The notes below the pieces were generated by a model. It saw nothing but the letters and a program-made list of their open reading frames with translations. It ran no database searches and was not told where the DNA came from. Made by a program: the position numbers and the translations under genes. This document shows, in pieces, positions 1 to 64,000 of a stretch of DNA of 64,000 nucleotides (position 1 is the first letter of the stretch; each line of letters begins with the position of its first letter). The stretch comes from Caulobacterales bacterium (GTDB taxonomy: Bacteria; Pseudomonadota; Alphaproteobacteria; Caulobacterales; Caulobacteraceae). The DNA lies in NCBI GenBank assembly GCA_947474395.1, contig CANJID010000012.1:1-64000 (forward strand), given 5' to 3'.

Positions 1-1641
<1,641 letters not shown>

Positions 1642-2760
1642 TCAGTCTTCCACGGTGCGGAGCGCGCCACGGTCCACACGGACCCCGGATCCACGTCCCT
1701 TCAGTCCATCGAACAACGCCGCTTCCACTCCGGTCAGGAAAGCCTGAAGCTTGAGGGCGGCGATTTCATCGAACAGGGCGGCGCGTCTTTCGGGATCGAG
1801 ATGCGCCGCAACTTCGTCCAACAACAATATAGGGTTTGGCGCTGATTCTGCACGCGAAAGCCTCGCGGCCTGGGCCAAGACGAGGTTGAGAACCAGGGCT
1901 TTCTGCTCCCCGGTGGAGCATTCGGCCGCCGGACGGTCCTTTTCCCGGTGAATCACCACCAGATCGGTGCGGTGCGGGCCGCTGAGGGCTCGCCCGGCGG
2001 CGGCGTCGCGCCCGCGCGCGGCGGCCAGGGTCGAGGCGAGCCTCGCCTCGGTGTCGGGGGCGTCGTCCCAGTCGCCGGAGAGGCTGACGGAGGCGAGGGG
2101 GAAGGGCCGGTCGGCCCGTCCGTCGATTTCGACCTGCAGGGCCCTGACCGCCCGGATGCGGGCGGAGGCCACGGCCGCGCCGGCGGCGGCGGCGCGGCTC
2201 TCCAGGGCGGCCAGCCAGAGCGGATCGTCCGGGCCGTCAGTCAGGAGCTTCATCCGCTCGCGCATGGCCCGCTCGTAGGCGGCGGCGGCGGCGGCGTGGG
2301 GCGGCTCGGCGGCGAAGGCCAGGCGATCCAGGAAGCGGCGCCGCTCGGTCCCGCCCTCCAGGAACAGGCGGTCCTGGGCGGGGGTCAGCCAGATCAGCCG
2401 CACCATCTCCGAAAGCCGCCCCGCCTGGACGGTCTCGCCCTCCAGCCGGACGATGCGCCGGGCCGCGTCCGGCTCCACTCCGGTGCCGAGGCGAAGATCG
2501 CCGCCCTCGGCGGCGACCAGGGCGGCGACGCTCCAGGCCCGCCCCTTGGCCTCGCCGGGCATCCTGCGGCCCACCTCGCCGGCGCCCGCCCCCCTGAGGC
2601 CCTTGCCCGGGGCGAGGAAGGAGACGGCTTCCAGCAGGTTGGTCTTGCCCGCCCCGTTGTCGCCGAACAGGAAGACCGGTCGGCCGTCGAGATCCAGGCT
2701 CGCGCCCTCGTAGGAGCGGAAGTCGGTCAGGGTCAGGCGGGTCAGGACGGCGGGGGCCAT
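1642..2760 (-). CDS. recF: DNA replication/repair protein RecF
   Basis: SMC-like ATPase that helps load RecA at single-strand gaps through the RecFOR pathway. The 372 residues match the usual family length. A Walker A motif GDNGAGKT is at residues 33-40 and the N-terminal beta strand carries [11 protein letters not shown]. Near the C-terminus are the ABC-type signature [10 protein letters not shown] and the Walker B stretch [12 protein letters not shown]. It begins an operon running into gyrB. The common dnaN neighbour is absent here; the next gene upstream is phyR, separated by a terminator. Confidence 0.96.
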
Positions 2761-2805
2761 GGTCGTCCGGTCTTAGCACACCCGCCGAACCGGGGAGGGA
2801 GCGCG

Positions 2806-2833
2806 AAAAAGCCCGCCGGATCGCTCCAGCGGG
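2806..2833 (-). terminator. Rho-independent terminator after phyR
   Basis: Read on the minus strand, a 9-bp stem (GCCCGCTGG with CCGGCGGGC, one T-G pair) closes a 6-base loop and is followed at once by five T residues. It lies between the phyR stop and the recF start, so it should separate phyR transcription from recF-gyrB. Confidence 0.75.
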
Positions 2834-2862
2834 CCCTCGCAGATCGTCGTGGCGTCCGGCCC

Positions 2863-3660
2863 CTAAGCCGCCGCGGCCTTGACCTTGGCGGGGTGGAAGA
2901 ACAGGGCCTGGCCGATCGCGGCCTTCACCGTTTCCGGTTGGAACGGCTTGGTGATCAGGAAGGTGGGCTCGGGCCGCTCTCCCGTGAGCAGGCGCTCGGG
3001 GAAGGCGGTGATGAAGATCACCGGTACGTCGTAGCGGCCCAGGATGTTCTTGACGGCGTCGATGCCGGAGGAGCCGTCGGCGAGCTGGATGTCGGCAAGC
3101 ACCAGGCCGGGGGTGGCGTGGGCCACCGCGTCCACCGCCTCGCGGCGGGTGGCGGCGACGTCGACCACCGTATGGCCGAGCTCGCGGACCAGGGCCTCGA
3201 TGTCGGCGGCGATCACCGGCTCGTCCTCGATGATCAGGACCTGGGTGGCCAGTTCGGCGTCGATCTCGGCCTGGGCCTCCGAGATCAGGGCCTCGACCTC
3301 AAGGGGCGTGGCGCCGAGGATATGGCCGGCCTCGGCCGGATTGAAGCCTTCGAGGGCTGTGAGCAGGAAGGCCTGGCGCGAACGCGGGGCGATGCGCATC
3401 AGCCGGTGCGAGGGATCGTCCCCGTCGGCGACGTCGGCGGGGGGTTCGAGCCGCGCGCCCGTCCCGCCCCAGATCATCTGGAACACCTGGTAGAGCGCGA
3501 CGCGGGGAGTCAGATGCGGGGGAAGGGACGCTTCGCCCGCCGCCAGGGCTTCCAGGGCGGCGCGCACATAGGCGTCCCCCGCGGCCTGGTCGCCGGTCAA
3601 GGCGCGCGCGTACCGGCGCATATAGGGAAGATGCGGCGCTAGCCGCTCCAACAGGCCCAT
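2863..3660 (-). CDS. phyR: PhyR-type anti-anti-sigma response regulator
   Basis: Master switch of the alphaproteobacterial general stress response. In the known mechanism, phosphorylated PhyR binds NepR through its sigma-like domain and frees the ECF sigma factor EcfG. The 265 residues show an N-terminal sigma-like region (about 1-135, no DNA-binding role expected) and a C-terminal receiver (about 140-260). The receiver has acidic residues Glu145/Asp146, phosphoacceptor Asp190 in LVLADIQLADG, and Lys238 in ITKPF. It faces nepR-ecfG-phyK, the classic arrangement. An EcfG-type promoter lies upstream at 3738-3762, which implies positive feedback. Confidence 0.95.
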   Translation of the reverse strand: MGLLERLAPHLPYMRRYARALTGDQAAGDAYVRAALEALAAGEASLPPHLTPRVALYQVFQMIWGGTGARLEPPADVADGDDPSHRLMRIAPRSRQAFLLTALEGFNPAEAGHILGATPLEVEALISEAQAEIDAELATQVLIIEDEPVIAADIEALVRELGHTVVDVAATRREAVDAVAHATPGLVLADIQLADGSSGIDAVKNILGRYDVPVIFITAFPERLLTGERPEPTFLITKPFQPETVKAAIGQALFFHPAKVKAAAA

Positions 3661-3737
3661 GACCCCTCCGTAAGATTTTTCCCGACTCGAAACTTAGCGC
3701 CCGCCCGCGCAAAGCGTAGCTGGTCACTAACCGGGTC

Positions 3738-3762
3738 AACGCCTCCTCATGGTTAAGGTTCC
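3738..3762 (-). promoter_or_regulatory. EcfG-type promoter for phyR
   Basis: On the minus strand GGAAC (3762-3758) and CGTT (3741-3738) are separated by 16 bases, matching the known EcfG/SigT consensus GGAAC-N16/17-CGTT. It lies about 78 bases before the phyR start. The -35 element sits inside the palindrome at 3751-3768. Confidence 0.8.
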
Positions 3763-3768
3763 TTAACC
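3751..3768. repeat. Palindrome over the phyR -35 element
   Basis: Inverted repeat with 8-base arms GGTTAAGG and CCTTAACC around a 2-base centre. It overlaps the phyR -35 box, so it could be an operator. The TTAA halves recall CtrA sites, but the spacing is 6 rather than the usual 7 bases. Confidence 0.5.
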
Positions 3769-3826
3769 GCGAGCGCTTTCGCTATTATACGCCCATCGTC
3801 GAACGCGTACGGCGGAAAATCTTTAT

Positions 3827-3852
3827 GGAACCCGCACGGCAGAGTTTGCGTT
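3827..3852 (+). promoter_or_regulatory. EcfG-type promoter for nepR-ecfG
   Basis: GGAAC at 3827-3831 and CGTT at 3849-3852 are 17 bases apart, matching the EcfG consensus. The promoter lies just before nepR, so the sigma factor should control its own operon. Confidence 0.82.
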
Positions 3853-3884
3853 GAGGGTTCCTGAGTAGGGGAATAGGGGGCGTA

Positions 3885-4103
3885 TTGGATGACGCGCGCA
3901 TGGTCGTGACAATGCCGGACCGACCTTCACGCGCCCCGAAGGGCGCATCGTCGTCCAATGTAGAAGAGGCGCGCCTGCGTCAGCAGGCGATCGGCGTGAA
4001 GCTGCGCCAGATGTTCGACCAGGTGGTCTCGGAACCGGTTCCCGACGAGTTCCTGGACATCCTCCGCCGCCACGACAAGAAAGCCTCGGACGGTCAGGAC
4101 TGA
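3885..4103 (+). CDS. nepR: NepR-family anti-sigma factor
   Basis: Small anti-sigma factor that holds EcfG inactive until phosphorylated PhyR takes it away. The protein is 72 residues from the TTG at 3885. The conserved NepR helix region is clear, with LRQMFDQVVSEPVPDEFLD in the middle and a charged tail. The start is uncertain: TTG 3885 has an AGGGGG four bases upstream, while ATG 3900 and ATG 3912 lack a good ribosome site; 3912 would give 63 residues, a typical NepR size. The stop overlaps the ecfG start (TGATG), so the two are probably translationally coupled. Confidence 0.9.
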   Translation: MDDARMVVTMPDRPSRAPKGASSSNVEEARLRQQAIGVKLRQMFDQVVSEPVPDEFLDILRRHDKKASDGQD

Positions 4104-4696
4104 TGATCCGTCGTGCAGAGCTGAACCCAAAAACAGAAGCCGACTTCAAGCGTGATCTGGTCGCCTTGATTCCGCATCTCCGCGCCTTCGCCCGCACCCT
4201 CTGCGGCGACGCCGCCGCCGCCGACGACCTGGCCCAGGACGCCGTCCTCAAGGCCTGGGACGCCCGCGCCAGCTTCCAGACCGGCACGAACATGAAGGCC
4301 TGGACCTTCATGATCCTGCGCAACCAGTTCTATTCGGAGAAGCGCCGTTCCTGGCGCCAGTCCCAGCTCGACCAGGACGCGGCTGAACGCACCCTGGTGG
4401 CGGCCGACGATCCTGAAGCGCCCGTGGCCCTGGACGAACTGCGGCTGGCCCTAGCCATGCTGCCGTCCGAACAGCGCGAGGCCCTGATCCTCGTGGGCGC
4501 CGGCGGCTTCGCCTACGAAGAGGCGGCGGAAATCTGCGGCTGCGCCGTGGGCACTGTTAAGAGTCGCGTCAGCCGGGCGCGCCGCGCGCTCCAGGGCGTC
4601 CTGGAACGCGGCGCCTACGATCGCGACGGCCGTCCCGCGGGCGAGGCGATGCGGACCATCCTGGCGGATGCGGAGAGGCTGAGCGGGCAGCGGTGA
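4103..4696 (+). CDS. ecfG: ECF sigma factor EcfG (SigT type)
   Basis: Sigma factor of the general stress response, directing RNA polymerase to GGAAC/CGTT promoters. The 197 residues contain sigma region 2 (about 20-85, with DDLAQDAVLKAWDAR and TNMKAWTFMILRNQF) and region 4 (about 135-185, with LPSEQREALILVGAGGFAY and an HTH containing GTVKSRVSRARRAL). There is no extra C-terminal domain. It overlaps nepR by one base and phyK by four. Caulobacter calls its orthologue SigT. Confidence 0.95.
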   Translation: MIRRAELNPKTEADFKRDLVALIPHLRAFARTLCGDAAAADDLAQDAVLKAWDARASFQTGTNMKAWTFMILRNQFYSEKRRSWRQSQLDQDAAERTLVAADDPEAPVALDELRLALAMLPSEQREALILVGAGGFAYEEAAEICGCAVGTVKSRVSRARRALQGVLERGAYDRDGRPAGEAMRTILADAERLSGQR

Positions 4697-6420
4697 ACGC
4701 CACGCCTTCGCACGGGCGTCTGTCGATCCGGTTTCGGCTGGGATTCGCTGTCGCCCTCGCGCTCACCCCCATCCTGATTCTCGGCGCGGTGCAGGCCGTG
4801 GCGGAGTACCGCCGCGACACCGCCGCCCGCACCGTCAGCCTGGGCCAGGCGGCGCAGCGCAGCGCCGCCGGCGCCCGCGCCCGCGTGCAGGCGGCCGTGG
4901 CCCTGTTGGACACCCTCTCGCCCCAGTCCGTCGGCTTTTCCTGCGCCCCCCGGCTCGCGGGCCTGCTCGACCGGGTCAGCGGGTACGAGAACATCATCCG
5001 CTTCGACGCCGCCGGCCGGGTGGTCTGTTCGGCGACCAGCGTCACGGCCGATGCAGGCAAGGGCGACCAGGACTGGTTCAACCGCCTCCGCGCCGGGGAT
5101 TCTTTGGTGGTGGGGCGCGCCCCGCCCGCTCTCTACGCCGCCGACCCGGCGGTGCTGACCGCGGTGCGGACCGTGGACGAGCGCGGTCGCTTCAACGGCG
5201 CCCTGGTGGCGGCGATCCGGCTCTCCAGCCTCGCCCCTGACCTCGCCGACCCGACCCTGCCCCGCGGCGCCGAAGTCGCCCTGGCCGATGCGCAGGGGCG
5301 CCTGCTGGTGGCCGCCCATCCCGAATTCTTCGCCGCTCCACCCGCAGGATGGGCGGCCCAGACCCTGCGCCAGGGCGCCATGCTCTGGGAGGGCCCGGAC
5401 CGGATGGGCGAGCGCCGCACCCAGGCGGCGGCCCCCCTCGCGGGCGACGACGCCTTCGTCATCCTGTCGGCGCCCCGCCCGGGGATACTGTTCTGGGCGA
5501 GCCTGAACCCGCTCAGCAACATCATCTTCCCTTTGCTGGCGTGGTTCACCGCCTGGGTGACGGTGTGGATCGTCACCGAGCGGGTGGTGATCCGCTGGCT
5601 CGCCTACCTCGACCGCATCGCCTCGATCTACGCCAAGGGCCGCTTTTCGGTGCGCCCGGTGCAGGCCGACAGCGCCCCCGCCGAGATTCGCGCCCTGGCC
5701 CAGACCCTGGACGTCATGGCCGACGCCATCCTGGCCCGCGACCAGTCCCTGCGCGATTCCCTGGCGGAAAAGGACGCGCTGATGCGCGAGATCCACCACC
5801 GGGTGAAGAACAACCTGCAGGTCATCACCAGCCTCTTGAACATGCAGCAGCGGGCCCTGGCCGACCCGGCGGCCCGGGCGGCCATGTCCGACACCCGCCA
5901 GCGGATCACGGCGCTGGCCCTGATCTACCGCGCCCTCTACCAGAGCCCGGACCTGCGCCGGGTCGACGTGCGCCAATTCCTCGAGGAACTGATCGCCCAG
6001 CTCACGGTCGGCGAGGGCGGCCGGCCCTCGATGGTCCGCACCGAGCTGCAGGCCGACGACCTGGAGATCGATCCCGACAAGCTGGCCCCGCTGGCCCTGT
6101 TCGCCGTCGAGGCCATCACCAACGCCCGCAAGCACGCCTTCGGCGAGAAGGGCGGACTGATCCGCGTCGGCTTCACCGTCGCCGACGGGGAGGTGACGCT
6201 GGAGATTTCCGACGACGGCCGCGGCGGCGCCGACATGCCCGACGAGCCTGGCGTGGGCCGCACCCTGATGAGCGCGTTCGCCCGCCAGCTGCGCGGCCGG
6301 GCGGAGATCGGCTCGGGTCCCGGCGGAGGGCTCACGGCCAAGCTGATCTTCCCCGCTCCCGAGGCGCCGATGGCTCCGGAACCGAGTCCGGCGGATTCAG
6401 GGAACCAAGCCGCGGCGTGA
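4693..6420 (+). CDS. phyK: PhyK-like sensor histidine kinase (HisKA_2/HWE type)
   Basis: Probable kinase that controls PhyR phosphorylation. The 575 residues begin with a GTG inside a GTGA overlap with ecfG. A transmembrane helix near residues 14-34 is followed by an extracytoplasmic sensor region to about 265, then a second helix near 272-296 and a HAMP-like linker. The histidine box EIHHRVKNNLQV gives candidate His368/His369, followed by HATPase motifs (EAITNARKHAF, DDGRGG, then a GVGRTLMSAFA region). The position in the phyR-nepR-ecfG locus strongly supports the PhyK role; which stress it senses cannot be read here. The last bases contain the promoter for the next gene. Confidence 0.88.
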   Translation: MNATPSHGRLSIRFRLGFAVALALTPILILGAVQAVAEYRRDTAARTVSLGQAAQRSAAGARARVQAAVALLDTLSPQSVGFSCAPRLAGLLDRVSGYENIIRFDAAGRVVCSATSVTADAGKGDQDWFNRLRAGDSLVVGRAPPALYAADPAVLTAVRTVDERGRFNGALVAAIRLSSLAPDLADPTLPRGAEVALADAQGRLLVAAHPEFFAAPPAGWAAQTLRQGAMLWEGPDRMGERRTQAAAPLAGDDAFVILSAPRPGILFWASLNPLSNIIFPLLAWFTAWVTVWIVTERVVIRWLAYLDRIASIYAKGRFSVRPVQADSAPAEIRALAQTLDVMADAILARDQSLRDSLAEKDALMREIHHRVKNNLQVITSLLNMQQRALADPAARAAMSDTRQRITALALIYRALYQSPDLRRVDVRQFLEELIAQLTVGEGGRPSMVRTELQADDLEIDPDKLAPLALFAVEAITNARKHAFGEKGGLIRVGFTVADGEVTLEISDDGRGGADMPDEPGVGRTLMSAFARQLRGRAEIGSGPGGGLTAKLIFPAPEAPMAPEPSPADSGNQAAA

Positions 6421-6425
6421 CCGTT
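6401..6425 (+). promoter_or_regulatory. EcfG-type promoter before the entericidin-like gene
   Basis: GGAAC at 6401-6405 and CGTT at 6422-6425 are 16 bases apart. The -35 box lies in the last codons of phyK and the -10 box just after its stop. A ribosome site GGGGAG (6445-6450) precedes the ATG at 6459, so the lipoprotein gene should belong to the general stress regulon. Confidence 0.78.
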
Positions 6426-6458
6426 CTTCCCACGACATTTCTTAGGGGAGACATCCAA

Positions 6459-6596
6459 ATGCGTAAGCTCATCATCCTTCTGGCCGCCACCTGCGCCGTC
6501 GCCGTCGCGGGCTGCAACACCGTCTCCGGCGCCGGTCGCGACGTCAGCTCGGTCGGCAAGGCCGTCACCAACACCGCCAACGACGCCAAGAACTAG
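6459..6596 (+). CDS. Entericidin EcnA/B-like small lipoprotein (copy 1)
   Basis: A 45-residue protein with a lipoprotein signal: MRK, a hydrophobic stretch, and the lipobox VAGC with the lipidated Cys at residue 19. The mature part carries NTVSGAGRDVSSVGKAV and ends in TNTANDAKN, as in entericidin-like envelope lipoproteins. In E. coli entericidins are stress-controlled by RpoS; here an EcfG-type promoter precedes the gene, a parallel arrangement. It lies 38 bases after phyK and is followed by a terminator. Its molecular function is not known from sequence. Confidence 0.85.
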   Translation: MRKLIILLAATCAVAVAGCNTVSGAGRDVSSVGKAVTNTANDAKN

Positions 6597-6627
6597 TTCT
6601 TCGTTCTCTTCGAGATCGAGACCTGAA

Positions 6628-6660
6628 CGCCCCGGCCCAGCGCCGGGGCGTTTTCGGTTT
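6628..6660 (+). terminator. Rho-independent terminator after lipoprotein copy 1
   Basis: Perfect 9-bp stem CGCCCCGGC (6628-6636) with GCCGGGGCG (6642-6650), a 5-base loop and then TTTTCGGTTT. It ends the phyK/lipoprotein transcript and separates the two lipoprotein copies. Confidence 0.85.
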
Positions 6661-6749
6661 GTAAGGTTCGCTGGCCAGCTTGGCTGTTTCGATGATCGCC
6701 CATTGGCGCTAAACTGGAGGCTCCGGAACGCTTCGAGAGAACCTCTGAA

Positions 6750-6887
6750 ATGCGCAAAATGATCGTGTTCGCCGTCGCCGCCGCGGCCCTCCTGGTGGGC
6801 GCCTGCAACACCGTGGCCGGCGCTGGTAAGGACGTCACCTCGGTCGGCAAGGCCGTCACCAACACCGCCAACGACGCCAAGAAGTAG
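6750..6887 (+). CDS. Entericidin EcnA/B-like small lipoprotein (copy 2)
   Basis: A 45-residue paralogue of the gene at 6459. It starts MRKM, has the lipobox VGAC with Cys at residue 19, and its mature part is almost identical to copy 1, including GKAVTNTANDAK. The tandem pair suggests a local duplication. The two copies are separated by a strong terminator. A GGAAC at 6725-6729 has no CGTT at the right distance, so I cannot assign this copy an EcfG promoter. Confidence 0.83.
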   Translation: MRKMIVFAVAAAALLVGACNTVAGAGKDVTSVGKAVTNTANDAKK

Positions 6888-6900
6888 GGACCCGGTTCCC

Positions 6901-6926
6901 CGCAAGCGTCGCCAAGGACGCTTGCG
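6901..6926 (+). terminator. Hairpin after lipoprotein copy 2
   Basis: Perfect 10-bp inverted repeat CGCAAGCGTC / GACGCTTGCG with a 6-base loop, 13 bases after the stop codon. No T run follows, so it may be a weak terminator or an RNA-stabilising hairpin. Confidence 0.45.
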
Positions 6927-6978
6927 CAGGGTTCCCGCCGCCCCGTAATGCTATCTCCCGAGAGTTCGGGGGAATGAG

Positions 6979-8637
6979 ATGACGGCTGCGACGGCGGACA
7001 GCGCCAAGGGCAAACCGGCCAATATGGGCCTGGTGGTGGCGGCCGCGGCCGCGGGCACGGCCTTCGAGTGGTACGACTTTTTCCTGTTCGTGCCGCTGGC
7101 CGGGATCATCTCCAAGACCTTCTTCGCCGGATTGAACGAGACGGCGGGCTATGTCTTCGCCCTCGGCGCCTTCGCCGCCGGCTTCGCTTTCCGGCCCCTC
7201 GGCGCCCTGATCTTCGGCCGCATCGGCGACCGGCTGGGCCGCAAGGGCACCTTCCTGATCACCATGAGCCTGATGGGCGTGGCGACCTTCGCCATCGGCC
7301 TGGTGCCGACCTACGCGCAAGCCGGGATCATCGCCCCGGTCATCTTCCTGTGCCTGCGCCTCGCCCAGGGTCTGGCTCTGGGCGGCGAGTGGGGCGGGGC
7401 GGCGATCTACATCGCCGAGCACACCCCGGCGGGCAAGCGCGGCTATCTCGGCTCCTGGCTGGGCGGCTCGGCCGCCTTCGGCCTGGGCGGCGCCCTGATC
7501 GTGGTTCTGATCGTGCGCACCATCGTCGGCGAGGCCAATTTCGCCGCCTGGGGCTGGCGCCTGCCGTTCCTGGTTTCGGCTGCCCTTCTGGCCATCTCCA
7601 TCTGGATCCGGCTGAAGCTCTCCGAAAGCCCCCTGTTCGAGGAGATGCGCGAGGAGGGGACCCGCTCGGAGAAGCCCTACGTCGAGTCCTTCCTGCAGTG
7701 GCCGAACCTGAAGATCGTCCTGATCGCCCTCTTCGCCGTGATGATCGCCCAGGGGGCGGTCTGGTACACCTGCTTCTTCTACGCCCAGTTCTTCATGGAG
7801 AACGTGATCAAGGTCCCGCCGGCGACGGTGAACGAGATCATGATCGCCCTCGTGATCGTCTCGATCCCGCTCTACCTGTTCTTCGGCTGGCTGTCGGACA
7901 GGATCGGCCGCAAGAAGGTGATGGTCTCGGGGATGATCCTGGCGACGATCGCCTTCTTCCCCGGCTTCCACATGATCACCCAGACCGCCAATCCGGCCCT
8001 CGCCCACGCCCAGACCACCTCCCCCGTGACGGTGATCGCCGACCCGGCCGAGTGCTCGCTGCAGTTCGATCCCGTGGGCAAGAGCCAGTTCCGCACCTCC
8101 TGCGACATCGCCAAGAGCGTGCTGGCGACCTCGGGGGTCTCCTACTTCAACCAGTCCGCCCCGGCCGGAACCCTGGCCCAGGTCAAGATCGGCGAGGTGA
8201 TGGTCCCCTCCGCCGACGGGACCGCCCTAGACACCAAGGGGCTGACCGCCCTGAAGGCCGAGACGAGCGGGCGGATCAAGGCCGCCCTGGCGACCGCCGG
8301 CTACCCGGCCAAGGCCGACCCCGCGCAGATCAATCTGATCGGCCTGTTCGGGGTGCTGCTGATCTTCGTGGTCGGCGCGACCGCGCTCTACGGGCCGCAA
8401 CCGGCGGCCCTGGTGGAGCTCTTCCCGACGCGGATCCGCTATACGGCCCTGTCCCTGCCCTATCACATCGGCACGGGCTGGATCGGCGGCTTCCTGCCCG
8501 CCGCCTCCTTCGCCATGGTCGCGGCCAAGGGGGATATCTACTTCGGCCTCTGGTACCCGGTGGTGTGGACGACCATCGCCATCCTCTGCACCCTGTTCTT
8601 CCTGCCCGAGACCAAGGACCGGGACCTGAGGTTCTAG
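6979..8637 (+). CDS. MFS transporter, metabolite:H+ symporter (MHS) family
   Basis: Inner-membrane secondary transporter of the MHS group, which takes up organic acids, betaine or shikimate with protons. Typical motifs are present: FEWYDFFLFV in the first helix, the loop GRIGDRLGRKG, and RLAQGLALGGEWGGAA. The second-half loop WLSDRIGRKK is also clear. At 552 residues it is about 110 longer than usual MHS proteins; the extra piece (about residues 335-450) is hydrophilic, contains Cys359 and Cys375, and lies between two late helices. The substrate cannot be told. The stop overlaps the end of the convergent gene by 4 bases. Confidence 0.87.
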   Translation: MTAATADSAKGKPANMGLVVAAAAAGTAFEWYDFFLFVPLAGIISKTFFAGLNETAGYVFALGAFAAGFAFRPLGALIFGRIGDRLGRKGTFLITMSLMGVATFAIGLVPTYAQAGIIAPVIFLCLRLAQGLALGGEWGGAAIYIAEHTPAGKRGYLGSWLGGSAAFGLGGALIVVLIVRTIVGEANFAAWGWRLPFLVSAALLAISIWIRLKLSESPLFEEMREEGTRSEKPYVESFLQWPNLKIVLIALFAVMIAQGAVWYTCFFYAQFFMENVIKVPPATVNEIMIALVIVSIPLYLFFGWLSDRIGRKKVMVSGMILATIAFFPGFHMITQTANPALAHAQTTSPVTVIADPAECSLQFDPVGKSQFRTSCDIAKSVLATSGVSYFNQSAPAGTLAQVKIGEVMVPSADGTALDTKGLTALKAETSGRIKAALATAGYPAKADPAQINLIGLFGVLLIFVVGATALYGPQPAALVELFPTRIRYTALSLPYHIGTGWIGGFLPAASFAMVAAKGDIYFGLWYPVVWTTIAILCTLFFLPETKDRDLRF

Positions 8638-9539
8638 GGCGCGGCGCCCGTCGGAAGGCTTTCGACCTCGACGCCCTCCGCGCGGAGCGCCGCGGCCAGG
8701 ACCGGGTCGGCCTGCGGCAGGAGCGCGAGGACGATCAGCCCTTGTTTCGCTCCCGCGGCGAGGCTTGCGATCGCGATGTCCGTAGAATGTTCGGCTTCGC
8801 GCCGTCCCCAGGCGAACGCGATCGAGCCAGTCTCGATGTCAGGGTAGGCGAGCCGGTCTGCGGCGCTGAGCGCCGTGGCGGCTCGCAGCGACAGGAGGTC
8901 GAAGTCCGCTGGCGCGACCAGCAGCTGCACCTTTCCTTTGGTCTTCCGCTCGCCCGCCGCCGCAGCGGCGAGTTCACTACGGGCGAGTGTCTCGGCCTCT
9001 TCCAGTTCGCCGCGGAGAGCCGACTCGGCGGCGGGACCTTTCAACAGCTCGCGCAGAACCCGGCGCCGCTCAGCCAGATCGGGGAACCGGCTGCGGGTCT
9101 CGGCCTGGGTGCGCCGAAACAGCTCCGCGAGCACGCCGAGATTTTGATGCCAATCGAGTTCGAGGCTCTGGCGAAGTTCGGTCGCCAGCACCGGCGAGGC
9201 GCCGCCTGTGCCGATCCCGGCGACGACTGTCCCCCGGTCGACGATGGCCGGCATGGTGAAGTCGCTGAGGTGCGGCCGGTCGATGACATTGACCAGGGCC
9301 CCGGCCGCGCGGGCGGCGGCGGCGCACCCCTCCCCGAAGGCATCGTCGGGGGCGGCGATGAAGGCGATCAGCACGCCGGCGTAGGCGCCTGTCTCCAGGG
9401 CCTCAGGACCGGCGGGGATGCGGACCACCTCGGCGGGGGAGCCCTCGAACAGTCGCAGCTTGGCCTCGGCCTGCTCGCCCGCGCCGACGATGGCGATGCG
9501 TTTGCCGGTCAGGGGGAAGAAGGCGGGGAAGGCGTCCAT
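8634..9539 (-). CDS. Siroheme synthase-like protein with degenerate methyltransferase tail
   Basis: The N-terminal half resembles the CysG/Met8 precorrin-2 dehydrogenase domain, which oxidises precorrin-2 with NAD and inserts iron for siroheme. It has the Rossmann motif IAIVGAGEQAEAKLRLF, the stretch VNVIDRPHLSDFTMPAIVDR and GTGGASPVLATELRQSLE. The following 80 residues (about 200-301) resemble only the start of a uroporphyrinogen methyltransferase: GKVQLLVAPADFDLLSLRA aligns with the usual G-x-V-x-L-V-G-A-G-P-G-D-P-x-L-L-T-x-(K/R) pattern, but the glycine-rich SAM loop is gone. The domain then stops far short. At 301 residues it is well below a full CysG (about 457). It overlaps the mocA-like gene neighbourhood and may have lost or changed the methylase step. 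Confidence 0.75.
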   Translation of the reverse strand: MDAFPAFFPLTGKRIAIVGAGEQAEAKLRLFEGSPAEVVRIPAGPEALETGAYAGVLIAFIAAPDDAFGEGCAAAARAAGALVNVIDRPHLSDFTMPAIVDRGTVVAGIGTGGASPVLATELRQSLELDWHQNLGVLAELFRRTQAETRSRFPDLAERRRVLRELLKGPAAESALRGELEEAETLARSELAAAAAGERKTKGKVQLLVAPADFDLLSLRAATALSAADRLAYPDIETGSIAFAWGRREAEHSTDIAIASLAAGAKQGLIVLALLPQADPVLAAALRAEGVEVESLPTGAAP

Positions 9540-9543
9540 GGCG

Positions 9544-10161
9544 CTAGTCTAGATCGGCGGGCGTATCGACGTCGAACAGCGCGCCGTTGTCCGGCGCCGC
9601 CACCTCGGCCAGGGCGGCGCCCAGCGCGTCCAGCAGGCCCTTCGCGCCGCGGTCGCCGGACAGCTTCGCCACCTCTCCGAACAGGCCGGCGCCGATGAGG
9701 GCGGGGTGGCCACGGCGGCCATCGAAGGTCGGAACGGCGGCGGGCGCGCCTTCGGCGAGTGCTTTGGCCAGGGCAGGCAGGACGGCTATCGGTACCCTTG
9801 GCATGTCGCCCAGGAAGACGTAGAGCCCGCCCGCGTCCAGCGGCAGGGCGACGACTCCGGCGCGCAGGGAGGCGGCCATGCCTTCACGCCAGTCGGGCAC
9901 GTCGAGGATGCTCAAGCGCGCCGCCTCGCCCGCCCGGCCAGCCCAGGCGCGGGCGGCGCCTTCGACCTCTCCGTCGGCGCCCGCCGTCAGCAGCACTGCC
10001 TCCACCGGCGCGGCGAAAGCGGCCTCCAGGGCGGCCTCCAGCACGGTCCCGCCCCGCCAGGGCGCGAGCAGCTTTCCGCCACCGAACCGCGAGCCCGCGC
10101 CCGCACCCAGCACAAGCGCGTACAGGGCCTTGGGGGGGGCTTTCGTGTTCAAGGACGGCAT
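9544..10161 (-). CDS. mocA: MocA/MobA-like molybdenum cofactor nucleotidyltransferase
   Basis: Member of the NTP-transferase family that attaches CMP or GMP to molybdopterin. The 205 residues begin with the nucleotide-binding motif [20 protein letters not shown], and carry [11 protein letters not shown] (metal-binding Asp) and [12 protein letters not shown]. The GGGK and G-DMP patterns fit CTP:molybdopterin cytidylyltransferase (MocA) slightly better than MobA, but the choice is uncertain. It is divergent from moaA with only 36 bases between the starts and lies 4 bases from the siroheme-like gene downstream, so the two are likely co-transcribed. Confidence 0.8.
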
Positions 10162-10197
10162 TCCATGTTAGGGGAGCCGGTTCTCCCAAGGACGCTC

Positions 10198-11253
10198 ATG
10201 ACCCCTTACGACGCCCCCTTCAACGTTTCGACCCCCAAGGCCGCCGCCGACAGCCGCGCGCCCCTGGTCGATCCGTTCGCGCGGGCGATCCGCTACCTCA
10301 GGGTCTCGGTCACCGATCGCTGCGACCTGCGCTGCCTCTACTGCATGCCCGAACGCATGACCTTCCTGCCCAAGGCCGAGGTCCTGTCGATCGAGGAGCT
10401 GGAGCGGCTGTGCTCCACCTTCATCGGGCTCGGCGTGCAGAAGCTGCGCCTGACCGGCGGCGAGCCCCTGATGCGCAAGGGCTTCCTGGAGCTGGTCGAG
10501 CAGCTGTCGCGCCACCTGCGCTCGGGGGCGCTTCGGGAACTGACGCTCACCACCAACGGCACGCGTCTCGCCGAGTTCGCGGGCGAGTTGGCGCGGCTGG
10601 GGATCAAGCGGATCAACGTCTCGGTCGACACCCTCGACGCCGCCGAGTTCAGGCGCATCACCCGCGGCGGCGACCTCGCCCAGGTGATCGCCGGGATCGA
10701 CGCCGCGCAAGCCGCGGGCCTGAAGGTCAAGATCAACACCGTGGCCCTGGCGCAGGACAACCGCGCGGAAATCCCCGCCCTGATGGCCTGGGCCCACGGG
10801 CGCGGCATGGACATGACCCTGATCGAGACCATGCCGGTGGGCGAGGTCGAGCAGGACCGCACCGACCAGTTCGTCTCCCTGGCCGAGATCCGCCGGGACC
10901 TTTCGGCGGTCTGGACCCTGACCGATATCGCCGACAACACCGGCGGCCCCGCCCGCTATGCCCGGGTCGAGGAGACCGGCGGGCGGATCGGTTTCATCAC
11001 CCCCCTGAGCCATAATTTCTGCGACAGCTGCAACCGCGTGCGGGTGACCTGCACGGGGACCCTGCACACCTGCCTAGGCCAGGACGACGACACCGACCTG
11101 CGCGCGATGCTGCGGGACCATCCGGGGGACGATGGCCCCCTGATCGCGGCCATCCGCGGCGGGATCGAGAAGAAGCCCAAGGGCCACGACTTCCGCATCG
11201 CGCGTGGCGAAGGCCCCGCTGTCGCCCGCCACATGTCCACCACCGGCGGATAG
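10198..11253 (+). CDS. moaA: GTP 3',8-cyclase MoaA
   Basis: Radical SAM enzyme for the first step of molybdopterin synthesis, converting GTP to the 3',8-cyclo intermediate. The 351-residue protein has the SAM cluster Cys42, Cys46 and Cys49 in [15 protein letters not shown], the GGEPL motif, and the C-terminal cluster Cys275, Cys278 and Cys292 in [11 protein letters not shown] and CLG. It ends in the conserved di-glycine (STTGG), needed for function in known MoaA proteins. The ATG at 10198 was chosen because the family N-terminus fits. It starts the moaA-D-E-B-C operon. Confidence 0.96.
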
Positions 11254-11263
11254 GCGCACGGCG

Positions 11264-11509
11264 ATGAGCCGGGTTTTATTGTTCGGGCGCTTGAGGGACC
11301 TCGCCGGCTGGCGGGAGCGGCAGATCGAGCCCTCGCCGCGCACCCTCGCGGAACTCCGCGCGCGGCTGGCCCACGAGGACAAGGCCCTCGGCGAGGCGCT
11401 CGCCCACCCCAGCGTCCGCATCGCCGTGGACCAGCAGATCGCCGTGGGCGAGGTGGTGCTTGGCGAGGCCAGCGAGATCGCCTTCATGCCGCCGATGAGC
11501 GGGGGCTGA
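11264..11509 (+). CDS. moaD: Molybdopterin synthase sulfur carrier subunit MoaD
   Basis: Ubiquitin-like small subunit of molybdopterin synthase; its C-terminal glycine becomes a thiocarboxylate that supplies sulfur to cyclic pyranopterin. The 81 residues start MSRVLLFGRLRDLAGW and end MSGG, the required di-glycine. The ATG at 11264 follows moaA by 10 bases and fits the family start. MoaE begins 2 bases after its stop. Confidence 0.92.
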   Translation: MSRVLLFGRLRDLAGWRERQIEPSPRTLAELRARLAHEDKALGEALAHPSVRIAVDQQIAVGEVVLGEASEIAFMPPMSGG

Positions 11510-11511
11510 GG

Positions 11512-11973
11512 ATGGCGGTCCGCCTGCAGGACGAGCCCTTCGACCCCGCAGCCCTGCTGGCCGGATTCGGCAAGGGACCGGAAACCGGCGCGGTGGTCAG
11601 CTTCAGCGGCGTCTGCCGGGCCGAGGGCGGGACCCTGGAGGCCCTGGAGCTGGAGGCCTATCCCGGCTTCACCGACCGCGAGATTGGAGAGATGGCCGAA
11701 GCCGCGCGCAAGCGCTTCGACCTGCACGACCTCCTGATCGTCCACCGCACGGGCAGGATCGCGCCGGGGGAGGCCATCGTCTTCGTGGCGACCGCCGCCG
11801 CCCACCGCCGCGAGGCCTTCGAGGCGGCCGACCAGCTGATGGATTACCTCAAGAGCCGCGCGCCGTTCTGGAAGAAGGCGCACGGCGCGGACGGCGGACG
11901 CTGGATCGAGCCCCGCCTTGAGGACTATGAAGACGCCGCGCGCTGGGATGCGCCGCAGGAAAGACCCGTATGA
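11512..11973 (+). CDS. moaE: Molybdopterin synthase catalytic subunit MoaE
   Basis: Large subunit of molybdopterin synthase, which converts cyclic pyranopterin monophosphate to molybdopterin using MoaD thiocarboxylate. The 153 residues show VVSFSGVCRAEGG, IVHRTGRIAPGEAIVFV, AHRREAFEAADQLMDYLK and the catalytic-lysine region APFWKKA. Length is normal. Overlaps moaB by 4 bases (ATGA). Confidence 0.94.
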   Translation: MAVRLQDEPFDPAALLAGFGKGPETGAVVSFSGVCRAEGGTLEALELEAYPGFTDREIGEMAEAARKRFDLHDLLIVHRTGRIAPGEAIVFVATAAAHRREAFEAADQLMDYLKSRAPFWKKAHGADGGRWIEPRLEDYEDAARWDAPQERPV

Positions 11974-12545
11974 CCACAGTGCCCGCCCCGAACGCCCCCG
12001 CCGCCGCCCTGAAGGTCGGGGGCAAGATCGACGAGAGCCTGACCCTGCAGCCGGTCAAGGTCGCCATCCTGACTGTCTCCGACACGCGGGACGAGGAGAG
12101 CGACACCTCCGGCCACGTCCTGGCCGAGAAGGTCACGGGCGACGGCCACGTGATCGCCAGGCGCGGCCTGGTGAAGGACGACGTCGAGCAGATCCGGGCC
12201 AAGGTGAAGGAGTGGGTGGCTTCGGGCGAGGTGGACGTGATCCTGACCACCGGCGGCACCGGCCTGACCGGGCGGGACGTGACCCCCCAGGCGCTGGAGC
12301 CCCTGTTCGACAAGCGCATCGACGGCTTCTCGGTGGTGTTCCACCTGATCAGCTACCAGAGCGTGGGCCTCTCGACCCTGCAGTCGCGGGCCACCGCCGG
12401 CCTGATCGGCGGGGTGTTCGTGTTCTGCCTGCCGGGCTCCAACGGCGCGGTGCGGGACGGCTGGAGCGTGATCGGGCCCCAGCTCGATAGCCGCCACAAG
12501 CCCTGCAACATGGTCGAGCTGATGCCGCGGCTTTTGGAAAAGTGA
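11970..12545 (+). CDS. moaB: Molybdenum cofactor biosynthesis protein MoaB
   Basis: MoaB/Mog family protein, thought to adenylylate molybdopterin before molybdenum insertion. The 191 residues contain [17 protein letters not shown], the glycine-rich [16 protein letters not shown], and [10 protein letters not shown]. The N-terminal 25 residues are an Ala/Pro-rich extension. It lies between moaE and moaC with 4-base overlaps on both sides. No moeA is visible in the window. Confidence 0.9.
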
Positions 12546-13024
12546 GCGCCAAACTCACCCACATCGACGCCGAGGGACGCGCCCGCATGGTGGACGTGTC
12601 CGACAAGGCGGCCACCGTCCGCGAGGCCGTGGCCGCCGGGCTGATCCGCATGCAGCCCGAGACATTGGCCCTCGCCCTCTCCGGCCAGGCCAAGAAGGGC
12701 GATGTCCGCGCGGCCGCCGAGATCGCCGGCGTCATGGCCGCCAAGAAGACCTCCGACCTGATCCCCCTCTGCCACCCCCTGGCGCTCAGTTCGGTGAAGG
12801 TGGCGGTGGAGGCGGCCCCCGGCGGCGAGGGCCTGATCGTCACCGCGCGGGTGAAGACCACCGGTCCCACCGGCGTGGAGATGGAGGCGCTGACGGCCGT
12901 TTCCGTCGCCTGCCTGACCCTCTACGACATGCTGAAGGCCGCCGACAAAGGCATGGTCATCGAGGCCGTGCGCCTGCTTGAGAAGAGCGGCGGCCGGTCC
13001 GGCGACTTTAAGCGGGCGGAATAG
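12542..13024 (+). CDS. moaC: Cyclic pyranopterin monophosphate synthase MoaC
   Basis: Rearranges the MoaA product to cyclic pyranopterin monophosphate. The 160 residues begin with GTG inside a GTGA overlap with moaB. Family motifs are [36 protein letters not shown] and [20 protein letters not shown] with TLYDMLKA. It is the last moa gene of the operon; the following gene starts 10 bases later and may be on the same transcript. Confidence 0.95.
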
Positions 13025-13034
13025 GCCGCACCCG

Positions 13035-13583
13035 ATGCGGCATGCGCTGAAGCTGCATCCGCACTCGCACTTGATCGTCACGGGCGTCGAGGCCGAGGCC
13101 GAGCGGAGCCCCCCCGGAATCCTGACGCTGCGCTACGGCCTGACCGGCGAAATCAGCCGACTGAGCGTGCCGCCTCCGGGCGCGGCCACCCGCGCCGACG
13201 AGCTGTGGCGCCACACCTGCTTCGAGGCCTTCGTCGGCGCCGTGGGCGGCGAGGGGTACTATGAGTTCAATTTCGCCCCGTCGCGGCATTGGGCCGCCTA
13301 TCGGTTCGACGGCTACCGGCAGGGGATGACGCTCGCGCAGGACGTCGCCGCGCCCGCGATCGAGGTGGAGGTCACCGGCGAGCGTCTCGATCTTCGCGTC
13401 GTGCTCGACCTGGGGACCGCGGCGCTGCCGCCCGAGGCGGCGTGGCGGCTCGGCCTGTCGGCGGTGGTGGAGGGGGCGGACGACAGCCGCGCCTACTGGG
13501 CGCTTGCCCATCCCCCCGGCAAGGCGGACTTCCATCATGCCGATTGCTTTGCGCTGGAACTGACCGCAAACGGAAAGTCATGA
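13035..13583 (+). CDS. DOMON-like domain protein
   Basis: A 182-residue protein that resembles the small DOMON-like domain family of alphaproteobacteria. It has an N-terminal HSHLIVTGVEAEA region, ELWRHTCFEAFV with a conserved Cys, YYEFNFAPSRHWAAYRFDGYR and a C-terminal KADFHHADCF. No signal peptide is visible, so a cytoplasmic location is likely. DOMON folds often bind heme or sugars, but no ligand can be assigned. It lies downstream of moaC and overlaps the NamZ-like gene by 4 bases (ATGA), so these two are probably linked in function. Confidence 0.7.
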   Translation: MRHALKLHPHSHLIVTGVEAEAERSPPGILTLRYGLTGEISRLSVPPPGAATRADELWRHTCFEAFVGAVGGEGYYEFNFAPSRHWAAYRFDGYRQGMTLAQDVAAPAIEVEVTGERLDLRVVLDLGTAALPPEAAWRLGLSAVVEGADDSRAYWALAHPPGKADFHHADCFALELTANGKS

Positions 13584-14782
13584 GATTCGGCATCGATAGG
13601 CTGCTGGCGGAACCGGCCCTGCGCGCGCCTCTGGCGGGTCGGCGCGTCGCCCTGCTGGCCCATCCCGCCTCTGTCACCGAAAGCCTGGAGCATTCGCTCG
13701 ACGCCCTGGCCGCCTGTCCGGACGTGAAGCTCGCGGCGGCCTTCGGGCCGCAGCACGGCCTGCGCGGCGACAAGCAGGACAACATGGTCGAGTCCCCCGA
13801 CTTCGAGGACCCGATCCACCGCATCCCGGTCTTCAGCCTCTATGGCGAGGTTCGACGGCCTACCGACGCCATGATGCAGCCGTTCGACGTGCTGCTGGTC
13901 GACCTGCAGGACCTGGGCTGCCGCATCTACACCTTCGTGACGACCCTGAGGTACGTGCTGGAGGCGGCGGCCCGCCACGGCAAGGCGGTCTGGGTGCTCG
14001 ACCGTCCCAACCCCGTCGGCCGGCCCGTGGAGGGCCTGACCCTGCGGCCCGGCTGGGAGAGCTTCGTCGGCGCCGGGCCCATGCCCATGCGGCACGGGCT
14101 GACCCTGGGAGAGCTCGGCCACTGGTTCATCAGGACGCTGAAGCTCGACGTCGAGTACCGGGTGATCGAGATGCAGGGCTGCTCGCCCGATCAGGGGCCC
14201 GGCTACGGCTGGCCGCTGGGGACGCGGGCCTGGGTCAATCCCAGCCCCAACGCCCCCAATCTCTGGATGGCCAGGGCCTACGCCGGCACGGTCATGCTGG
14301 AAGGCGCGACCCTGTCGGAAGGGCGCGGCACGACGCGGCCGCTGGAGCTGTTCGGCGCCCCCGACATCGACGCCCGGCGGGTCATCCAGGAGATGCAGGC
14401 CTTGGCCCCGCACTGGTTGGACGGCTGCGCCTTACGCGACTGCTGGTTCGAACCGACCTTCCACAAGCACGTGGGCCGGCTCTGCAGTGGCGTGCAGATC
14501 CACACCGAAGGGCCCGCCTACGACCACCAGGCCTTCCGCCCCTGGCGGGTCCAGGCGCTGGCGTTCAAGGCGATCCGCCGCCTCTATCCCGACTATCCGC
14601 TCTGGCGCGATTTCCCCTACGAGTACGAGCACGGCAAGCTCGCCATCGACGTGATCAACGGCGGTCCGCTGCTGCGCGAATGGGTCGACGACGCGGCGGC
14701 GACCCCGCAGGACCTGGATGCGCTGACCCTGGCTGACGAACAGGCGTGGGCGGCCGAACGGCGGGAATTCCTGCTCTACTGA
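13580..14782 (+). CDS. NamZ-like (DUF1343) exo-beta-N-acetylmuramidase
   Basis: The 400 residues match the DUF1343 family, whose founding enzyme NamZ of Bacillus removes terminal N-acetylmuramic acid from peptidoglycan fragments. Seen here: RRVALLAHPASVT, FGPQHGLRG, SLYGEVRRPTDAMM, VDLQDLGCRIYTFVTTLRY, DRPNPVGRPVEG and WVNPSPNAPNL with EGATLSEGRGTTRPLE. There is no signal peptide, so it may act in the cytoplasm on imported muropeptide sugars. It starts in the ATGA overlap with the DOMON-like gene and ends next to the convergent xdhC-like gene. Confidence 0.85.
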   Translation: MRFGIDRLLAEPALRAPLAGRRVALLAHPASVTESLEHSLDALAACPDVKLAAAFGPQHGLRGDKQDNMVESPDFEDPIHRIPVFSLYGEVRRPTDAMMQPFDVLLVDLQDLGCRIYTFVTTLRYVLEAAARHGKAVWVLDRPNPVGRPVEGLTLRPGWESFVGAGPMPMRHGLTLGELGHWFIRTLKLDVEYRVIEMQGCSPDQGPGYGWPLGTRAWVNPSPNAPNLWMARAYAGTVMLEGATLSEGRGTTRPLELFGAPDIDARRVIQEMQALAPHWLDGCALRDCWFEPTFHKHVGRLCSGVQIHTEGPAYDHQAFRPWRVQALAFKAIRRLYPDYPLWRDFPYEYEHGKLAIDVINGGPLLREWVDDAAATPQDLDALTLADEQAWAAERREFLLY

Positions 14783-14783
14783 G

Positions 14784-15833
14784 CTAGCTTCCCGCGCGGC
14801 TCTTGCGGCTGAGCGCCGTCACCTCGGCCATGATGGCGACGGCGATCTCGTAGGGGGACTTGGCGCCGCCGAGATCGAGGCCGATGGGGGCCTTCAGGCG
14901 GGCGATGGCGTCTTCCGGCACGCCCCGGGCGCGGAGCCCCGCGAGCCTCTCGGGCACCCGGCGGCGGGCGCCCAGGACACCGACATAGGCGGCGCGGGAG
15001 GGCAGGGCCGCGGCCAGGGCCGCCTCGTCGATCTCCAGGTCGTGGGTGGCCACGGCGACATAAGTCCAGGGGTCGGGGCCGATCTCGGCCAGGGCCTGTT
15101 CCGGGGCGCTGCGGCGATAGATGACGCCTTTGACCGGCGGAGCGGCGTCGGGGCCCTTGGGGCGGATCAGCCAAGTCTCGAAACCCATGTGCACGGCGAG
15201 GTCCGCCAGGGCGATGGCCGTGGGGTCGGCGCCGACCACCACCATGCGCAGGGTCGGGCCGAAGCGCCGGGCGACGGCGAAGGGCTCGTTCGTGGCTGCG
15301 CAGTCGTGTCCCCCCGCGCAGGCGGCAAGGGCGGCGGCCAGGGGGGCGGGCAGTTTCGCGCCCGTCTCGCCCTCGGCGACGCAGGCGTGATGCTGGCCGT
15401 CGGTCAGCCAGACGGCGGGGCGGCGCTCGCGCCAGAGCTCGATCAGGCGGATCGCCGCCGGGTCCTCCGGGCGGATCGGCTCGACCAGGATGTCGATGCG
15501 CCCGCCGCACAGGAGGCGAATGTCCGGGTACGGACTACCGGCGCCGTAGATCAGGAGGCGCGGCATGTTGTCGGAGAGGCAAGCCCGCGCGTGGACGGCG
15601 ATGTCGCCCTCCACACAGCCGCCGGACAGGAACCCGGATAAGCGTTGCGGCCCCACCAGCATCTGCGCCCCGGCCGGCCGGGGCGACGAGCCCACCACAC
15701 CGTAGAGGGTCACCAGGGCGCAGGACTCGCCGGCCTCCAGGGCGGCGGCGAGTTCCGGGCGCACGTCGTCGGACAGGCCGAACATCGGCCAGTCGGGCAG
15801 AGCCGCATCCTCGGTGACGTCCGTCGTGCTCAT
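14784..15833 (-). CDS. xdhC: XdhC/CoxI family protein
   Basis: Chaperone that binds molybdenum cofactor, helps its sulfuration and delivers it to xanthine-dehydrogenase-type enzymes. The 349 residues contain the N-terminal XdhC motifs GVVGSSPRPAGAQMLV and LSGGCVEGDIAVHAR, and a C-terminal Rossmann domain with LRMVVVGADPTAIALA and AAYVGVLGARRRVPERLAG. No xdhA/xdhB genes are in the window. It is convergent with the NamZ-like gene and lies 22 bases after flmA, probably on the M13/flmA transcript. Confidence 0.88.
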   Translation of the reverse strand: MSTTDVTEDAALPDWPMFGLSDDVRPELAAALEAGESCALVTLYGVVGSSPRPAGAQMLVGPQRLSGFLSGGCVEGDIAVHARACLSDNMPRLLIYGAGSPYPDIRLLCGGRIDILVEPIRPEDPAAIRLIELWRERRPAVWLTDGQHHACVAEGETGAKLPAPLAAALAACAGGHDCAATNEPFAVARRFGPTLRMVVVGADPTAIALADLAVHMGFETWLIRPKGPDAAPPVKGVIYRRSAPEQALAEIGPDPWTYVAVATHDLEIDEAALAAALPSRAAYVGVLGARRRVPERLAGLRARGVPEDAIARLKAPIGLDLGGAKSPYEIAVAIMAEVTALSRKSRAGS

Positions 15834-15855
15834 GGGGCGAAGCTCATCGAGGGGA

Positions 15856-16908
15856 CTATACCCCCTCCGAGCGGACTTCCCGGTAGCGCAGCTCCTCGCG
15901 GACGTAGTCCAGCCCCATCAGCACCTCGACCATGGCGTCGAGGTCGAGCCTGTCGGCGGAGAGGGAGGTGAAGGGCTCGACCACGGCCCCGGCCTTCTTC
16001 CCGTTCCCGGAGTGATTGCCGTAGTTCAGGTCTCGCTCGTCGGCGGCGATGCGGTAGTAGCGGCCGAGGTCCTCGGTGCGCCCGGTCTCCTCGGGCGCGA
16101 CCAGGTGCTCGTAGGTCTTCTCACCATGGCGGGCGCCGACGATGCGGATTTCGGGCTTGGCCTCGAAGATGCGGCAGAGGGCCAGGGCCAGGGTCTCCAT
16201 GGTCGCGGCCGGAGACTTCTGCACGAATATGTCCCCCTGGCGGGCGCAGCCGTAGGCGAAGAGGACGAGGTCCACCGAATCGTCCAGCGACATCATGAAC
16301 CGCGTCATCTCGGGGTCGGTCAGGGTCAGGGGCTTGCCCTGTTTTATCTGCCGCACGAAGAGCGGGATCACCGAGCCGCGGGAGGCCATGACGTTGCCGT
16401 AACGGGCGGTGGAGAAGAGGGTGTCGCCGGCCTTCAGGCGCCGGGTCTTGGCGACGGTCAGCTTTTCCATCAGGGCCTTGGTCAGGCCCATGGCGTTGAT
16501 CGGATAGACCGCCTTGTCGGTGGACAGCAGCACCGCCTTGGCGACCCCGCCGGCCAGGCAGGCGTTCAGCAGGTTCTCGGTGCCGGCGACATTGGTGCGC
16601 ACGGCCTCCATGGGGAAGAACTCGCAGGAGGGCACCTGCTTCAGGGCGGCGGCGTGAAACACCAGCTCCGCCCCCCGGCAGGCCTCGCGGATGCTGTCGT
16701 AGTCGCGCACGTCGCCGAGGTGGAAGCGCAGGCGGGGGTCCGGCAGGGCGTGACGCATGTCGTCCTGCTTCTTCTCGTCCCGGCTGAAGACGCAGACCTC
16801 GCTGACGTCGGCGGCGAGCGCCCGGCGCACCACGGCCGCGCCGAACGAGCCGGTGCCGCCGGTGACCAGGAGGCTCCTCCCCCGCAGCGTCTCGGAAAGC
16901 TCGCTCAC
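15856..16908 (-). CDS. flmA: FlmA-like UDP-GlcNAc 4,6-dehydratase (polysaccharide biosynthesis)
   Basis: Short-chain dehydrogenase-like enzyme of the FlaA1/CapD/FlmA group, which makes a 4-keto-6-deoxy UDP-sugar for flagellin glycans or surface polysaccharide. The 350-residue protein has the NAD motif LVTGGTGSFGAAVVRR, FHAAALKQVPSCEFFP, STDKAVYPINAMGLTKALME with MxxxK instead of the common YxxxK, and KSPAATMETLA. The GTG at 16908 overlaps the M13 peptidase stop (GTGA). No matching aminotransferase (FlmB) is next to it. FlmA of Caulobacter is needed for flagellin modification; the same job here is inferred. Confidence 0.85.
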   Translation of the reverse strand: MSELSETLRGRSLLVTGGTGSFGAAVVRRALAADVSEVCVFSRDEKKQDDMRHALPDPRLRFHLGDVRDYDSIREACRGAELVFHAAALKQVPSCEFFPMEAVRTNVAGTENLLNACLAGGVAKAVLLSTDKAVYPINAMGLTKALMEKLTVAKTRRLKAGDTLFSTARYGNVMASRGSVIPLFVRQIKQGKPLTLTDPEMTRFMMSLDDSVDLVLFAYGCARQGDIFVQKSPAATMETLALALCRIFEAKPEIRIVGARHGEKTYEHLVAPEETGRTEDLGRYYRIAADERDLNYGNHSGNGKKAGAVVEPFTSLSADRLDLDAMVEVLMGLDYVREELRYREVRSEGV

Positions 16909-18947
16909 CAGATCCGCGCGCGGTCTTTGGGGGCGAGGTAGAGCTTCTCCCCCGGGGCCACGTTGAAGGCGCGGTACCAGTCGTCGACGTTGCGGACCAC
17001 GCCGTTGACCCGATAGGCCTCCGGCGAGTGGGGGTCGGCCACCAGCTGCTGGCGGATGGCGTCGTCGCGGCGCTTGCCGCGCCAGCTCTGGGCGAAGGCC
17101 AGGAAGAAGCGCTGGTCCCCGGTCAGGCCGTCCAGCACCGGGGCCGGCTGGCCCTTCAGCGACAGGCGGTAGGCGTCGAGCGCCACGAGGATGCCCCCGA
17201 GGTCGGCGATGTTCTCGCCCATGGTCAGCTCGCCGTTGATCTTGGCGCCCGGCAGGACCTCGTAGGAGGAGTACTGCTCGCCCAGCCGCTTGGCGTCGGC
17301 CTCGAAGCGTTTGGCGTCCTCGGCGGTCCACCAGTTGCGCAGCTTGCCGTCGCCGTCGGACTTGCGGCCCTCATCGTCGAAGCCGTGGGTCATCTCGTGG
17401 CCGATCACCGCGCCGATGCCGCCGTAGTTGGCGGCGGCGTCCGCGCCGGGGGCGAAGTAGGGGGCCTGCAGGATCGCCGCCGGGAACACGATCTCGTTCA
17501 TCTGCGAGTCGTAGTAGGCGTTCACCGTCTGCGGGGTCATGTACCACTCGTTGCGGTCCACCGGCTTGTTGAGCCGCGCCACCTCGCGGGCCCACTCGAA
17601 GGCGATGCCCCGTTCGATATTCCCGTAGAGGTCCGAGGCGCTGATGGTCAGGGGCGAATAGTCCCGCCACTTGTCCGGATAGCCGATCTTGGAATGGAAC
17701 TTGGCCAGCTTATCCAGGGCCTGGGTCTTGGTGGCCGGGCTCATCCAGGTCAGGCCCTCGATGCGGGCCTTGAAGGCGACCTTCAGATCATTGACCAGGG
17801 CGTCGATCTTGGCCTTGGCCTCGGGCGGGAAGTGGCGGGCGACATACTCGCGGCCCACCGCTTCGCCGAGAGTGGTGTTGACGGCGGCGATGCCCCGCTT
17901 CCAGCGCGGGCGCTGCTCGGGCTGGCCGGACAGCTCCTTGGAGCGGAACTGGAACCGCGCGTCCACGAAGGCCTCGGACAGATAGGGCGCGGCGTTGTCG
18001 GCGAGATTGAAGGCGGCCCAGGCCTTCAGGGTGGAGACCGGCGTCGCGGCGTAGATGGCGGCGATCTTGGGCAGGGAGGTCTTCTCGTTGACGATGACCT
18101 TGGTGGTCTTGCTTAAGCCCGCCTTGGCCAGGAAGGGCCGCCAGGCGAAGCCGGGAGCCGATTTTGTCAGGGTCGCCACGGTGGTCGGGTTGTAGGTCTT
18201 CTCGGCGTCGCGCTGCTGCGAGCGGGTCCAGCTCGCCTTGGCGACCTTGGTCTCGAAGGCGAGGATGGCGTCGGCGTTCGCCTTCGGATTGGCCCAGCCG
18301 GCGAGGGTCAGGACCTTCTCGACGTAGTCCCGGTACTTGGCCTTCTTCTCCTTGAACTGGTCGGTCAGGTAGTAGTCCCGGTCGGGCAGGCCCAGGCCCG
18401 CCTGGCTCAGGTTCACCGAATAGCGGTCCGGACGCTTGGGGTCGGGGGATATGTAGAGGCCGAACACCGAGCCGTGGAAGCCGTCGTTCACCTCGCCCAT
18501 CAGGGCGGCGAGCTGGGCGCGGGTGGTGACCTTCCGGATCGCGTCGAGGTCCTTGGCCAGCGGCGCCGCGCCCAGGGCGTTGATCGCCCTCTCGTCCATG
18601 AAGGCCCTGTACATGTCGGCGACCTTGACGCTGTCGGGCGTCGCGCCGGCGATCTCCATGATCTGGCGCTGCTGCTGCTCGGCGATGTCGGCCAGGACAT
18701 AGTCCACCCCGTAGCCGGTGCGATCGGCGGGGATGACGAGGTTCTGCAGATAGGTCCCGCTGGCGTGGCGATTGAAGTCGTCGCCGGGCTTGACCGTGGT
18801 GTCGCGGCCCGCGAGGTCCACGCCCCAGGCGCCGAAGCTGGGCGGGGCGATCGGCGCCTCCGGGGGCGCGGCGGCCGGCTGGGCGAAGGCGGCAAGGGCC
18901 GTGGCGAGGACGGCCGCGGCGGTCAGGTACGCGAGGCTATGTCTCAT
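16905..18947 (-). CDS. M13 family metallopeptidase (PepO-like)
   Basis: Secreted or periplasmic zinc endopeptidase of the neprilysin family. The 680 residues start with a signal peptide (hydrophobic stretch and cleavage near AFAQPAAA). The zinc motif HEMTH sits near residue 516 in VIGHEMTHGFDDEGR, and the third ligand is in GENIADLGG near residue 576. The C-terminal NVAPGEKLYLAPKDRARIW fits the family end. It is the first gene of a minus-strand group with flmA and xdhC; no functional link with those two is evident. Confidence 0.92.
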   Translation of the reverse strand: MRHSLAYLTAAAVLATALAAFAQPAAAPPEAPIAPPSFGAWGVDLAGRDTTVKPGDDFNRHASGTYLQNLVIPADRTGYGVDYVLADIAEQQQRQIMEIAGATPDSVKVADMYRAFMDERAINALGAAPLAKDLDAIRKVTTRAQLAALMGEVNDGFHGSVFGLYISPDPKRPDRYSVNLSQAGLGLPDRDYYLTDQFKEKKAKYRDYVEKVLTLAGWANPKANADAILAFETKVAKASWTRSQQRDAEKTYNPTTVATLTKSAPGFAWRPFLAKAGLSKTTKVIVNEKTSLPKIAAIYAATPVSTLKAWAAFNLADNAAPYLSEAFVDARFQFRSKELSGQPEQRPRWKRGIAAVNTTLGEAVGREYVARHFPPEAKAKIDALVNDLKVAFKARIEGLTWMSPATKTQALDKLAKFHSKIGYPDKWRDYSPLTISASDLYGNIERGIAFEWAREVARLNKPVDRNEWYMTPQTVNAYYDSQMNEIVFPAAILQAPYFAPGADAAANYGGIGAVIGHEMTHGFDDEGRKSDGDGKLRNWWTAEDAKRFEADAKRLGEQYSSYEVLPGAKINGELTMGENIADLGGILVALDAYRLSLKGQPAPVLDGLTGDQRFFLAFAQSWRGKRRDDAIRQQLVADPHSPEAYRVNGVVRNVDDWYRAFNVAPGEKLYLAPKDRARIW

Positions 18948-19054
18948 GCTTTTCGAGATACCGCCGTTAAGGGGCGACGCCTAGACCGGACGAGGGCGAA
19001 GAAGCGACGCGCTTCGCCTTGCCCGGCAAGGGAATTGTGCGCCAAGCTCGGCGT

Positions 19055-19471
19055 ATGCAGCCCGCCGTAGACTGGAAGTCCCTGTTTGTTTCGCCCCTGG
19101 GACGCATCGGCCGGCGCGATTTCTGGATCGGTTTCGCGGTGGTGATGGCCGCGAGCGCGGTGCTGAATGTCCTCGGCCCCGTCGGGAAGATCATCGGCTT
19201 CGCGACCCTCTGGCCGATGGTCTGCATCCACGCCAGGCGCCTGCACGACGCGGGGCGCACGGCCTGGCTGATCCTGGCCCCGGCGGCGGTCACCCTGACC
19301 CAGGTCCTGGTGGCGGTGACCATGCCGCGCACGCCCCTCGACGGGGTGCTGACCGTGCTGACCATGGTCGTGAGCCTTGGCTTCCTGCTGTGGGTGGGCC
19401 TGAGCCTGGGCCAGCCGGGACCCAACCGGTTCGGCGATCCACCGGCGGGCGCGGCGCCGCCGTCCGGATGA
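19055..19471 (+). CDS. DUF805 membrane protein
   Basis: A 138-residue inner-membrane protein with the DUF805 pattern: GRIGRRDFWIGF near the N-terminus, then three hydrophobic segments with CIHARRLHDAGRTAWL between them and QPGPNRFGDPP near the end. Function of the family is unknown. The ATG at 19055 was chosen over an upstream in-frame start at 19019 because the conserved region begins just after it. Divergent from the M13 gene. Confidence 0.85.
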   Translation: MQPAVDWKSLFVSPLGRIGRRDFWIGFAVVMAASAVLNVLGPVGKIIGFATLWPMVCIHARRLHDAGRTAWLILAPAAVTLTQVLVAVTMPRTPLDGVLTVLTMVVSLGFLLWVGLSLGQPGPNRFGDPPAGAAPPSG

Positions 19472-19515
19472 TCCTTTCTGCAACCTGAGGTCTGCGGCGA
19501 GGGGCCGCGGCGCTG

Positions 19516-19540
19516 GTAACGCGTTAATCACATTTCTTAA
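19516..19540. promoter_or_regulatory. Palindrome and TTAA half-sites before the tadG-like gene
   Basis: The 72-base upstream stretch of the TadG-like gene holds a 10-base perfect palindrome TAACGCGTTA (19517-19526) followed by TTAA elements at 19524-19527 and 19537-19540. CtrA sites are TTAA-N7-TTAA; the spacing here is 9, so a CtrA site is only a guess. Confidence 0.25.
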
Positions 19541-19574
19541 CAAGAGTTTAGCGGCGATCGTAGACCCTGTCGGC

Positions 19575-20819
19575 ATGAAGCCCCGGGGGGAAAATCGGTG
19601 GCGGTCGGTTGTCGCCCGAATGCGCGGGTTTCTCGCCGCGGGCGGCAATGTGACCATTCTCTTCGCCGTCCTGCTGCCGGTGATCGTCGGCGGCGCGGGC
19701 CTCGGCGTGGAAACCACCTACTGGCGCTACAAGCAGCTGCAGCTGCAGGGCGCCGCGGACGCCGCCGCCTACGCCGCCGGGGTGGAGAAACGCTCCGGAT
19801 CGGCCGCCGCCACCATCACCTCGGCCGCCACCCAGGCGGCGCAGGACAACGGCTACGACCCCGGCGTGGGTACGGTCCAGGTCAACACCCCGCCCACGAG
19901 CGGGGCCCTCACCTCGTCCAACGCCGTTGAAGTGATCCTGCAGGAGAACGCCGAGCGGTTCTTCACCGCCTATTTCACCAGCGAGCCGGTGCACATGCGC
20001 GCCCGCTCCGTCTCGACCTTCACGGCCTCGGGCGCCGCCTGCGTCCTGGCGCTCGGCGTCGGCGCTTCGCCCGCCCTGACCGTGTCGGGCAGCGCCAGCA
20101 TGACGACCATCGGCTGCAACGTCATGGCCAACTCGATCGCCGCCAACGCCTTGACGGTGCAGGGATCCGGCTACCTTTCCGCTCCCTGCGTGGTGAGTGG
20201 CGGCGGCGTGGTGTCGAGCGGCGGCCTGGTGCTCACCAGCTGCGCCGCCCCCATTACCCAGGCCCCCCGGGCGGCCGACCCCTTCGCCTCCCTGCCCGCG
20301 CCCGCCGTCACCAGTCCCTGCAGGAACGACAACCCCGCCGTGCTGTCGCCTGGGACCTACTGCAACGGGATGGACCTGCATGGTTCGACCACCCTTTCGC
20401 CCGGGACCTATGTGATCCAGGGCGGCGACCTCCGGATCACCGGGGGCGCGGTGGTGACCGGCGCCGGCGTCACCCTCTACCTGAAGGGCGGCGCCCGGGT
20501 CAGCATGAACGGCAACGCCGTCGTCAACCTGAGCGCGCCCACCACCGGGACCTACGCGGGCATCCTGTTCTACGGCGACCGGACCAGCAGCGGCGGCAGC
20601 AATACCTTCTCGGGGACGGTCGGCTCGCAGCTGACCGGAACGCTCTACTTCCCCACCCAGGAGGTCGCCTACCAGGGCAATTTCTCCGGATCGAGCGGCT
20701 GCACGCGCGTGGTCGCCAACACGGTCGTCTGGTCCGGCAACACCACGGTGGCCTCGGACTGCAGCAGCCTGGGTCTGGCCTCGGTGCCGATCCTCGGCGT
20801 CGTCAAGGTGGTGGAGTAG
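19575..20819 (+). CDS. TadG-like pilus-associated protein with beta-rich C-terminus
   Basis: A 414-residue protein with the N-terminal TadE/TadG signature: a basic start, the helix TILFAVLLPVIVGGAGLGVE and a following QLQLQGAADAAAYAAG, typical of Flp-pilus minor proteins. The remainder (about 150-414) is Gly/Ser/Thr/Val-rich, with repeated short turns such as LSPGTYCNG and LSPGTYVIQGGDLRITGG and six or more Cys residues; it looks like a right-handed beta-helix exported domain. It is followed at once by two TadE-like genes. No tadA/B/C secretion genes are in the window. A role in adhesion is possible but not shown. Confidence 0.75.
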   Translation: MKPRGENRWRSVVARMRGFLAAGGNVTILFAVLLPVIVGGAGLGVETTYWRYKQLQLQGAADAAAYAAGVEKRSGSAAATITSAATQAAQDNGYDPGVGTVQVNTPPTSGALTSSNAVEVILQENAERFFTAYFTSEPVHMRARSVSTFTASGAACVLALGVGASPALTVSGSASMTTIGCNVMANSIAANALTVQGSGYLSAPCVVSGGGVVSSGGLVLTSCAAPITQAPRAADPFASLPAPAVTSPCRNDNPAVLSPGTYCNGMDLHGSTTLSPGTYVIQGGDLRITGGAVVTGAGVTLYLKGGARVSMNGNAVVNLSAPTTGTYAGILFYGDRTSSGGSNTFSGTVGSQLTGTLYFPTQEVAYQGNFSGSSGCTRVVANTVVWSGNTTVASDCSSLGLASVPILGVVKVVE

Positions 20820-20821
20820 CC

Positions 20822-21244
20822 ATGAAGCGCTTCATCGCCCGCCTCCTGCGCGACCGCCGCGGCGTCGCCGCCATCGAGCTGGCGCTCATCGCCCCGGTCA
20901 TCGCCACCCTGGCGGTCGTCTCTTTCGAGATCTGGCAGAGCTCGGCCCGCACCGAAGACATGCGCACGGCGCTGAAGGTCGGCGCCCAGTACTACATGAA
21001 CGGAGGGACTTCGGACGCCACCGCGCAGACCCTGGCCATGTCCTCATGGGAGGAAGCGCCCGCGAACGCTGCGATCTCGGTGTCCCGCGGCTGCCTGTGC
21101 GCCCAGACCGCTCATGTCTGCACCGCCCTCTGCGCCGACGGCACCGCGCCGCTGGAGGTGGTGACCCTCTCGGCGACGGCCACGCGCCCCGGGGCGATGT
21201 TCAACGCCGCCCTGGCCGACGATCGGGTGGTCCGTGTCCGTTGA
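20822..21244 (+). CDS. TadE-like pilus assembly protein (first copy)
   Basis: A 140-residue protein with the TadE signature: the charged start MKRFIARLLRDRRGVAAIEL, then the hydrophobic helix ALIAPVIATLAVVSFEIW. The periplasmic part has several Cys residues (CLCAQTAHVCTALC). Membrane-anchored minor pilins of this type are processed by a TadV-type prepilin peptidase. It begins 2 bases after the TadG-like gene and overlaps the next TadE-like gene by 11 bases. Confidence 0.8.
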   Translation: MKRFIARLLRDRRGVAAIELALIAPVIATLAVVSFEIWQSSARTEDMRTALKVGAQYYMNGGTSDATAQTLAMSSWEEAPANAAISVSRGCLCAQTAHVCTALCADGTAPLEVVTLSATATRPGAMFNAALADDRVVRVR

Positions 21245-21641
21245 GCGCCCCACTCAGTTCTGGCGCGATCGGCGGGGCGCGGGCGCGGCGGAATTCGCGA
21301 TCGTCATGCCGGTGTTCGTCGCTATCGTCGTCGGCGTCTTCCAGCTCGGCTGGGGCCAGCACTGCGCCTCGAGCCTCAGGGCGGCGCTGGAGCAGTCCTC
21401 CCGGGCCCTGCTGCTCGATCCGACCCTGAACCAGACCCAGCTCCAATCCCTGGTGCAGACCAAGCTGGTGGGCGGAGCGGACACTAACGTGACCGTCAGC
21501 CTGGACGTGCAGACCGCCGCCGACGGCAGCCGGATCGCCCGCCTGACCGGTATCTATCGGCGAGAGCTGGGCCTGCCGCCCCTGGCCAGCATGCCGATGG
21601 ACTACGAGACGACCGTCATCACGCCGCTTCCGCCCACCTGA
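21234..21641 (+). CDS. TadE-like pilus assembly protein (second copy)
   Basis: A 135-residue protein starting with GTG at 21234. The N-terminus has RDRRGAGAAEFAIVMPVFVA, the conserved TadE box with the Glu after the hydrophobic start, then a helix to about residue 40. The periplasmic part has LRAALEQSSRALLLD, typical of the family, and no Cys cluster like the first copy. Overlap with the first TadE-like gene argues for coupled translation. Confidence 0.8.
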   Translation: MSVERPTQFWRDRRGAGAAEFAIVMPVFVAIVVGVFQLGWGQHCASSLRAALEQSSRALLLDPTLNQTQLQSLVQTKLVGGADTNVTVSLDVQTAADGSRIARLTGIYRRELGLPPLASMPMDYETTVITPLPPT

Positions 21642-21690
21642 ACCCCATGACGCCCCACACGCCCAAATCGCATCGACTGGAGACCCGAGC

Positions 21691-22053
21691 ATGATCACCG
21701 CCACCGACGTGCTGTGCTACCTGAGCTCCGCCGGCGCCCTCCTCGGCGCGGGGGCCTACATCTACGGCTACATCATCAAGTCCAAGGGGACACGCCGGCT
21801 GCACACCGCCAGCCTGCTGTTCTCGGGCTTCGGCTTGGCCAACCTGCCCATCGTGCTGCGGGCCGGGCCCCAGGGCGCGGACACCTTCAACGCCGGGGTT
21901 CTGGTGGTCTTCCTTCTGGCGGGAATGATCTGCCAGGGGGCCACAGCCTTCCGCGGCCGCAGTTCGGACCGCCGCGCCGAGCGGGCCGACCCCGCCGAAG
22001 CCCCGGCTCAGGCGGCGGCCGTCGCCCCGTCCGAGGTGGCCCGGGCGGCGTGA
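21691..22053 (+). CDS. Small membrane protein of unknown function
   Basis: A 120-residue protein with three likely membrane segments (about residues 7-27, 38-58 and 68-86) and an Ala/Pro-rich cytoplasmic tail. I do not recognise a family. It starts 49 bases after the TadE-like gene, same direction, and ends next to the convergent ABC transporter ATPase. Confidence 0.65.
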   Translation: MITATDVLCYLSSAGALLGAGAYIYGYIIKSKGTRRLHTASLLFSGFGLANLPIVLRAGPQGADTFNAGVLVVFLLAGMICQGATAFRGRSSDRRAERADPAEAPAQAAAVAPSEVARAA

Positions 22054-22062
22054 CGGCGAATC

Positions 22063-23418
22063 TTACGCCGGGTTCTCCAGGCTGAACGCTTCGGCCTGGT
22101 CGTCGTAGGCGAAGAGTTCGGCGTAGCGGCCCCAGGAGATGACGGCGGCCAGGGTCTCCTCGGCGAACTCCTCGGACATGAAGTCCTCCAGCTCCTCGGA
22201 GAAGCGTCGGTAGGGCGCGCGGTGGGCGGGGCGTTCGTCCAGCACCCGGCGGATCAGCGCGGCGATCGGCACGTGGGCCAGGAGCTGCTCGGCGAACAGC
22301 TTCTTGCGGGCGTCCACGTCCGACTGCACGAACTTGCGCCCGGCCGCGGTCAGGCGGATGTCGCCGCGCGCCAGCCCCGCGAACCGCAGGAGCTGCAGGG
22401 TCTCGGCCAGGGGGAAGAGCTCGTCCGCCTCCATCTGCAGGCTTTCGGCCAGCTCGGGCAGGTCCGCCTTGCCGGCGAAGGGGTCGGCCGCGACGGTCTC
22501 CATCAGCCCCGCCAATTCGTTGGTGGAGACCCCCGACAGGGTCAGGCCCATGCCGCCGGCCTGGTCGGCCTCGGCCGCCTCCCGCTCGGCGCGGGCGCCG
22601 GTGGAGGAGGGGTTGGTCATGCGGCCGTAGATATCGTCCACCAGCTCGCGGAACACCGGATTGGTGCGGCTGCGCGGGTGGGGCAGGTCGATGCGGATCT
22701 CGTCGGCCACGCGCCCGGGATTGCCCGCCACCAGGACGATGCGGTCGCACATCAGGACCGCCTCCTCGATGTTGTGGCTGACCATCAGGATCGAGCGGAG
22801 CGGCAGCTTGCCGTCCATCCACAGGTCGATCAGGTCGGTGCGGATGGTCTCCGCGGTCAGGACATCCAGGGCCGAGAAGGGCTCGTCCATCAGCAATAGC
22901 TCGGGCTGCATGACGAGGGCGCGGGCGAAGCCGACCCGCTGGCGCATGCCGCCGGACAGCTCCTTCGGATAGGCGTTCTCGAAGCCGTCGAGACCGATCA
23001 GGTCGATGGCCTGCAGGGAGCGGCTGCGGCGCTCCTTGACCGAGAGGCCCAGGGGCTCCAGCCCGATCTCCACGTTCTCCAGCACGGATAGCCAGGGGAA
23101 GAGGGCGAAGCTCTGGAACACCATGGCGATGTCCTCGGAGGGCCCGGTCAGGGGCCGCCCCCGCCATCGCAGCTCCCCGCCCGCCGGCCGCGTCAGTCCG
23201 GCGATGATGCGCAGCAGGGACGACTTGCCGACGCCGGAGCGGCCGAGAAGGCCCACGATCTCACCCGCGGACAGGGTCAGGTTCACTTCATCGAGCACCA
23301 GGAGGTCGTCGGCGGCGGCCTTGGGGTAGGTCTGGCTGAGGTCGCGGATGTCGAGCAGCACCTCGCCCGCACGCTTCTGCACGGGCTTGGCAGGGGCAGG
23401 GGTCGCGGCTCTGGCCAT
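22063..23418 (-). CDS. ABC transporter ATPase with AAA-associated C-terminal domain
   Basis: Nitrate/sulfonate/taurine-type importer ATPase. The 451 residues have Walker A GRSGVGKS at residues 59-66, signature LSGGMRQR, Walker B LLLMDEPFSALD and the switch His in MVSHNIEEA. After residue 270 comes a long extra domain (AAA-associated type) with FAGLARGDIRLTAAGRKFV and a tail ending in SLENPA. It lies 12 bases after the fused permease gene on the same strand, so they form one transporter. The substrate is unknown; no substrate-binding protein gene is near. Confidence 0.87.
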   Translation of the reverse strand: MARAATPAPAKPVQKRAGEVLLDIRDLSQTYPKAAADDLLVLDEVNLTLSAGEIVGLLGRSGVGKSSLLRIIAGLTRPAGGELRWRGRPLTGPSEDIAMVFQSFALFPWLSVLENVEIGLEPLGLSVKERRSRSLQAIDLIGLDGFENAYPKELSGGMRQRVGFARALVMQPELLLMDEPFSALDVLTAETIRTDLIDLWMDGKLPLRSILMVSHNIEEAVLMCDRIVLVAGNPGRVADEIRIDLPHPRSRTNPVFRELVDDIYGRMTNPSSTGARAEREAAEADQAGGMGLTLSGVSTNELAGLMETVAADPFAGKADLPELAESLQMEADELFPLAETLQLLRFAGLARGDIRLTAAGRKFVQSDVDARKKLFAEQLLAHVPIAALIRRVLDERPAHRAPYRRFSEELEDFMSEEFAEETLAAVISWGRYAELFAYDDQAEAFSLENPA

Positions 23419-23430
23419 CGCTCTTCCCTC

Positions 23431-25164
23431 CTAGTCCGTCTGCAGCTGCCGGGCGCCCGCCGCGAACAGGGGCTCCCAGACCGCGCGGTTGAACAGCACC
23501 ACATAGACCGCCATCACCGCCACCCCGAGGGCGACCCGGCGGAGGTCCCCGCCCTGGGTGGCGTCGGCGATATAGGCCCCGACCCCGTGGGCCGAGAGGC
23601 GGGTGTCGCCCCAGTTGGCGACCTCGGCGACGATGGCCGCGTTCCAGGCGCCGCCCGAGGCGGTGATGGCCCCGGTGACATAGGACGGGAAGATCCCCGG
23701 CAGCACCACCTTGGACCACCAGGTCCAGCCCTTCAGGCGCAGGGAGGCGGCGGCTTCGAGCAGGTCGCCGGGGAAGGCCCGCGTCCCGGCGATGACGTTG
23801 AAGAGGATGTACCACTGCGCGCCCAGGATCATCAGGGGCGAGAGCCAGATGTCCGGGGTCAGGTGGAAGCGGACGATCAGGGCCACCGCCATGGGGAAGA
23901 GCAGGTTCGAGGGGAAGGCGGCCAGGAACTGGGTCACCGGCTGCAGCCGCTCGGCCCACTGCGGGCGAAGGCCGATCCAGACCCCGACCGGCACCCAGAT
24001 CAGGCTCGCCAGGGCGATCAGCACCACCACCCGGACAAGGGTGAAGAGGCCGAGCGCCAGCACCCACAGGGTCTCGCGCCAGCCGACGCCGACACCGATG
24101 AACTCGGTCGCCCTGTAGGCTGCGTAGAGGCCGAGCGCGGCCAGCAGGGAATACCAGAGCCAGTCGGCGTAGCGGCTCTCCCAGGCCTTGGCGATGGCGG
24201 GCGCCAGGGTCATGGGCCGCCCCAGGCGGATGGAGGCGAGGGAGGTCAGGAAGCCGCCAACGGGGCGGAACAGGCGGCGCGAGAATTCGGCCCGCTGCAG
24301 CAGGTCCAGCACCCAGGAGCCCGGCTCGGGGGCGCCGGCGGGGGCCTCGATGCGAAACTTCTCGGCCCAGGCCACCAGCGGCCGGAAGAGGAGCTGGTCG
24401 TAGATCAGGATCACCACGAACATGGTGAAGACCGCCCAGCCGACAGCCACGAGGTCATGTTGGGCGATGGCCAGGGCCACATAGGAGCCGACACCGGGCA
24501 GGGAGACGGTGGTCTTGCCCACGGAGATGGCTTCCGAGGCCACCACGAAGAACCAAGCCCCTGACATGGAGATCATGGCGTTCCAGATCAGGCCGGGAGC
24601 CGCGTAGGGGGCCTCCAGGGCCCAGAACCGGCGCCAAGCTCCCAGCCGGAGAGATTCGGAGAGGTCCCGCAGGTCCCGGGGGATGGTCTTGGTGGAGTGG
24701 TAGAAGCTGTAGGCCATGTTCCAGGCTTGGCTGGTGAAGATGGCGAAGATCGCCGCCAGCTCCACCCCGAGCACCTGGCCGGGGAAGAGGGCCATGAAGC
24801 CCGTCACGGTGAAGGACAGGAACCCCAGCACGGGGATCGACTGCAGGATGTCCAACAAAGGGATCAGCACGGTCTCGGCCCGCCGGCTCTTGGCCGCCAG
24901 GGCCCCGAAGGCGAAGGTGAAGATCAGCGAGGCCGCCATGGCCAGCAGCATCCGCAAGGTCGTGCGGAGCGCGTAGTGGGGCAGGACCGCGGGATCCAGG
25001 GAGATGGGGGCCGCGGCGACGGCCAGGGGTTGCAGGGTTTCGCGGCCGGCCAGGGCGATGAGGGCGAAGGCCCCGATCACCATGGCGAAGATCACCACGT
25101 CCCAGATCGAGGGCGCCAGCCGGCGGAACTTCAGCGCCGTCAGGGCGGGGTGATGCACGGGCAT
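23431..25164 (-). CDS. ABC transporter permease, two permease domains fused
   Basis: A 577-residue membrane protein made of two binding-protein-dependent permease domains of the NrtB/SsuC type in one chain. The first half includes LLDILQSIPVLGFLSF and the cytoplasmic-loop region RLGAWRRFWALEAPYAAPGL; the second half has the matching region SLRLKGWTWWSKVVLPGIFPSYVTGAITASGGAWNA. Each half has about six helices, so a single copy may serve in place of a dimer. It pairs with the ATPase gene downstream; the serine hydrolase gene upstream is 114 bases away. Confidence 0.88.
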   Translation of the reverse strand: MPVHHPALTALKFRRLAPSIWDVVIFAMVIGAFALIALAGRETLQPLAVAAAPISLDPAVLPHYALRTTLRMLLAMAASLIFTFAFGALAAKSRRAETVLIPLLDILQSIPVLGFLSFTVTGFMALFPGQVLGVELAAIFAIFTSQAWNMAYSFYHSTKTIPRDLRDLSESLRLGAWRRFWALEAPYAAPGLIWNAMISMSGAWFFVVASEAISVGKTTVSLPGVGSYVALAIAQHDLVAVGWAVFTMFVVILIYDQLLFRPLVAWAEKFRIEAPAGAPEPGSWVLDLLQRAEFSRRLFRPVGGFLTSLASIRLGRPMTLAPAIAKAWESRYADWLWYSLLAALGLYAAYRATEFIGVGVGWRETLWVLALGLFTLVRVVVLIALASLIWVPVGVWIGLRPQWAERLQPVTQFLAAFPSNLLFPMAVALIVRFHLTPDIWLSPLMILGAQWYILFNVIAGTRAFPGDLLEAAASLRLKGWTWWSKVVLPGIFPSYVTGAITASGGAWNAAIVAEVANWGDTRLSAHGVGAYIADATQGGDLRRVALGVAVMAVYVVLFNRAVWEPLFAAGARQLQTD

Positions 25165-25278
25165 GGCTCCCCTCCCTGTTCTCGCGGTCTCGCGGCTGGC
25201 GTGTGTTCGTGACCCCGCCCTTACAGCGGGGGCTCAGGCGGGGCAACCGCGCTGGTGTGACGGTGAAATCCGAGGCGG

Positions 25279-26412
25279 CTAGAGCGCCCGGAACGCCGCC
25301 TCGATCAGGCGCTGCGAGCGCGGGTCGCCCAGCAACGACGAGGACTGGCGGTTCATGACGTAGGCGCCCGACACGCGCCGCTCCGGATCGGCGAAGGCGC
25401 AGGATCCGCCCCAGCCCGAATGGCCGAAGGCCGTGTCGCCGTTTCCGTAGATCCACAGGCCGTCGTTGCGCATGAACCCGGCGCCCCAGCTCATGTGGTA
25501 GGGCAGGACGAGATCGTCGCCCTCGATGCGCTCGCGGCTCGCCTCGCGCACCATGGCGGGGGAGAGGATCGCTTGCCCGTCAAGGGTCCCGTCGCGGGCG
25601 AGGGCGCCCATCAGTCGGGCCAGGGCGCCCGCCGTGGCGTGGCCGTTGGCCGAGGGGATCTCGGACCGCCGCCAGGTCCCGCCGCCGCGGCCCCCCGGAC
25701 TGGCCCAGGGGGTGAAGAAGGCCGCCTTGCGGTAGTCGTTGATGGTCCCGAAGTCGGGCAGGGCCTTGGGACGCTCCATTTCGGCGAGGCGCGGGTCCTC
25801 GCTCTCGGGAATGCCGATCCACAGGTCGAGGCCGCAGGGCCCGGCGACATCCTCGCGCAGGGCCTGGCCCATGGTCCGCCCATCGGCCCGCCGGAAGATC
25901 TCGCCGGCGATGTAGCCGAAGGTGACCGGGTGGTATCCGGCGGCGCTGCCCGGCGGCCACATGGGCGCCATGGCGGCGAGCTTGGCGCAGAGGACGTCCC
26001 AATCGAACCAGACGGCCGGGTCCATGGGCTCGAGCAGGCCGGGCAGGCCCGCCTGGTGCGACAGGGCCTGCTCGACGGTGATGGCGCCCTTTCCGGCTTG
26101 CGCGAACTCCGGCCACAGGTCGGCGACGGCCTGGGTGTAGGTCAGCTTTCCCTGCTCCACCGCGCGGGCGATCATCAGGGCGGCCAGGGCCTTGGTGGTG
26201 GAGAAGACCGGGGTCAGGGTGGTCTCGTCGAAGAGCCGGGCGCCCGCCCGGTCCGCGAAGCCGCCCATCAGGTCGACCGCCGTCTGGCCGTCGACCTCCA
26301 GCACGAAGCGGGCGCCGAGCTCCAGCCCCTCGCCGATGTTGCGCTCGAAAGCGGCGCGCACGCCCGCGAAACGCTCGTCGCAGGTTCCGCGGATGTCTAC
26401 CGGCTCGGCCAT
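25279..26412 (-). CDS. Serine hydrolase, beta-lactamase/EstB family
   Basis: Class C beta-lactamase-like esterase or peptidase. The 377 residues have the SxxK motif STTK at residues 71-74, a Tyr motif in AAGYHPVTFGYI, and GHSGWGGS near the C-terminus in place of a KTG box. There is no signal peptide, so it is probably a cytoplasmic esterase rather than an antibiotic-resistance enzyme. The region SATAGALARLMGALARDG-type helices and the final VSGAYVMNR are common in EstB relatives. Substrate unknown. Confidence 0.85.
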   Translation of the reverse strand: MAEPVDIRGTCDERFAGVRAAFERNIGEGLELGARFVLEVDGQTAVDLMGGFADRAGARLFDETTLTPVFSTTKALAALMIARAVEQGKLTYTQAVADLWPEFAQAGKGAITVEQALSHQAGLPGLLEPMDPAVWFDWDVLCAKLAAMAPMWPPGSAAGYHPVTFGYIAGEIFRRADGRTMGQALREDVAGPCGLDLWIGIPESEDPRLAEMERPKALPDFGTINDYRKAAFFTPWASPGGRGGGTWRRSEIPSANGHATAGALARLMGALARDGTLDGQAILSPAMVREASRERIEGDDLVLPYHMSWGAGFMRNDGLWIYGNGDTAFGHSGWGGSCAFADPERRVSGAYVMNRQSSSLLGDPRSQRLIEAAFRAL

Positions 26413-26471
26413 CCGCGGTGTTTAGCGGGCGTGCGCTTGGAGTCCACCGGTCCGGACCCCAAGATAAGGAC

Positions 26472-27065
26472 ATGAGCGTGCTCTATCCCGTGGCCGAAAC
26501 CGCCGAGGCCGCCCTGCATGCGGCCAGGGGCCATGCGGCGCGGGAGCGGGAGGCCGAGACCCTGGCCCATGGCGCGGTCGCCTTCGTCACCGAGGCGACG
26601 GGCCCAGGTTTCGCCACGCGGGAAGCGGCGTTGGACGCCTACGCGGGCCTGCTGGACGACGAGCGCCCCGGCCGCATCGCCTCCGTCCCGCCCGAGCGGC
26701 GCTGGTGCGCGCTCCAGCCCGTGGCGGCCCCGGGAAAGGGCGGGCGGACCAGGATCGTCGCCCCGGTGGCGCCCATCTATCGCGACGGCCGGCGCTGGCC
26801 GGTCGCCCCGCCCCCCGAAACCAGGAGCACCCTGTGGCGGCTGTCGGTCTCCTACTGGAAGGTGGCGGGCGGGACGGCGGAGGCTGCTCATCCCCCCGCC
26901 CGCAAGCTCCGTCGCGACGCCAAGGCTCGCGAGCTGCAGGCCGAGGCGGTCAAGGCCCTGTCCGAACAGCCCATGCGCCCGCACCAGCCGCAGCAGGCCC
27001 TGGACATCGGCCTGTTCGAGCGCCGCCTGCCGGAAAACCCCAGCATCATCGTGCCGGACGAGTGA
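26472..27065 (+). CDS. Hypothetical protein
   Basis: A 197-residue protein whose ATG at 26472 fits a short leader. I do not recognise a family. Visible features are an Ala-rich helical N-terminus, a central RIVAPVAPIYRDGRRW region, and a charged RKLRRDAKARELQAEAVKAL helix. No signal peptide or membrane helix is seen. It is convergent with the next gene and divergent from the serine hydrolase. Confidence 0.6.
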   Translation: MSVLYPVAETAEAALHAARGHAAREREAETLAHGAVAFVTEATGPGFATREAALDAYAGLLDDERPGRIASVPPERRWCALQPVAAPGKGGRTRIVAPVAPIYRDGRRWPVAPPPETRSTLWRLSVSYWKVAGGTAEAAHPPARKLRRDAKARELQAEAVKALSEQPMRPHQPQQALDIGLFERRLPENPSIIVPDE

Positions 27066-27068
27066 GCC

Positions 27069-27641
27069 TCAGGCCGAGGGGTCCAGTTCGTAACGCTCCA
27101 CCAGCATGCCGAAGGGCGAGGCCTGGCCGTGCAGGGTGATCGTCGTCCCGAAGACTGGCGGATTGGTGGGGCGTACATCCGTGCAAAGGCCCCGCCGCCA
27201 GACAAGCAGTTCTTCCCGAAGATCAAAGCCCCGGCAGCCTCCCCCTCGGCCGCCGCCCGAGAAGTAGCGGGAGACATGCATGACCCGCTCATCCGGCGAG
27301 CCGAAGGCGATGGTCCACCAGTCGAGGAACCCCCGTTGGACGCCGCCGAAGGTCATGACGAAGGCGACGAAGGCGAACACACAAGTCCGATAGGCCGGCG
27401 TCGCGAGGGCAGGGACCTTCTCAGCTGCCACGGCGAAACGAGGATTGTCCTTGCTGTAGGTGTAGCTGGTTGCCGCGTAGAGCGCCGCGAGTGGGGCCGC
27501 GACGAGGGCGGCGCCCAGGGCGACGAGGTCGCCGTCGTGAGTGGGTACGAAGTTGGTCGTCGTGAAGGCCCAGCTGAAGGCGAAGCCGATCACGGCGGCG
27601 GCGGCCGAGAAGATCCAGCGATCGTAGGGATAAGGGATCAA
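27069..27641 (-). CDS. Hypothetical membrane protein
   Basis: A 190-residue protein with a TTG start at 27641. The N-terminal half contains three hydrophobic segments (about residues 9-27, 40-58 and 85-104); the C-terminal half is soluble and Gly-rich with RYFSGGGRGGGCRG. It begins 22 bases after the stop of the next gene upstream on the same strand. No family is recognised and the start is uncertain. Confidence 0.5.
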   Translation of the reverse strand: MIPYPYDRWIFSAAAAVIGFAFSWAFTTTNFVPTHDGDLVALGAALVAAPLAALYAATSYTYSKDNPRFAVAAEKVPALATPAYRTCVFAFVAFVMTFGGVQRGFLDWWTIAFGSPDERVMHVSRYFSGGGRGGGCRGFDLREELLVWRRGLCTDVRPTNPPVFGTTITLHGQASPFGMLVERYELDPSA

Positions 27642-27663
27642 GGGCTTGCGTTTGCTCCCTGCC

Positions 27664-28560
27664 TCAGGCCGGGCAGGCCGGAGGGTCCAGGCGACGGATG
27701 GAGAGGGTTTCCATCAGGTGGGAGGCGCCGTGCTCCTGGCGCTTGTTCTCCATCAGGGTGACCACCCAGCCGTCCAGGGTGGAGACCACGGCGTCGGTGG
27801 CCAGTTCCTCGCGGCCCTTGCCGTTGCGCTCGGTCAGGTCGTTGATAGTGGTCCGCGCGATCTTCACCTGGCAGGGGCCGGCGGCCGCCACGTCGGCGGT
27901 GCCGTGGGTGCGGTTGCGCCCGCCGTCGATGGGGAAGTCCTCCTCCGGCAGGTCGATGTGGCCGACCGGGACCGCCCCGGTGATCTGCATCACCATCAGG
28001 GTGCGAAGGTCGGTGAGGACGAAGTTGCGCGCCACCTCGCCGGGATCGGCCGCGAACAGGCGGTGCATGCGAGCCCGCACCGGATCGGCCTCGGGCAGGA
28101 GCTGGTCGATGCGGGCGAGGTAGCGGGTTGTGTATTCGGCCCAGTTGCCGAGGGCGAGGAGGGTCCCGTCGCGCCCCACCTCGAAGTCCATCGGATTGTC
28201 GATCTCGGCCTTACGCACCGCTTCGCTGGATTTGCCGGCGCTGTCCTGCACCACGGCGCTGCGCACGGTGTAGCGCAGGGCCGTGCCCAGGTCGGTCAGG
28301 CCCAGCACCTCGATGTCGAAGGTCAGGGAATTTGACTGGCTGAACTTTTCGTCGGTCGCGCCCTCGGCCACGGCCTCGCTGATGTAGCGGTAGCGGTCGC
28401 CGCTGGCGTCGGGGCGGGTCTTGACCTGGATGGTCTCGTGGCCGGTCGGGTCGATAAGGTAGCGGCGATCCTTGCCCGAACTGACGTCGTCCTGGCCCAG
28501 CGCCGGAGTGGCGCCCAGGGCGAGGGCGAAGGTGGCGGCGAGCATAAGCGCCTTGGACAT
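27664..28560 (-). CDS. Hypothetical exported protein
   Basis: A 298-residue protein with a clear signal peptide (MSKALMLAATFALALGATPALGQ). The ATG at 28560 was chosen because the signal peptide begins there; a longer upstream frame exists. The mature part looks like a beta-rich periplasmic protein with KIARTTINDLTERNGKG and a C-terminal MENKRQEHGASHLMETLS. No family is recognised. Divergent from polA with about 110 bases between. Confidence 0.65.
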   Translation of the reverse strand: MSKALMLAATFALALGATPALGQDDVSSGKDRRYLIDPTGHETIQVKTRPDASGDRYRYISEAVAEGATDEKFSQSNSLTFDIEVLGLTDLGTALRYTVRSAVVQDSAGKSSEAVRKAEIDNPMDFEVGRDGTLLALGNWAEYTTRYLARIDQLLPEADPVRARMHRLFAADPGEVARNFVLTDLRTLMVMQITGAVPVGHIDLPEEDFPIDGGRNRTHGTADVAAAGPCQVKIARTTINDLTERNGKGREELATDAVVSTLDGWVVTLMENKRQEHGASHLMETLSIRRLDPPACPA

Positions 28561-28670
28561 CGGGACAGGTCTCCGGGGCCCATTCTGGACCACAGAAGGC
28601 GGGCGTCGTCTGCTTAAAACGAGGGACCGGAACGGATGACCTCCGCGCCGCGAACGCCTATCTTGCCCCC

Positions 28671-31532
28671 ATGACCGATATCGAGATGCTCGCCCCGGAC
28701 GAAGCCGACGCCGAGGTGTCGATCGACGCCCCCGTGATCGTCGATCCGAACCAGCCCGTGCGCCTCTACCTGGTGGACGGCTCGGGCTACATCTTCCGCG
28801 CCTTCCACGCCCTGCCGCCCTTGACGCGCAAGACCGACGGCCTGCCCGTCGGCGCCGTCGCCGGCTTCTGCAACATGCTGTGGAAGCTGATCTGCGAGAT
28901 GAAGGCCGACAAGCCGACCCACCTGGCGGTGATCTTCGACGCCTCCGAGAAGACCTTCCGCAACGATCTTTACCCCGCCTACAAGGCGCACCGGCCGCCC
29001 CTGCCCGAGGACCTGATCCCGCAGTTCCCGCTGGTGCGCGAGGCGACGCGGGCCTTCGGCGTGCCGGCGATCGAACTCGCGGGCTACGAGGCCGACGACC
29101 TGATCGCCACCTATGCGACCAAGGTGGCCGAGGCCGGGGGCGAGGTGATCATCGTCTCCTCCGACAAGGACCTGATGCAGCTCGTCAACGAGCAGATCTG
29201 CATGCTCGACCCGGTCAAGCAGGTGAAGCTTTGCCGGGCCGAGGTGATCGAGAAGTTCGGCATGGGCCCCGAGCATGTGATCGACATCCAGGCCCTGGCC
29301 GGGGACTCGGTGGACAACGTTCCGGGCGCGCCCGGCATCGGCGTCAAGACGGCGGCGGCGCTGCTGACCGAGTTCGGCGACCTCGACAGCCTTTTGGCCC
29401 GCGCCCACGAGATCAAGCAGCCGAAGAAGCGCGAGACCCTGATCGAGTTCGCCGACCAGGTCCGGCTGTCGCGCGAGCTGGTCAGGCTGAAGACCGACGC
29501 GCCCATGCCCGAGCCGATCACCGACCTTGTGGTGCGCGAGCCGCATGGCCCGACCCTGGCCGCCTTCCTCGAGGCGATGGAGTTTCGCACCCTGGCCCGC
29601 CGGGTGTCCGAAGGCGCTTCCCCCTCCGGGATCCCCGCCGCCACGCTTCCCCCGTCGCCCGCCGCGGTGGCGGACGCCGTGGCGTTCGACCCGACCAAAT
29701 ATATCTGCATCCAGGACATCGAGACCCTGGACGCCTGGATCGCCAAGGCGAGCGCGGCGGGCGTCGTGGGCTTCGACACCGAGACCGACAGCCTGTCCTC
29801 GGCCGCCTCGGGCCTGTGCGGGATTTCCCTCGCCGTCGGGCCGGGGGAGGCCGCTTACATTCCCGTGGGCCACTGCGCCTCCGACGGCCTCGATCTGATG
29901 GCGGCCGGCGACTGGAAGCAGATCGGCCTGACGGAGGCCGTGGCCCGGCTGAAGCCCCTGCTGGAAGACCCGGCGGTGCTGAAGGTCTGCCAGAACGGCA
30001 AGTACGACATCGCCGTGATGAGCCGCTACGGCGTCCAGGTCGCCCCGACCGACGACACCATGCTGATGTCCTATGTGCTGGAGGGGGGCCTGCACGGCCA
30101 CGGCATGGACGAGCTTTCCCAACTCCACCTCGGCCACATCCCGATCCCGTTCAAGCAGGTCGCCGGCGTGGGCAAGAAGGAGATCAGCTTCGCGCAGGTC
30201 GAGCTGCCCTCGGCCACCGGCTACGCCGCCGAGGACGCCGACGTGACGCTTCGCCTGCACGCGGTCTTGAAGCCGCGCCTGGCCCGCGAGGGCATGGCCA
30301 CCGTCTACGAGACCCTTGAGCGGCCCCTGCCCCCGGTCCTGGCGCAGATGGAGTGCCACGGCATCCGCGTGGACCCTGAGCGCCTGCGCCAGCTCGGCCA
30401 CGAGTTCTCGCTGAAGATGGTGGACCTGGAGGCCGAGGCGCACCGCCAGGCGGGCCGGCCCTTCAACCTCGGCAGCCCCAAGCAGATCGGCGATATCCTG
30501 TTCGGCGAGATGGGGATCGGCGGCGCCAAGAAGACCGCCACCGGCGCCTGGGCCACCGATGTGAAGGTGCTGGAGGACCTGGCCGAACAGGGCCACGCCC
30601 TGCCGCGGACCATCGTCGACTGGCGCCAGGTCGCCAAGCTGAAGAACACCTATACCGACGCGCTTGTCGCGGCGGCCAACCAGACCACCCACCGGGTCCA
30701 CACGTCCTTTTCCCTGGCGGCGGCCGCCACGGGGCGGCTCGCCTCCACCGACCCCAACCTGCAGAACATCCCCATCCGCACGGAGGAGGGCAGGAAGCTC
30801 CGCACCTGCTTCATCGCCGATCCGGGCAATGTGCTGGTCTCGGCGGACTATTCCCAGATCGAGCTTCGGCTGCTGGCCCACATCGGCGACATCCCCCAGC
30901 TCAAGGAGGCCTTCCGCAAGGGCCTCGACATTCACGCCATGACGGCCTCGGAGATGTTCGGGGTGCCGATCGAGGGCATGCCCGGCGACGTCCGCCGGCG
31001 GGCCAAGGCGATCAACTTCGGCATCGTCTACGGCATCTCGGCCTTCGGCCTGGCCAACCAGCTCGGCATCGAGCAGGGGGAGGCGGCGGCCTACATCAAG
31101 ACCTATTTCGAGCGCTTCCCGGGCATCCGCGACTACATGAACGAGGCGAAGGCATTCGTGCGCGAGCACGGCTACGTCTCGACCATCTTCGGGCGGAAGG
31201 TCCACATCCCCGCCATCCGCGGCAAGTCGCCGGCGGAGCGCAGCTTCGGCGAGCGGGCGGCCATCAACGCCCCGATCCAGGGGGCGGCGGCCGACATCAT
31301 CCGCCGGGCCATGGTGCGCATGCCCGGCGCCCTGAAGGACGCGGGGCTGTCGGCCCGGATGCTGCTGCAGGTCCACGACGAACTGGTGTTCGAGGCGCCC
31401 GAGGCGGAAGCCGAGGCGACCTGTGCGGTCGCCGCCCGGATCATGGAGCAGGCGGCCCTGCCGGCGATCTCCCTGTCAGTGCCCCTGGTGGTGGAGGCGC
31501 GCGCCGCGAAGAACTGGGACGAGGCGCACTAG
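28671..31532 (+). CDS. polA: DNA polymerase I
   Basis: Repair and Okazaki-fragment polymerase. The 953 residues have all three domains: the 5'-3' exonuclease (about 20-300, with YLVDGSGYIFRAFHALP and the H3TH region DNVPGAPGIGVKTAA), the 3'-5' proofreading exonuclease (Asp369 and Glu371 in GFDTETDSLS), and the polymerase domain with RRRAKAINFGIVYGIS, the metal Asp726 in DYSQIELRLLAH and HDE near residues 902-904. The first 20 residues are an acidic extension. It sits alone with 58 bases to the next small gene. Confidence 0.97.
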   Translation: MTDIEMLAPDEADAEVSIDAPVIVDPNQPVRLYLVDGSGYIFRAFHALPPLTRKTDGLPVGAVAGFCNMLWKLICEMKADKPTHLAVIFDASEKTFRNDLYPAYKAHRPPLPEDLIPQFPLVREATRAFGVPAIELAGYEADDLIATYATKVAEAGGEVIIVSSDKDLMQLVNEQICMLDPVKQVKLCRAEVIEKFGMGPEHVIDIQALAGDSVDNVPGAPGIGVKTAAALLTEFGDLDSLLARAHEIKQPKKRETLIEFADQVRLSRELVRLKTDAPMPEPITDLVVREPHGPTLAAFLEAMEFRTLARRVSEGASPSGIPAATLPPSPAAVADAVAFDPTKYICIQDIETLDAWIAKASAAGVVGFDTETDSLSSAASGLCGISLAVGPGEAAYIPVGHCASDGLDLMAAGDWKQIGLTEAVARLKPLLEDPAVLKVCQNGKYDIAVMSRYGVQVAPTDDTMLMSYVLEGGLHGHGMDELSQLHLGHIPIPFKQVAGVGKKEISFAQVELPSATGYAAEDADVTLRLHAVLKPRLAREGMATVYETLERPLPPVLAQMECHGIRVDPERLRQLGHEFSLKMVDLEAEAHRQAGRPFNLGSPKQIGDILFGEMGIGGAKKTATGAWATDVKVLEDLAEQGHALPRTIVDWRQVAKLKNTYTDALVAAANQTTHRVHTSFSLAAAATGRLASTDPNLQNIPIRTEEGRKLRTCFIADPGNVLVSADYSQIELRLLAHIGDIPQLKEAFRKGLDIHAMTASEMFGVPIEGMPGDVRRRAKAINFGIVYGISAFGLANQLGIEQGEAAAYIKTYFERFPGIRDYMNEAKAFVREHGYVSTIFGRKVHIPAIRGKSPAERSFGERAAINAPIQGAAADIIRRAMVRMPGALKDAGLSARMLLQVHDELVFEAPEAEAEATCAVAARIMEQAALPAISLSVPLVVEARAAKNWDEAH

Positions 31533-31590
31533 CGCCTGCATTGAATCCCTTTCGGCGTTGGCGCGTTACGCTTGGGCAGGAGGCCCGGCC

Positions 31591-31818
31591 ATGAGCAGCA
31601 CCTACATCGTCCACGCCCGCGACGAGGGCCGTCAGCGGGCCTATCAGGTCGAGGCGTCGGACTTCTTCGACGCGGCGTCCGCCTTCGTCGAGCGTTGGCT
31701 GCCGGACACGGCCGCGGAGGGTGGCGAGGTTTCCATCCTGGTGGAGGACGCCGGGACCGGCGAGCGCCACTGCCTGACCATCGACCTCGATACCGGCGAG
31801 ACTGGAACCTGCGACTGA
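31591..31818 (+). CDS. Small hypothetical protein
   Basis: A 75-residue acidic protein that starts at the ATG of 31591 behind an AGGAGG-like ribosome site (GCAGGAGG). It shows STYIVHARDEGRQRAYQVEA and GEVSILVEDAGTGERHCL, a compact alpha/beta-like pattern with no membrane segment or signal. I do not recognise a function; it resembles small DUF5961-type proteins of the same order, which is a guess. It follows polA by 58 bases. Confidence 0.65.
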   Translation: MSSTYIVHARDEGRQRAYQVEASDFFDAASAFVERWLPDTAAEGGEVSILVEDAGTGERHCLTIDLDTGETGTCD

Positions 31819-31831
31819 GCCGCCGGACAGT

Positions 31832-33571
31832 CTAGGCGGCGAGGCCGCCGCCGCTCATCAGGCCTGACGACACCATCATAGTCTTCAGCCGCTCGACCTG
31901 TTCGGGGGCGCTGGAGGCGAGTTCGGCGCGGGTCTCCGGGGCCTTGAGCAGGCGCAGGGCCTCGGCCTTGGCGCGATCGGCGACCGGGCCGGCGGGGGCT
32001 GCTTCCCCGCAGGCGAGGCGCAGCAGGAGCTGGAGGCGCTGGGTCACCGGCGCCGAGGCGCGGGCCAGGGAAGCGGTGAGCTTGGAGTCCGCCTCGATCA
32101 GGCCGGCGATCTCGCCGATCTTCTCGCGGCAGGCCAGGCTGTCGGCGTCGCCGACGCCGGCGGCGCTTACGGCCCGCTGCAGCTCGGCCAGGGTGGCGAG
32201 CTTGGCGGCGGGGCTCTCGGTGCTTCCCCGGAGTTCCTTCTCGAAGCGCAGGGCGCCGATGGAGGCCTCGATCCAGCGGCAGGCGGCCCGCTTGTTGGCG
32301 CCGCCCGCGACGTTGTCGGTGAGCTTCACCAGGGCCTCGGCCTCGGCCAGGGCGTTGTCGCGTCCGGCCAGGAAGGCTTCCACGAAGTTGGCGGCCACCA
32401 GGGCCTTGGAGCGCTCGACGAAGGCGTCATGCACGTCCTCGTGGCGGAGCAATCCTTCGTCGGAGGCTGCCGCGGTCAGGGCCATGGCCAGGGCCCGCAG
32501 GATGTCGATCTCCGCGGCCGCATCGGCGGGGCGCAGGCGCCGCGGGCCGCCCAGTTCCAGCAGGATGCGCTTGGCGACGGCGACGCGGGTGGCGTCGAAG
32601 GCCTCCCGCGCGAGCCAGCCGGCTAGGCGCGCTGCCTGGCTCGCCAGGGGCGGCAGGTCGCGGAGCAGCCCGGCGTCGAACTTGATCAGGGCCTCGACTT
32701 CCTTGGGCGCCACGAGGCGGCAGAGGGCCGCGAGGCTTCCGCCATGGTCGAGGTCGGCGCCCAGGAGATCGGCGAGTCCGACCCGCGAGCCGAGGATTTC
32801 GGAGAGGGGCTGTTCGAGCACTTGGAAGGCGACGGCGCGGGGACGGCCGGCTTCCGGGGCCCGCTCGGCCAGGTCGAGGATCATCCCGACCTTGTCGCTC
32901 CAGGTGGTGGCGGCGCCGATGTGCTGGGCGACGCCCCCGCCGATCAGGTAGCTCCGCTCGGGGTCTTCCGCGAGTTCGGTGCAGGCGGCGGCGAAGCCGG
33001 CGCCGGAAACGTCGGGGAAGGCGCCCTTGCGGCCGTCTTTCAGCACACGCTCGACGGCGCGTTCGATCAGCCCCTGGAAGGTGCGGATCACCTCGTGGAC
33101 GGTGGTCCCGCGCGCCTGGGATTCGGGAATGGCGACTTTCTGGATCGCGCCCTGGATCTCGATGCCCGAGGCTTCAAGCTGCTCGATCAGGTCGGGTCGG
33201 TGCATCATCTCGAAACAGGTGATGCGCTTGCGGACCAGCCAGGTCTCCATCAGGCGGGCGATCTTCTCGCGGGCGTGCAGGGTATAGAGGTCCTGCGGGC
33301 TGACACAGACGGGCGTGTCGTCCTCGACCGCGTCCTTGGACTTCTTGGTGAGCTCGGCCTGGCCCTTGGTGAACAGGGTGACGGGCTTGAACTCCCGGGT
33401 CTCGGGGTCCAGCACCTCCTTGATCACCCGCACGGCGGCGACCTTGCCGCTGGCCATCAGCTCCTCGCCGGCGGCCACGGCCTTGGCCCGGTCCTCCGTC
33501 GCGAGTTGCAGGGTCCAGGGCGCATTGACCTGGCGCCGGACGAAGACTTCGAAATGGATCTGGCCGCTCAT
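31832..33571 (-). CDS. Large conserved hypothetical protein
   Basis: A 579-residue protein, mostly helical and Ala-rich, with no signal peptide or membrane helix. The N-terminus IHFEVFVRRQVNAPWTLQLA and the stretch AVRVIKEVLDPETREFKPV look like a small alpha/beta domain that may be separate from the long helical rest. I recognise no catalytic motif. The start MSG at 33571 was chosen over one 12 bases upstream. It is divergent from chvI with 97 bases between; many relatives have pckA there, but it is not present in this window. Confidence 0.7.
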   Translation of the reverse strand: MSGQIHFEVFVRRQVNAPWTLQLATEDRAKAVAAGEELMASGKVAAVRVIKEVLDPETREFKPVTLFTKGQAELTKKSKDAVEDDTPVCVSPQDLYTLHAREKIARLMETWLVRKRITCFEMMHRPDLIEQLEASGIEIQGAIQKVAIPESQARGTTVHEVIRTFQGLIERAVERVLKDGRKGAFPDVSGAGFAAACTELAEDPERSYLIGGGVAQHIGAATTWSDKVGMILDLAERAPEAGRPRAVAFQVLEQPLSEILGSRVGLADLLGADLDHGGSLAALCRLVAPKEVEALIKFDAGLLRDLPPLASQAARLAGWLAREAFDATRVAVAKRILLELGGPRRLRPADAAAEIDILRALAMALTAAASDEGLLRHEDVHDAFVERSKALVAANFVEAFLAGRDNALAEAEALVKLTDNVAGGANKRAACRWIEASIGALRFEKELRGSTESPAAKLATLAELQRAVSAAGVGDADSLACREKIGEIAGLIEADSKLTASLARASAPVTQRLQLLLRLACGEAAPAGPVADRAKAEALRLLKAPETRAELASSAPEQVERLKTMMVSSGLMSGGGLAA

Positions 33572-33589
33572 GAGGCGCCACAATGACGC

Positions 33590-33620
33590 CTTCGGCTTAA
33601 GTCCAGCTTAAGCGGACCCG
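33590..33620. promoter_or_regulatory. CTTAAG inverted repeat in the chvI upstream region
   Basis: The divergent region carries GCTTAAG, four bases, then GCTTAAGC, within 33594-33614. The CTTAAG cores are palindromic and face each other, so this is a candidate binding site for ChvI or another regulator. No function is shown. Confidence 0.35.
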
Positions 33621-33668
33621 AGGGGTTTGCGTCTTGCGCCACAAGGCTGGAGCGACCACGTTTCAATT

Positions 33669-34385
33669 ATGGCGAAGATCACCCTGATCGATGACGACGA
33701 GAACATCGTCACCTCCGTGTCCATGGCCCTCGAGAGCCTGGGCCACACGGTGAAGGCCTACTACGACGGCGTCACCGGCCTCGCCGCGCTGGAGGCCGAC
33801 CCGCCGGACATGGCCATACTGGACGTGAAGATGCCCCGCATGGACGGGATGGAGGTCCTGCGGCGCCTGCGCCAGACCACCGATCTGCCGGTCATCATCC
33901 TGACCTCCAAGGACGAGGAGATCGACGAGATCCTCGGATTCAACCTCGGGGCGGACGACTACATCCACAAGCCGTTCTCGCAGCGCCTGCTGATCGAGCG
34001 GGTGAAGGCGGTGCTGCGGCGCGCCCGTCCCGACGGCGAGGAAGAGGTGCCAGGCACGGTCTCGGCCGGTCCCGCCGGCTCCAAGACCCTGAAGCGGGGC
34101 AAGCTGACCCTGGACCCGGCCCGCCACGACTGCCTGTGGGACGGCCGGCCGGTGAAGCTGACCGTGACCGAGTTCCTGCTGCTGCAGTCCCTGGCCCAGC
34201 GCCCCGGCTTCGTGAAGAGCCGCGACAACCTGATGGACGCGGCCTACGACGATCAGGTCTATGTCGACGACCGCACCATCGACAGCCACGTCAAGCGGAT
34301 GCGCAAGAAATTCCGCCAGGTCGACCCCGAGTTCGACGCGATAGAGACCCTTTATGGCGTCGGATACCGCTACCGCGAAACCTAG
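33669..34385 (+). CDS. chvI: Response regulator ChvI
   Basis: OmpR-family transcription regulator of the ChvG-ChvI system that controls envelope and acid-stress genes in alphaproteobacteria. The 238 residues have a receiver with Asp8-Asp10 acidic pocket, phospho-Asp52 in [12 protein letters not shown] and a Lys in YIHKPFS, then a winged helix with [16 protein letters not shown] and [10 protein letters not shown]. The ATG at 33669 fits the family. It overlaps chvG by 32 bases. Confidence 0.95.
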
Positions 34386-36018
34386 GGAGGAGCCTCCCTC
34401 CCAACGACCCCCGGAGCGCCCGCAGGGGCGCCCCCAGGGACGTCCCATGCGCCTGCCGATCGCCGGCTCGCGCCTCGGGCGGCTGATCCTTGTCCTGAAC
34501 CTGGTGGGGCTGGCGGTGCTGATCGTCGGGGCTCTGGCCTTCAACGAGCTGCGCCGCAACCTGATCGAGGCGCGGATCGACAGCCTGACCACCCAGGGCG
34601 AGCTGATCGCCAACGTTATTGAAGAGGGGGCCACCCGGGGCGCGCCTCTCCCGGTCCTCGACGCCGAGCTGGCCCGGGACGTGCTCCAGCCGCTGTTCAT
34701 CCCCCGCTCCCTGCGCGCGCGCCTGTTCGACGCGAAGGGGACCCTGATCGGGGACAGCCAGCTTTCGGTGGATCGGGTGGAGGAGCACGAGCTTCCCCCC
34801 GCCCGCAAGCGCGGCCAGATGGTCCTGCCCTGGTCCAGCGCCGGCCGGGGTCCCGATCCCGCGGTCGCCGCCAAGGCCCGCATGGCCCTGTCGACCGAGG
34901 TCCAGGCCTCGCTGAGGGGTCAGGCGGTGGCCTCCTTAAGGGTCTCCGAGACCGGGGTGCGCCTGGTCAGCGTCTCCATCCCGATCCAGCATGTGCAGGC
35001 GGTCCTGGGCGTCCTGACCCTGGAAGCCGGGGACGTGGACCAGATCGTCGCCGACCAGAGGCGGGCGCAGATCCCCTTCATCCTGATCGCCATCGCCGTG
35101 GCCCTGATCTCCTCGGCGCTGCTGAACCGGCTGATCGCCCGGCCGATCCTGCGCCTGGCGCGGGCGGCCGACAGCGTTCGCCTGTCCCGCGCCCGCGCCA
35201 TCTCCCTGCCTGACATCGCCGAGCGCGACGACGAGGTGGGCCTCCTGGCCCGGGCGCTGGAGTCCATGACCTCGGCCCTGTCGGCGCGGATGGGGGCGAT
35301 CGAACGTTTCGCAGCCGACGTAGCCCACGAGATCCGCAACCCCCTGACTTCGCTCCGCTCGGCGGTGGAGACCCTGGAGCTGCTCCCGGAGCAGGGACGG
35401 GCCAGGCTGCTGCCGATCCTCAAGCAGGACGTGACGCGCCTCGACCGGCTGATCACCGACATCTCCAACGCCTCGCGCCTGGACGCCGAACTGTCGCGGG
35501 AAAGCCCCCGTGAGGTCGATCTCGGGCGCCTCCTCACCGACATCGTCGGCCTCTACGAGCACAGCCCCGGAGGGGTGGCCGTCGCCCTGATGCCCTCGTT
35601 CGAGCTGACGCCCGCGCCCTTCCTGGTGACGGGCCGCGAGGGGCCCCTGGGACAGGTGTTCCGCAACCTGATCGACAACGCACGCTCCTTCAGCCCGCCG
35701 GGGGCGGAGGTGGAGGTGACTTTGCGGCGGGTGCGGGACGGCGCCCGGCCGATGATCCAGGTGGCGATCGAGGACAGCGGGCCGGGCATTCCGCCGGAGA
35801 ACCTGGAAACCGTGTTCGAGCGCTTCTACACCGCCCGGCCCAAGGGCGATGGCCTGGGCGGCGCAGCCTTCGGCGGCCATTCGGGCCTGGGCCTTTCCAT
35901 CGCCCGCCAGATCATCGAGGCCCATGGCGGCGCCATCCACGCCGAGAACCGCCCCGGCGCGGGCGGTCTGGTGCTGGGCGCGCGGTTCGTGGTCGCCCTG
36001 CCGGAGCCGGGCCGCTGA
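34354..36018 (+). CDS. chvG: Sensor histidine kinase ChvG
   Basis: Membrane sensor partner of ChvI. The 554 residues begin with a Pro/Arg-rich cytoplasmic tail, then TM1 (about 46-66), a periplasmic sensor region with [21 protein letters not shown]2 (about 240-260), HAMP, and the H-box [16 protein letters not shown] with His325. ATPase motifs [21 protein letters not shown] and [11 protein letters not shown] follow. The start lies 32 bases before the chvI stop; translation may be coupled. The stop codon forms part of a CTGA overlap with hprK. Confidence 0.94.
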
Positions 36019-36470
36019 GCCAGGCGCCGCTGATCCTGCACGCCACCGCCATCGCGCTGTTCCGAGGCGGCCGCTGGAACGCGGCCCTGATCCAGGGGCC
36101 CTCCGGCGCCGGCAAGTCGGACCTGGCGTTGCGGGCCTTGGCGCAGGGCTGGCGGCTGGTCGCCGACGACCGGTGCCTCGCCTGGACCTCGGGGGGGCGG
36201 CTCTATGTCCGGGCGCCGGAAAGCCTCGCCGGGCTGATCGAGGCGAGGGGGTTGGGCGTTCTGCCGCACCCCTATCTCGCCTTCGCCCCCGTGGCCCTGG
36301 CGGTGCGGATCGGGGATCCGGCGGGCCCGGAGCGCGTTCCGGAGCCGGAATCCCTGGACTTGCTGGGGATTTCGATACCGCAAGTGCGTTTTTCGGCCCT
36401 GGAAGGGTCTGCCATGGCCAAGCTTGGCCTCGCGTTCGCTCGGGAGGCGGGCAGGCTTGGACAGACTTGA
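36015..36470 (+). CDS. hprK: HPr kinase/phosphorylase (short, alphaproteobacterial type)
   Basis: ATP-dependent kinase that phosphorylates HPr on a serine. This short form lacks the usual N-terminal domain. In the reading frame from 36015 the Walker A motif GPSGAGKS lies at residues 28-35, followed by DLALRALAQGWRLVADD and IGDPAG-region. No ATG or GTG is available upstream or close by; the best start is CTG at 36015, which overlaps the chvG stop as CTGA. A TTG at 36129 would delete the Walker A. The target is probably the HPr encoded two genes downstream. The start codon is the only real doubt. Confidence 0.85.
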   Translation: MSQAPLILHATAIALFRGGRWNAALIQGPSGAGKSDLALRALAQGWRLVADDRCLAWTSGGRLYVRAPESLAGLIEARGLGVLPHPYLAFAPVALAVRIGDPAGPERVPEPESLDLLGISIPQVRFSALEGSAMAKLGLAFAREAGRLGQT

Positions 36471-36545
36471 GAACGGGCGTATTCAGACGGCCGCGCGGAG
36501 ACAGGCGAGACGCCGGCCGCGCAACGGGGGTTCCACGAGGAACAG

Positions 36546-36950
36546 ATGATTGGTCTGGTGATCGTCACTCATGGGCGGCTCGCCGAAGAGTTCGTTTTGG
36601 CCATGGAGCATGTGGTCGGTCCCCAGACCGCCGTCCGCGCCATCTCCATCGGGCCTGAGGACGACATGGAGCAGCGCCGCAAGGATATCGTGGCCGCCGC
36701 CCGCTCGGTCGACGACGGCTCAGGGGTGATCCTGCTCACCGACATGTTCGGCGGCACGCCTTCCAATCTCGCCATCTCGGTGATGGACGAGACCCACGCC
36801 GAGGTCATCGCCGGGCTGAACCTGCCCATGCTGATCAAGCTCGCATCCGTCCGCCACCGGGACAGCCTGACGACCTGCGTGTCCCAGGCCCAGGACGCGG
36901 GCCGCAAATACATCTCGGTCGCCTCCTTCGTCCTGGCCGGAGAGAAATGA
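36546..36950 (+). CDS. PTS EIIA component, mannose-type
   Basis: Phosphorelay protein of the EIIA-Man family. The 134 residues have the phosphorylated His9 in IVTHGRLAEEF and the conserved LLTDMFGGTPSNLAI. There are no EIIB, EIIC or EIID genes here, so this is likely a regulatory PTS in which the protein signals to other systems rather than moves sugar. It overlaps ptsH by 4 bases (ATGA) and follows hprK by 75 bases. Confidence 0.9.
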   Translation: MIGLVIVTHGRLAEEFVLAMEHVVGPQTAVRAISIGPEDDMEQRRKDIVAAARSVDDGSGVILLTDMFGGTPSNLAISVMDETHAEVIAGLNLPMLIKLASVRHRDSLTTCVSQAQDAGRKYISVASFVLAGEK

Positions 36951-37228
36951 GCGACGGCGCCCTCCGCAGGACGGTGGAGATCTGCAACGAGCGGGGCCTG
37001 CACGCCCGCGCCTCGGCCAAGTTCGTCAAGCTCGCCGGCCAGTTCGACGCCCAGGTCAAGGTCAGCCGCGACGGCCACACGGTCATGGCCCAGTCGATCA
37101 TGGGCCTGATGATGCTGGCCGCCGGCATCGGCTCCTCCGTCGAGATCGAGGCCGAGGGCCCCCAGGCCGCCGAAGCCATCGACGCCCTGGCCCGCCTGAT
37201 CTGCGACCGGTTCGAGGAAGAGAAGTAG
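36947..37228 (+). CDS. ptsH: Phosphocarrier protein HPr
   Basis: Histidine phosphocarrier. The 93 residues contain GLHARASAKF with His19 and the Ser50 region AQSIMGLMML, the site for HprK. Together with chvIG, hprK and EIIA this forms the compact regulatory PTS operon known in alphaproteobacteria. No ptsI (enzyme I) is in the window. Confidence 0.94.
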   Translation: MSDGALRRTVEICNERGLHARASAKFVKLAGQFDAQVKVSRDGHTVMAQSIMGLMMLAAGIGSSVEIEAEGPQAAEAIDALARLICDRFEEEK

Positions 37229-37312
37229 GGGGAGCCCTCCGGCCGCCCGCGGCCCTGGCTATTCCCCGCCCGACCCCCTAAGCCGCGCACACAGCACAAG
37301 GACGGCATCGGC

Positions 37313-37633
37313 ATGGGCGCGGGCGACAGCGAAGACTTCGTCTATGACGAGGCCACGGGCGAATGGCTCAGCCCGGCCGAGGTGGCGGCCAAGGCGCCGG
37401 CGACGGTCGCGGGCGGGGTCGAGGTGCGGGACGCCCTGGGCCAGCTCCTGGCCAACGGCGACGCCGTGGTCCTGGTCAAGGACCTCGAGGTCAAGGGCGC
37501 CACGGGGCAGGTCCTCAAGCGCGGCACCCGCATCAAGTCGATCAAGCTGACCGGCGACGCCCAGGAGATCGACTGCCGGTTCGAGGGCATCAAGGGCCTC
37601 GTCCTGCGCGCGGAGTTCGTGAAGAAGGCCTGA
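37313..37633 (+). CDS. PhnA/YjdM-type domain protein
   Basis: A 106-residue protein matching the PhnA (YjdM) C-terminal domain: EVRDALGQLLANGDAVVLVKDLEVKG and VLKRGTRIKSIKLTG followed by DCRFEGIKGLVLRAEFVKK. The zinc-ribbon domain found at the N-terminus of many family members is missing and replaced by a short acidic lead. The old name for the phosphonate operon is misleading; real function is unknown. Convergent with the SGNH hydrolase gene, whose end is 5 bases away. Confidence 0.8.
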   Translation: MGAGDSEDFVYDEATGEWLSPAEVAAKAPATVAGGVEVRDALGQLLANGDAVVLVKDLEVKGATGQVLKRGTRIKSIKLTGDAQEIDCRFEGIKGLVLRAEFVKKA

Positions 37634-37637
37634 GGCT

Positions 37638-38843
37638 TCAGGGAGCCTGGAACAGCTTCAGGTCTATGGCCTCGCCCATGGCGCGGTAGCCTGCGTCGTT
37701 CGGGTGCAGGTGGTCGCCGGAATCGAAGGCCGGCTTCAGGCCGCGGGCGGCCGGGTTCTGCAGCACCGCGTCGAAGTCGATGTAGCCGTCGAAGAGGGTG
37801 CTGGCGCGGACCAGGGCGTTGAGCTTGCGGCGCTCGGCTTCCTGGGCGTCGGTCCAACCCGTGGTCCCGTCGGGGGTGACGGGGGCCGCGATCACCTTGA
37901 TCCCCCGCTGGCGCGCCCGGTGCACGATCTGCTGGTAGGCGGTGAACAGGGCCTGGGCGTCCGCCCCGTCGCGGGGAAGCAGGCTGAGGTCGTTACGTCC
38001 CTCGAACAGGATCATATGGGTCAGGCCGGGCTGGCTCAGCACGTCGCGATCGAAGCGCGCCAGGGCCGAAACGCCCCCGCCGTCGCTGGTGACCCGGTTT
38101 CCGGAAATGCCCAGGTTGACCACGCCGGTGGGGACGCCGGAACTCGCGGCGAGCCGGTCCGCCAGCCGGTCGGGCCAGGCGCCGTAGGTGTCGACCGTGG
38201 ACCGGAACCCGTCGACGATCGAGGCCCCCAGGGCGGCGATCACCTGGGTCGGCTGGGTCGCCCACACCGAGACGCCGGTGAGGAACACGCGGTAGCTGCT
38301 CCTGGCCGTCACCGGGAACTCCGACTGGCGGGTGAAGTCGCCTGGCGCGGACACCAGGGTGGTGTGCAGGCCGGTGCTGTGGACGGTCTGGATCGCCGTC
38401 CTGTCCGGCAGGTAGAGGCTGATCTCGGCCTCGCCCAGGCGGGCCACGGGAAGGGAGACCGGATCGCTGACGGCCGGCGCTCCCGGCGGGATGACGATAG
38501 AGGCCCCGCCGCCGAAGGTCAGGGCGCGCACCTGGCCCTTAGACGAGATGGAGGCGGCCCCGATCCGAAGGGGCCTTGTCCCGTACTCATTGCTCAGCCG
38601 GACCTGCAGCTGGTCGCCGGCCAGGGTCAGGCGCACGGTCTGGCGGATGGTCTGGTTCTCGACCTGGGCGAAGGCGAGGGTCGTGCCCGCCGCCACGTCC
38701 TGCGGCGCGGTCGCCCAGGCGGCGGCCCAGTGTCCGGCCGCCGGCGTCGCCGCCGCCCTTGCCGACGGGGCGGACATCCCGATCGCCAGGAGCGCCGCGC
38801 CGAGCAGGCAGAACGTTCGCAACGGCGGCAGGAACGGACTCAT
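37638..38843 (-). CDS. Secreted SGNH/GDSL hydrolase
   Basis: A 401-residue exported esterase-like protein with signal peptide (to about residue 30, ending SARA). It first has a beta-sandwich-like region (about 35-200), then the hydrolase: IAALGASIVDGFRS, where the family GDS motif reads GAS, VNLGISGNRV, MILFEGRNDLS and the C-terminal DHLHPNDAGYRAMG with the Asp-His pair. The Ser nucleophile is kept. The substrate could be an acylated sugar or polysaccharide; no specific one can be read. Confidence 0.84.
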   Translation of the reverse strand: MSPFLPPLRTFCLLGAALLAIGMSAPSARAAATPAAGHWAAAWATAPQDVAAGTTLAFAQVENQTIRQTVRLTLAGDQLQVRLSNEYGTRPLRIGAASISSKGQVRALTFGGGASIVIPPGAPAVSDPVSLPVARLGEAEISLYLPDRTAIQTVHSTGLHTTLVSAPGDFTRQSEFPVTARSSYRVFLTGVSVWATQPTQVIAALGASIVDGFRSTVDTYGAWPDRLADRLAASSGVPTGVVNLGISGNRVTSDGGGVSALARFDRDVLSQPGLTHMILFEGRNDLSLLPRDGADAQALFTAYQQIVHRARQRGIKVIAAPVTPDGTTGWTDAQEAERRKLNALVRASTLFDGYIDFDAVLQNPAARGLKPAFDSGDHLHPNDAGYRAMGEAIDLKLFQAP

Positions 38844-38873
38844 GACGGCCTCCCCCTAAGTTATGCGTCGCGG

Positions 38874-40004
38874 CTAGACGTTCGCCCGCTTCACGCAGTC
38901 CGGCCTGATCTGGGCGATGGTGGGGGCGCCCACCACCCGCATGGCCTGGGTCAGTTCGGAGCGCACGCGGTCGTAGGCGCTCTGCACGCCCATCCAGCCG
39001 CCCAGCCCCAGGGCGAAGTCGAACGGCCGGCCGATCGCCACCGCATTGGCGCCGAGGGCCAGGGCTTTCAGCACGTCGATGCCGTGGCGCACGCCCCCGT
39101 CCAGGATGATGGGGATACGCTTGTTCACCGCCCTGGCGATGCCCGGCAGGACGTCGAGGGTCGCGGGCATGGTGTCGAGCTGGCGGCCGCCATGGTTGGA
39201 GATTTGGATCCCCGCCATGCCGGTCTCCACCGCCATGATGGCGAGGTCGGGGGTCAGCACCCCCTTGAGGATCACCGGCAGGCCGGAAGCCTCCTGCACG
39301 AAATTCACGTCGTCCCAGTTCAGCGCGCCCTTCGGGGCCGAGGTGCGGCCGCCGTAGTTGCCTTGGGCGACCACCGGCGTGTAGCCGAGCCGCTGGGCGC
39401 GCAGGGGGTTGGGGCCGGCGTAGGAATCGACGGTGAGGGCGACGGCGGTATAGCCGGCCGCCTTGGCGCGCTGCAGGAACTCGCGGGCGATGCCCCGGTC
39501 GCCGGGCAGGTAGAGCTGGAACCACTTGGGTCCCTTGGTGGCCGCGGCGATCTCCTCCATCGTCTTGGTCGACGCGGTGGAAGCCATCATCAGCCCGCCG
39601 CCCTCGCCGGTGCCCTGGCTCATTCCGACGTCGGCGGAGACGTGCACCAGCCCCTGGCCGCCCAGGGGGGCGGTGATGACCGGCAGGGACAGCTTCGAGC
39701 CCAGGATCGTGGTGGAGAGGTCCGGCGGCCCGACGGCCGAGAGGTAGAGGGGCTCGATCACCCAGCGCTCGAAGGCCTTGCGGTTCTCGCGCAGGGTCCA
39801 TTCGTTCCCGCCGCCCCCGGCGACATAGGCGAAGGGTCCGGGCGACATCACCTTCTCGGCGGCCTTCTCCAGGTCCTCGAGGTCGAGGACGGTGAGCTTC
39901 TTGACCTCCGACAGCACCGGCATGGGCTGTGCCCAAGCAGAGTTTCGGCCGGCGCCGGCCACGGTCAGGGCAGCTCCGGCCGCGATCAAGTCCCGGCGTC
40001 TCAC
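38874..40004 (-). CDS. Exported FMN-dependent 2-hydroxy acid dehydrogenase/oxidase
   Basis: Family of lactate/glycolate oxidases, which oxidise 2-hydroxy acids through FMN. The 376 residues begin with a twin-arginine-type leader ([19 protein letters not shown], cleavage near AWA). The catalytic region shows [16 protein letters not shown], the FMN/phosphate region [19 protein letters not shown] and AIGRPF. The GTG start at 40004 overlaps the bioB stop (GTGA). Tat export of this family to the periplasm is less common and should be tested. Substrate unclear. Confidence 0.82.
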
Positions 40005-40972
40005 AGTCGCGCCTCCATGGTCATGGGCTTCATGCCGAGGTCGGCCAGCAGGGCGGCGTCCTCGTCCATCTCGGGGTTAGAAGTCGTCAGCAGGCGCCCG
40101 CCGACGAAGATCGAGTTGGCTCCGGCCAGGAACGCCAGGGCCTGCAGCTCGCGGCTCATGGTCTCGCGGCCCGCCGACAGGCGCACCACCGAGCGGGGCA
40201 TGACGATGCGGGCGACCGCCAGGGTGCGGACGAACTCCAGCGGATCGAGCGGCGGGCTATCCCCCAACGGGGTGCCGGGGATGGGGACCAGGGCGTTGAT
40301 CGGCACGGACTCGGGGTGGACGGGCAGGGTCGCCAGGGCGTGCAGCAGGCCGGCGCGGTCGCCCCGCCCCTCGCCCATGCCGACGATGCCGCCGCAACAG
40401 ACCGCCATCCCGGCCTCCCGCACAAAGTCGAGGGTCTCCAGCCGGTCGCCGTAGGTGCGGGTGGTGACGACCCGGGCGTAGTCCTCCGGCGAGGTGTCGA
40501 GGTTGTGGTTGTAGTAGTCCAGCCCCGCCGCCTTCAGGGCCTGCGCCTGGGGCTCGGTCAGCATGCCCAGCGTCGCGCAGGTCTCCAGCCCCAGGGCCTT
40601 CACCCCGGCGATCATGGCCTCCAGCTTCGGCAGGTCCCGGTCCTTTATGTCCCGCCAGGCCGCGCCCATGCAGAAGCGCTGGGCGCCGGCGTCCTTGGCG
40701 CGCCTTGCCTCGGCGACCACCGCCTCGGGGGCCATCAGGCGCGAGGCCGCCAAGCCTGTGTCGAAATGGGCGGACTGGCTGCAATAGCCGCAGTCCTCGG
40801 CGCAGCCGCCGGTCTTGACCGACAACAGCTGGGAGAGCTGCACCTCGGCAGGGTCGAAGTGCGCCCGATGAACGCTCGCCGCCCGGAAGATCAGCTCGGG
40901 GAAGGCCAGGTCGAACAGGCCTTGCACCTCGGCGCGGGTCCAGTCGCTGCGGGGCTGCGCGGGGTCGGTCAT
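40001..40972 (-). CDS. bioB: Biotin synthase BioB
   Basis: Radical SAM enzyme that inserts sulfur into dethiobiotin. The 323 residues carry the cluster motif [13 protein letters not shown], the YYNHNLDTS region, [12 protein letters not shown] and a [13 protein letters not shown] with the 2Fe-2S Arg. The rest of the biotin genes are not in the window. It is transcribed toward the FMN enzyme gene, which it overlaps by 4 bases, although no metabolic link is obvious. Confidence 0.94.
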
Positions 40973-41083
40973 CGCGGGTCCGAAATCATTGCAAAAAACG
41001 GCGCGGGCACGGGAGCACTTGGCGCTTCATTAAGCAATGCCGCCTCAGAGTGGGTAAGGTTAACGAGAGATTCGGAGCCGCCC

Positions 41084-42400
41084 ATGCCGGCCGCCACCGC
41101 CCGGGCTCTTGAGCCCCACAGGTATGCTGCTTCCGAGGCCCTGCTTGAGCGGGCGCGGAAGACGATCCCGCTCGGGGCGCAGACCTTTTCCAAGTCCGTC
41201 ACCCAGCTGCCTTTCGGCTCGGCGCCCCTGTTCGCGTCCCGCGCCAAGGGGGCGACCCTGTGGGACGAGGACGGCAATCCCTACACCGACTTCTGCAACG
41301 CGCTCTGCGCCGTGACACTCGGCTACGCCGACCCGGACGTGAACGCTGCGGCCATGATGCAGATCGCCGAAGGGAGCCTGTTCTCGCTCTCCCATCGCCT
41401 GGAGGCCGAGGTCGCCGAGATGATCTCGGCCATGGTCCCCTGCGCGGAGATGGTGCGCTTCGGCAAGAACGGCTCGGACGCCACCACGGCGGCGGTCCGC
41501 ATCGCCCGCGCCTATACAGGCCGCGATCTCGTCCTGATGTGCGGCTATCACGGCTGGCAGGACTGGTCGATCGGGACCACAACCCGGCACAAGGGCGTGC
41601 CGTCGGCCATCCGTGAACTGACGATCACCTTCCCCTACGACGACGTGGCGGCCCTGGAAGGGCTGCTGCAGCGCCACGACGGCGAGGTGGCGGCCATCAT
41701 CATGGAGCCGATGAACGTCCGCGCCCCGTCGCCGGGCTACCTGACGGCGGTGCGGCGTCTGGCGGACCGCTATCGCGTGGTCCTGATCTTCGACGAGACC
41801 ATCACCGGCTTTCGCCTGCACGACGGCGGCGCCCAGGCCCTGTTCGGGGTGACGCCGGACCTGGCGACCTTCGGCAAGGGCCTCGCCAACGGCTTCCCAC
41901 TCTCGGCGGTGGCCGGCAAGAAGGCGCTGATGATGGAGATGGAGGAGATATTCGTCTCCTCGACCATGGGAGGGGAGGCGGTCTCCCTGGCCGCCGCCCG
42001 CGCCGTGCTGCGCAAGCTGCAGCGCGAGCCCGTGATCCCCTCCATGCGCATCCGCGGCGCGGAAATTCAGGCGGAGGTCGAGGCCGCGCTGACGACGTGC
42101 GGCGCGGACGCCTTCGCCACCGTGAGCGGCGACCCGACCTGGAGCTTCCTGACCTTCTCGGCTCCCGAGGGCATCGACGTCTGGTCGCTGAAGACCCTGT
42201 TCCTGCAGGAGATCTTCGCCCGGGGCCTGTTCATGCTCGGCACCCACAACCTCTCCTACGCCCACGGTGACGAAGAGGTCAGCCACCTGGTCTCGGTCTA
42301 TCGCGAGGTCCTGCCCATGCTCGCCGAGGCCGTGCAGGCCGGCGACGTGGAGCGGCGCCTGGTCTGCGCGCCCCTCAAGCCGCTGTTCGCGGTGCGATGA
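41084..42400 (+). CDS. Glutamate-1-semialdehyde aminomutase-like class III aminotransferase
   Basis: PLP enzyme of the GSA aminotransferase family. The 438 residues show FGKNGSDATTAAVRIARAYTG, CGYHGWQDW, IIMEPMNVRAPSPGYL, LIFDETITGFR and the PLP lysine in TFGKGLANGFPLSAV. It is unlikely to be HemL, since its neighbours are an aldo/keto reductase and an SpsF-like cytidylyltransferase with 4-base and 13-base gaps. Aminotransferases of this set are found in polysaccharide and flagellin-glycan loci; here it likely aminates a keto sugar or sugar acid. The ATG at 41084 was chosen; the longer frame runs over bioB. Confidence 0.8.
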   Translation: MPAATARALEPHRYAASEALLERARKTIPLGAQTFSKSVTQLPFGSAPLFASRAKGATLWDEDGNPYTDFCNALCAVTLGYADPDVNAAAMMQIAEGSLFSLSHRLEAEVAEMISAMVPCAEMVRFGKNGSDATTAAVRIARAYTGRDLVLMCGYHGWQDWSIGTTTRHKGVPSAIRELTITFPYDDVAALEGLLQRHDGEVAAIIMEPMNVRAPSPGYLTAVRRLADRYRVVLIFDETITGFRLHDGGAQALFGVTPDLATFGKGLANGFPLSAVAGKKALMMEMEEIFVSSTMGGEAVSLAAARAVLRKLQREPVIPSMRIRGAEIQAEVEAALTTCGADAFATVSGDPTWSFLTFSAPEGIDVWSLKTLFLQEIFARGLFMLGTHNLSYAHGDEEVSHLVSVYREVLPMLAEAVQAGDVERRLVCAPLKPLFAVR

Positions 42401-43290
42401 CTGCCCGGACCCGCAAGGCGAGGCTGGCCAAGCTCGGGCTCGGCACGGCCCAGTTCGGTCTCGACTACGGGGTCTCCAACACCCGCGGCCGGATGAGCGA
42501 CGCGGAGGCCGCCGCGACCCTGCAGCTGGCGGCCCTCTCCGGGATCGGCGTGGTCGACACCGCCGCCCAGTACGGCGAGGCCGAGGACGTGCTCGGCCGC
42601 CTCCTGCCCAAGCCCCACACCTTCCGCCTGATCACCAAGACCGCGCCCCTGACCAAGGGCGTCGACGCGGTGGAATCGCGCGCCCGCGCCTCGCTGGAGC
42701 GCATGGGGGTGGAGAGCGCCGAAGCCCTGCTGGTCCACTCCACCGCCGACCTGATGTCCGCCGACGGCCCGGCCCTGTGGGACCGGATGAAGCGGCTGAA
42801 GGACGAAGGCCTGTTCCGCAGCATCGGCATTTCCGCCTACGCCGGGGACGACCCCCTCGGCCTCGCCCGCCGGTTCAAGCCGGACCTGATGCAGCTGCCC
42901 GCCAGCGTGCTCGACCAGCGCCTGATCAAGGGCGGTGTCCTGACCGAGATCGCGGCCCTGGGCGTCGAAATCCATCTGCGCTCCATTTTCCTGCAGGGCC
43001 TGCTGTTCCTGCCCCGCGACGGCCTGCCCGAGCGCCTCTCCGGCGCGGGCCCTGGCCTGTCGCGCATCCGCCGCGCCATGGCGGAAGCCGGCGCCGATCC
43101 CCTGCAGGCGGCCCTGGCCTTCGTGCTCGGCCGCCCCGAAGCCTCGGCCGTGGTGGTGGGGGTCTCCTCAGCCCAGGAGCTGCGCGCCATCGTCGCAGCC
43201 GCCAGCGCGCCCGCGCCGTCCCTCGATTGGAGCTCGCTCGCCCTCGACCATCCCCTCGCCCTCGATCCCCACCGCTGGGCGGCCGCCTGA
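42397..43290 (+). CDS. Aldo/keto reductase in the sugar operon
   Basis: NADPH-dependent reductase of 297 residues with LGLGTAQFGLDYGVSN, VVDTAAQYGEAEDVLGRLL, the catalytic Tyr in AQYGEAE, LVHSTADL in place of the common LLH, and IHLRSIFLQGLL with Ser/Arg NADP-binding residues near the end (VVVGVSSAQELR). It overlaps the aminotransferase gene by 4 bases, so they are translationally coupled. It probably reduces an intermediate of the same pathway. Confidence 0.82.
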   Translation: MTARTRKARLAKLGLGTAQFGLDYGVSNTRGRMSDAEAAATLQLAALSGIGVVDTAAQYGEAEDVLGRLLPKPHTFRLITKTAPLTKGVDAVESRARASLERMGVESAEALLVHSTADLMSADGPALWDRMKRLKDEGLFRSIGISAYAGDDPLGLARRFKPDLMQLPASVLDQRLIKGGVLTEIAALGVEIHLRSIFLQGLLFLPRDGLPERLSGAGPGLSRIRRAMAEAGADPLQAALAFVLGRPEASAVVVGVSSAQELRAIVAAASAPAPSLDWSSLALDHPLALDPHRWAAA

Positions 43291-43303
43291 TGGAGCTTCG
43301 CGT

Positions 43304-44029
43304 ATGATCCTCGGCGTTCTCCAGGCCCGCACCTCCTCCAGTCGCATGCCCGGCAAGGTCATGGCGCCGATCCTCCAGGAGCCGATGATCTGGCGGCAGA
43401 TCGAGCGCATCCGCCGGGCCCGCAGCCTCGACAAGCTGGTGGTGGCGACATCCGAGGAGCCCTCCGACGACGGCCTCGCCGGCTTCCTGCTCGGGCGCGG
43501 CATGACGGTCTACCGGGGCGAGCTGAACGACGTCCTGGGCCGCTTCGCGGCCTGCGCCGAGGCCTGGGGCCCGACCCATGTGGTGCGGATGACCGCCGAC
43601 TGCCCGCTGATCGAGCCCCGCCTGATCGACGCCGTGGTTGCCCTCGCCCTGGAGAACCGCGCCGCCTACGCCACCAATTTTGAACCCAGAACCTATCCGG
43701 ACGGGCTCGATGTCGAGGTGATGACCGCCGAGGCCCTGGCCACGGCCCACCGGGAGGCCAGCGAGACCTACGACCGCGAGCACGTCACCCCGTTCCTGCG
43801 CAACCGCCCACAACGCTTTCCGCAGGGGAGCCTGGTCCAGGCGACCGACCTCGGCGCCCTGCGCTGGACCGTGGACCGCCCCGAGGACTTCGCCTTCGTC
43901 CGCGCCGTCTATGAAGCTCTCTACACGGACGATCCCGACTTCGGCATGGAGGAAATCCTCGACCTCCTGGACCGCCGCCCCGACATCGCCGCCTTGAGCG
44001 AGCGCTGCCTCCAGGCCGCGGCCGCCTAA
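43304..44029 (+). CDS. SpsF-like cytidylyltransferase
   Basis: A 241-residue nucleotidyltransferase of the CTP-transf_3 family (SpsF/NeuA-like). It begins ILGVLQARTSSSRMPGKVM with the nucleotide-binding pattern, has VVATSEEPSDD, VVRMTADCPLIEPRLID with the metal Asp, and YDREHVTPFLRN. It likely forms a CMP- or other NDP-activated sugar acid for cell-surface glycan or spore-coat-type polysaccharide. It starts 13 bases after the reductase and overlaps the convergent EamA gene by 4 bases. Confidence 0.84.
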   Translation: MILGVLQARTSSSRMPGKVMAPILQEPMIWRQIERIRRARSLDKLVVATSEEPSDDGLAGFLLGRGMTVYRGELNDVLGRFAACAEAWGPTHVVRMTADCPLIEPRLIDAVVALALENRAAYATNFEPRTYPDGLDVEVMTAEALATAHREASETYDREHVTPFLRNRPQRFPQGSLVQATDLGALRWTVDRPEDFAFVRAVYEALYTDDPDFGMEEILDLLDRRPDIAALSERCLQAAAA

Positions 44030-44901
44030 CCCATCGCCGACATGATCACCCCGCCCGCCGTGACGCAGGCGGCGATGCGTTGGCGCAGCGTCATGCGCTC
44101 CTTGAAGATCCGCCGCCCGGCGAGGGAGGCGAAGGGAATCTCCAGCACATTGATGGCGCGGACCGGACCGGCGGGGGCCATGGCCAGGGCCACGAACCAC
44201 ATGGCCGAGGCGGTGGAGCCGAACAGGCCCGCGTAGATCGACTCCCGCCAGGACTTCAGGGCGGCGACCAGGGAGGCCCGGTCGCGCATCGCCAGATAGG
44301 CGACCAGCCCGACCGATTGGACCGCCTGCACGACCCCGACCGTGACGATGCCGGCCAGCACCGGATGGGCGCCGTCGAGGGCCAGGCCCGCCTGTCGAAA
44401 GCCGTTGGTGGCGATGCCGAAGCCGCACCCCGACGCCAGGCCGAACCAGGCCCCGCTCCAGTCCTTGGCCCCCTGGCGCGGCCAGGAGAGGACCATCAGG
44501 CCGGTGGTCGCCAGCGCGATCCCCGCCCAGGTCATGGGGTGCAGTTTGTCGCCGAACCCGATCAGGCCGATCAGGGCAGACATGGGCAGCGAGCTCTGCT
44601 GGAAACAGGTGCCGAGGGCAAAGCTCGACCGTCGCATGGAGACCAGCAGGGACGCGGTCGCGCCCACCTGCGCCGCCGCGCCCGCCAGGGCCGCGATCCA
44701 GAACCGCGTCGAGACGTGCGGCGCCGCGCCGGGCGTCAGGGCGAAGGCCACGGCGATGGCGACGAGGGTGAAGGGCAGGCCGAACAGGAAGCGCACCAGG
44801 GTCGCGCCCCACGGCCCCGCGGCGGGCAGGAGGCCCCGCTGCAGACTGTTGCGCGCGACCTGGAAGCCCGCCGCCCCGGCGCTCAGGAATATCCACAGCA
44901 T
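44026..44901 (-). CDS. EamA/DMT family transporter
   Basis: A 291-residue inner-membrane protein with ten hydrophobic segments in two five-helix halves. It has VRFLFGLPFTLVAIAVAF, SSLPMSALIGLIGFGD and AMAPAGPVRAINVLEIPFA (EamA-type). Being convergent with the sugar operon, it may export or import a related compound, but no evidence ties the two. No signal peptide. Confidence 0.82.
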   Translation of the reverse strand: MLWIFLSAGAAGFQVARNSLQRGLLPAAGPWGATLVRFLFGLPFTLVAIAVAFALTPGAAPHVSTRFWIAALAGAAAQVGATASLLVSMRRSSFALGTCFQQSSLPMSALIGLIGFGDKLHPMTWAGIALATTGLMVLSWPRQGAKDWSGAWFGLASGCGFGIATNGFRQAGLALDGAHPVLAGIVTVGVVQAVQSVGLVAYLAMRDRASLVAALKSWRESIYAGLFGSTASAMWFVALAMAPAGPVRAINVLEIPFASLAGRRIFKERMTLRQRIAACVTAGGVIMSAMG

Positions 44902-44917
44902 GGATGATGCTTTCGCC

Positions 44918-44942
44918 CGCCCTCTCCGGTCCGGAGAGGGGC
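44918..44942 (-). terminator. Hairpin between leuA end and EamA start
   Basis: A perfect inverted repeat CCCTCTCCGG (44920-44929) and CCGGAGAGGG (44931-44940). It lies 20 bases past the leuA stop on the minus strand, so it may terminate leuA. No T run is visible. Confidence 0.5.
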
Positions 44943-44961
44943 GTCTGGAAGGATTCGGGTC

Positions 44962-46542
44962 CTAAAACCCGCTGGCGACGACCTGGCCGGGGGCGGCCTT
45001 TTCCCTGCGGGCGAAGAGGTTGTTGAGGGCCGTGACATAGGCCTTGGCCGAGGCGGTCAGGGTGTCGGTGTCCGCCGACTGGCCGGTGGAGATGCGCTCG
45101 TCCTCCTCCAGCCGCACCGAGACCTGGGCCTGGGCGTCGGTGCCTTCGGTGACCGCATGCACCTGGAACAGGCGCAGGATGGCCTGGTGCGGGACGATCT
45201 CGTGGATGGCGTTGAACACCGCGTCCACCGGGCCGTCGCCGGTGGCCTTGGCCGACTTCTCCACCCCGTCCACCACCAGGGTCAGCTCGGCGGTCTGCGG
45301 GCCGTCGGTGCCGGCGATCACCCGCAGGCGGGAGACGACGATGCGCCCCGCTTCCTGGGAGATGCCGTCGTCGACCAGGGCGACGATGTCCTCGTCGAAG
45401 ACGTGCTTCTTCTTGTCGGCCAGTTCCTTGAAGCGGCGGAAGGCGTCGTTCAGGGCGTTGTCGCCCAGCTCGTAGCCCAGGGCCGACAGCTTCTCGCGGA
45501 AGGCGTGGCGGCCGGAGTGCTTGCCCATGACCAGGTTGGTGGCGCCCTGACCGACGGCCTCCGGGGTCATGATCTCGTAGGTGCCCCGGTCCTTCAGCAT
45601 CCCGTCCTGGTGGATGCCGCTCTCGTGGGCGAAGGCGTTCTTGCCGACGATGGCCTTGTTGTACTGCACCGGAAAGCCGGTGATCGCCGACACGTAGCGC
45701 GAGGCCTTGGTGATGTGCTGGGTCTCGATGCCGGTTTTGTAGGGCAGGCGGTCGCCGCGGACCCTCAAGGCCATGACCACCTCTTCCAGGGCGGCGTTGC
45801 CGGCGCGTTCCCCGAGCCCGTTGATCGCGCACTCGACCTGCCGAGCCCCGCCCTGCACCCCGGCCAGGCTGTTGGCGACCGCCAGGCCCAGGTCGTTGTG
45901 GCAGTGGGTGGAGAAGACCACCGTGTCCGCACCCGGAACGGCCTCGATCAGGTCGCGGAAGATGGCGGCGTATTCGTCCGGGTAGGTGTAGCCGACGGTG
46001 TCGGGGATGTTGATGGTCTTGGCCCCGGCGCGGATGGCGGCCTCCACCGCGCGGCGCAGGAACTCCTGCTCGGTGCGGGTGGCGTCCTGGGCGGACCACT
46101 CCACGTCGCCGATGAGGTTGCGGGCGTGGGTCACCGACTTGGTGATGGCCTCCAGCACGTCTTCCGGGCTCATCCGCAGGATGTGGTCGCGGTGCGAGGG
46201 GCTGGTGGAGATGAAGGTGTGGATGCGGCCCCGCGCGGCGGGACGCACGGCCTCGGCGCAGCGCTCGATGTCGGCCACCGAGGCTCGCGCCAGGCCGCAG
46301 ACGGTGGACCTGGTGACGATCTGGGCGATGGCGCGCACGGCCTCGAAGTCGCCGTTGGAGGCGATGGGGAAGCCGGCCTCGATGATGTCGACGCCCATCT
46401 CCTCCAGGATCTTGGCCAGCTCGAGCTTTTCGGCGTGGGACATGGAGGCGCCGGGCGATTGCTCGCCGTCGCGCATGGTGGTGTCGAAGATCAGGACCTG
46501 GGAACGGTCCACGGCAGGGGTGGGGGAAACGGGGGCGGTCAT
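44962..46542 (-). CDS. leuA: 2-isopropylmalate synthase LeuA
   Basis: First enzyme of leucine synthesis; condenses acetyl-CoA and 2-ketoisovalerate. The 526 residues begin at the ATG of 46542 with [16 protein letters not shown], the conserved metal/keto-acid binding region, then [16 protein letters not shown] and [18 protein letters not shown]. The C-terminal allosteric domain with [19 protein letters not shown] follows, so it should be feedback-inhibited by leucine. Upstream are a possible leader peptide and a strong inverted repeat (46594-46604 and 46639-46649). Confidence 0.96.
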
Positions 46543-46593
46543 GGGGTCACGTCTCGATCTGGAATTTGCGGTTCGGGCTTGGGGTTCCGTTTT

Positions 46594-46649
46594 CCCCTGG
46601 GCGCCCGGCCCGCGACGAGACGCGGACCTAGGCTTGCAGCGCCCAGGGG
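46594..46649 (-). promoter_or_regulatory. Inverted repeat in the leuA leader
   Basis: Perfect 11-base inverted repeat CCCCTGGGCGC (46594-46604) and GCGCCCAGGGG (46639-46649), enclosing 34 bases, ending about 52 bases before the leuA ATG. One arm overlaps codons 19-23 of the mini-ORF at 46628-46708. It resembles a leader RNA structure, though no T run follows the stem. Confidence 0.45.
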
Positions 46650-46708
46650 CGGCTAAGCCCGAGAAGCTCGCGGTCAAGGCGGGCGGCGATGTCGCGCGGT
46701 CCGATCAT
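46628..46708 (-). CDS. Possible leuA leader peptide (26 residues)
   Basis: A 26-residue mini-ORF from the ATG at 46708 to TAG at 46628, sequence beginning MIGPRDIAARLDRELL and ending PWALQA. Five of its residues are Leu, four of them in the second half. It lies 7 bases after the TVP38 stop and ends about 86 bases before leuA. Its end overlaps the inverted repeat, as in attenuation systems. There is no clear ribosome site, so it may be chance. Confidence 0.3.
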   Translation of the reverse strand: MIGPRDIAARLDRELLGLSRPWALQA

Positions 46709-46714
46709 GGGCGG

Positions 46715-47467
46715 CTATGTACGCTCTGAAGGCTCTTCGGGCAAGGAGGGCGACGCCGCGGCCTTGGCGGCCTCCCGCCGTTTCAGCCAGGCGCGGCCTG
46801 CGAGAGCCAGGCCGATCCACAGCCCTCCGGCCGCCGCGAGCAGCAGCCAGTGGTAGGCGTCGCCGCCGGTGATGGCCCGCACCACCGCGTGGCCGGCGAA
46901 GGCGGTCAGGGCGATCTTGGGGATGATGCCGAGAGCCGTCCCGGCGGTGTAGTCGCGCAGGCGCATCGGCGTGACCCCGGCGGCCATGTTGACGACGATG
47001 AAGGGGGCGAAGGGCACCAGCCGCACCACCAGGCTGGCGGTGAAGCCGTTGCGGCCGATCATTTCGGTGAAGCCGGCGACGCCCTTGCCGGCGTAGTCGC
47101 GCAAGAGCTTCGAGCCGAACCGGCGGCCCAGGAAGAAGCCCACCAGGGATGAGACCATGGTGCCGATCCAACTGTAGGCGAAGCCGGCCCAGGGGCCGAA
47201 GGCGACCACGGCGGCGGCGATCAGCACGAACTGCGGCACGCCGAGGAAGGCCAGGGCCGCGAAGCTCAGGACCGAGGCGGGCAGGGCCCAGGGGCCGTGC
47301 ACCCCCTGGCCCAGCCAGGCCTCGACCTGCGCCGGGTCCTTGAGGCCGACGATGGACGCGCCGAACAGGAACACCACCCCCACCCCCCCGAACAGGAGGA
47401 AGGTGACGGCGATCGAGCGCCAGGCGCGGGCGTCGAGGCTGACGATCATGCGGGAGAAACGACCCAT
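46715..47467 (-). CDS. TVP38/TMEM64 family membrane protein
   Basis: A 250-residue DedA-like membrane protein with about five helices. It shows FAALAFLGVPQFVLIAAAVV, GTMVSSLVGFFLGRRFGS and LVVRLVPFAPFIVVNMAAG, all typical of the VTT domain. Family members are thought to act in membrane lipid transport or homeostasis. The gene precedes leuA on the same strand. Confidence 0.88.
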   Translation of the reverse strand: MGRFSRMIVSLDARAWRSIAVTFLLFGGVGVVFLFGASIVGLKDPAQVEAWLGQGVHGPWALPASVLSFAALAFLGVPQFVLIAAAVVAFGPWAGFAYSWIGTMVSSLVGFFLGRRFGSKLLRDYAGKGVAGFTEMIGRNGFTASLVVRLVPFAPFIVVNMAAGVTPMRLRDYTAGTALGIIPKIALTAFAGHAVVRAITGGDAYHWLLLAAAGGLWIGLALAGRAWLKRREAAKAAASPSLPEEPSERT

Positions 47468-47591
47468 CGCCGCCTTATAGCCGGGTCCACCTGCGCTTCC
47501 AGCGCGGCAGGGCGATCAGGGCTTTGCGTTGGCGGCGAATTAAGGCGGATATGCTACCCCCGGATCGAATCCGAACATGTTCGAGGAGCCC

Positions 47592-48359
47592 ATGGCTGAG
47601 CCGCCCGTGAAGATCGCCATCGCCGGCGCCCTAGGCCGGATGGGCGTCGCCGTGGCCACGGCGGCGGCGGCGCGGGGGCTGGAGGTCGCCGCGCGCTTTG
47701 ACCGTCCGGGGCTTGGCGGCGAGGGCCTGGTGGACCGGGCCCGGGCGCTGGAATTGGCCCAGGTGGTGATCGACTTCACCAGCGGCGACGCCTCGGCCGA
47801 ACTGGCGCAGGCGGCGGCCGCGCGCGGGGGGCCGGCCCTGGTGATCGGCTCGACGGGGTGGACCCCCACGACCGAGGCCGCCGTGCGCGAGGCCTCGGCC
47901 AAGGTCGCCGTGGTCAAGACCGGCAACTTCTCCCTCGGGGTCAACATGCTGCTGGGGCTGGTGGCCCAGGCGGCGGCCAAGCTGCCGGCGGACGTCTACG
48001 ACATCGAGGTGTTCGAGGCCCATCACCGGCGCAAGGTGGACGCCCCTTCCGGCACGGCCCTGATGCTGGGCGCGGCGGCCGCCAACGGGCGCGGCGTTTC
48101 CCTGGATGACGAGGCGGTGCGGGCGCGGGACGGCATCACCGGCGCCCGCCGGGCGGGCTCGATCGGTTTTTCGGTCATGCGCGGCGGCGGCATCATCGGC
48201 GAGCACAGCGTGGTGCTGGCGGCGGAGGACGAAATCCTGACCTTCAGCCATTCGGCCCGGGACCGCAGCCTGTTCGCCCGCGGCGCGGTGGAAGCGGCCC
48301 TGTGGATCGCCGGCAAGCCGCCGGGTCTCTACGACATGCAGGACGTGCTGGGGTTCTGA
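47592..48359 (+). CDS. dapB: 4-hydroxy-tetrahydrodipicolinate reductase DapB
   Basis: Lysine/diaminopimelate pathway reductase. The 255 residues from the ATG at 47592 have the NAD(P) motif [43 protein letters not shown] with catalytic His and Lys, and [22 protein letters not shown] site at 47583-47588 favours this start, while an in-frame ATG at 47577 would add 5 residues. The amidase gene begins 5 bases after its stop. Confidence 0.95.
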
Positions 48360-48363
48360 GGCA

Positions 48364-49821
48364 ATGCCCCGCGGCTTCTCCGACCTCGCCAAGCTCGACG
48401 CCACGGCCCAGCTCCAGGCCCTGGCCTCGCGCCGCATCAGCGCCGTGGAGTTGCTCGAAGTGGGCATGGCGGCGAACGAGACCCTGAAATCCATCAACGC
48501 GGTGGTGGCCAGAGACGTGGAGACGGCCCGCGAGCGGGCCCGCGCCATCGACGACCGCAGGGCCAAGGGCGAGGGCAACGACACCCTCGGGCCGCTCGCC
48601 GGCCTGCCCATCACCCTCAAGGACACCATCGACGTCCAGGGCCTGCCTGCCTCCTCGGGACGCAAGCACATGCTGAACCGCACGGCCTTCGACGCGCCTG
48701 TCGCGCACCGGGTCCGCCAGGCGGGGGCGGTGATCTGGGGCAAGACCAACAGCGGCGGCCTGGCGGGGGACTGGCAGACCTTCAACGGCCTCTACGGGAC
48801 CACCAACAATCCCTGGGACGAGCGGCGGACGGCGGGAGGCTCCTCCGGGGGCGCGGCGGCGGCCCTGGCGACCGGGATCGTCGCCATGGAGATCGGCTCG
48901 GACATAGGCGGGGACCTGCGCGGTCCGGCCAGCTTCTGCGGGGTCTGCGCGCACCGCCCCACCTTCGGCATGGTCAACACCCTCGGCCATGTGCCTCCCG
49001 ACCCGGGCTCCATCGCGCCGACGGACATGAGCGTGATCGGCCCCATGGCCCGGTCGGCCCGGGACCTGCGGTTGCTGCTCTCGATAATGACCGAAGCGCC
49101 CATGCCCGCCCGGGCGCCCGCCGCCAACCTTGCCGAGACCCGCATCGGCCTGTGGCTGGACGAGCCCCTGTTCGACCTGGATCCGGCGGTGGCGGCGAGG
49201 ATCGAGCGCTTCGCCGCCGAGCTTAAGATGCAGGGCGCGGCGATCGAGCCGATCAAGAGCCCCGTGGACGCGGAAACCCTGATGGAAGCCTTCGGGGTCC
49301 TGCTGCTGTCCACCGCCGGTGCGCGCGACGTGAAGCTCCGGCGCAGGCTTGAATGGCGACGGGGGCCGGCGAAAATGGCGAGGCACATGGGCGCCGGGCC
49401 CCTGTCCTGGGCCGGCCAGATCCTGTCCATGACCGCCCGCCACAGCGACTGGCTGGAGGCCAACGAGGCCCGCGAGCACCTCAGCGCCGTGATGGGCGAC
49501 GTGTTCGAGGCCTATGCCGTGATCATCTGCCCGACGGCCCCGGTCCCCGCTTTTCCGCATGATCACCGGACGCCTTACGGCAGGCGCAAGCTGAAGGCGT
49601 CGGACGGTGCGCTCTATCCCTACGACGCCCTCTGGAGCTGGACCGCGCTCGCCAGCGTCTGCGGCCTCCCGGCCACCGCGATCCCCGCGGGCCTGACGCC
49701 TGGAGGACTGCCGGTGGGGGTGCAGGTGATTGGTCCAAGGGGCGGGGATTCGCGCACCCTGGCGGTCGCACAGGCGATCGAGGACGTCGTGGGCGGCTTC
49801 ACGACGCCGCCGTCGGACTAA
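48364..49821 (+). CDS. Amidase signature family protein
   Basis: A 485-residue amidase with the Ser-cisSer-Lys triad: GLPITLKDTIDVQGLPA (Lys), GGSSGGAAAALATG (Ser pair) and DIGGDLRGPASFCG. It ends in an Ala-rich helix with QVIGPRGGDSRTLAVAQAIE. It may be a general amide or amino-acid-amide hydrolase; GatA is unlikely, as no GatB/C gene is next to it. It follows dapB closely and is probably on the same transcript. Confidence 0.88.
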   Translation: MPRGFSDLAKLDATAQLQALASRRISAVELLEVGMAANETLKSINAVVARDVETARERARAIDDRRAKGEGNDTLGPLAGLPITLKDTIDVQGLPASSGRKHMLNRTAFDAPVAHRVRQAGAVIWGKTNSGGLAGDWQTFNGLYGTTNNPWDERRTAGGSSGGAAAALATGIVAMEIGSDIGGDLRGPASFCGVCAHRPTFGMVNTLGHVPPDPGSIAPTDMSVIGPMARSARDLRLLLSIMTEAPMPARAPAANLAETRIGLWLDEPLFDLDPAVAARIERFAAELKMQGAAIEPIKSPVDAETLMEAFGVLLLSTAGARDVKLRRRLEWRRGPAKMARHMGAGPLSWAGQILSMTARHSDWLEANEAREHLSAVMGDVFEAYAVIICPTAPVPAFPHDHRTPYGRRKLKASDGALYPYDALWSWTALASVCGLPATAIPAGLTPGGLPVGVQVIGPRGGDSRTLAVAQAIEDVVGGFTTPPSD

Positions 49822-49893
49822 AGTTCGGGGTCTTAAAGGCGATTTTTACAAGCTGCGGCTACGGTGGGGGTTCGATCGCCCTGGAGTTCCCGC

Positions 49894-50442
49894 GTGGTGT
49901 TCAACCTCGACCCGAAAAAGCTGCAGCTTTTCGAGCCCCTGCTCCAGCGGGTGCTGATCGTCGACCCCCATCCGGCGGCGGTGCGGGTGATCTCCGACCT
50001 GGTCAAGGAAATGGGCGCCCGGCGTATCGTCCACGCGGCAGGCACCCTGCGAGCCCTGGACGTAGTGCAGGAGGTCGAGCCGCACGTGATCTTCCTCGAG
50101 CGCGCGGGCCCCGAGCTCGACGGGCTGGAGTTCACCCGCTACCTGCGCCGCAGCCATTTTACGTCGCGCGGCGCCCCCGTCATCATGGTCACCGCCGAGG
50201 CCACCGCGGCCTCGATCATCGCCGCGCGCGACAGTGGCGTGCACGAGTTCCTGCGCAAGCCCTTCACGGCGGGGGACCTGTTCCGGCGGGTTGAGAACGT
50301 CATCACTAAGGAACGGCCCTGGATCGAGGCCAAGATGTACGTCGGCCCCGACCGCCGCCGCTTCAACAGCGGCGCCTACGAGGGCCCCAAGAAGCGCCGG
50401 GTGGACAAGGGAATCGTCGAGCACACGCTGGAGATGGCGTAG
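49894..50442 (+). CDS. Atypical receiver-domain protein
   Basis: A 182-residue receiver with a short tail. The GTG at 49894 was chosen because a GGAG ribosome site lies 7 bases upstream. The domain is normal in shape (VLIVDPHPAAV, then a final LRKPFTAGDLF) but two key residues are changed: the second acidic residue after the first strand is Pro (VDPHP), and the phosphoacceptor position in VIFLERAGPELDGLE holds Glu69 instead of Asp. The tail has YVGPDRRRFN, common in alphaproteobacterial regulators. It could be a constitutively active signal protein or one controlled without phosphorylation. Confidence 0.78.
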   Translation: MVFNLDPKKLQLFEPLLQRVLIVDPHPAAVRVISDLVKEMGARRIVHAAGTLRALDVVQEVEPHVIFLERAGPELDGLEFTRYLRRSHFTSRGAPVIMVTAEATAASIIAARDSGVHEFLRKPFTAGDLFRRVENVITKERPWIEAKMYVGPDRRRFNSGAYEGPKKRRVDKGIVEHTLEMA

Positions 50443-50450
50443 CTTCCACT

Positions 50451-50546
50451 GCTCCCCACTGGGGGAGCTGTCAGGCCGTTCGGCCTGACTGAGGGGGCTG
50501 CAGGGCGCAACGCCCGTCAGCCCCCATCGTCGGCCCGGACGGGCCG
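50451..50546. repeat. Multi-hairpin intergenic repeat
   Basis: Four inverted repeats follow one another: GCTCCCC/GGGGAGC (50451-50468), GTCAGGCC/GGCCTGAC (50470-50489), GGGGGCTG/CAGCCCCC with an inner GGGCG/CGCCC (50493-50525), and CGGCCC/GGGCCG (50531-50546). It resembles dispersed GC-rich intergenic repeats common in this order, and lies between two convergent genes where it could act as a two-way terminator. Confidence 0.65.
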
Positions 50547-50573
50547 CCACTTCCCCAAGAGGGGACGCGTGGC

Positions 50574-51461
50574 TCAGGCCTCCATCAGGTTCTGCTCGAC
50601 CGCCGCCGTCTTCATCGACTTCTGCAGCTTCTCGAAGGCGCGCACCTCGATCTGGCGCACGCGTTCACGGCTGACGCCGTACTCCCCGGCCAGTTCTTCG
50701 AGCGTGGTCGGATTATCCTTCAGCCGGCGCTCGGTGAGGATGTGGCGTTCGCGATCGGTCAGGCCCTTCATCGCCTCGCCGAGCAGTCCCATGCGTTGGG
50801 AATACTCCTGGCTCTCGGCGATGACGCTCTCCTGGTTTTCGGCCTTGTCGTCGACCAGCCAGTCCTGCCACTCGCTCTCGGAGTCCGAGCGCAGCGGGGA
50901 ATTGAGCGAGGAATCCGGGCCCGCAAGGCGCCGGTTCATCGAGATCACGTCCTCGTTGGCCACGCCCAGCTTGGTGGCGATGATCGCCACCTGGTCGGGG
51001 TGCAGGTCCCCGTCCTCGATGGCGCTGATCTGCGACTTGGCCTTGCGCAGGTTGAAGAACAGCTTCTTCTGCGCCGCCGTGGTGCCCATCTTCACGAGGG
51101 ACCAGGAGCGTAGGATGTATTCCTGGATCGAGGCGCGGATCCACCACATGGCGTAGGTCGCCAGGCGGAAGCCCTTGTCCGGCTCGAACTTCTTCACCGC
51201 CTGCATCAGGCCGACGTTGCCCTCGGAGATCACTTCCCCGATCGGCAGGCCATAGCCGCGGTAGCCCATGGCGATCTTGGCCACGAGGCGCAGGTGCGAG
51301 GTGACGAGCCGGTGCGCGGCCTCGGTGTCCGAGTGTTCGCGCCAGCGCTTGGCCAGCATGAACTCCTCGTCCTTGGTGAGCATCGGAAACTTGCGGATCT
51401 CGGTCAGGTACCGAGACAGTCCGCCTTCCGGCGAAATGAGCGCCAGCGCGTTGGTAGCCAT
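50574..51461 (-). CDS. rpoH: RNA polymerase sigma-32 (heat shock) factor RpoH
   Basis: Heat-shock sigma factor. The 295 residues from the ATG at 51461 match the Caulobacter length. Region 2 contains LVAKIAMGYRGYGLPIGEVI, EGNVGLMQAVKKFEPDKGFRLATYAMWWIR and the RpoH box QKKLFFNLRKAK; region 4 ends with GVSRERVRQIEVRAFEKLQ. A longer upstream frame exists but fits no family member. The long 155-base upstream gap presumably holds its promoters, which I could not define. Confidence 0.96.
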   Translation of the reverse strand: MATNALALISPEGGLSRYLTEIRKFPMLTKDEEFMLAKRWREHSDTEAAHRLVTSHLRLVAKIAMGYRGYGLPIGEVISEGNVGLMQAVKKFEPDKGFRLATYAMWWIRASIQEYILRSWSLVKMGTTAAQKKLFFNLRKAKSQISAIEDGDLHPDQVAIIATKLGVANEDVISMNRRLAGPDSSLNSPLRSDSESEWQDWLVDDKAENQESVIAESQEYSQRMGLLGEAMKGLTDRERHILTERRLKDNPTTLEELAGEYGVSRERVRQIEVRAFEKLQKSMKTAAVEQNLMEA

Positions 51462-51616
51462 GCGACTTTCATCCCCTACACGCCGAACTGAGGACGACCT
51501 CCCGATCGCCTGAGCGTGCAACTGCGCCATATAGGAAAGGGTTGCGGCGGGTTTAAGACCTTTCCCCTGCAAAGCTTGAAAAAACCAACTGTAGGGGTTG
51601 GTTTTTGCCGCCAAGC

Positions 51617-52627
51617 TCAGAGCTTGCCCAGCAGGGCCTCCAGGGCGGCCATGTCGGCGGGCAGGGGGGACTCGAACCGCAGGGGCGCGCCGGTGGTCGG
51701 GTGGTCGAAGCCCAGCACCGCGGCGTGCAGGGCCTGCCGTTCCAGGCCGGATGCGGCGATGGCCTTGCGCACCGGCTCGGCGGGCGGGCCGGAGCCGTAG
51801 GTCGGATCGCCCAGGCAGGGGGCGCCCTTGGAAGCCATGTGCACGCGGATCTGGTGGGTGCGGCCCGTCTCCAGGGTGCAGGCGACGCGGGCGGCGGTTG
51901 GCCTCGCCTCGGGGCCAAAGACACGCTCGACGCGGTAGTGGGTGACGGCCTCGCGGCCGCCGGATTTCAGCACCGCCATCTTCTTGCGGTCGTGCAGGGA
52001 GCGGCCGATCAGGGTGGTCACGGTCCCCTTCTGCGGCTCCGGGGCGCCGCGGGTCAGGGCGATGTAGACCCGCTCGATGTCATGGGCGGCGAAGCGTTTC
52101 GACAGCGCCTTGTGCGCCGCGTCGGTCTTGGCCGCGACCATCACGCCTGAGGTGTCCTTGTCGAGCCGGTGCACGATCCCCGGCCGCGCCACCCCGCCGA
52201 TGCCGGACAGGCTCGCTCCGCAGTGGTGGATGAGGGCGTTGACCAGGGTGCCGTCAGGGGTCCCCGGCGCCGGGTGGGCGGCCATGCCGGCGGGCTTGTC
52301 GACCACCACGATCTGGTCGTCCTCGTAGAGGATGGTCAGCGGGATCGCCTGTCCCTGCGGCTCGGCCGGCACAGGCGGGGCGATCAGCACGACGTAAGTG
52401 GCCCCGCCCTTGGCCTTGGCGGAGTTGTCGCGGGCGGGCTCGCCTTCGCACAGGACCATCCCTTCGGCCATCAGCGCCTGGAGCCGGGCGCGGGACATCT
52501 CGGGCAGAGCCGCCGCCAGGGCCTTGTCCAGCCGCTCGCCCGCAGCCTCGGGGCTCAAGGTGACGGCGAGCTCGGTGAACTCGCCCTCGACCAGGTCTTC
52601 GTCGGTGACGGGAGGGAGGCTGGTCAG
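51617..52627 (-). CDS. rluD: Pseudouridine synthase RluD family
   Basis: Modifies uridines of 23S rRNA. The 336-residue protein has an S4-like N-terminus (ERLDKALAAALPEMSRARLQ), then the catalytic RPGIVHRLDKDTSGVMV with the active Asp, KTDAAHKALSKRF, and LETGRTHQIRVHMA. There is no ATG/GTG near the expected start: the best candidate is CTG at 52627, which overlaps the upstream gene's stop as CTGA. A TTG at 52558 would remove a conserved strand. The longer upstream frame overlaps the neighbour gene and is a shadow. Confidence 0.88.
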   Translation of the reverse strand: MTSLPPVTDEDLVEGEFTELAVTLSPEAAGERLDKALAAALPEMSRARLQALMAEGMVLCEGEPARDNSAKAKGGATYVVLIAPPVPAEPQGQAIPLTILYEDDQIVVVDKPAGMAAHPAPGTPDGTLVNALIHHCGASLSGIGGVARPGIVHRLDKDTSGVMVAAKTDAAHKALSKRFAAHDIERVYIALTRGAPEPQKGTVTTLIGRSLHDRKKMAVLKSGGREAVTHYRVERVFGPEARPTAARVACTLETGRTHQIRVHMASKGAPCLGDPTYGSGPPAEPVRKAIAASGLERQALHAAVLGFDHPTTGAPLRFESPLPADMAALEALLGKL

Positions 52628-53235
52628 TAGCCCACCGTGAAGCGCTTGCGGATGTGCTCGGGCTTTTCCAGCTCGTCGACGATGGCGACGGCCAGGTCCT
52701 CCATGGAGATCGAGGAGCCGCCCTTGTCGTCGAAGATCACATTGTCGAGGCCCTTGCGGAACTTGCCCGTCCGCGTCCCCGGCTGGAGCATGATCGAGGG
52801 CGAGAGGAAGGTCCAATCGAGGTGGGTGTTGGCCCGCACCTTCTCCAGGGACCCGGCGGCCGGGGTCGCCTCGGCCTTGATGACTTCCGGGAAGCCGGGG
52901 GTGTCCAACAGGCGAACGCCCTCGTTGTTCATCAGGCTGGCGGCGCCGCCGACGATCAGCACGCGCTTGACCCCCGCGGCCTCCGCCGCCGACAGGAAGT
53001 CGGTCACGTCGTTGTCCTTGTGCCGCACCGACAGCACGGCGGCGTCGTGGCCCTGGATCAGCTTGGCCATGTCCGGCTGGTTGGCGAGGTCGCCCGAGCG
53101 GGCGGTCACGTTCGGGCCGGTGGGCGCCTTGGTCGAGTCCCGGGCGATGCCGGTGACGACGTGGCCCCGACTGGTCGCTTCCTTCACCAGCCGCGAGCCG
53201 ACGGCCCCGCTGGCGCCGATCACTGCGATCTTCAT
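52624..53235 (-). CDS. NAD(P)-binding oxidoreductase-like protein (NmrA type)
   Basis: A 203-residue short-chain dehydrogenase relative with MKIAVIGASGAVGSRLVKEA at the N-terminus and LIVGGAASLMNNEGVRLLD in the middle. It has an LDWTFLSPSIML region typical of NAD(P)-binding flavin-reductase-like proteins, but no YxxxK motif is evident. It starts 79 bases after the ferritin-like gene and overlaps rluD by 4 bases. Substrate unknown. Confidence 0.8.
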   Translation of the reverse strand: MKIAVIGASGAVGSRLVKEATSRGHVVTGIARDSTKAPTGPNVTARSGDLANQPDMAKLIQGHDAAVLSVRHKDNDVTDFLSAAEAAGVKRVLIVGGAASLMNNEGVRLLDTPGFPEVIKAEATPAAGSLEKVRANTHLDWTFLSPSIMLQPGTRTGKFRKGLDNVIFDDKGGSSISMEDLAVAIVDELEKPEHIRKRFTVGY

Positions 53236-53314
53236 TGAAACTGCCTCCCTAAAGGTCTTCGAGCCCTGGCGGGCAATCCAGCACGGAAGGGCCCGCCTTC
53301 GCCAGCCGCGAGCC

Positions 53315-53620
53315 CTACTTGGTCGCTTCTTCCTCGCGGCCGGTGATGGAGCCCTTGGTGAAGAGGTACTCCTTCAACTGCTCGTCGAATTCGGTGTCGT
53401 TCCTGCGGATCCACTCCAGGGCCATCGAGGCGTGCTCGATCTCCTCGTGGGCGTTGTGCAACAGGATCGCCTTCAGCTCTGCGTCCTCGGTGTCATCCGC
53501 GCGCTGGCGGTACCAGTCCACCGCCTCCAGCTCCTCGATCAGGGAGGTGATGGCGTAGTGCATGTGGAGCGTCTTCTTGCTCAGCTTCTCGCGGGGAACG
53601 TGCAGGTCTTCGCTGGACAT
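53315..53620 (-). CDS. Encapsulated-ferritin-like protein (no shell gene nearby)
   Basis: A 101-residue protein whose helical region closely resembles the encapsulated ferritin (EncFtn) family, including EELEAVDWYRQRADD and a following EEIEHASMALEWIRRND. The iron-binding residues of the family, equivalent here to Glu30, Glu60 and His63, are all present. The family makes an open ring that oxidises iron inside an encapsulin cage. Here no encapsulin shell gene adjoins it: neighbours are hisI and an NAD(P)-binding protein, and the C-terminus ends EEEATK without the usual cargo-loading peptide. Confidence 0.83.
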   Translation of the reverse strand: MSSEDLHVPREKLSKKTLHMHYAITSLIEELEAVDWYRQRADDTEDAELKAILLHNAHEEIEHASMALEWIRRNDTEFDEQLKEYLFTKGSITGREEEATK

Positions 53621-53659
53621 CGGATCAATTCCTCGGCTGCAGGCTGCTGAGATAGAGCG

Positions 53660-54061
53660 TCACGGCCGCTCCACCAGGGCGCCGTCCTCCACCACGCGAT
53701 AGAAACACGAGCGGAAGCCGACGTGGCAGGCGCCGCCGTCGCCGCCGACCTGGACCTTCATCAGGACGCAGTCCTGGTCGCAGTCGACGCGCATCTCGAC
53801 CACGGTCTGAAGCTGGCCGGAGGTCTCGCCCTTCTTCCACAGTTCCTGGCGCGAGCGGCTCCAGTAGTGGGCGATCCCGGTGTCCAGGGTGGCCTGCAGG
53901 GCCTGCGCGTTCATCCAGGCGAACATCAGGACCTCGCCGGTGGCGGCGTCGGTCGCCACCGCGGCGATCAGGCCGTCGGCGTCGAAGCGGGGGGCGAGAA
54001 CCGCCCCGCGCTCGAGCGCCTGCTTGTCTGGCGCGGTCGGAAAGGTAGGCGTCGCGGACAT
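53660..54061 (-). CDS. hisI: Phosphoribosyl-AMP cyclohydrolase HisI
   Basis: Histidine pathway enzyme that opens the purine ring of PR-AMP. The 133 residues carry [34 protein letters not shown], the metal residues in [12 protein letters not shown] and a final [11 protein letters not shown]. The ATG at 54061 matches the family. No hisE domain is fused. The ferritin-like gene begins 39 bases after its stop; other his genes are absent. Confidence 0.95.
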
Positions 54062-54112
54062 GGCTGAGGTATGGAGCGGCCTCCGCGCGGAAACAAGCTG
54101 CGAGCGCCACCG

Positions 54113-54535
54113 ATGAGCCAACTGACCCCCTTCCACATCGCCTTCCCGGTCGACGACCTGGACGAGGCCCGCCGCTTCTACGCGGGGATGATGGGCTGCC
54201 CGGAAGGGCGCAGCGCCGATACCTGGATCGACTTCGACCTCTGCGGCCACCAGATCGTGGCCCACCTCGCCCCCAACGCCCGGCGCGGCGAGGTGCGCAA
54301 CCATGTGGACGGCCAGGGCGTGCCCGTGCCGCACTTCGGCGTGGTCCTGACCATGGACGCCTTCGACGAGCTGGCGAGCAGGCTGAAGGCGGCGGGGGTG
54401 ACGTTCGAGATCGCCCCCTACATCCGCTTCAAGGGCGAGGTCGGCGAGCAGGCGACGATGTTCTTCTACGACCCCTCCGGCAACGCCCTGGAGTTCAAGG
54501 CCTTCGCCGACTTCTCGCAAATCTTTGCGAAATAG
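54113..54535 (+). CDS. Glyoxalase/VOC family protein
   Basis: A 140-residue vicinal-oxygen-chelate fold protein: [45 protein letters not shown] and [15 protein letters not shown]. Candidate metal residues are His8 in the first strand, His in CGHQ, His in VPHFG and Glu in ALEFK. Such proteins include dioxygenases and isomerases; no specific substrate can be given. Divergent from hisI with 51 bases between starts. Confidence 0.85.
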
Positions 54536-54592
54536 GTTCCGGCGACGTTGAGCGCGCGTGCGTGGGGCGCGCAATTCGCATAAGGACCCGCC

Positions 54593-56032
54593 ATGCCCTT
54601 GTCGCTGCACGACACCTATGCCCGCGAAAAGCGGGAGTTCACGCCCCGCGACCCCAGCCGGGTGACGCTCTATGTCTGCGGCCCGACGGTCTACAATTAC
54701 GCTCACATCGGCAATGCGCGGCCGGTGGTCGTCTTTGACGTGCTGTTCCGCCTTTTGCGCCGCCGCTATGGCGACGAGGCGGTGGTCTACGCCCGCAACA
54801 TCACCGACGTGGACGACAAGATAAACGCTAAGGCCATCGAGCAGGGCGTGCCGATCGGCGAGATCACCGACAAGTTCGCCGCCATCTATGAGGCGGACAT
54901 GGGCGCGCTCGGCGCCCTGACCCCCACTCTCCAGCCCCGCGCCACCGGCCACATCGACGAGATGCTGGACCAGATCGGCCGGCTGGTGAATGCGGGCTCG
55001 GCCTACGCCGCCGAGGGCCACGTGCTCTTCGATACGACGAGCTTCCCCGACTACGGCAAGCTCTCGAACCGCAGCCTGGACGACATGATCGCCGGCGCCC
55101 GGGTCGAGGTCGCCCCCTACAAGCAAAATCCCGCCGACTTCGTGCTGTGGAAGCCCTCCAAGCCGGGGGAGCCGGAATGGCCGAGCCCCTGGGGACCGGG
55201 GCGGCCCGGCTGGCATATCGAGTGCTCGGCGATGATCGAGGCGGTGCTCGGCCTGCCCATCGATATTCACGGCGGCGGCCACGACCTCACCTTCCCGCAC
55301 CACGAGAACGAGATCGCTCAGGGGCGCTGCGCCACCCACGGGGGCGAGTACGCCCGCTACTGGATGCACAACGGCTTTCTCACGATGGACGCCGAGAAGA
55401 TGTCCAAGAGCCTCGGCAATGTCCTGCTGGTCCATGACCTGGTCGAGCGCTGGCCGGGAGAGGTGGTTCGCTGGGCGCTGCTGAGCGGCCATTACCGCGC
55501 GCCCCTGAACTGGACGGACGCCCTGCTGGAGCAGGCCAAGACCTCCCTGGACCGGCTCTACCGGGTCCTGAGCGACCTCAAGCGCTTCCTCAGTGGCAGC
55601 GCGGGCCTGCCGGTGGTCGACTTCGCCAACGTGGAGAAGCTGCACGAGGCGGCCGGAACCCTGTCGCGGCTGGAGGACGACCTCAACACCCCCGCCGCCA
55701 TGGGCGGGCTGTTCGCCCTGGCCGACGGCATCCGGGCGCAGTTGCTCCTGAACAGCAAGGCGGACCGGCAGGTCCTGGCCGACCACCTGGGGGCGCTGCA
55801 GGAGGCGGCCGGGCTGATGGGCTTCCTGGCCGCCGATCCCGACGCCTGGTTCCAGGGAAGCGCGGACACGGGGCTGAAGGACAAGGTGGAGGCCCTGATC
55901 GCCGCGCGGGCGACGGCGCGGGCGTCGAAGGACTGGCCCGAGGCCGACCGTATCCGGGGCGAACTGACCGCCCTCAATGTCGAAGTCCTGGATGGTCCCG
56001 GCGGGACGGCGACCTGGCGCATCAAGGAGTAG
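54593..56032 (+). CDS. cysS: Cysteinyl-tRNA synthetase
   Basis: Class I synthetase, 479 residues. It shows [20 protein letters not shown] (HIGH-like motif HIGN), a zinc site with Cys in YVCGP and the IECSAM region, [18 protein letters not shown] and the KMSKS loop in [10 protein letters not shown]. Anticodon-binding helices follow. The ATG at 54593 fits. A GC-rich hairpin is found just past the stop. Confidence 0.96.
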
Positions 56033-56033
56033 G

Positions 56034-56061
56034 GCCGCCCGCGGACCCTCTGGCGGGCGGC
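56034..56061 (+). terminator. Hairpin after cysS
   Basis: Perfect 9-bp inverted repeat GCCGCCCGC (56034-56042) and GCGGGCGGC (56053-56061) with a 10-base loop, beginning 2 bases after the cysS stop. No T run follows, so terminator strength is uncertain. Confidence 0.45.
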
Positions 56062-56085
56062 GCGGCGCGTCACTATTAAATCCTC

Positions 56086-56658
56086 ATGGCTTTTCGCATC
56101 CAACAGAAGGTGGGCGTCCAGGCCCCGGCGACCCAGGTCTGGGACATCCTGGCCGACCTCGACGCGTGGAAGCGCTGGAACCCGCTCTACACGAAGGCGG
56201 AAGGGCGCCTCTCCATCGGCGCGCCCCTGGTCCTGACCCGGACGCTGCCGGGGGACGGGAATAGGGTCCTGGAGACCCGCGTGGTCGACTGGGTGCCGGA
56301 TTCCCAGCTCATCTGGTCGCGAAAAGTGGGCTTCATGGCCACGAGCCTCGGCTACCTCGAGCTGGAGGTGCTGGGCGAGGAGGCCTGCGTCCTGGCCGCG
56401 GGGGAAATCTTCAACGGCCTCGGCTCGGACCTGCTGCCCAGGCCCCTGCGCCGCGACCTGCGAAACGGCTTCTTTGCCCTTTGCGAAGCGGCGAAGGCCC
56501 ACGCCGAGCTTTCCTGGTCGAACGCCGACGAGCGCTACAAGACGGAGTGCCGCAACGCCTCGCGCATGGCGATGAACGCCGGCGCGGTGGACGTGACGCC
56601 GGTCAAGAAGGCGGACCCGATCATGACCTTCGGTCGCCAGCCTCCGAAGCGCAAATGA
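56086..56658 (+). CDS. SRPBCC family protein
   Basis: A 190-residue START/Bet v 1-like protein (SRPBCC). The N-terminus IQQKVGVQAPATQVWDILAD and DAWKRWNPLYTKAEG fit the family, followed by LVLTRTLPGDGNRVLETRVVDWVPDSQ. Such proteins bind hydrophobic ligands. The ATG at 56086 was used. It overlaps the next gene by 4 bases (ATGA), so these two may act together. Confidence 0.8.
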   Translation: MAFRIQQKVGVQAPATQVWDILADLDAWKRWNPLYTKAEGRLSIGAPLVLTRTLPGDGNRVLETRVVDWVPDSQLIWSRKVGFMATSLGYLELEVLGEEACVLAAGEIFNGLGSDLLPRPLRRDLRNGFFALCEAAKAHAELSWSNADERYKTECRNASRMAMNAGAVDVTPVKKADPIMTFGRQPPKRK

Positions 56659-57125
56659 TCGACGACCTCTACAGCGCCAAGATCCTGGGCCTGGCGGCGA
56701 ACATGCCCCACGCGGGCCGCCTCGCCGCGCCCGACGCTTCGTCGGAGAAGATCTCCAAGCTCTGCGGCAGCCGCATCGTGGTGGATGTGGCCATGAAGGA
56801 CGGCAAGGTCGCCGACTTCGCCCAGGAGGTGAAAGCCTGCGCGCTCGGCCAGGCGGCGGCTGCTGTGCTGGGTGAGAACGTCATCGGCGCGACGCCCGAA
56901 GAGATCGAGACCGCTCGCGACGGGCTGCGCGCCATGCTAAAGGCCGGCGGCCCTGGCCCTTCGGGCCGTTTTTCGGACCTCGCCGTGCTGCAACCGGTGA
57001 AAGACTATCCCGCCCGCCACACCTCGACGATGCTCGCGTTCGAGGCGGCGCTGGAGGCCGTCCGCAAGGTCACAGGACCGACTTTGGCCACGACAGGGCG
57101 AACTCGCCGCGCCGGCGCGGCTTGA
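56655..57125 (+). CDS. NifU/IscU-like iron-sulfur scaffold protein (lacks third Cys)
   Basis: A 156-residue NifU-N-like protein. Two cysteines fit the scaffold pattern: CGSRIVVDV and ACALGQAAAAVLGENVIG. The third, normally in a Pro-Val-Lys-x-x-Cys segment, is absent: here the segment reads PVKDYPARHTSTMLAFEA. This is common in short alphaproteobacterial relatives. It may therefore carry an iron site of another kind. It overlaps the SRPBCC gene and is followed by yidD 57 bases later. Confidence 0.82.
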   Translation: MIDDLYSAKILGLAANMPHAGRLAAPDASSEKISKLCGSRIVVDVAMKDGKVADFAQEVKACALGQAAAAVLGENVIGATPEEIETARDGLRAMLKAGGPGPSGRFSDLAVLQPVKDYPARHTSTMLAFEAALEAVRKVTGPTLATTGRTRRAGAA

Positions 57126-57182
57126 TCGGAGCTTTTCGCGAGTGCGATAAGCGGCCGGTCCATCGTTCGCGGCCCCGCCGGC

Positions 57183-57431
57183 ATGACCTTCTTTGAACGA
57201 ACCGTCAGAGGGGCGCTCCGCGCCTACAAGCTGACGCTCTCGCCCCTGATCGGGCGCCAGTGCCGTTTCGCTCCGAGTTGTTCGGAGTACGCGGCGGAGG
57301 TCCTGATCCAGCACGGGCCTTGGCGGGGTAGCGTACTTGCCGCCGGGCGCCTGTGCCGATGCCATCCCTTCGGCGGATCGGGATATGACCCGCCGCCGCC
57401 GCGTCCCAAAGACGTGGAACCGGAAGTGTAG
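57183..57431 (+). CDS. yidD: Membrane protein insertion efficiency factor YidD
   Basis: An 82-residue membrane-associated protein with [41 protein letters not shown] and [13 protein letters not shown], the highly conserved family signature including the cysteines. It helps YidC-dependent insertion. Usually next to rnpA or yidC, but here it lies just before thrS with 4 bases between. Confidence 0.94.
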
Positions 57432-57435
57432 ACAG

Positions 57436-59373
57436 ATGATCGAGATCAAGTTCCCCGACGGCGCCGCGCGCGAATACCCGGTGGGGATCACCGGCCGGCA
57501 GATCGCTGAGGGAATCTCCCCGTCCCTCTCCAAGCGGTCGGTGCTGCTGAAATTTGATGGCAAGTTGCTGGACATGGAGCGGCCCCTGGAGCGCAGCGGC
57601 TCCATCGAGCTCGTCACCCGCGACAAGCCCGAGGCCCTGGACACCATCCGCCACGACGCCAGCCACGTGATGGCCGAAGCCGTGCAGGAGCTGTTCCCAG
57701 GCACCCAGGTGACCATCGGCCCGGCCATCGAGGACGGCTTCTATTACGACTTCGCCCGCGACGAGCCCTTCAGCCTCGACGACCTGGCCAAGATCGAGCA
57801 GCGGATGAAGGAGATCGTCGACCGCGACGAGAAGATCACCCGCGAGGTCTGGGACCGGGACGAGGCCATCGCCCACTTCAAGTCGATCGGCGAGATCTAC
57901 AAGGCCGAGATCATTGAGGACCTGCCCGTCGGCGAGACGATCACCGTCTATCGCCAGGGGAACTGGAAGGACCTGTGCCTCGGGCCGCACCTGCCCTCGA
58001 CCAGGCACGTGGGCAAGGCCTTCAAACTGACCAAGCTGGCGGGCGCCTACTGGCGCGGCGACCACCGCAACGCCCAGCTGCAGCGCATCTACGGCACGGC
58101 CTGGGCCTCGGAAGCCGACCTGGCCGCCTACCTGACCCGCGTCGAGGAGGCGGAGAAGCGCGACCACCGCCGGGTCGGGCGGGCCATGGACCTCTTCCAC
58201 CTGCAGGAAGAGGGCAAGGGGATGATCTTCTGGCATCCCAAGGGCTGGACCCTGTTCCGCGCGCTGGAGAACTACATCCGCCGCCGGCTGGACGCGGTCG
58301 GCTATGCCGAGGTCAAGACGCCCCAGGTGCTCGACCGGACCCTCTGGGAGAAGTCGGGCCACTGGGAGAAGTTCGGCCACGCCATGTTCACCTGCGAGAC
58401 CGAGGAGGGAGAGAGCCTGGCGGTCAAGCCGATGAACTGCCCCGGCCACGTGCAGATCTTCAACGTCGGCCAGAAGTCCTACCGCGACCTGCCCCTGCGC
58501 ATGGCCGAGTTCGGCGCCTGCCACCGCTACGAGCCGTCCGGGGGGCTGCACGGCATCCTTCGGCTGCGCGCCTTCACCCAGGACGACGCCCACATCTTCT
58601 GCCGCGAGGACCAGATCGAGTCCGAGACCACGGCCTTCGTGGAGCTGCTGCACTCGGTCTACGCCGACCTCGGGGTGGACCTGCACAGCGTGAAACTGGC
58701 CCTGCGGCCGGAGCTGCGCGCCGGCACCGACGAGATCTGGGACCAGGCCGAGACCAAGCTGGCCCGGGCCGCCGCCGCCGCCGGGGTCGAGGTGGAGATG
58801 CTTCCCGGCGAGGGCGCCTTCTACGGCCCCAAGCTGGAGTTCCACCTGAAGGACGCCATCGGCCGCACCTGGCAGTGCGGCACGCTGCAGCTCGACTTCG
58901 TCCTGCCGGAGCGCCTGGACGCCGAATATGTCGCCGAGGACGGCTCCAAGCAGCGGCCCGTCATGCTGCACAGGGCGATCCTGGGGGCGCTGGAGCGCTT
59001 CCTCGGCATCCTGATCGAGAACTACGGCGGCGCCTTCCCCTTGTGGCTGGCCCCGGTTCAGGTGACGGTCGCGACCATAACCTCGGACGCCGACGGCTTC
59101 GCCGAGGAAGCCGCCCGCAAACTGAGGGCGGCGGGACTCAGGGTGGAGACCGATCTTCGCAATGAGAAGATCAACTACAAGATCCGCGAACACAGCCTGG
59201 CCAAGGTCCCGGTGATCGCCGTGGTGGGCCGGCGCGAGGCGGAAGAAGGCAAGCTGGCCCTGCGCCGCTTCGGCTCCGAAGGGCAGCAGATCGTCACCCT
59301 GGAGGAGGCCGCGGCCATGCTGTCGACCGAGGCCCTGCCGCCGGACCTCGCCCGCGCTGCGAAGCCTGCATGA
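57436..59373 (+). CDS. thrS: Threonyl-tRNA synthetase
   Basis: Class II synthetase, 645 residues. It has the N-terminal TGS domain ([16 protein letters not shown]), the editing domain with [15 protein letters not shown], the class II motifs [11 protein letters not shown] and [20 protein letters not shown], and the C-terminal anticodon domain. The ATG at 57436 matches the family. It overlaps the next glycosyltransferase gene by 4 bases (ATGA). Confidence 0.97.
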
Positions 59374-60281
59374 ACGTCGTCGCCCACCCGAGGGCCAAGG
59401 GCCGCGTCGCCGCGTCCGCCGCTCCGGCGGTGAGCGTGGTGATGGTGGTCTATTTCACCGGGCCCGCCCTCGAGCGGAGCCTGCGGCGGGTGCTGGACGA
59501 TCCGCGGGTGGAAGAGTTCGTGCTGGTCGATAACGGCTCGACGGGCCTGGAGGCCGCCGCTTTGGACGCCGCCTCCCGCGACAAGCGGGTGAAGCTGCTG
59601 CGCGGCCACGGCAACATCGGCTTCGCCCGGGGCGCCAATCTCGGGGCCCGGACGGCCAAGGGGCGGGACCTGGTGTTCCTCAACCCCGACGCCTTCCTGG
59701 AGCCGGGGTGCGTGGCGTCCCTGGTTGAAACCCTGGAGGGGGCGCCGGCCGCCCTGGTGGGCGCGCGGGTGCTGAACGAGGACGGCCAGGAGCAGCGCGG
59801 CGCGCGGCGGGGCGAGGTGACCCCGCTCACCACCGTTCTCAGCCTGACGGGCCTCGCCCGCCGGGTGGGCTTCCTGCGACGGTTCGAGATTCACCACGAG
59901 GGCGACGACCTGCCCACGGGCGCCGAGGCCATCCCGACGGTTTCCGGCGCCTGTTTCGCCATGCGCCGCGAGGCCTTCGAGGCCGTGGGCGGCTTCGACG
60001 AGGGCTACTTCCTGCACGTCGAGGACGTCGACCTGTGCTGGCGGGTTCGCAAGGCCGGCGGCGCGGTGTTGTTCCAGCCCGCCGCGCGGGTGGTCCACCC
60101 CGGCTCGACCAGCCAGAAGTCCCCGGTGGCGGTGGAGTACTGGAAGGGGCTGGGCCTGGCCCGCTACTTCCGCAAGCGCGCCTCGTCCGCCCCCGCCAAG
60201 GCCGCGGCGTGGCTCCTGTTCCCGGCCATCGTCGGCGTTTCGGTGTTCCGGGCGCTGCGGACCCGGCGCGCGCGGCGCTGA
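59370..60281 (+). CDS. Family 2 glycosyltransferase (rhamnosyltransferase-like)
   Basis: A 303-residue GT-A enzyme. It shows [37 protein letters not shown], the DPD-like [13 protein letters not shown], and [14 protein letters not shown] followed by [11 protein letters not shown]-terminal hydrophobic stretch (residues about 265-290) may anchor it. It is translated from an ATGA overlap with thrS and followed 3 bases later by a methyltransferase, so the two may decorate the same surface glycan. Confidence 0.84.
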
Positions 60282-60283
60282 GG

Positions 60284-61072
60284 GTGGCTTCAGGCGCCCG
60301 TCCCCTGCTCGGCAAACTCGCCGACGCCCTGGCGGCCGTGGGGCTGGCGGGCCCAGCCTTCCGTCTGTTCGAGCGCTTTCAGGCCCTGGGCGACAAGGGC
60401 CCGAGCGAGTACGGCGGCCTGCCCCTGCCGTCCGCCTACCTCCGCGTCATCACCGCCGGCTCGGCCAGCGCCGAGGCCTTCGTCCTGACCGGACAATGGG
60501 CGGCGGACGCCTTCATTCGCCTCGCCGAAAAGCACGGCCGCCCGCTGACCCCGCAGACCCATGTGCTGGACTTCGGCTGTGGCTGCGGCCGGATCGCCCG
60601 CCACCTGATCGGCAAGGCCGCCGTCTCGGGCAGCGACCTCAATCCCCGCCTCGCCGGCTGGTGCGCCGCCAACCTGCCCGGCGAGTTTCGGCGCAACGGC
60701 GTCCTGCCGCCCGCGCCCTTCGCCGACGCCGGCTTCGACCTCGTCTATTCCGTCTCGGTCTTCACCCACCTGCACGAGCCCAACGCAAAGGCTTGGCTGG
60801 ACGAGCTGGCCCGCGTGGTGCGCCCCGGCGGCCTCGCCCTCCTGACCTTCTTCGACGAGCACCTGCCCCAGGCGGAGGGCTTCCGCGACGAACTGGCGGC
60901 CAAGGGCTTCGTCGTCCGCCACGAAGGGCCGGAAGGCTCGAACCTGCTCTGCGGCTACTTCTCCACCGACGGTTTCGCGAAGCTGGCCGCGCCCGGCTGG
61001 CGGCTCATCGAGGCGGTGAGGAGCGGCGAGTCCGGCGTCGGCCAAGCGATCGCCGTGTTCGAGCGGGTCTAG
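60284..61072 (+). CDS. Class I SAM-dependent methyltransferase
   Basis: A 262-residue methyltransferase that starts at GTG 60284. Motif I is VLDFGCGCGRIARHLIG, motif II includes GSDLNPRLAGW, and SVSVFTHLHEPNAKAWLDE resembles known sugar/lipid methylases. No membrane helix. Its TAG stop is part of the first arm of the repeat at 61070-61121. Likely partner of the upstream glycosyltransferase. Confidence 0.83.
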   Translation: MASGARPLLGKLADALAAVGLAGPAFRLFERFQALGDKGPSEYGGLPLPSAYLRVITAGSASAEAFVLTGQWAADAFIRLAEKHGRPLTPQTHVLDFGCGCGRIARHLIGKAAVSGSDLNPRLAGWCAANLPGEFRRNGVLPPAPFADAGFDLVYSVSVFTHLHEPNAKAWLDELARVVRPGGLALLTFFDEHLPQAEGFRDELAAKGFVVRHEGPEGSNLLCGYFSTDGFAKLAAPGWRLIEAVRSGESGVGQAIAVFERV

Positions 61073-61121
61073 AGCGCGTCAGGCGAAAGTGTGTGCGGTT
61101 TCGCCGCCCGGACGCGCTCTA
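61070..61121. repeat. Imperfect palindromic repeat after the methyltransferase
   Basis: Outer 11-base inverted repeat TAGAGCGCGTC (61070-61080) / GACGCGCTCTA (61111-61121), with an inner repeat GGCGAAA (61082-61088) / TTTCGCC (61099-61105). Similar elements are dispersed in alphaproteobacterial genomes. The methyltransferase stop codon lies inside the first arm. Confidence 0.72.
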
Positions 61122-61135
61122 AGGTATTAAAAGAT

Positions 61136-61184
61136 AGAGCCGTTCTAACGGATCAGATGGACCCATCTGATGCTGAAAGGCTCT
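61136..61184. repeat. Second palindromic repeat, overlapping the HMG-CoA lyase end
   Basis: Outer AGAGCC (61136-61141) / GGCTCT (61179-61184) with an inner perfect ATCAGATG (61152-61159) / CATCTGAT (61164-61171) and a 4-base loop. It overlaps the last codons of the lyase gene, so it may supply its C-terminus. It resembles dispersed alphaproteobacterial palindromic elements. Confidence 0.65.
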
Positions 61185-62085
61185 GGGCCGGCGTCGGGAA
61201 ACCGCCCGCCCGCGACAGTCCCGACGGAACGTCCTTGCCGAGCTTGGCCCCGATCCAGTGCGCGGTCGCGATAAGGGCGTCCAGGTCGAGGCCGGTTTCG
61301 ATGCCGGCCCGGTCCAGCATGTAGACCAGGTCCTCGGTGGCGATATTGCCGGTGGCCTTCGGGGCGAAGGGACAGCCGCCGATGCCGCCGCAGCTGGCGT
61401 CCAGCACGTCCGCCCCCGCCTCGATCGCCGCATAGGCGTTGGCGAGGCCCGTCCGGCGCGTGTCGTGGAAGTGCAGTCGCAGCTTCGCATCGGGCGCCAC
61501 GGCCTTCACCGCCTCGATCCGGCGGCGGACCTCCCACGGATCGGCGACCCCTATGGTGTCGGCCAGCGCGATCTCCTTCACCCCCATGGCGTCGGCCTCG
61601 CGGGCCACCTCCACCACCCGCTCCAGCGGGACCTCTCCCTCGAAGGGACAGCCGAAGGCGACAGCGACGGTCACTGTGACCGGCGGTCCTTCGGAGCGGG
61701 CGCGCTGCGCGACCTGCGCGAACATGTCCATCTGCTCGCGGTGGCCCGAGCCCTGGTTGGCGCGGCCGAAGGCGTCGGTGGCGCAGACCACCACATTGGC
61801 CTCGTCGCAGGCCGTGGCGATCAGGCGCTCCCAGCCCCTGACGTTCAGGACCAAGCCGATGCGCGAGCGGGACGGGTCGGAGGGGAGGGCCGCGAGCACG
61901 GCCTCCGCCCCGGCCATCTGCGGCACGCGGCCGGGATGGACGAAGGAGACGGCCTCGATACGCCGCACTCCGGCGGCTTCCAGCCGCAGGACGAAGGCGG
62001 CTCGATCCTCAGGCGACAAGGCCACAGCCTCGTTCTGCAGCCCGTCGCGGGGGCCGACCTCCACGATCTCGACGCGCCGCGTCAC
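61153..62085 (-). CDS. Hydroxymethylglutaryl-CoA lyase
   Basis: HMGL-type aldolase that splits HMG-CoA to acetoacetate and acetyl-CoA, used in leucine breakdown. The 310 residues have VEVGPRDGLQNEAVALSPED, LRLHFHDTRRTGLANAYAA and the signature GGIGGCPFAPKATGNIATED with the catalytic Cys. It starts with GTG at 62085 in a GTGA overlap with the GT39 gene. The final residues SASDGSI come from the repeat at 61136-61184. Confidence 0.9.
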   Translation of the reverse strand: MTRRVEIVEVGPRDGLQNEAVALSPEDRAAFVLRLEAAGVRRIEAVSFVHPGRVPQMAGAEAVLAALPSDPSRSRIGLVLNVRGWERLIATACDEANVVVCATDAFGRANQGSGHREQMDMFAQVAQRARSEGPPVTVTVAVAFGCPFEGEVPLERVVEVAREADAMGVKEIALADTIGVADPWEVRRRIEAVKAVAPDAKLRLHFHDTRRTGLANAYAAIEAGADVLDASCGGIGGCPFAPKATGNIATEDLVYMLDRAGIETGLDLDALIATAHWIGAKLGKDVPSGLSRAGGFPTPAQSLSASDGSI

Positions 62086-63845
62086 AGGGCCGGCTCCTGC
62101 ACGCGGGGAATGGGGGGCGGAAGGGTGGGCCGCCAGAGGGTGATGGCGACGGGATCGCCGTCGGAATAATCGAAGCCCCGGATCGTCGCCACGGAGGTGG
62201 CCTGGACCCCAAGGTCGGCGAGGGCCGCGCGGAAGGCCTTTTCCTTGCCGGCCTCCACCATGGCCGGGCGGCCCTCGTCGATGGCGTCGGCGGCCTCGAC
62301 CGGATCGACCAGCTCGGTGGGCGTGCCGAGGGCGAAGACCAGGCTGGGTTCGGAAAAGCCGGTCGCGGCCACCGGGCCGGGGGTGACCCCGTCGCGGGGA
62401 TCGAGCCCAGCCCGCTCGAGGGCCTGGGCGAGGCGCTCGGACACCCACAGGGTCCTCAAGCGGGGCGCGAGGCCCCCCGCCAGGGCGCCGTGGGCGATCA
62501 GGCCGACGGCCGCGGCGATCAGCAGTCCAGCCTCCGTCGAGCGCCGTCGCAGGCCCACGGCGGCGGCGCCCGCCGCGCTCAGCAGCAGCACCCCGACGAC
62601 GATGGCCCACACCCGGGCGGCGCTGTCGCCGTAGCGGTCCGCCGCGAGCACACCGACGGCGGCCAGGGCCACGCCGGCCAGGAGGGAAAGTCCCGCGCCG
62701 ACCCGCCGGCTCCAGCGGGGCGGCGTCGCGGTGCAGGCCGCCGCCGCCAGCCAGGCCAGGGCGCCGTAGAGGGGCAGGGGATAGTGGACCAGCTTGGTCG
62801 GCATGGCCTCGAACACCAGCCAGGCGGGGACCAGCCAGGCCACGGCGAAACGTACGCCGGGTTCCGCCCTACGCCTCCAGGCGACGATCAGGGCCGCGGG
62901 CAGGACGGCGGCGGCGGGAAAGAGCAGCAGAGGCGAGGCCAGGAGGTGATAACCCGGCGGGGCGCCGTGGGTCTCCTGGCCGCCGGCGAGCTTGGGGGCG
63001 AGGTCGCCCTGCACCGCCGAGGTCCAGAATCTCCCGTCGGTCGCGACGGTGATGGCTACGGCCCACGGTCCGACCACGGCGACCACCAGGACCAGGCCCC
63101 AGACCCAGTGCAGCCGCCGCATCCAGCCGGCTTCCCGGTCCCACAGGGCGAGGGTGACGAGGGCCAGGCCCGCCACCATCGGGCCGACCGGGCCCTTGAC
63201 CAGCACGGCCAGGGCCATGCCGGCCCAGAACAGGGTGTTGGCGGACCTACCCGCCGGCGCACCGCCCCTCGCCTCGCCGTAGAGCCGCCCCAGGGCGGCC
63301 ATCGACAGCACGACGGCGCCGCACAGGACCGCGTCGGTCTTGGCGATGAAGGCCTCGCTGGAGAGGAGGAAGCTCGTCCCCAGCACCGCTCCGGCGAGGA
63401 AGCCCCGTCTTGCGCCCCAGAAGGCCGTCGCCCCCCAGGCGCAGGCCGCCGCCGCCAAAGCGGCTCCCAGGAGCGAGGGCAGGCGATAGGCCCAGATTCC
63501 CCGCACTTCCGCCGAGGAGACCAGCTTGACGCTCGCCGCCTGCAGCCAGTGGATGCCCACCGGCTTCTTGTCCCGAGGAGCGTCCTGGAAGCGGATGTTC
63601 ACGAAGTCGCCCGTCTCCAGCATCTGGGCGGAGGCCTGGGCGAATCGCGCCTCGTCGCGATCCAGGGGAGGCAGGGCCATCAGGCCGGGCACGGCCGCGA
63701 GCATGACCGCCAGGGCTGCCAGGACCGGGCCCTTCCAGCCGCCGGTCCAGCGGTCCAGGGCGATCTTCCAGGGTGCGGGCGCTTCATCCGGCGCAGCGGC
63801 CGGCGAAGCGACGCCGGCCTGGTCGGGGCTGGAAACGGCGCTCAT
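62082..63845 (-). CDS. ArnT-like glycosyltransferase (family 39/83), multi-pass
   Basis: A 587-residue membrane protein with about 12 helices. The N-terminal periplasmic loop has PPLDRDEARFAQASAQMLE and RDKKPVGIHWLQAAS, the conserved family region for lipid-phosphate sugar donors; VLVKGPVGPMVAG lies in the middle. The C-terminal region is a soluble domain with GFDYSDGDPVAITLW. It may transfer an amino sugar or other sugar to lipid A or a protein. It is divergent from the next glycosyltransferase with 75 bases between. Confidence 0.87.
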   Translation of the reverse strand: MSAVSSPDQAGVASPAAAPDEAPAPWKIALDRWTGGWKGPVLAALAVMLAAVPGLMALPPLDRDEARFAQASAQMLETGDFVNIRFQDAPRDKKPVGIHWLQAASVKLVSSAEVRGIWAYRLPSLLGAALAAAACAWGATAFWGARRGFLAGAVLGTSFLLSSEAFIAKTDAVLCGAVVLSMAALGRLYGEARGGAPAGRSANTLFWAGMALAVLVKGPVGPMVAGLALVTLALWDREAGWMRRLHWVWGLVLVVAVVGPWAVAITVATDGRFWTSAVQGDLAPKLAGGQETHGAPPGYHLLASPLLLFPAAAVLPAALIVAWRRRAEPGVRFAVAWLVPAWLVFEAMPTKLVHYPLPLYGALAWLAAAACTATPPRWSRRVGAGLSLLAGVALAAVGVLAADRYGDSAARVWAIVVGVLLLSAAGAAAVGLRRRSTEAGLLIAAAVGLIAHGALAGGLAPRLRTLWVSERLAQALERAGLDPRDGVTPGPVAATGFSEPSLVFALGTPTELVDPVEAADAIDEGRPAMVEAGKEKAFRAALADLGVQATSVATIRGFDYSDGDPVAITLWRPTLPPPIPRVQEPAL

Positions 63846-63920
63846 GGCGCCCCTGTTATCATGGCAGCCGGGGCCGCGCCCTCCCGCAAAGCCTCGAAAG
63901 AGGCTAAGAGACCGGCCGCA

Positions 63921-64000
63921 ATGGCCAAGTCCCCCACAGTCCCCGAAATCTCGGTCATCGTCCCCGTGCACAACGAGGAGGGCGCCGCCGGCCCCCTTGC
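63921..64000 (+). CDS. Family 2 glycosyltransferase (N-terminal fragment, cut by window)
   Basis: Only the first 26 residues lie in the window. They read MAKSPTVPEISVIVPVHNEE followed by GAAGPL, the start of a DPM1/ArnC-like family 2 glycosyltransferase (VIVPVHNEE). Such enzymes make the lipid-phosphate sugar donor used by ArnT-like enzymes, which fits the divergent ArnT-like gene. The rest lies outside the window. Confidence 0.8.
   Translation, partial: MAKSPTVPEISVIVPVHNEEGAAGPL

What the first reader, a model, noticed from the sequence alone, without database searches (positions are those of the whole stretch)
53315..53620. Encapsulated-ferritin-like gene without an encapsulin
The protein keeps the iron ligands of EncFtn (Glu30, Glu60, His63), but it has no cargo-loading tail and the neighbours are hisI and an NAD(P)-binding protein, not a shell protein. 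A free ferritin-like iron oxidase outside a cage would be a new variant.
Basis: partly seen in the sequence, partly recalled or inferred. Interest (0 to 1): 0.65.

Follow-up and report, generated by a model that had tools for sequence, protein, structure and literature searches.

The report
Shell-less EncFtn-type ferritin-like iron oxidase
The gene makes a small iron-oxidising protein of the kind usually locked inside a protein nanocage, but this bacterium and nearly all its relatives with the gene have no cage; that class had already been named, and what is added here is good evidence that it really works without a shell, plus a lead to a peroxide-defence gene set as its possible partner.

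Summary
Window 53315-53620 (-) encodes a 101-aa EncFtn-like protein (PF22277, E 4e-38) with every ferroxidase-centre ligand and no targeting-peptide tail. The genome (99.65% complete) has no family-1 encapsulin and no family-2 encapsulin above cut-off.

The claim that this is new is only partly supported. Tail-less EncFtn relatives were set apart as 'Non-EncFtn' in 2016, called 's-FLP' in 2024, and have a solved structure (3k6c). Whether they still enter shells was left open.

Here, in 80 genomes with relatives, all 11 tailed proteins have an encapsulin, with its gene next door. Of 69 tail-less ones only 2 genomes have one, and there the shell gene sits beside another ferritin-like cargo gene (Fisher p = 7e-12). 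The iron ligands are invariant in all 69. A shell-free ferroxidase is the best reading.

hisI and the NAD(P)-binding gene are incidental neighbours. New lead: tail-less EncFtn co-occurs with the rubrerythrin / Fe-S oxidoreductase / DUF3501 module (23/23 typed alphaproteobacterial genomes against 85/202 without EncFtn), and in some beta/gamma-type loci lies inside that cluster. The link is weak within the window's family and uncontrolled for genome size. Function remains inferred.

The parts
53315..53620 (-). Tail-less EncFtn-like protein (s-FLP class), 101 aa; FOC ligands Glu30, Tyr37, Glu60, His63; entry-site Glu29, Glu32; Trp36
   Evidence: ORF; PF22277 E 4.2e-38; PDB matches; ligand conservation 69/69 for the FOC ligands; model pLDDT 92.4 matching EncFtn chains
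53630..53634 (-). Shine-Dalgarno-like GAGGA, 9 nt before the ATG
   Evidence: read from the sequence
53315..53359 (-). C-terminal end (FTKGSITGREEEATK and stop): part of the common EncFtn core then an end where cargo EncFtn would continue into a 20-50 aa tail with a targeting peptide
   Evidence: alignment of 69 tail-less and 11 tailed relatives
53660..54061 (-). hisI (phosphoribosyl-AMP cyclohydrolase), upstream neighbour; incidental
   Evidence: PF01502 E 1.5e-33; coordinates; in most relatives phoD lies between hisI and this gene
52624..53235 (-). NAD(P)-binding protein (PF13460), downstream neighbour; not found beside any relative
   Evidence: no match near any of 80 relatives
51617..52627 (-). 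rluD-like pseudouridine synthase, conserved downstream neighbour in Caulobacteraceae (start codon approximate)
   Evidence: name from sequence resemblance, not scanned; synteny

Best explanation
It is a shell-free member of the EncFtn family (the s-FLP or 'Non-EncFtn' class). Two helices per chain pair up so that two chains build one symmetric di-iron ferroxidase centre; by analogy with 3k6c and EncFtn the protein probably forms a decameric ring in the cytosol. It oxidises Fe(II) with oxygen or peroxide. Lacking a cage it cannot store mineral itself, so it most likely works as a ferroxidase or peroxide/iron buffer that hands Fe(III) on (for instance to the genome's ferritin/bacterioferritin-type protein), possibly together with the rubrerythrin-RFO-DUF3501 peroxide-defence module. 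Shown: family, fold, ligands, absence of tail and shell, selection. Inferred: ring assembly, ferroxidase activity, partner, physiological role.
For: PF22277 match; fold and PDB match incl. tail-less 3k6c; FOC ligands invariant in 69/69 tail-less relatives; no encapsulin in the genome; 11/11 tailed against 2/69 tail-less relatives in genomes with PF04454 (Fisher p 7e-12), shell gene adjacent to all 11 tailed genes; in the two exceptions the shell gene has another ferritin-like cargo gene beside it. The putative alternative targeting motif LFTxxxI is equally present in tailed proteins that carry a separate peptide, so it is core, not a tag. EncFtn alone is an active ferroxidase but cannot mineralise (PMC5012862). 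Co-occurrence with DUF3501: 23/23 typed tail-less against 85/202 EncFtn-less alphaproteobacterial genomes; gene lies inside the RBR-RFO-DUF3501 cluster in L089 and L095, beside DUF3501 in L090; own genome has the cluster and a 160-aa PF00210 protein.
Against: No activity or assembly data for this protein. The DUF3501 link is not specific to tail-less proteins in the other sample (29/39 against 6/11 tailed, p 0.27), is weak inside the window's own family (5/12 against 9/48, p 0.13), is not controlled for genome size or lifestyle, and the gene is not near that cluster in the window's genome. Absence in MAGs can be incompleteness, though 67 of 69 cannot.
Confidence: 0.75

Rival explanations
1. 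It is still cargo: a shell of an unrecognised kind or a very diverged encapsulin takes it up through its short C-terminus, as the 2024 review considers possible.
For: The review lists a putative peptide LFTD(E/N)KPIAHE for s-FLPs and notes that fusion-FLPs manage with an 8-aa linker. Families 3 and 4 of encapsulins were not searched.
Against: No PF04454 or above-cut-off PF19307 match in the genome; 67 of 69 genomes with tail-less relatives lack PF04454; the proposed peptide is conserved in tailed proteins too; tail-less genes outside Caulobacteraceae have no widely shared neighbour that could be a shell.
Confidence: 0.06
2. It is a di-iron enzyme whose true substrate is peroxide (a rubrerythrin-like peroxidase) and not a ferroxidase feeding iron storage; electrons come from the Fe-S oxidoreductase RFO.
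For: Gene position between RFO and DUF3501 in L089 and L095; co-occurrence with DUF3501 in class Alphaproteobacteria; module proposed as aerobic rubrerythrin adaptation (PMC5114695).
Against: The window's gene is not linked to that cluster; 7 of 13 EncFtn-positive genomes in the relatives sample lack DUF3501; the rubrerythrin itself is present beside it in the linked loci, so the role would be redundant; ferroxidase entry-site residues are kept.
Confidence: 0.25
3. A decaying remnant of an encapsulin system whose shell was lost, with no present function.
For: Tail and shell are both missing; the tree requires at least two changes of tail state.
Against: dN/dS well under 1, invariant ligands in 69/69, conserved synteny with rluD across Caulobacteraceae, spread over several phyla.
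Confidence: 0.02

Closest known systems
s-FLP / 'Non-EncFtn' class, type structure NE0167 (PDB 3k6c)
   Same: Short EncFtn core, no tail or targeting peptide, same fold (59% identity in the structural match), same ligands
   Different: Different lineage within the family and different gene surroundings; no difference of kind was found
EncFtn of R. rubrum (5da5) and H. ochraceum (5n5f, 7oe2)
   Same: Fold, ferroxidase centre and entry-site residues, about 57% and 53% identity in the structural match
   Different: Those have a disordered tail with a SLGIGSLK-type peptide and an encapsulin partner; here both are absent
Aerobic-type rubrerythrin-RFO-DUF3501 module (Cardenas et al. 2016, PMC5114695)
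   Same: Ferritin-like superfamily, co-occurs in Alphaproteobacteria and is linked in L089, L090 and L095
   Different: The rubrerythrin is another protein (PF02915); this gene is only a possible accessory

Membership tests
EncFtn-like family (PF22277) | Profile match above the curated cut-off | tested here: met
   129.4 bits against 27
EncFtn-like family (PF22277) | Ferroxidase-centre ligands Glu32, Tyr39, Glu62, His65 (R. rubrum numbering) | tested here: met
   Glu30, Tyr37, Glu60, His63
EncFtn-like family (PF22277) | Two-helix chain that forms the di-iron centre at a dimer interface; decamer | not testable with these tools
   Monomer model matches EncFtn chains, TM 0.80-0.90; assembly not modelled
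Encapsulin-associated EncFtn cargo (TIGR04535) | Score above the curated cut-off | tested here: not met
   114.9 bits against 125
Encapsulin-associated EncFtn cargo (TIGR04535) | C-terminal tail with a targeting peptide | tested here: not met
   Protein ends right after the core; relatives of the same kind likewise
Encapsulin-associated EncFtn cargo (TIGR04535) | Encapsulin shell gene in the genome | tested here: not met
   No PF04454; PF19307 below cut-off
s-FLP / Non-EncFtn class | EncFtn core of about 95-105 aa without a long tail or apparent targeting peptide | tested here: met
   101 aa; class definition in PMC11202242
s-FLP / Non-EncFtn class | Ferroxidase activity outside a shell | not testable with these tools
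   Needs purified protein
Rubrerythrin (PF02915) | Profile match above cut-off | tested here: not met
   19.1 bits against 22.8
Classical ferritin/Bfr/Dps (PF00210) | Profile match | tested here: not met
   No match listed for the protein; the genome's PF00210 protein is a separate gene

The most novel reading that the evidence does not exclude
Shell-free EncFtn rings are a standing component of the bacterial peroxide/iron defence: they act with the aerobic rubrerythrin, RFO Fe-S oxidoreductase and DUF3501 proteins, and encapsulin loading is a separate, repeatedly gained or lost state of a protein that otherwise works free in the cytosol.
Probability: 0.25. Interest if true: 0.65.

Novelty: new member of a known kind. 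Interest (0 to 1): 0.38.

Why it matters
R. rubrum EncFtn alone is a ferroxidase that cannot mineralise iron; storage needed the shell. A widespread, strongly conserved class that keeps the catalytic centre but has neither tail nor shell shows that the oxidase must be useful on its own. The genome-wide count here speaks directly to a point the 2024 review left open (whether s-FLPs might be encapsulated) and points to a partner module that can be tested. If the link holds, it also gives a biological setting for DUF3501, a protein of unknown role.

Tried and rejected
Hidden targeting peptide: the LFTxxxI segment is equally conserved in tailed proteins that have a separate peptide, so it is part of the core. 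Family-2 encapsulin: only match is 14.7 bits, below cut-off, in an aldo-keto-reductase/folA region. hisI or the NAD(P)-binding gene as functional partner: rejected by synteny. Shared operator upstream: alignment of 27 upstream regions shows no conserved block apart from the ribosome-binding-site region; sigma-70 and terminator scans gave nothing. Mobile origin: no phage match; only 7 plasmid records, all under 60% identity. DUF3501 as obligate partner: rejected, 7 of 13 EncFtn-positive genomes of the relatives sample lack it. The tree rests on 97 columns and leaves many forks open; tail state needs 5 changes, at least 2 forced by well-supported branches; direction cannot be told. Laying the whole genome in the Python box was not available. 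Encapsulin families 3 and 4 were not searched.

Full report
Check of the observation. The ORF stands at 53315-53620 on the minus strand, 101 aa with an ATG and a GAGGA ribosome-binding site. It is an EncFtn-like protein beyond doubt: PF22277 129.4 bits against a cut-off of 27. It scores 114.9 on TIGR04535, the encapsulin-associated ferritin model, below that model's cut-off of 125. The best solved relatives are the encapsulated ferritins of H. ochraceum and R. rubrum and the tail-less NE0167 of N. europaea. Glu30, Tyr37, Glu60 and His63 correspond to the ferroxidase-centre residues Glu32, Tyr39, Glu62 and His65 of R. rubrum, and Glu29 and Glu32 to the entry site. A predicted model (pLDDT 92.4) matches EncFtn chains with TM-scores of 0.80 to 0.90. 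Codon comparison with close relatives shows dN well below dS.

Is there a shell? The window's genome (3.58 Mb, 99.65% complete) has no match to the encapsulin profile PF04454, which rings in three control genomes. The family-2 profile PF19307 gives one 14.7-bit match under its cut-off, located in an aldo-keto-reductase/folA region. The genome has one EncFtn-like gene only.

Relatives. A scan of genome contigs gave 80 loci. By sequence they fall into 69 short proteins that end just after the core and 11 with a 20-50 aa tail ending in peptides such as TIGSLK, FTIGAI or SLGIGS. PF04454 was then sought in all 80 genomes. All 11 tailed genomes have it, and the shell gene lies directly downstream of the tailed gene in all 11. 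Of the 69 tail-less genomes two have it. In one (L061) the shell gene is preceded by a different 121-aa ferritin-like cargo gene ending in GLGVGSLKK (PF02915); in the other (L069) the shell, split over two contigs, is preceded by another EncFtn gene, frameshifted in the assembly. Fisher p is 7e-12. Loci are not independent, but the tree needs five changes of tail state, at least two forced by well-supported branches, so the association is not one event.

The putative targeting sequence. The 2024 review (PMC11202242) suggested LFTD(E/N)KPIAHE as a possible peptide of s-FLPs and called the matter unclear. The leucine, phenylalanine and isoleucine of that segment are present in 11, 11 and 10 of the 11 tailed proteins, which have their own peptide further on. 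The segment is therefore part of the common core. With no shell gene in 67 of 69 genomes, the simplest reading is that tail-less EncFtn works free in the cytosol.

Surroundings. In 26 Caulobacteraceae-type loci the gene is followed by rluD, usually at once; in 23 of these phoD was found upstream on the opposite strand and hisI further up. The window, L017 and L026 have no phoD there, so hisI is adjacent. No relative of the NAD(P)-binding gene occurs near any of the 80 loci. These neighbours mark a stable chromosomal position and say little about function. Outside Caulobacteraceae no neighbour is widely shared.

A functional lead. In L089 and L095 the gene lies between a CCG-domain Fe-S oxidoreductase and DUF3501, with a rubrerythrin upstream; L090 shows the DUF3501 side. 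This is the aerobic-type rubrerythrin cluster of Cardenas et al. 2016 (PMC5114695), with EncFtn as a fourth member. The window's genome has the cluster on contig C19 without EncFtn beside it. In 240 alphaproteobacterial genomes drawn evenly, 35 of 38 with a strong EncFtn match have DUF3501 against 85 of 202 without (p 6e-9); of those whose tail could be read, 23 of 23 tail-less and 5 of 7 tailed have it. Cautions: genome size and lifestyle are not controlled; in the window's family the excess is weak (5 of 12 against 9 of 48, p 0.13); in the 50-genome sample tail-less and tailed do not differ (29/39 against 6/11). I treat it as a lead. The paper searches made here found no paper reporting the link, within the limits of the held library.

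Mechanism. Established for R. rubrum EncFtn: ferroxidase active, cannot mineralise alone, shell needed for storage (PMC5012862). By inference from identical ligands this protein oxidises Fe(II) at a symmetric dimer interface and probably forms a ring. What becomes of Fe(III) without a cage is not known; the genome's PF00210 protein (160 aa) is a possible acceptor, and the rubrerythrin module a possible partner under peroxide stress.

Novelty. The class was separated in 2016 as Non-EncFtn and named s-FLP in 2024. This gene is a new member of that known kind. The added value is the genome-wide evidence against encapsulation and the DUF3501 lead.

Noticed in passing
L089:2375-5203; L095:8137-10888; [quoted passage not shown]
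   Followed up: partly
L097:1115-2301: In the genome of L061 the encapsulin has its own 121-aa rubrerythrin-type cargo ending in GLGVGSLKK, beside a separate tail-less EncFtn elsewhere: two ferritin-like lines in one genome.
   Followed up: partly
L108:1492-2157 and L109: Encapsulin split over two contigs with a frameshifted EncFtn gene in front of it, in the genome of the tail-less L069.
   Followed up: no
L014 and L010 (genome G067): Two tail-less EncFtn genes in one genome; the copy in L014 loses the EncFtn frame after about 65 residues.
   Followed up: no
L084 (CP051228.1): Record titled Mesoflavibacter (Bacteroidota) carries a tail-less EncFtn that groups with alphaproteobacterial ones; the record may be misnamed.
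   Followed up: no
plasmid records CP069301.1, NZ_CP044544.1, NZ_CP025114.1, NZ_CP133114.1: Bradyrhizobium and Rhodopseudomonas plasmids hold EncFtn relatives at about 37-42% identity, annotated hypothetical.
   Followed up: no
window 52624-53235: NAD(P)-binding (PF13460) gene between the EncFtn and rluD genes is absent from this place in all related loci: a recent insertion in this lineage.
   Followed up: partly
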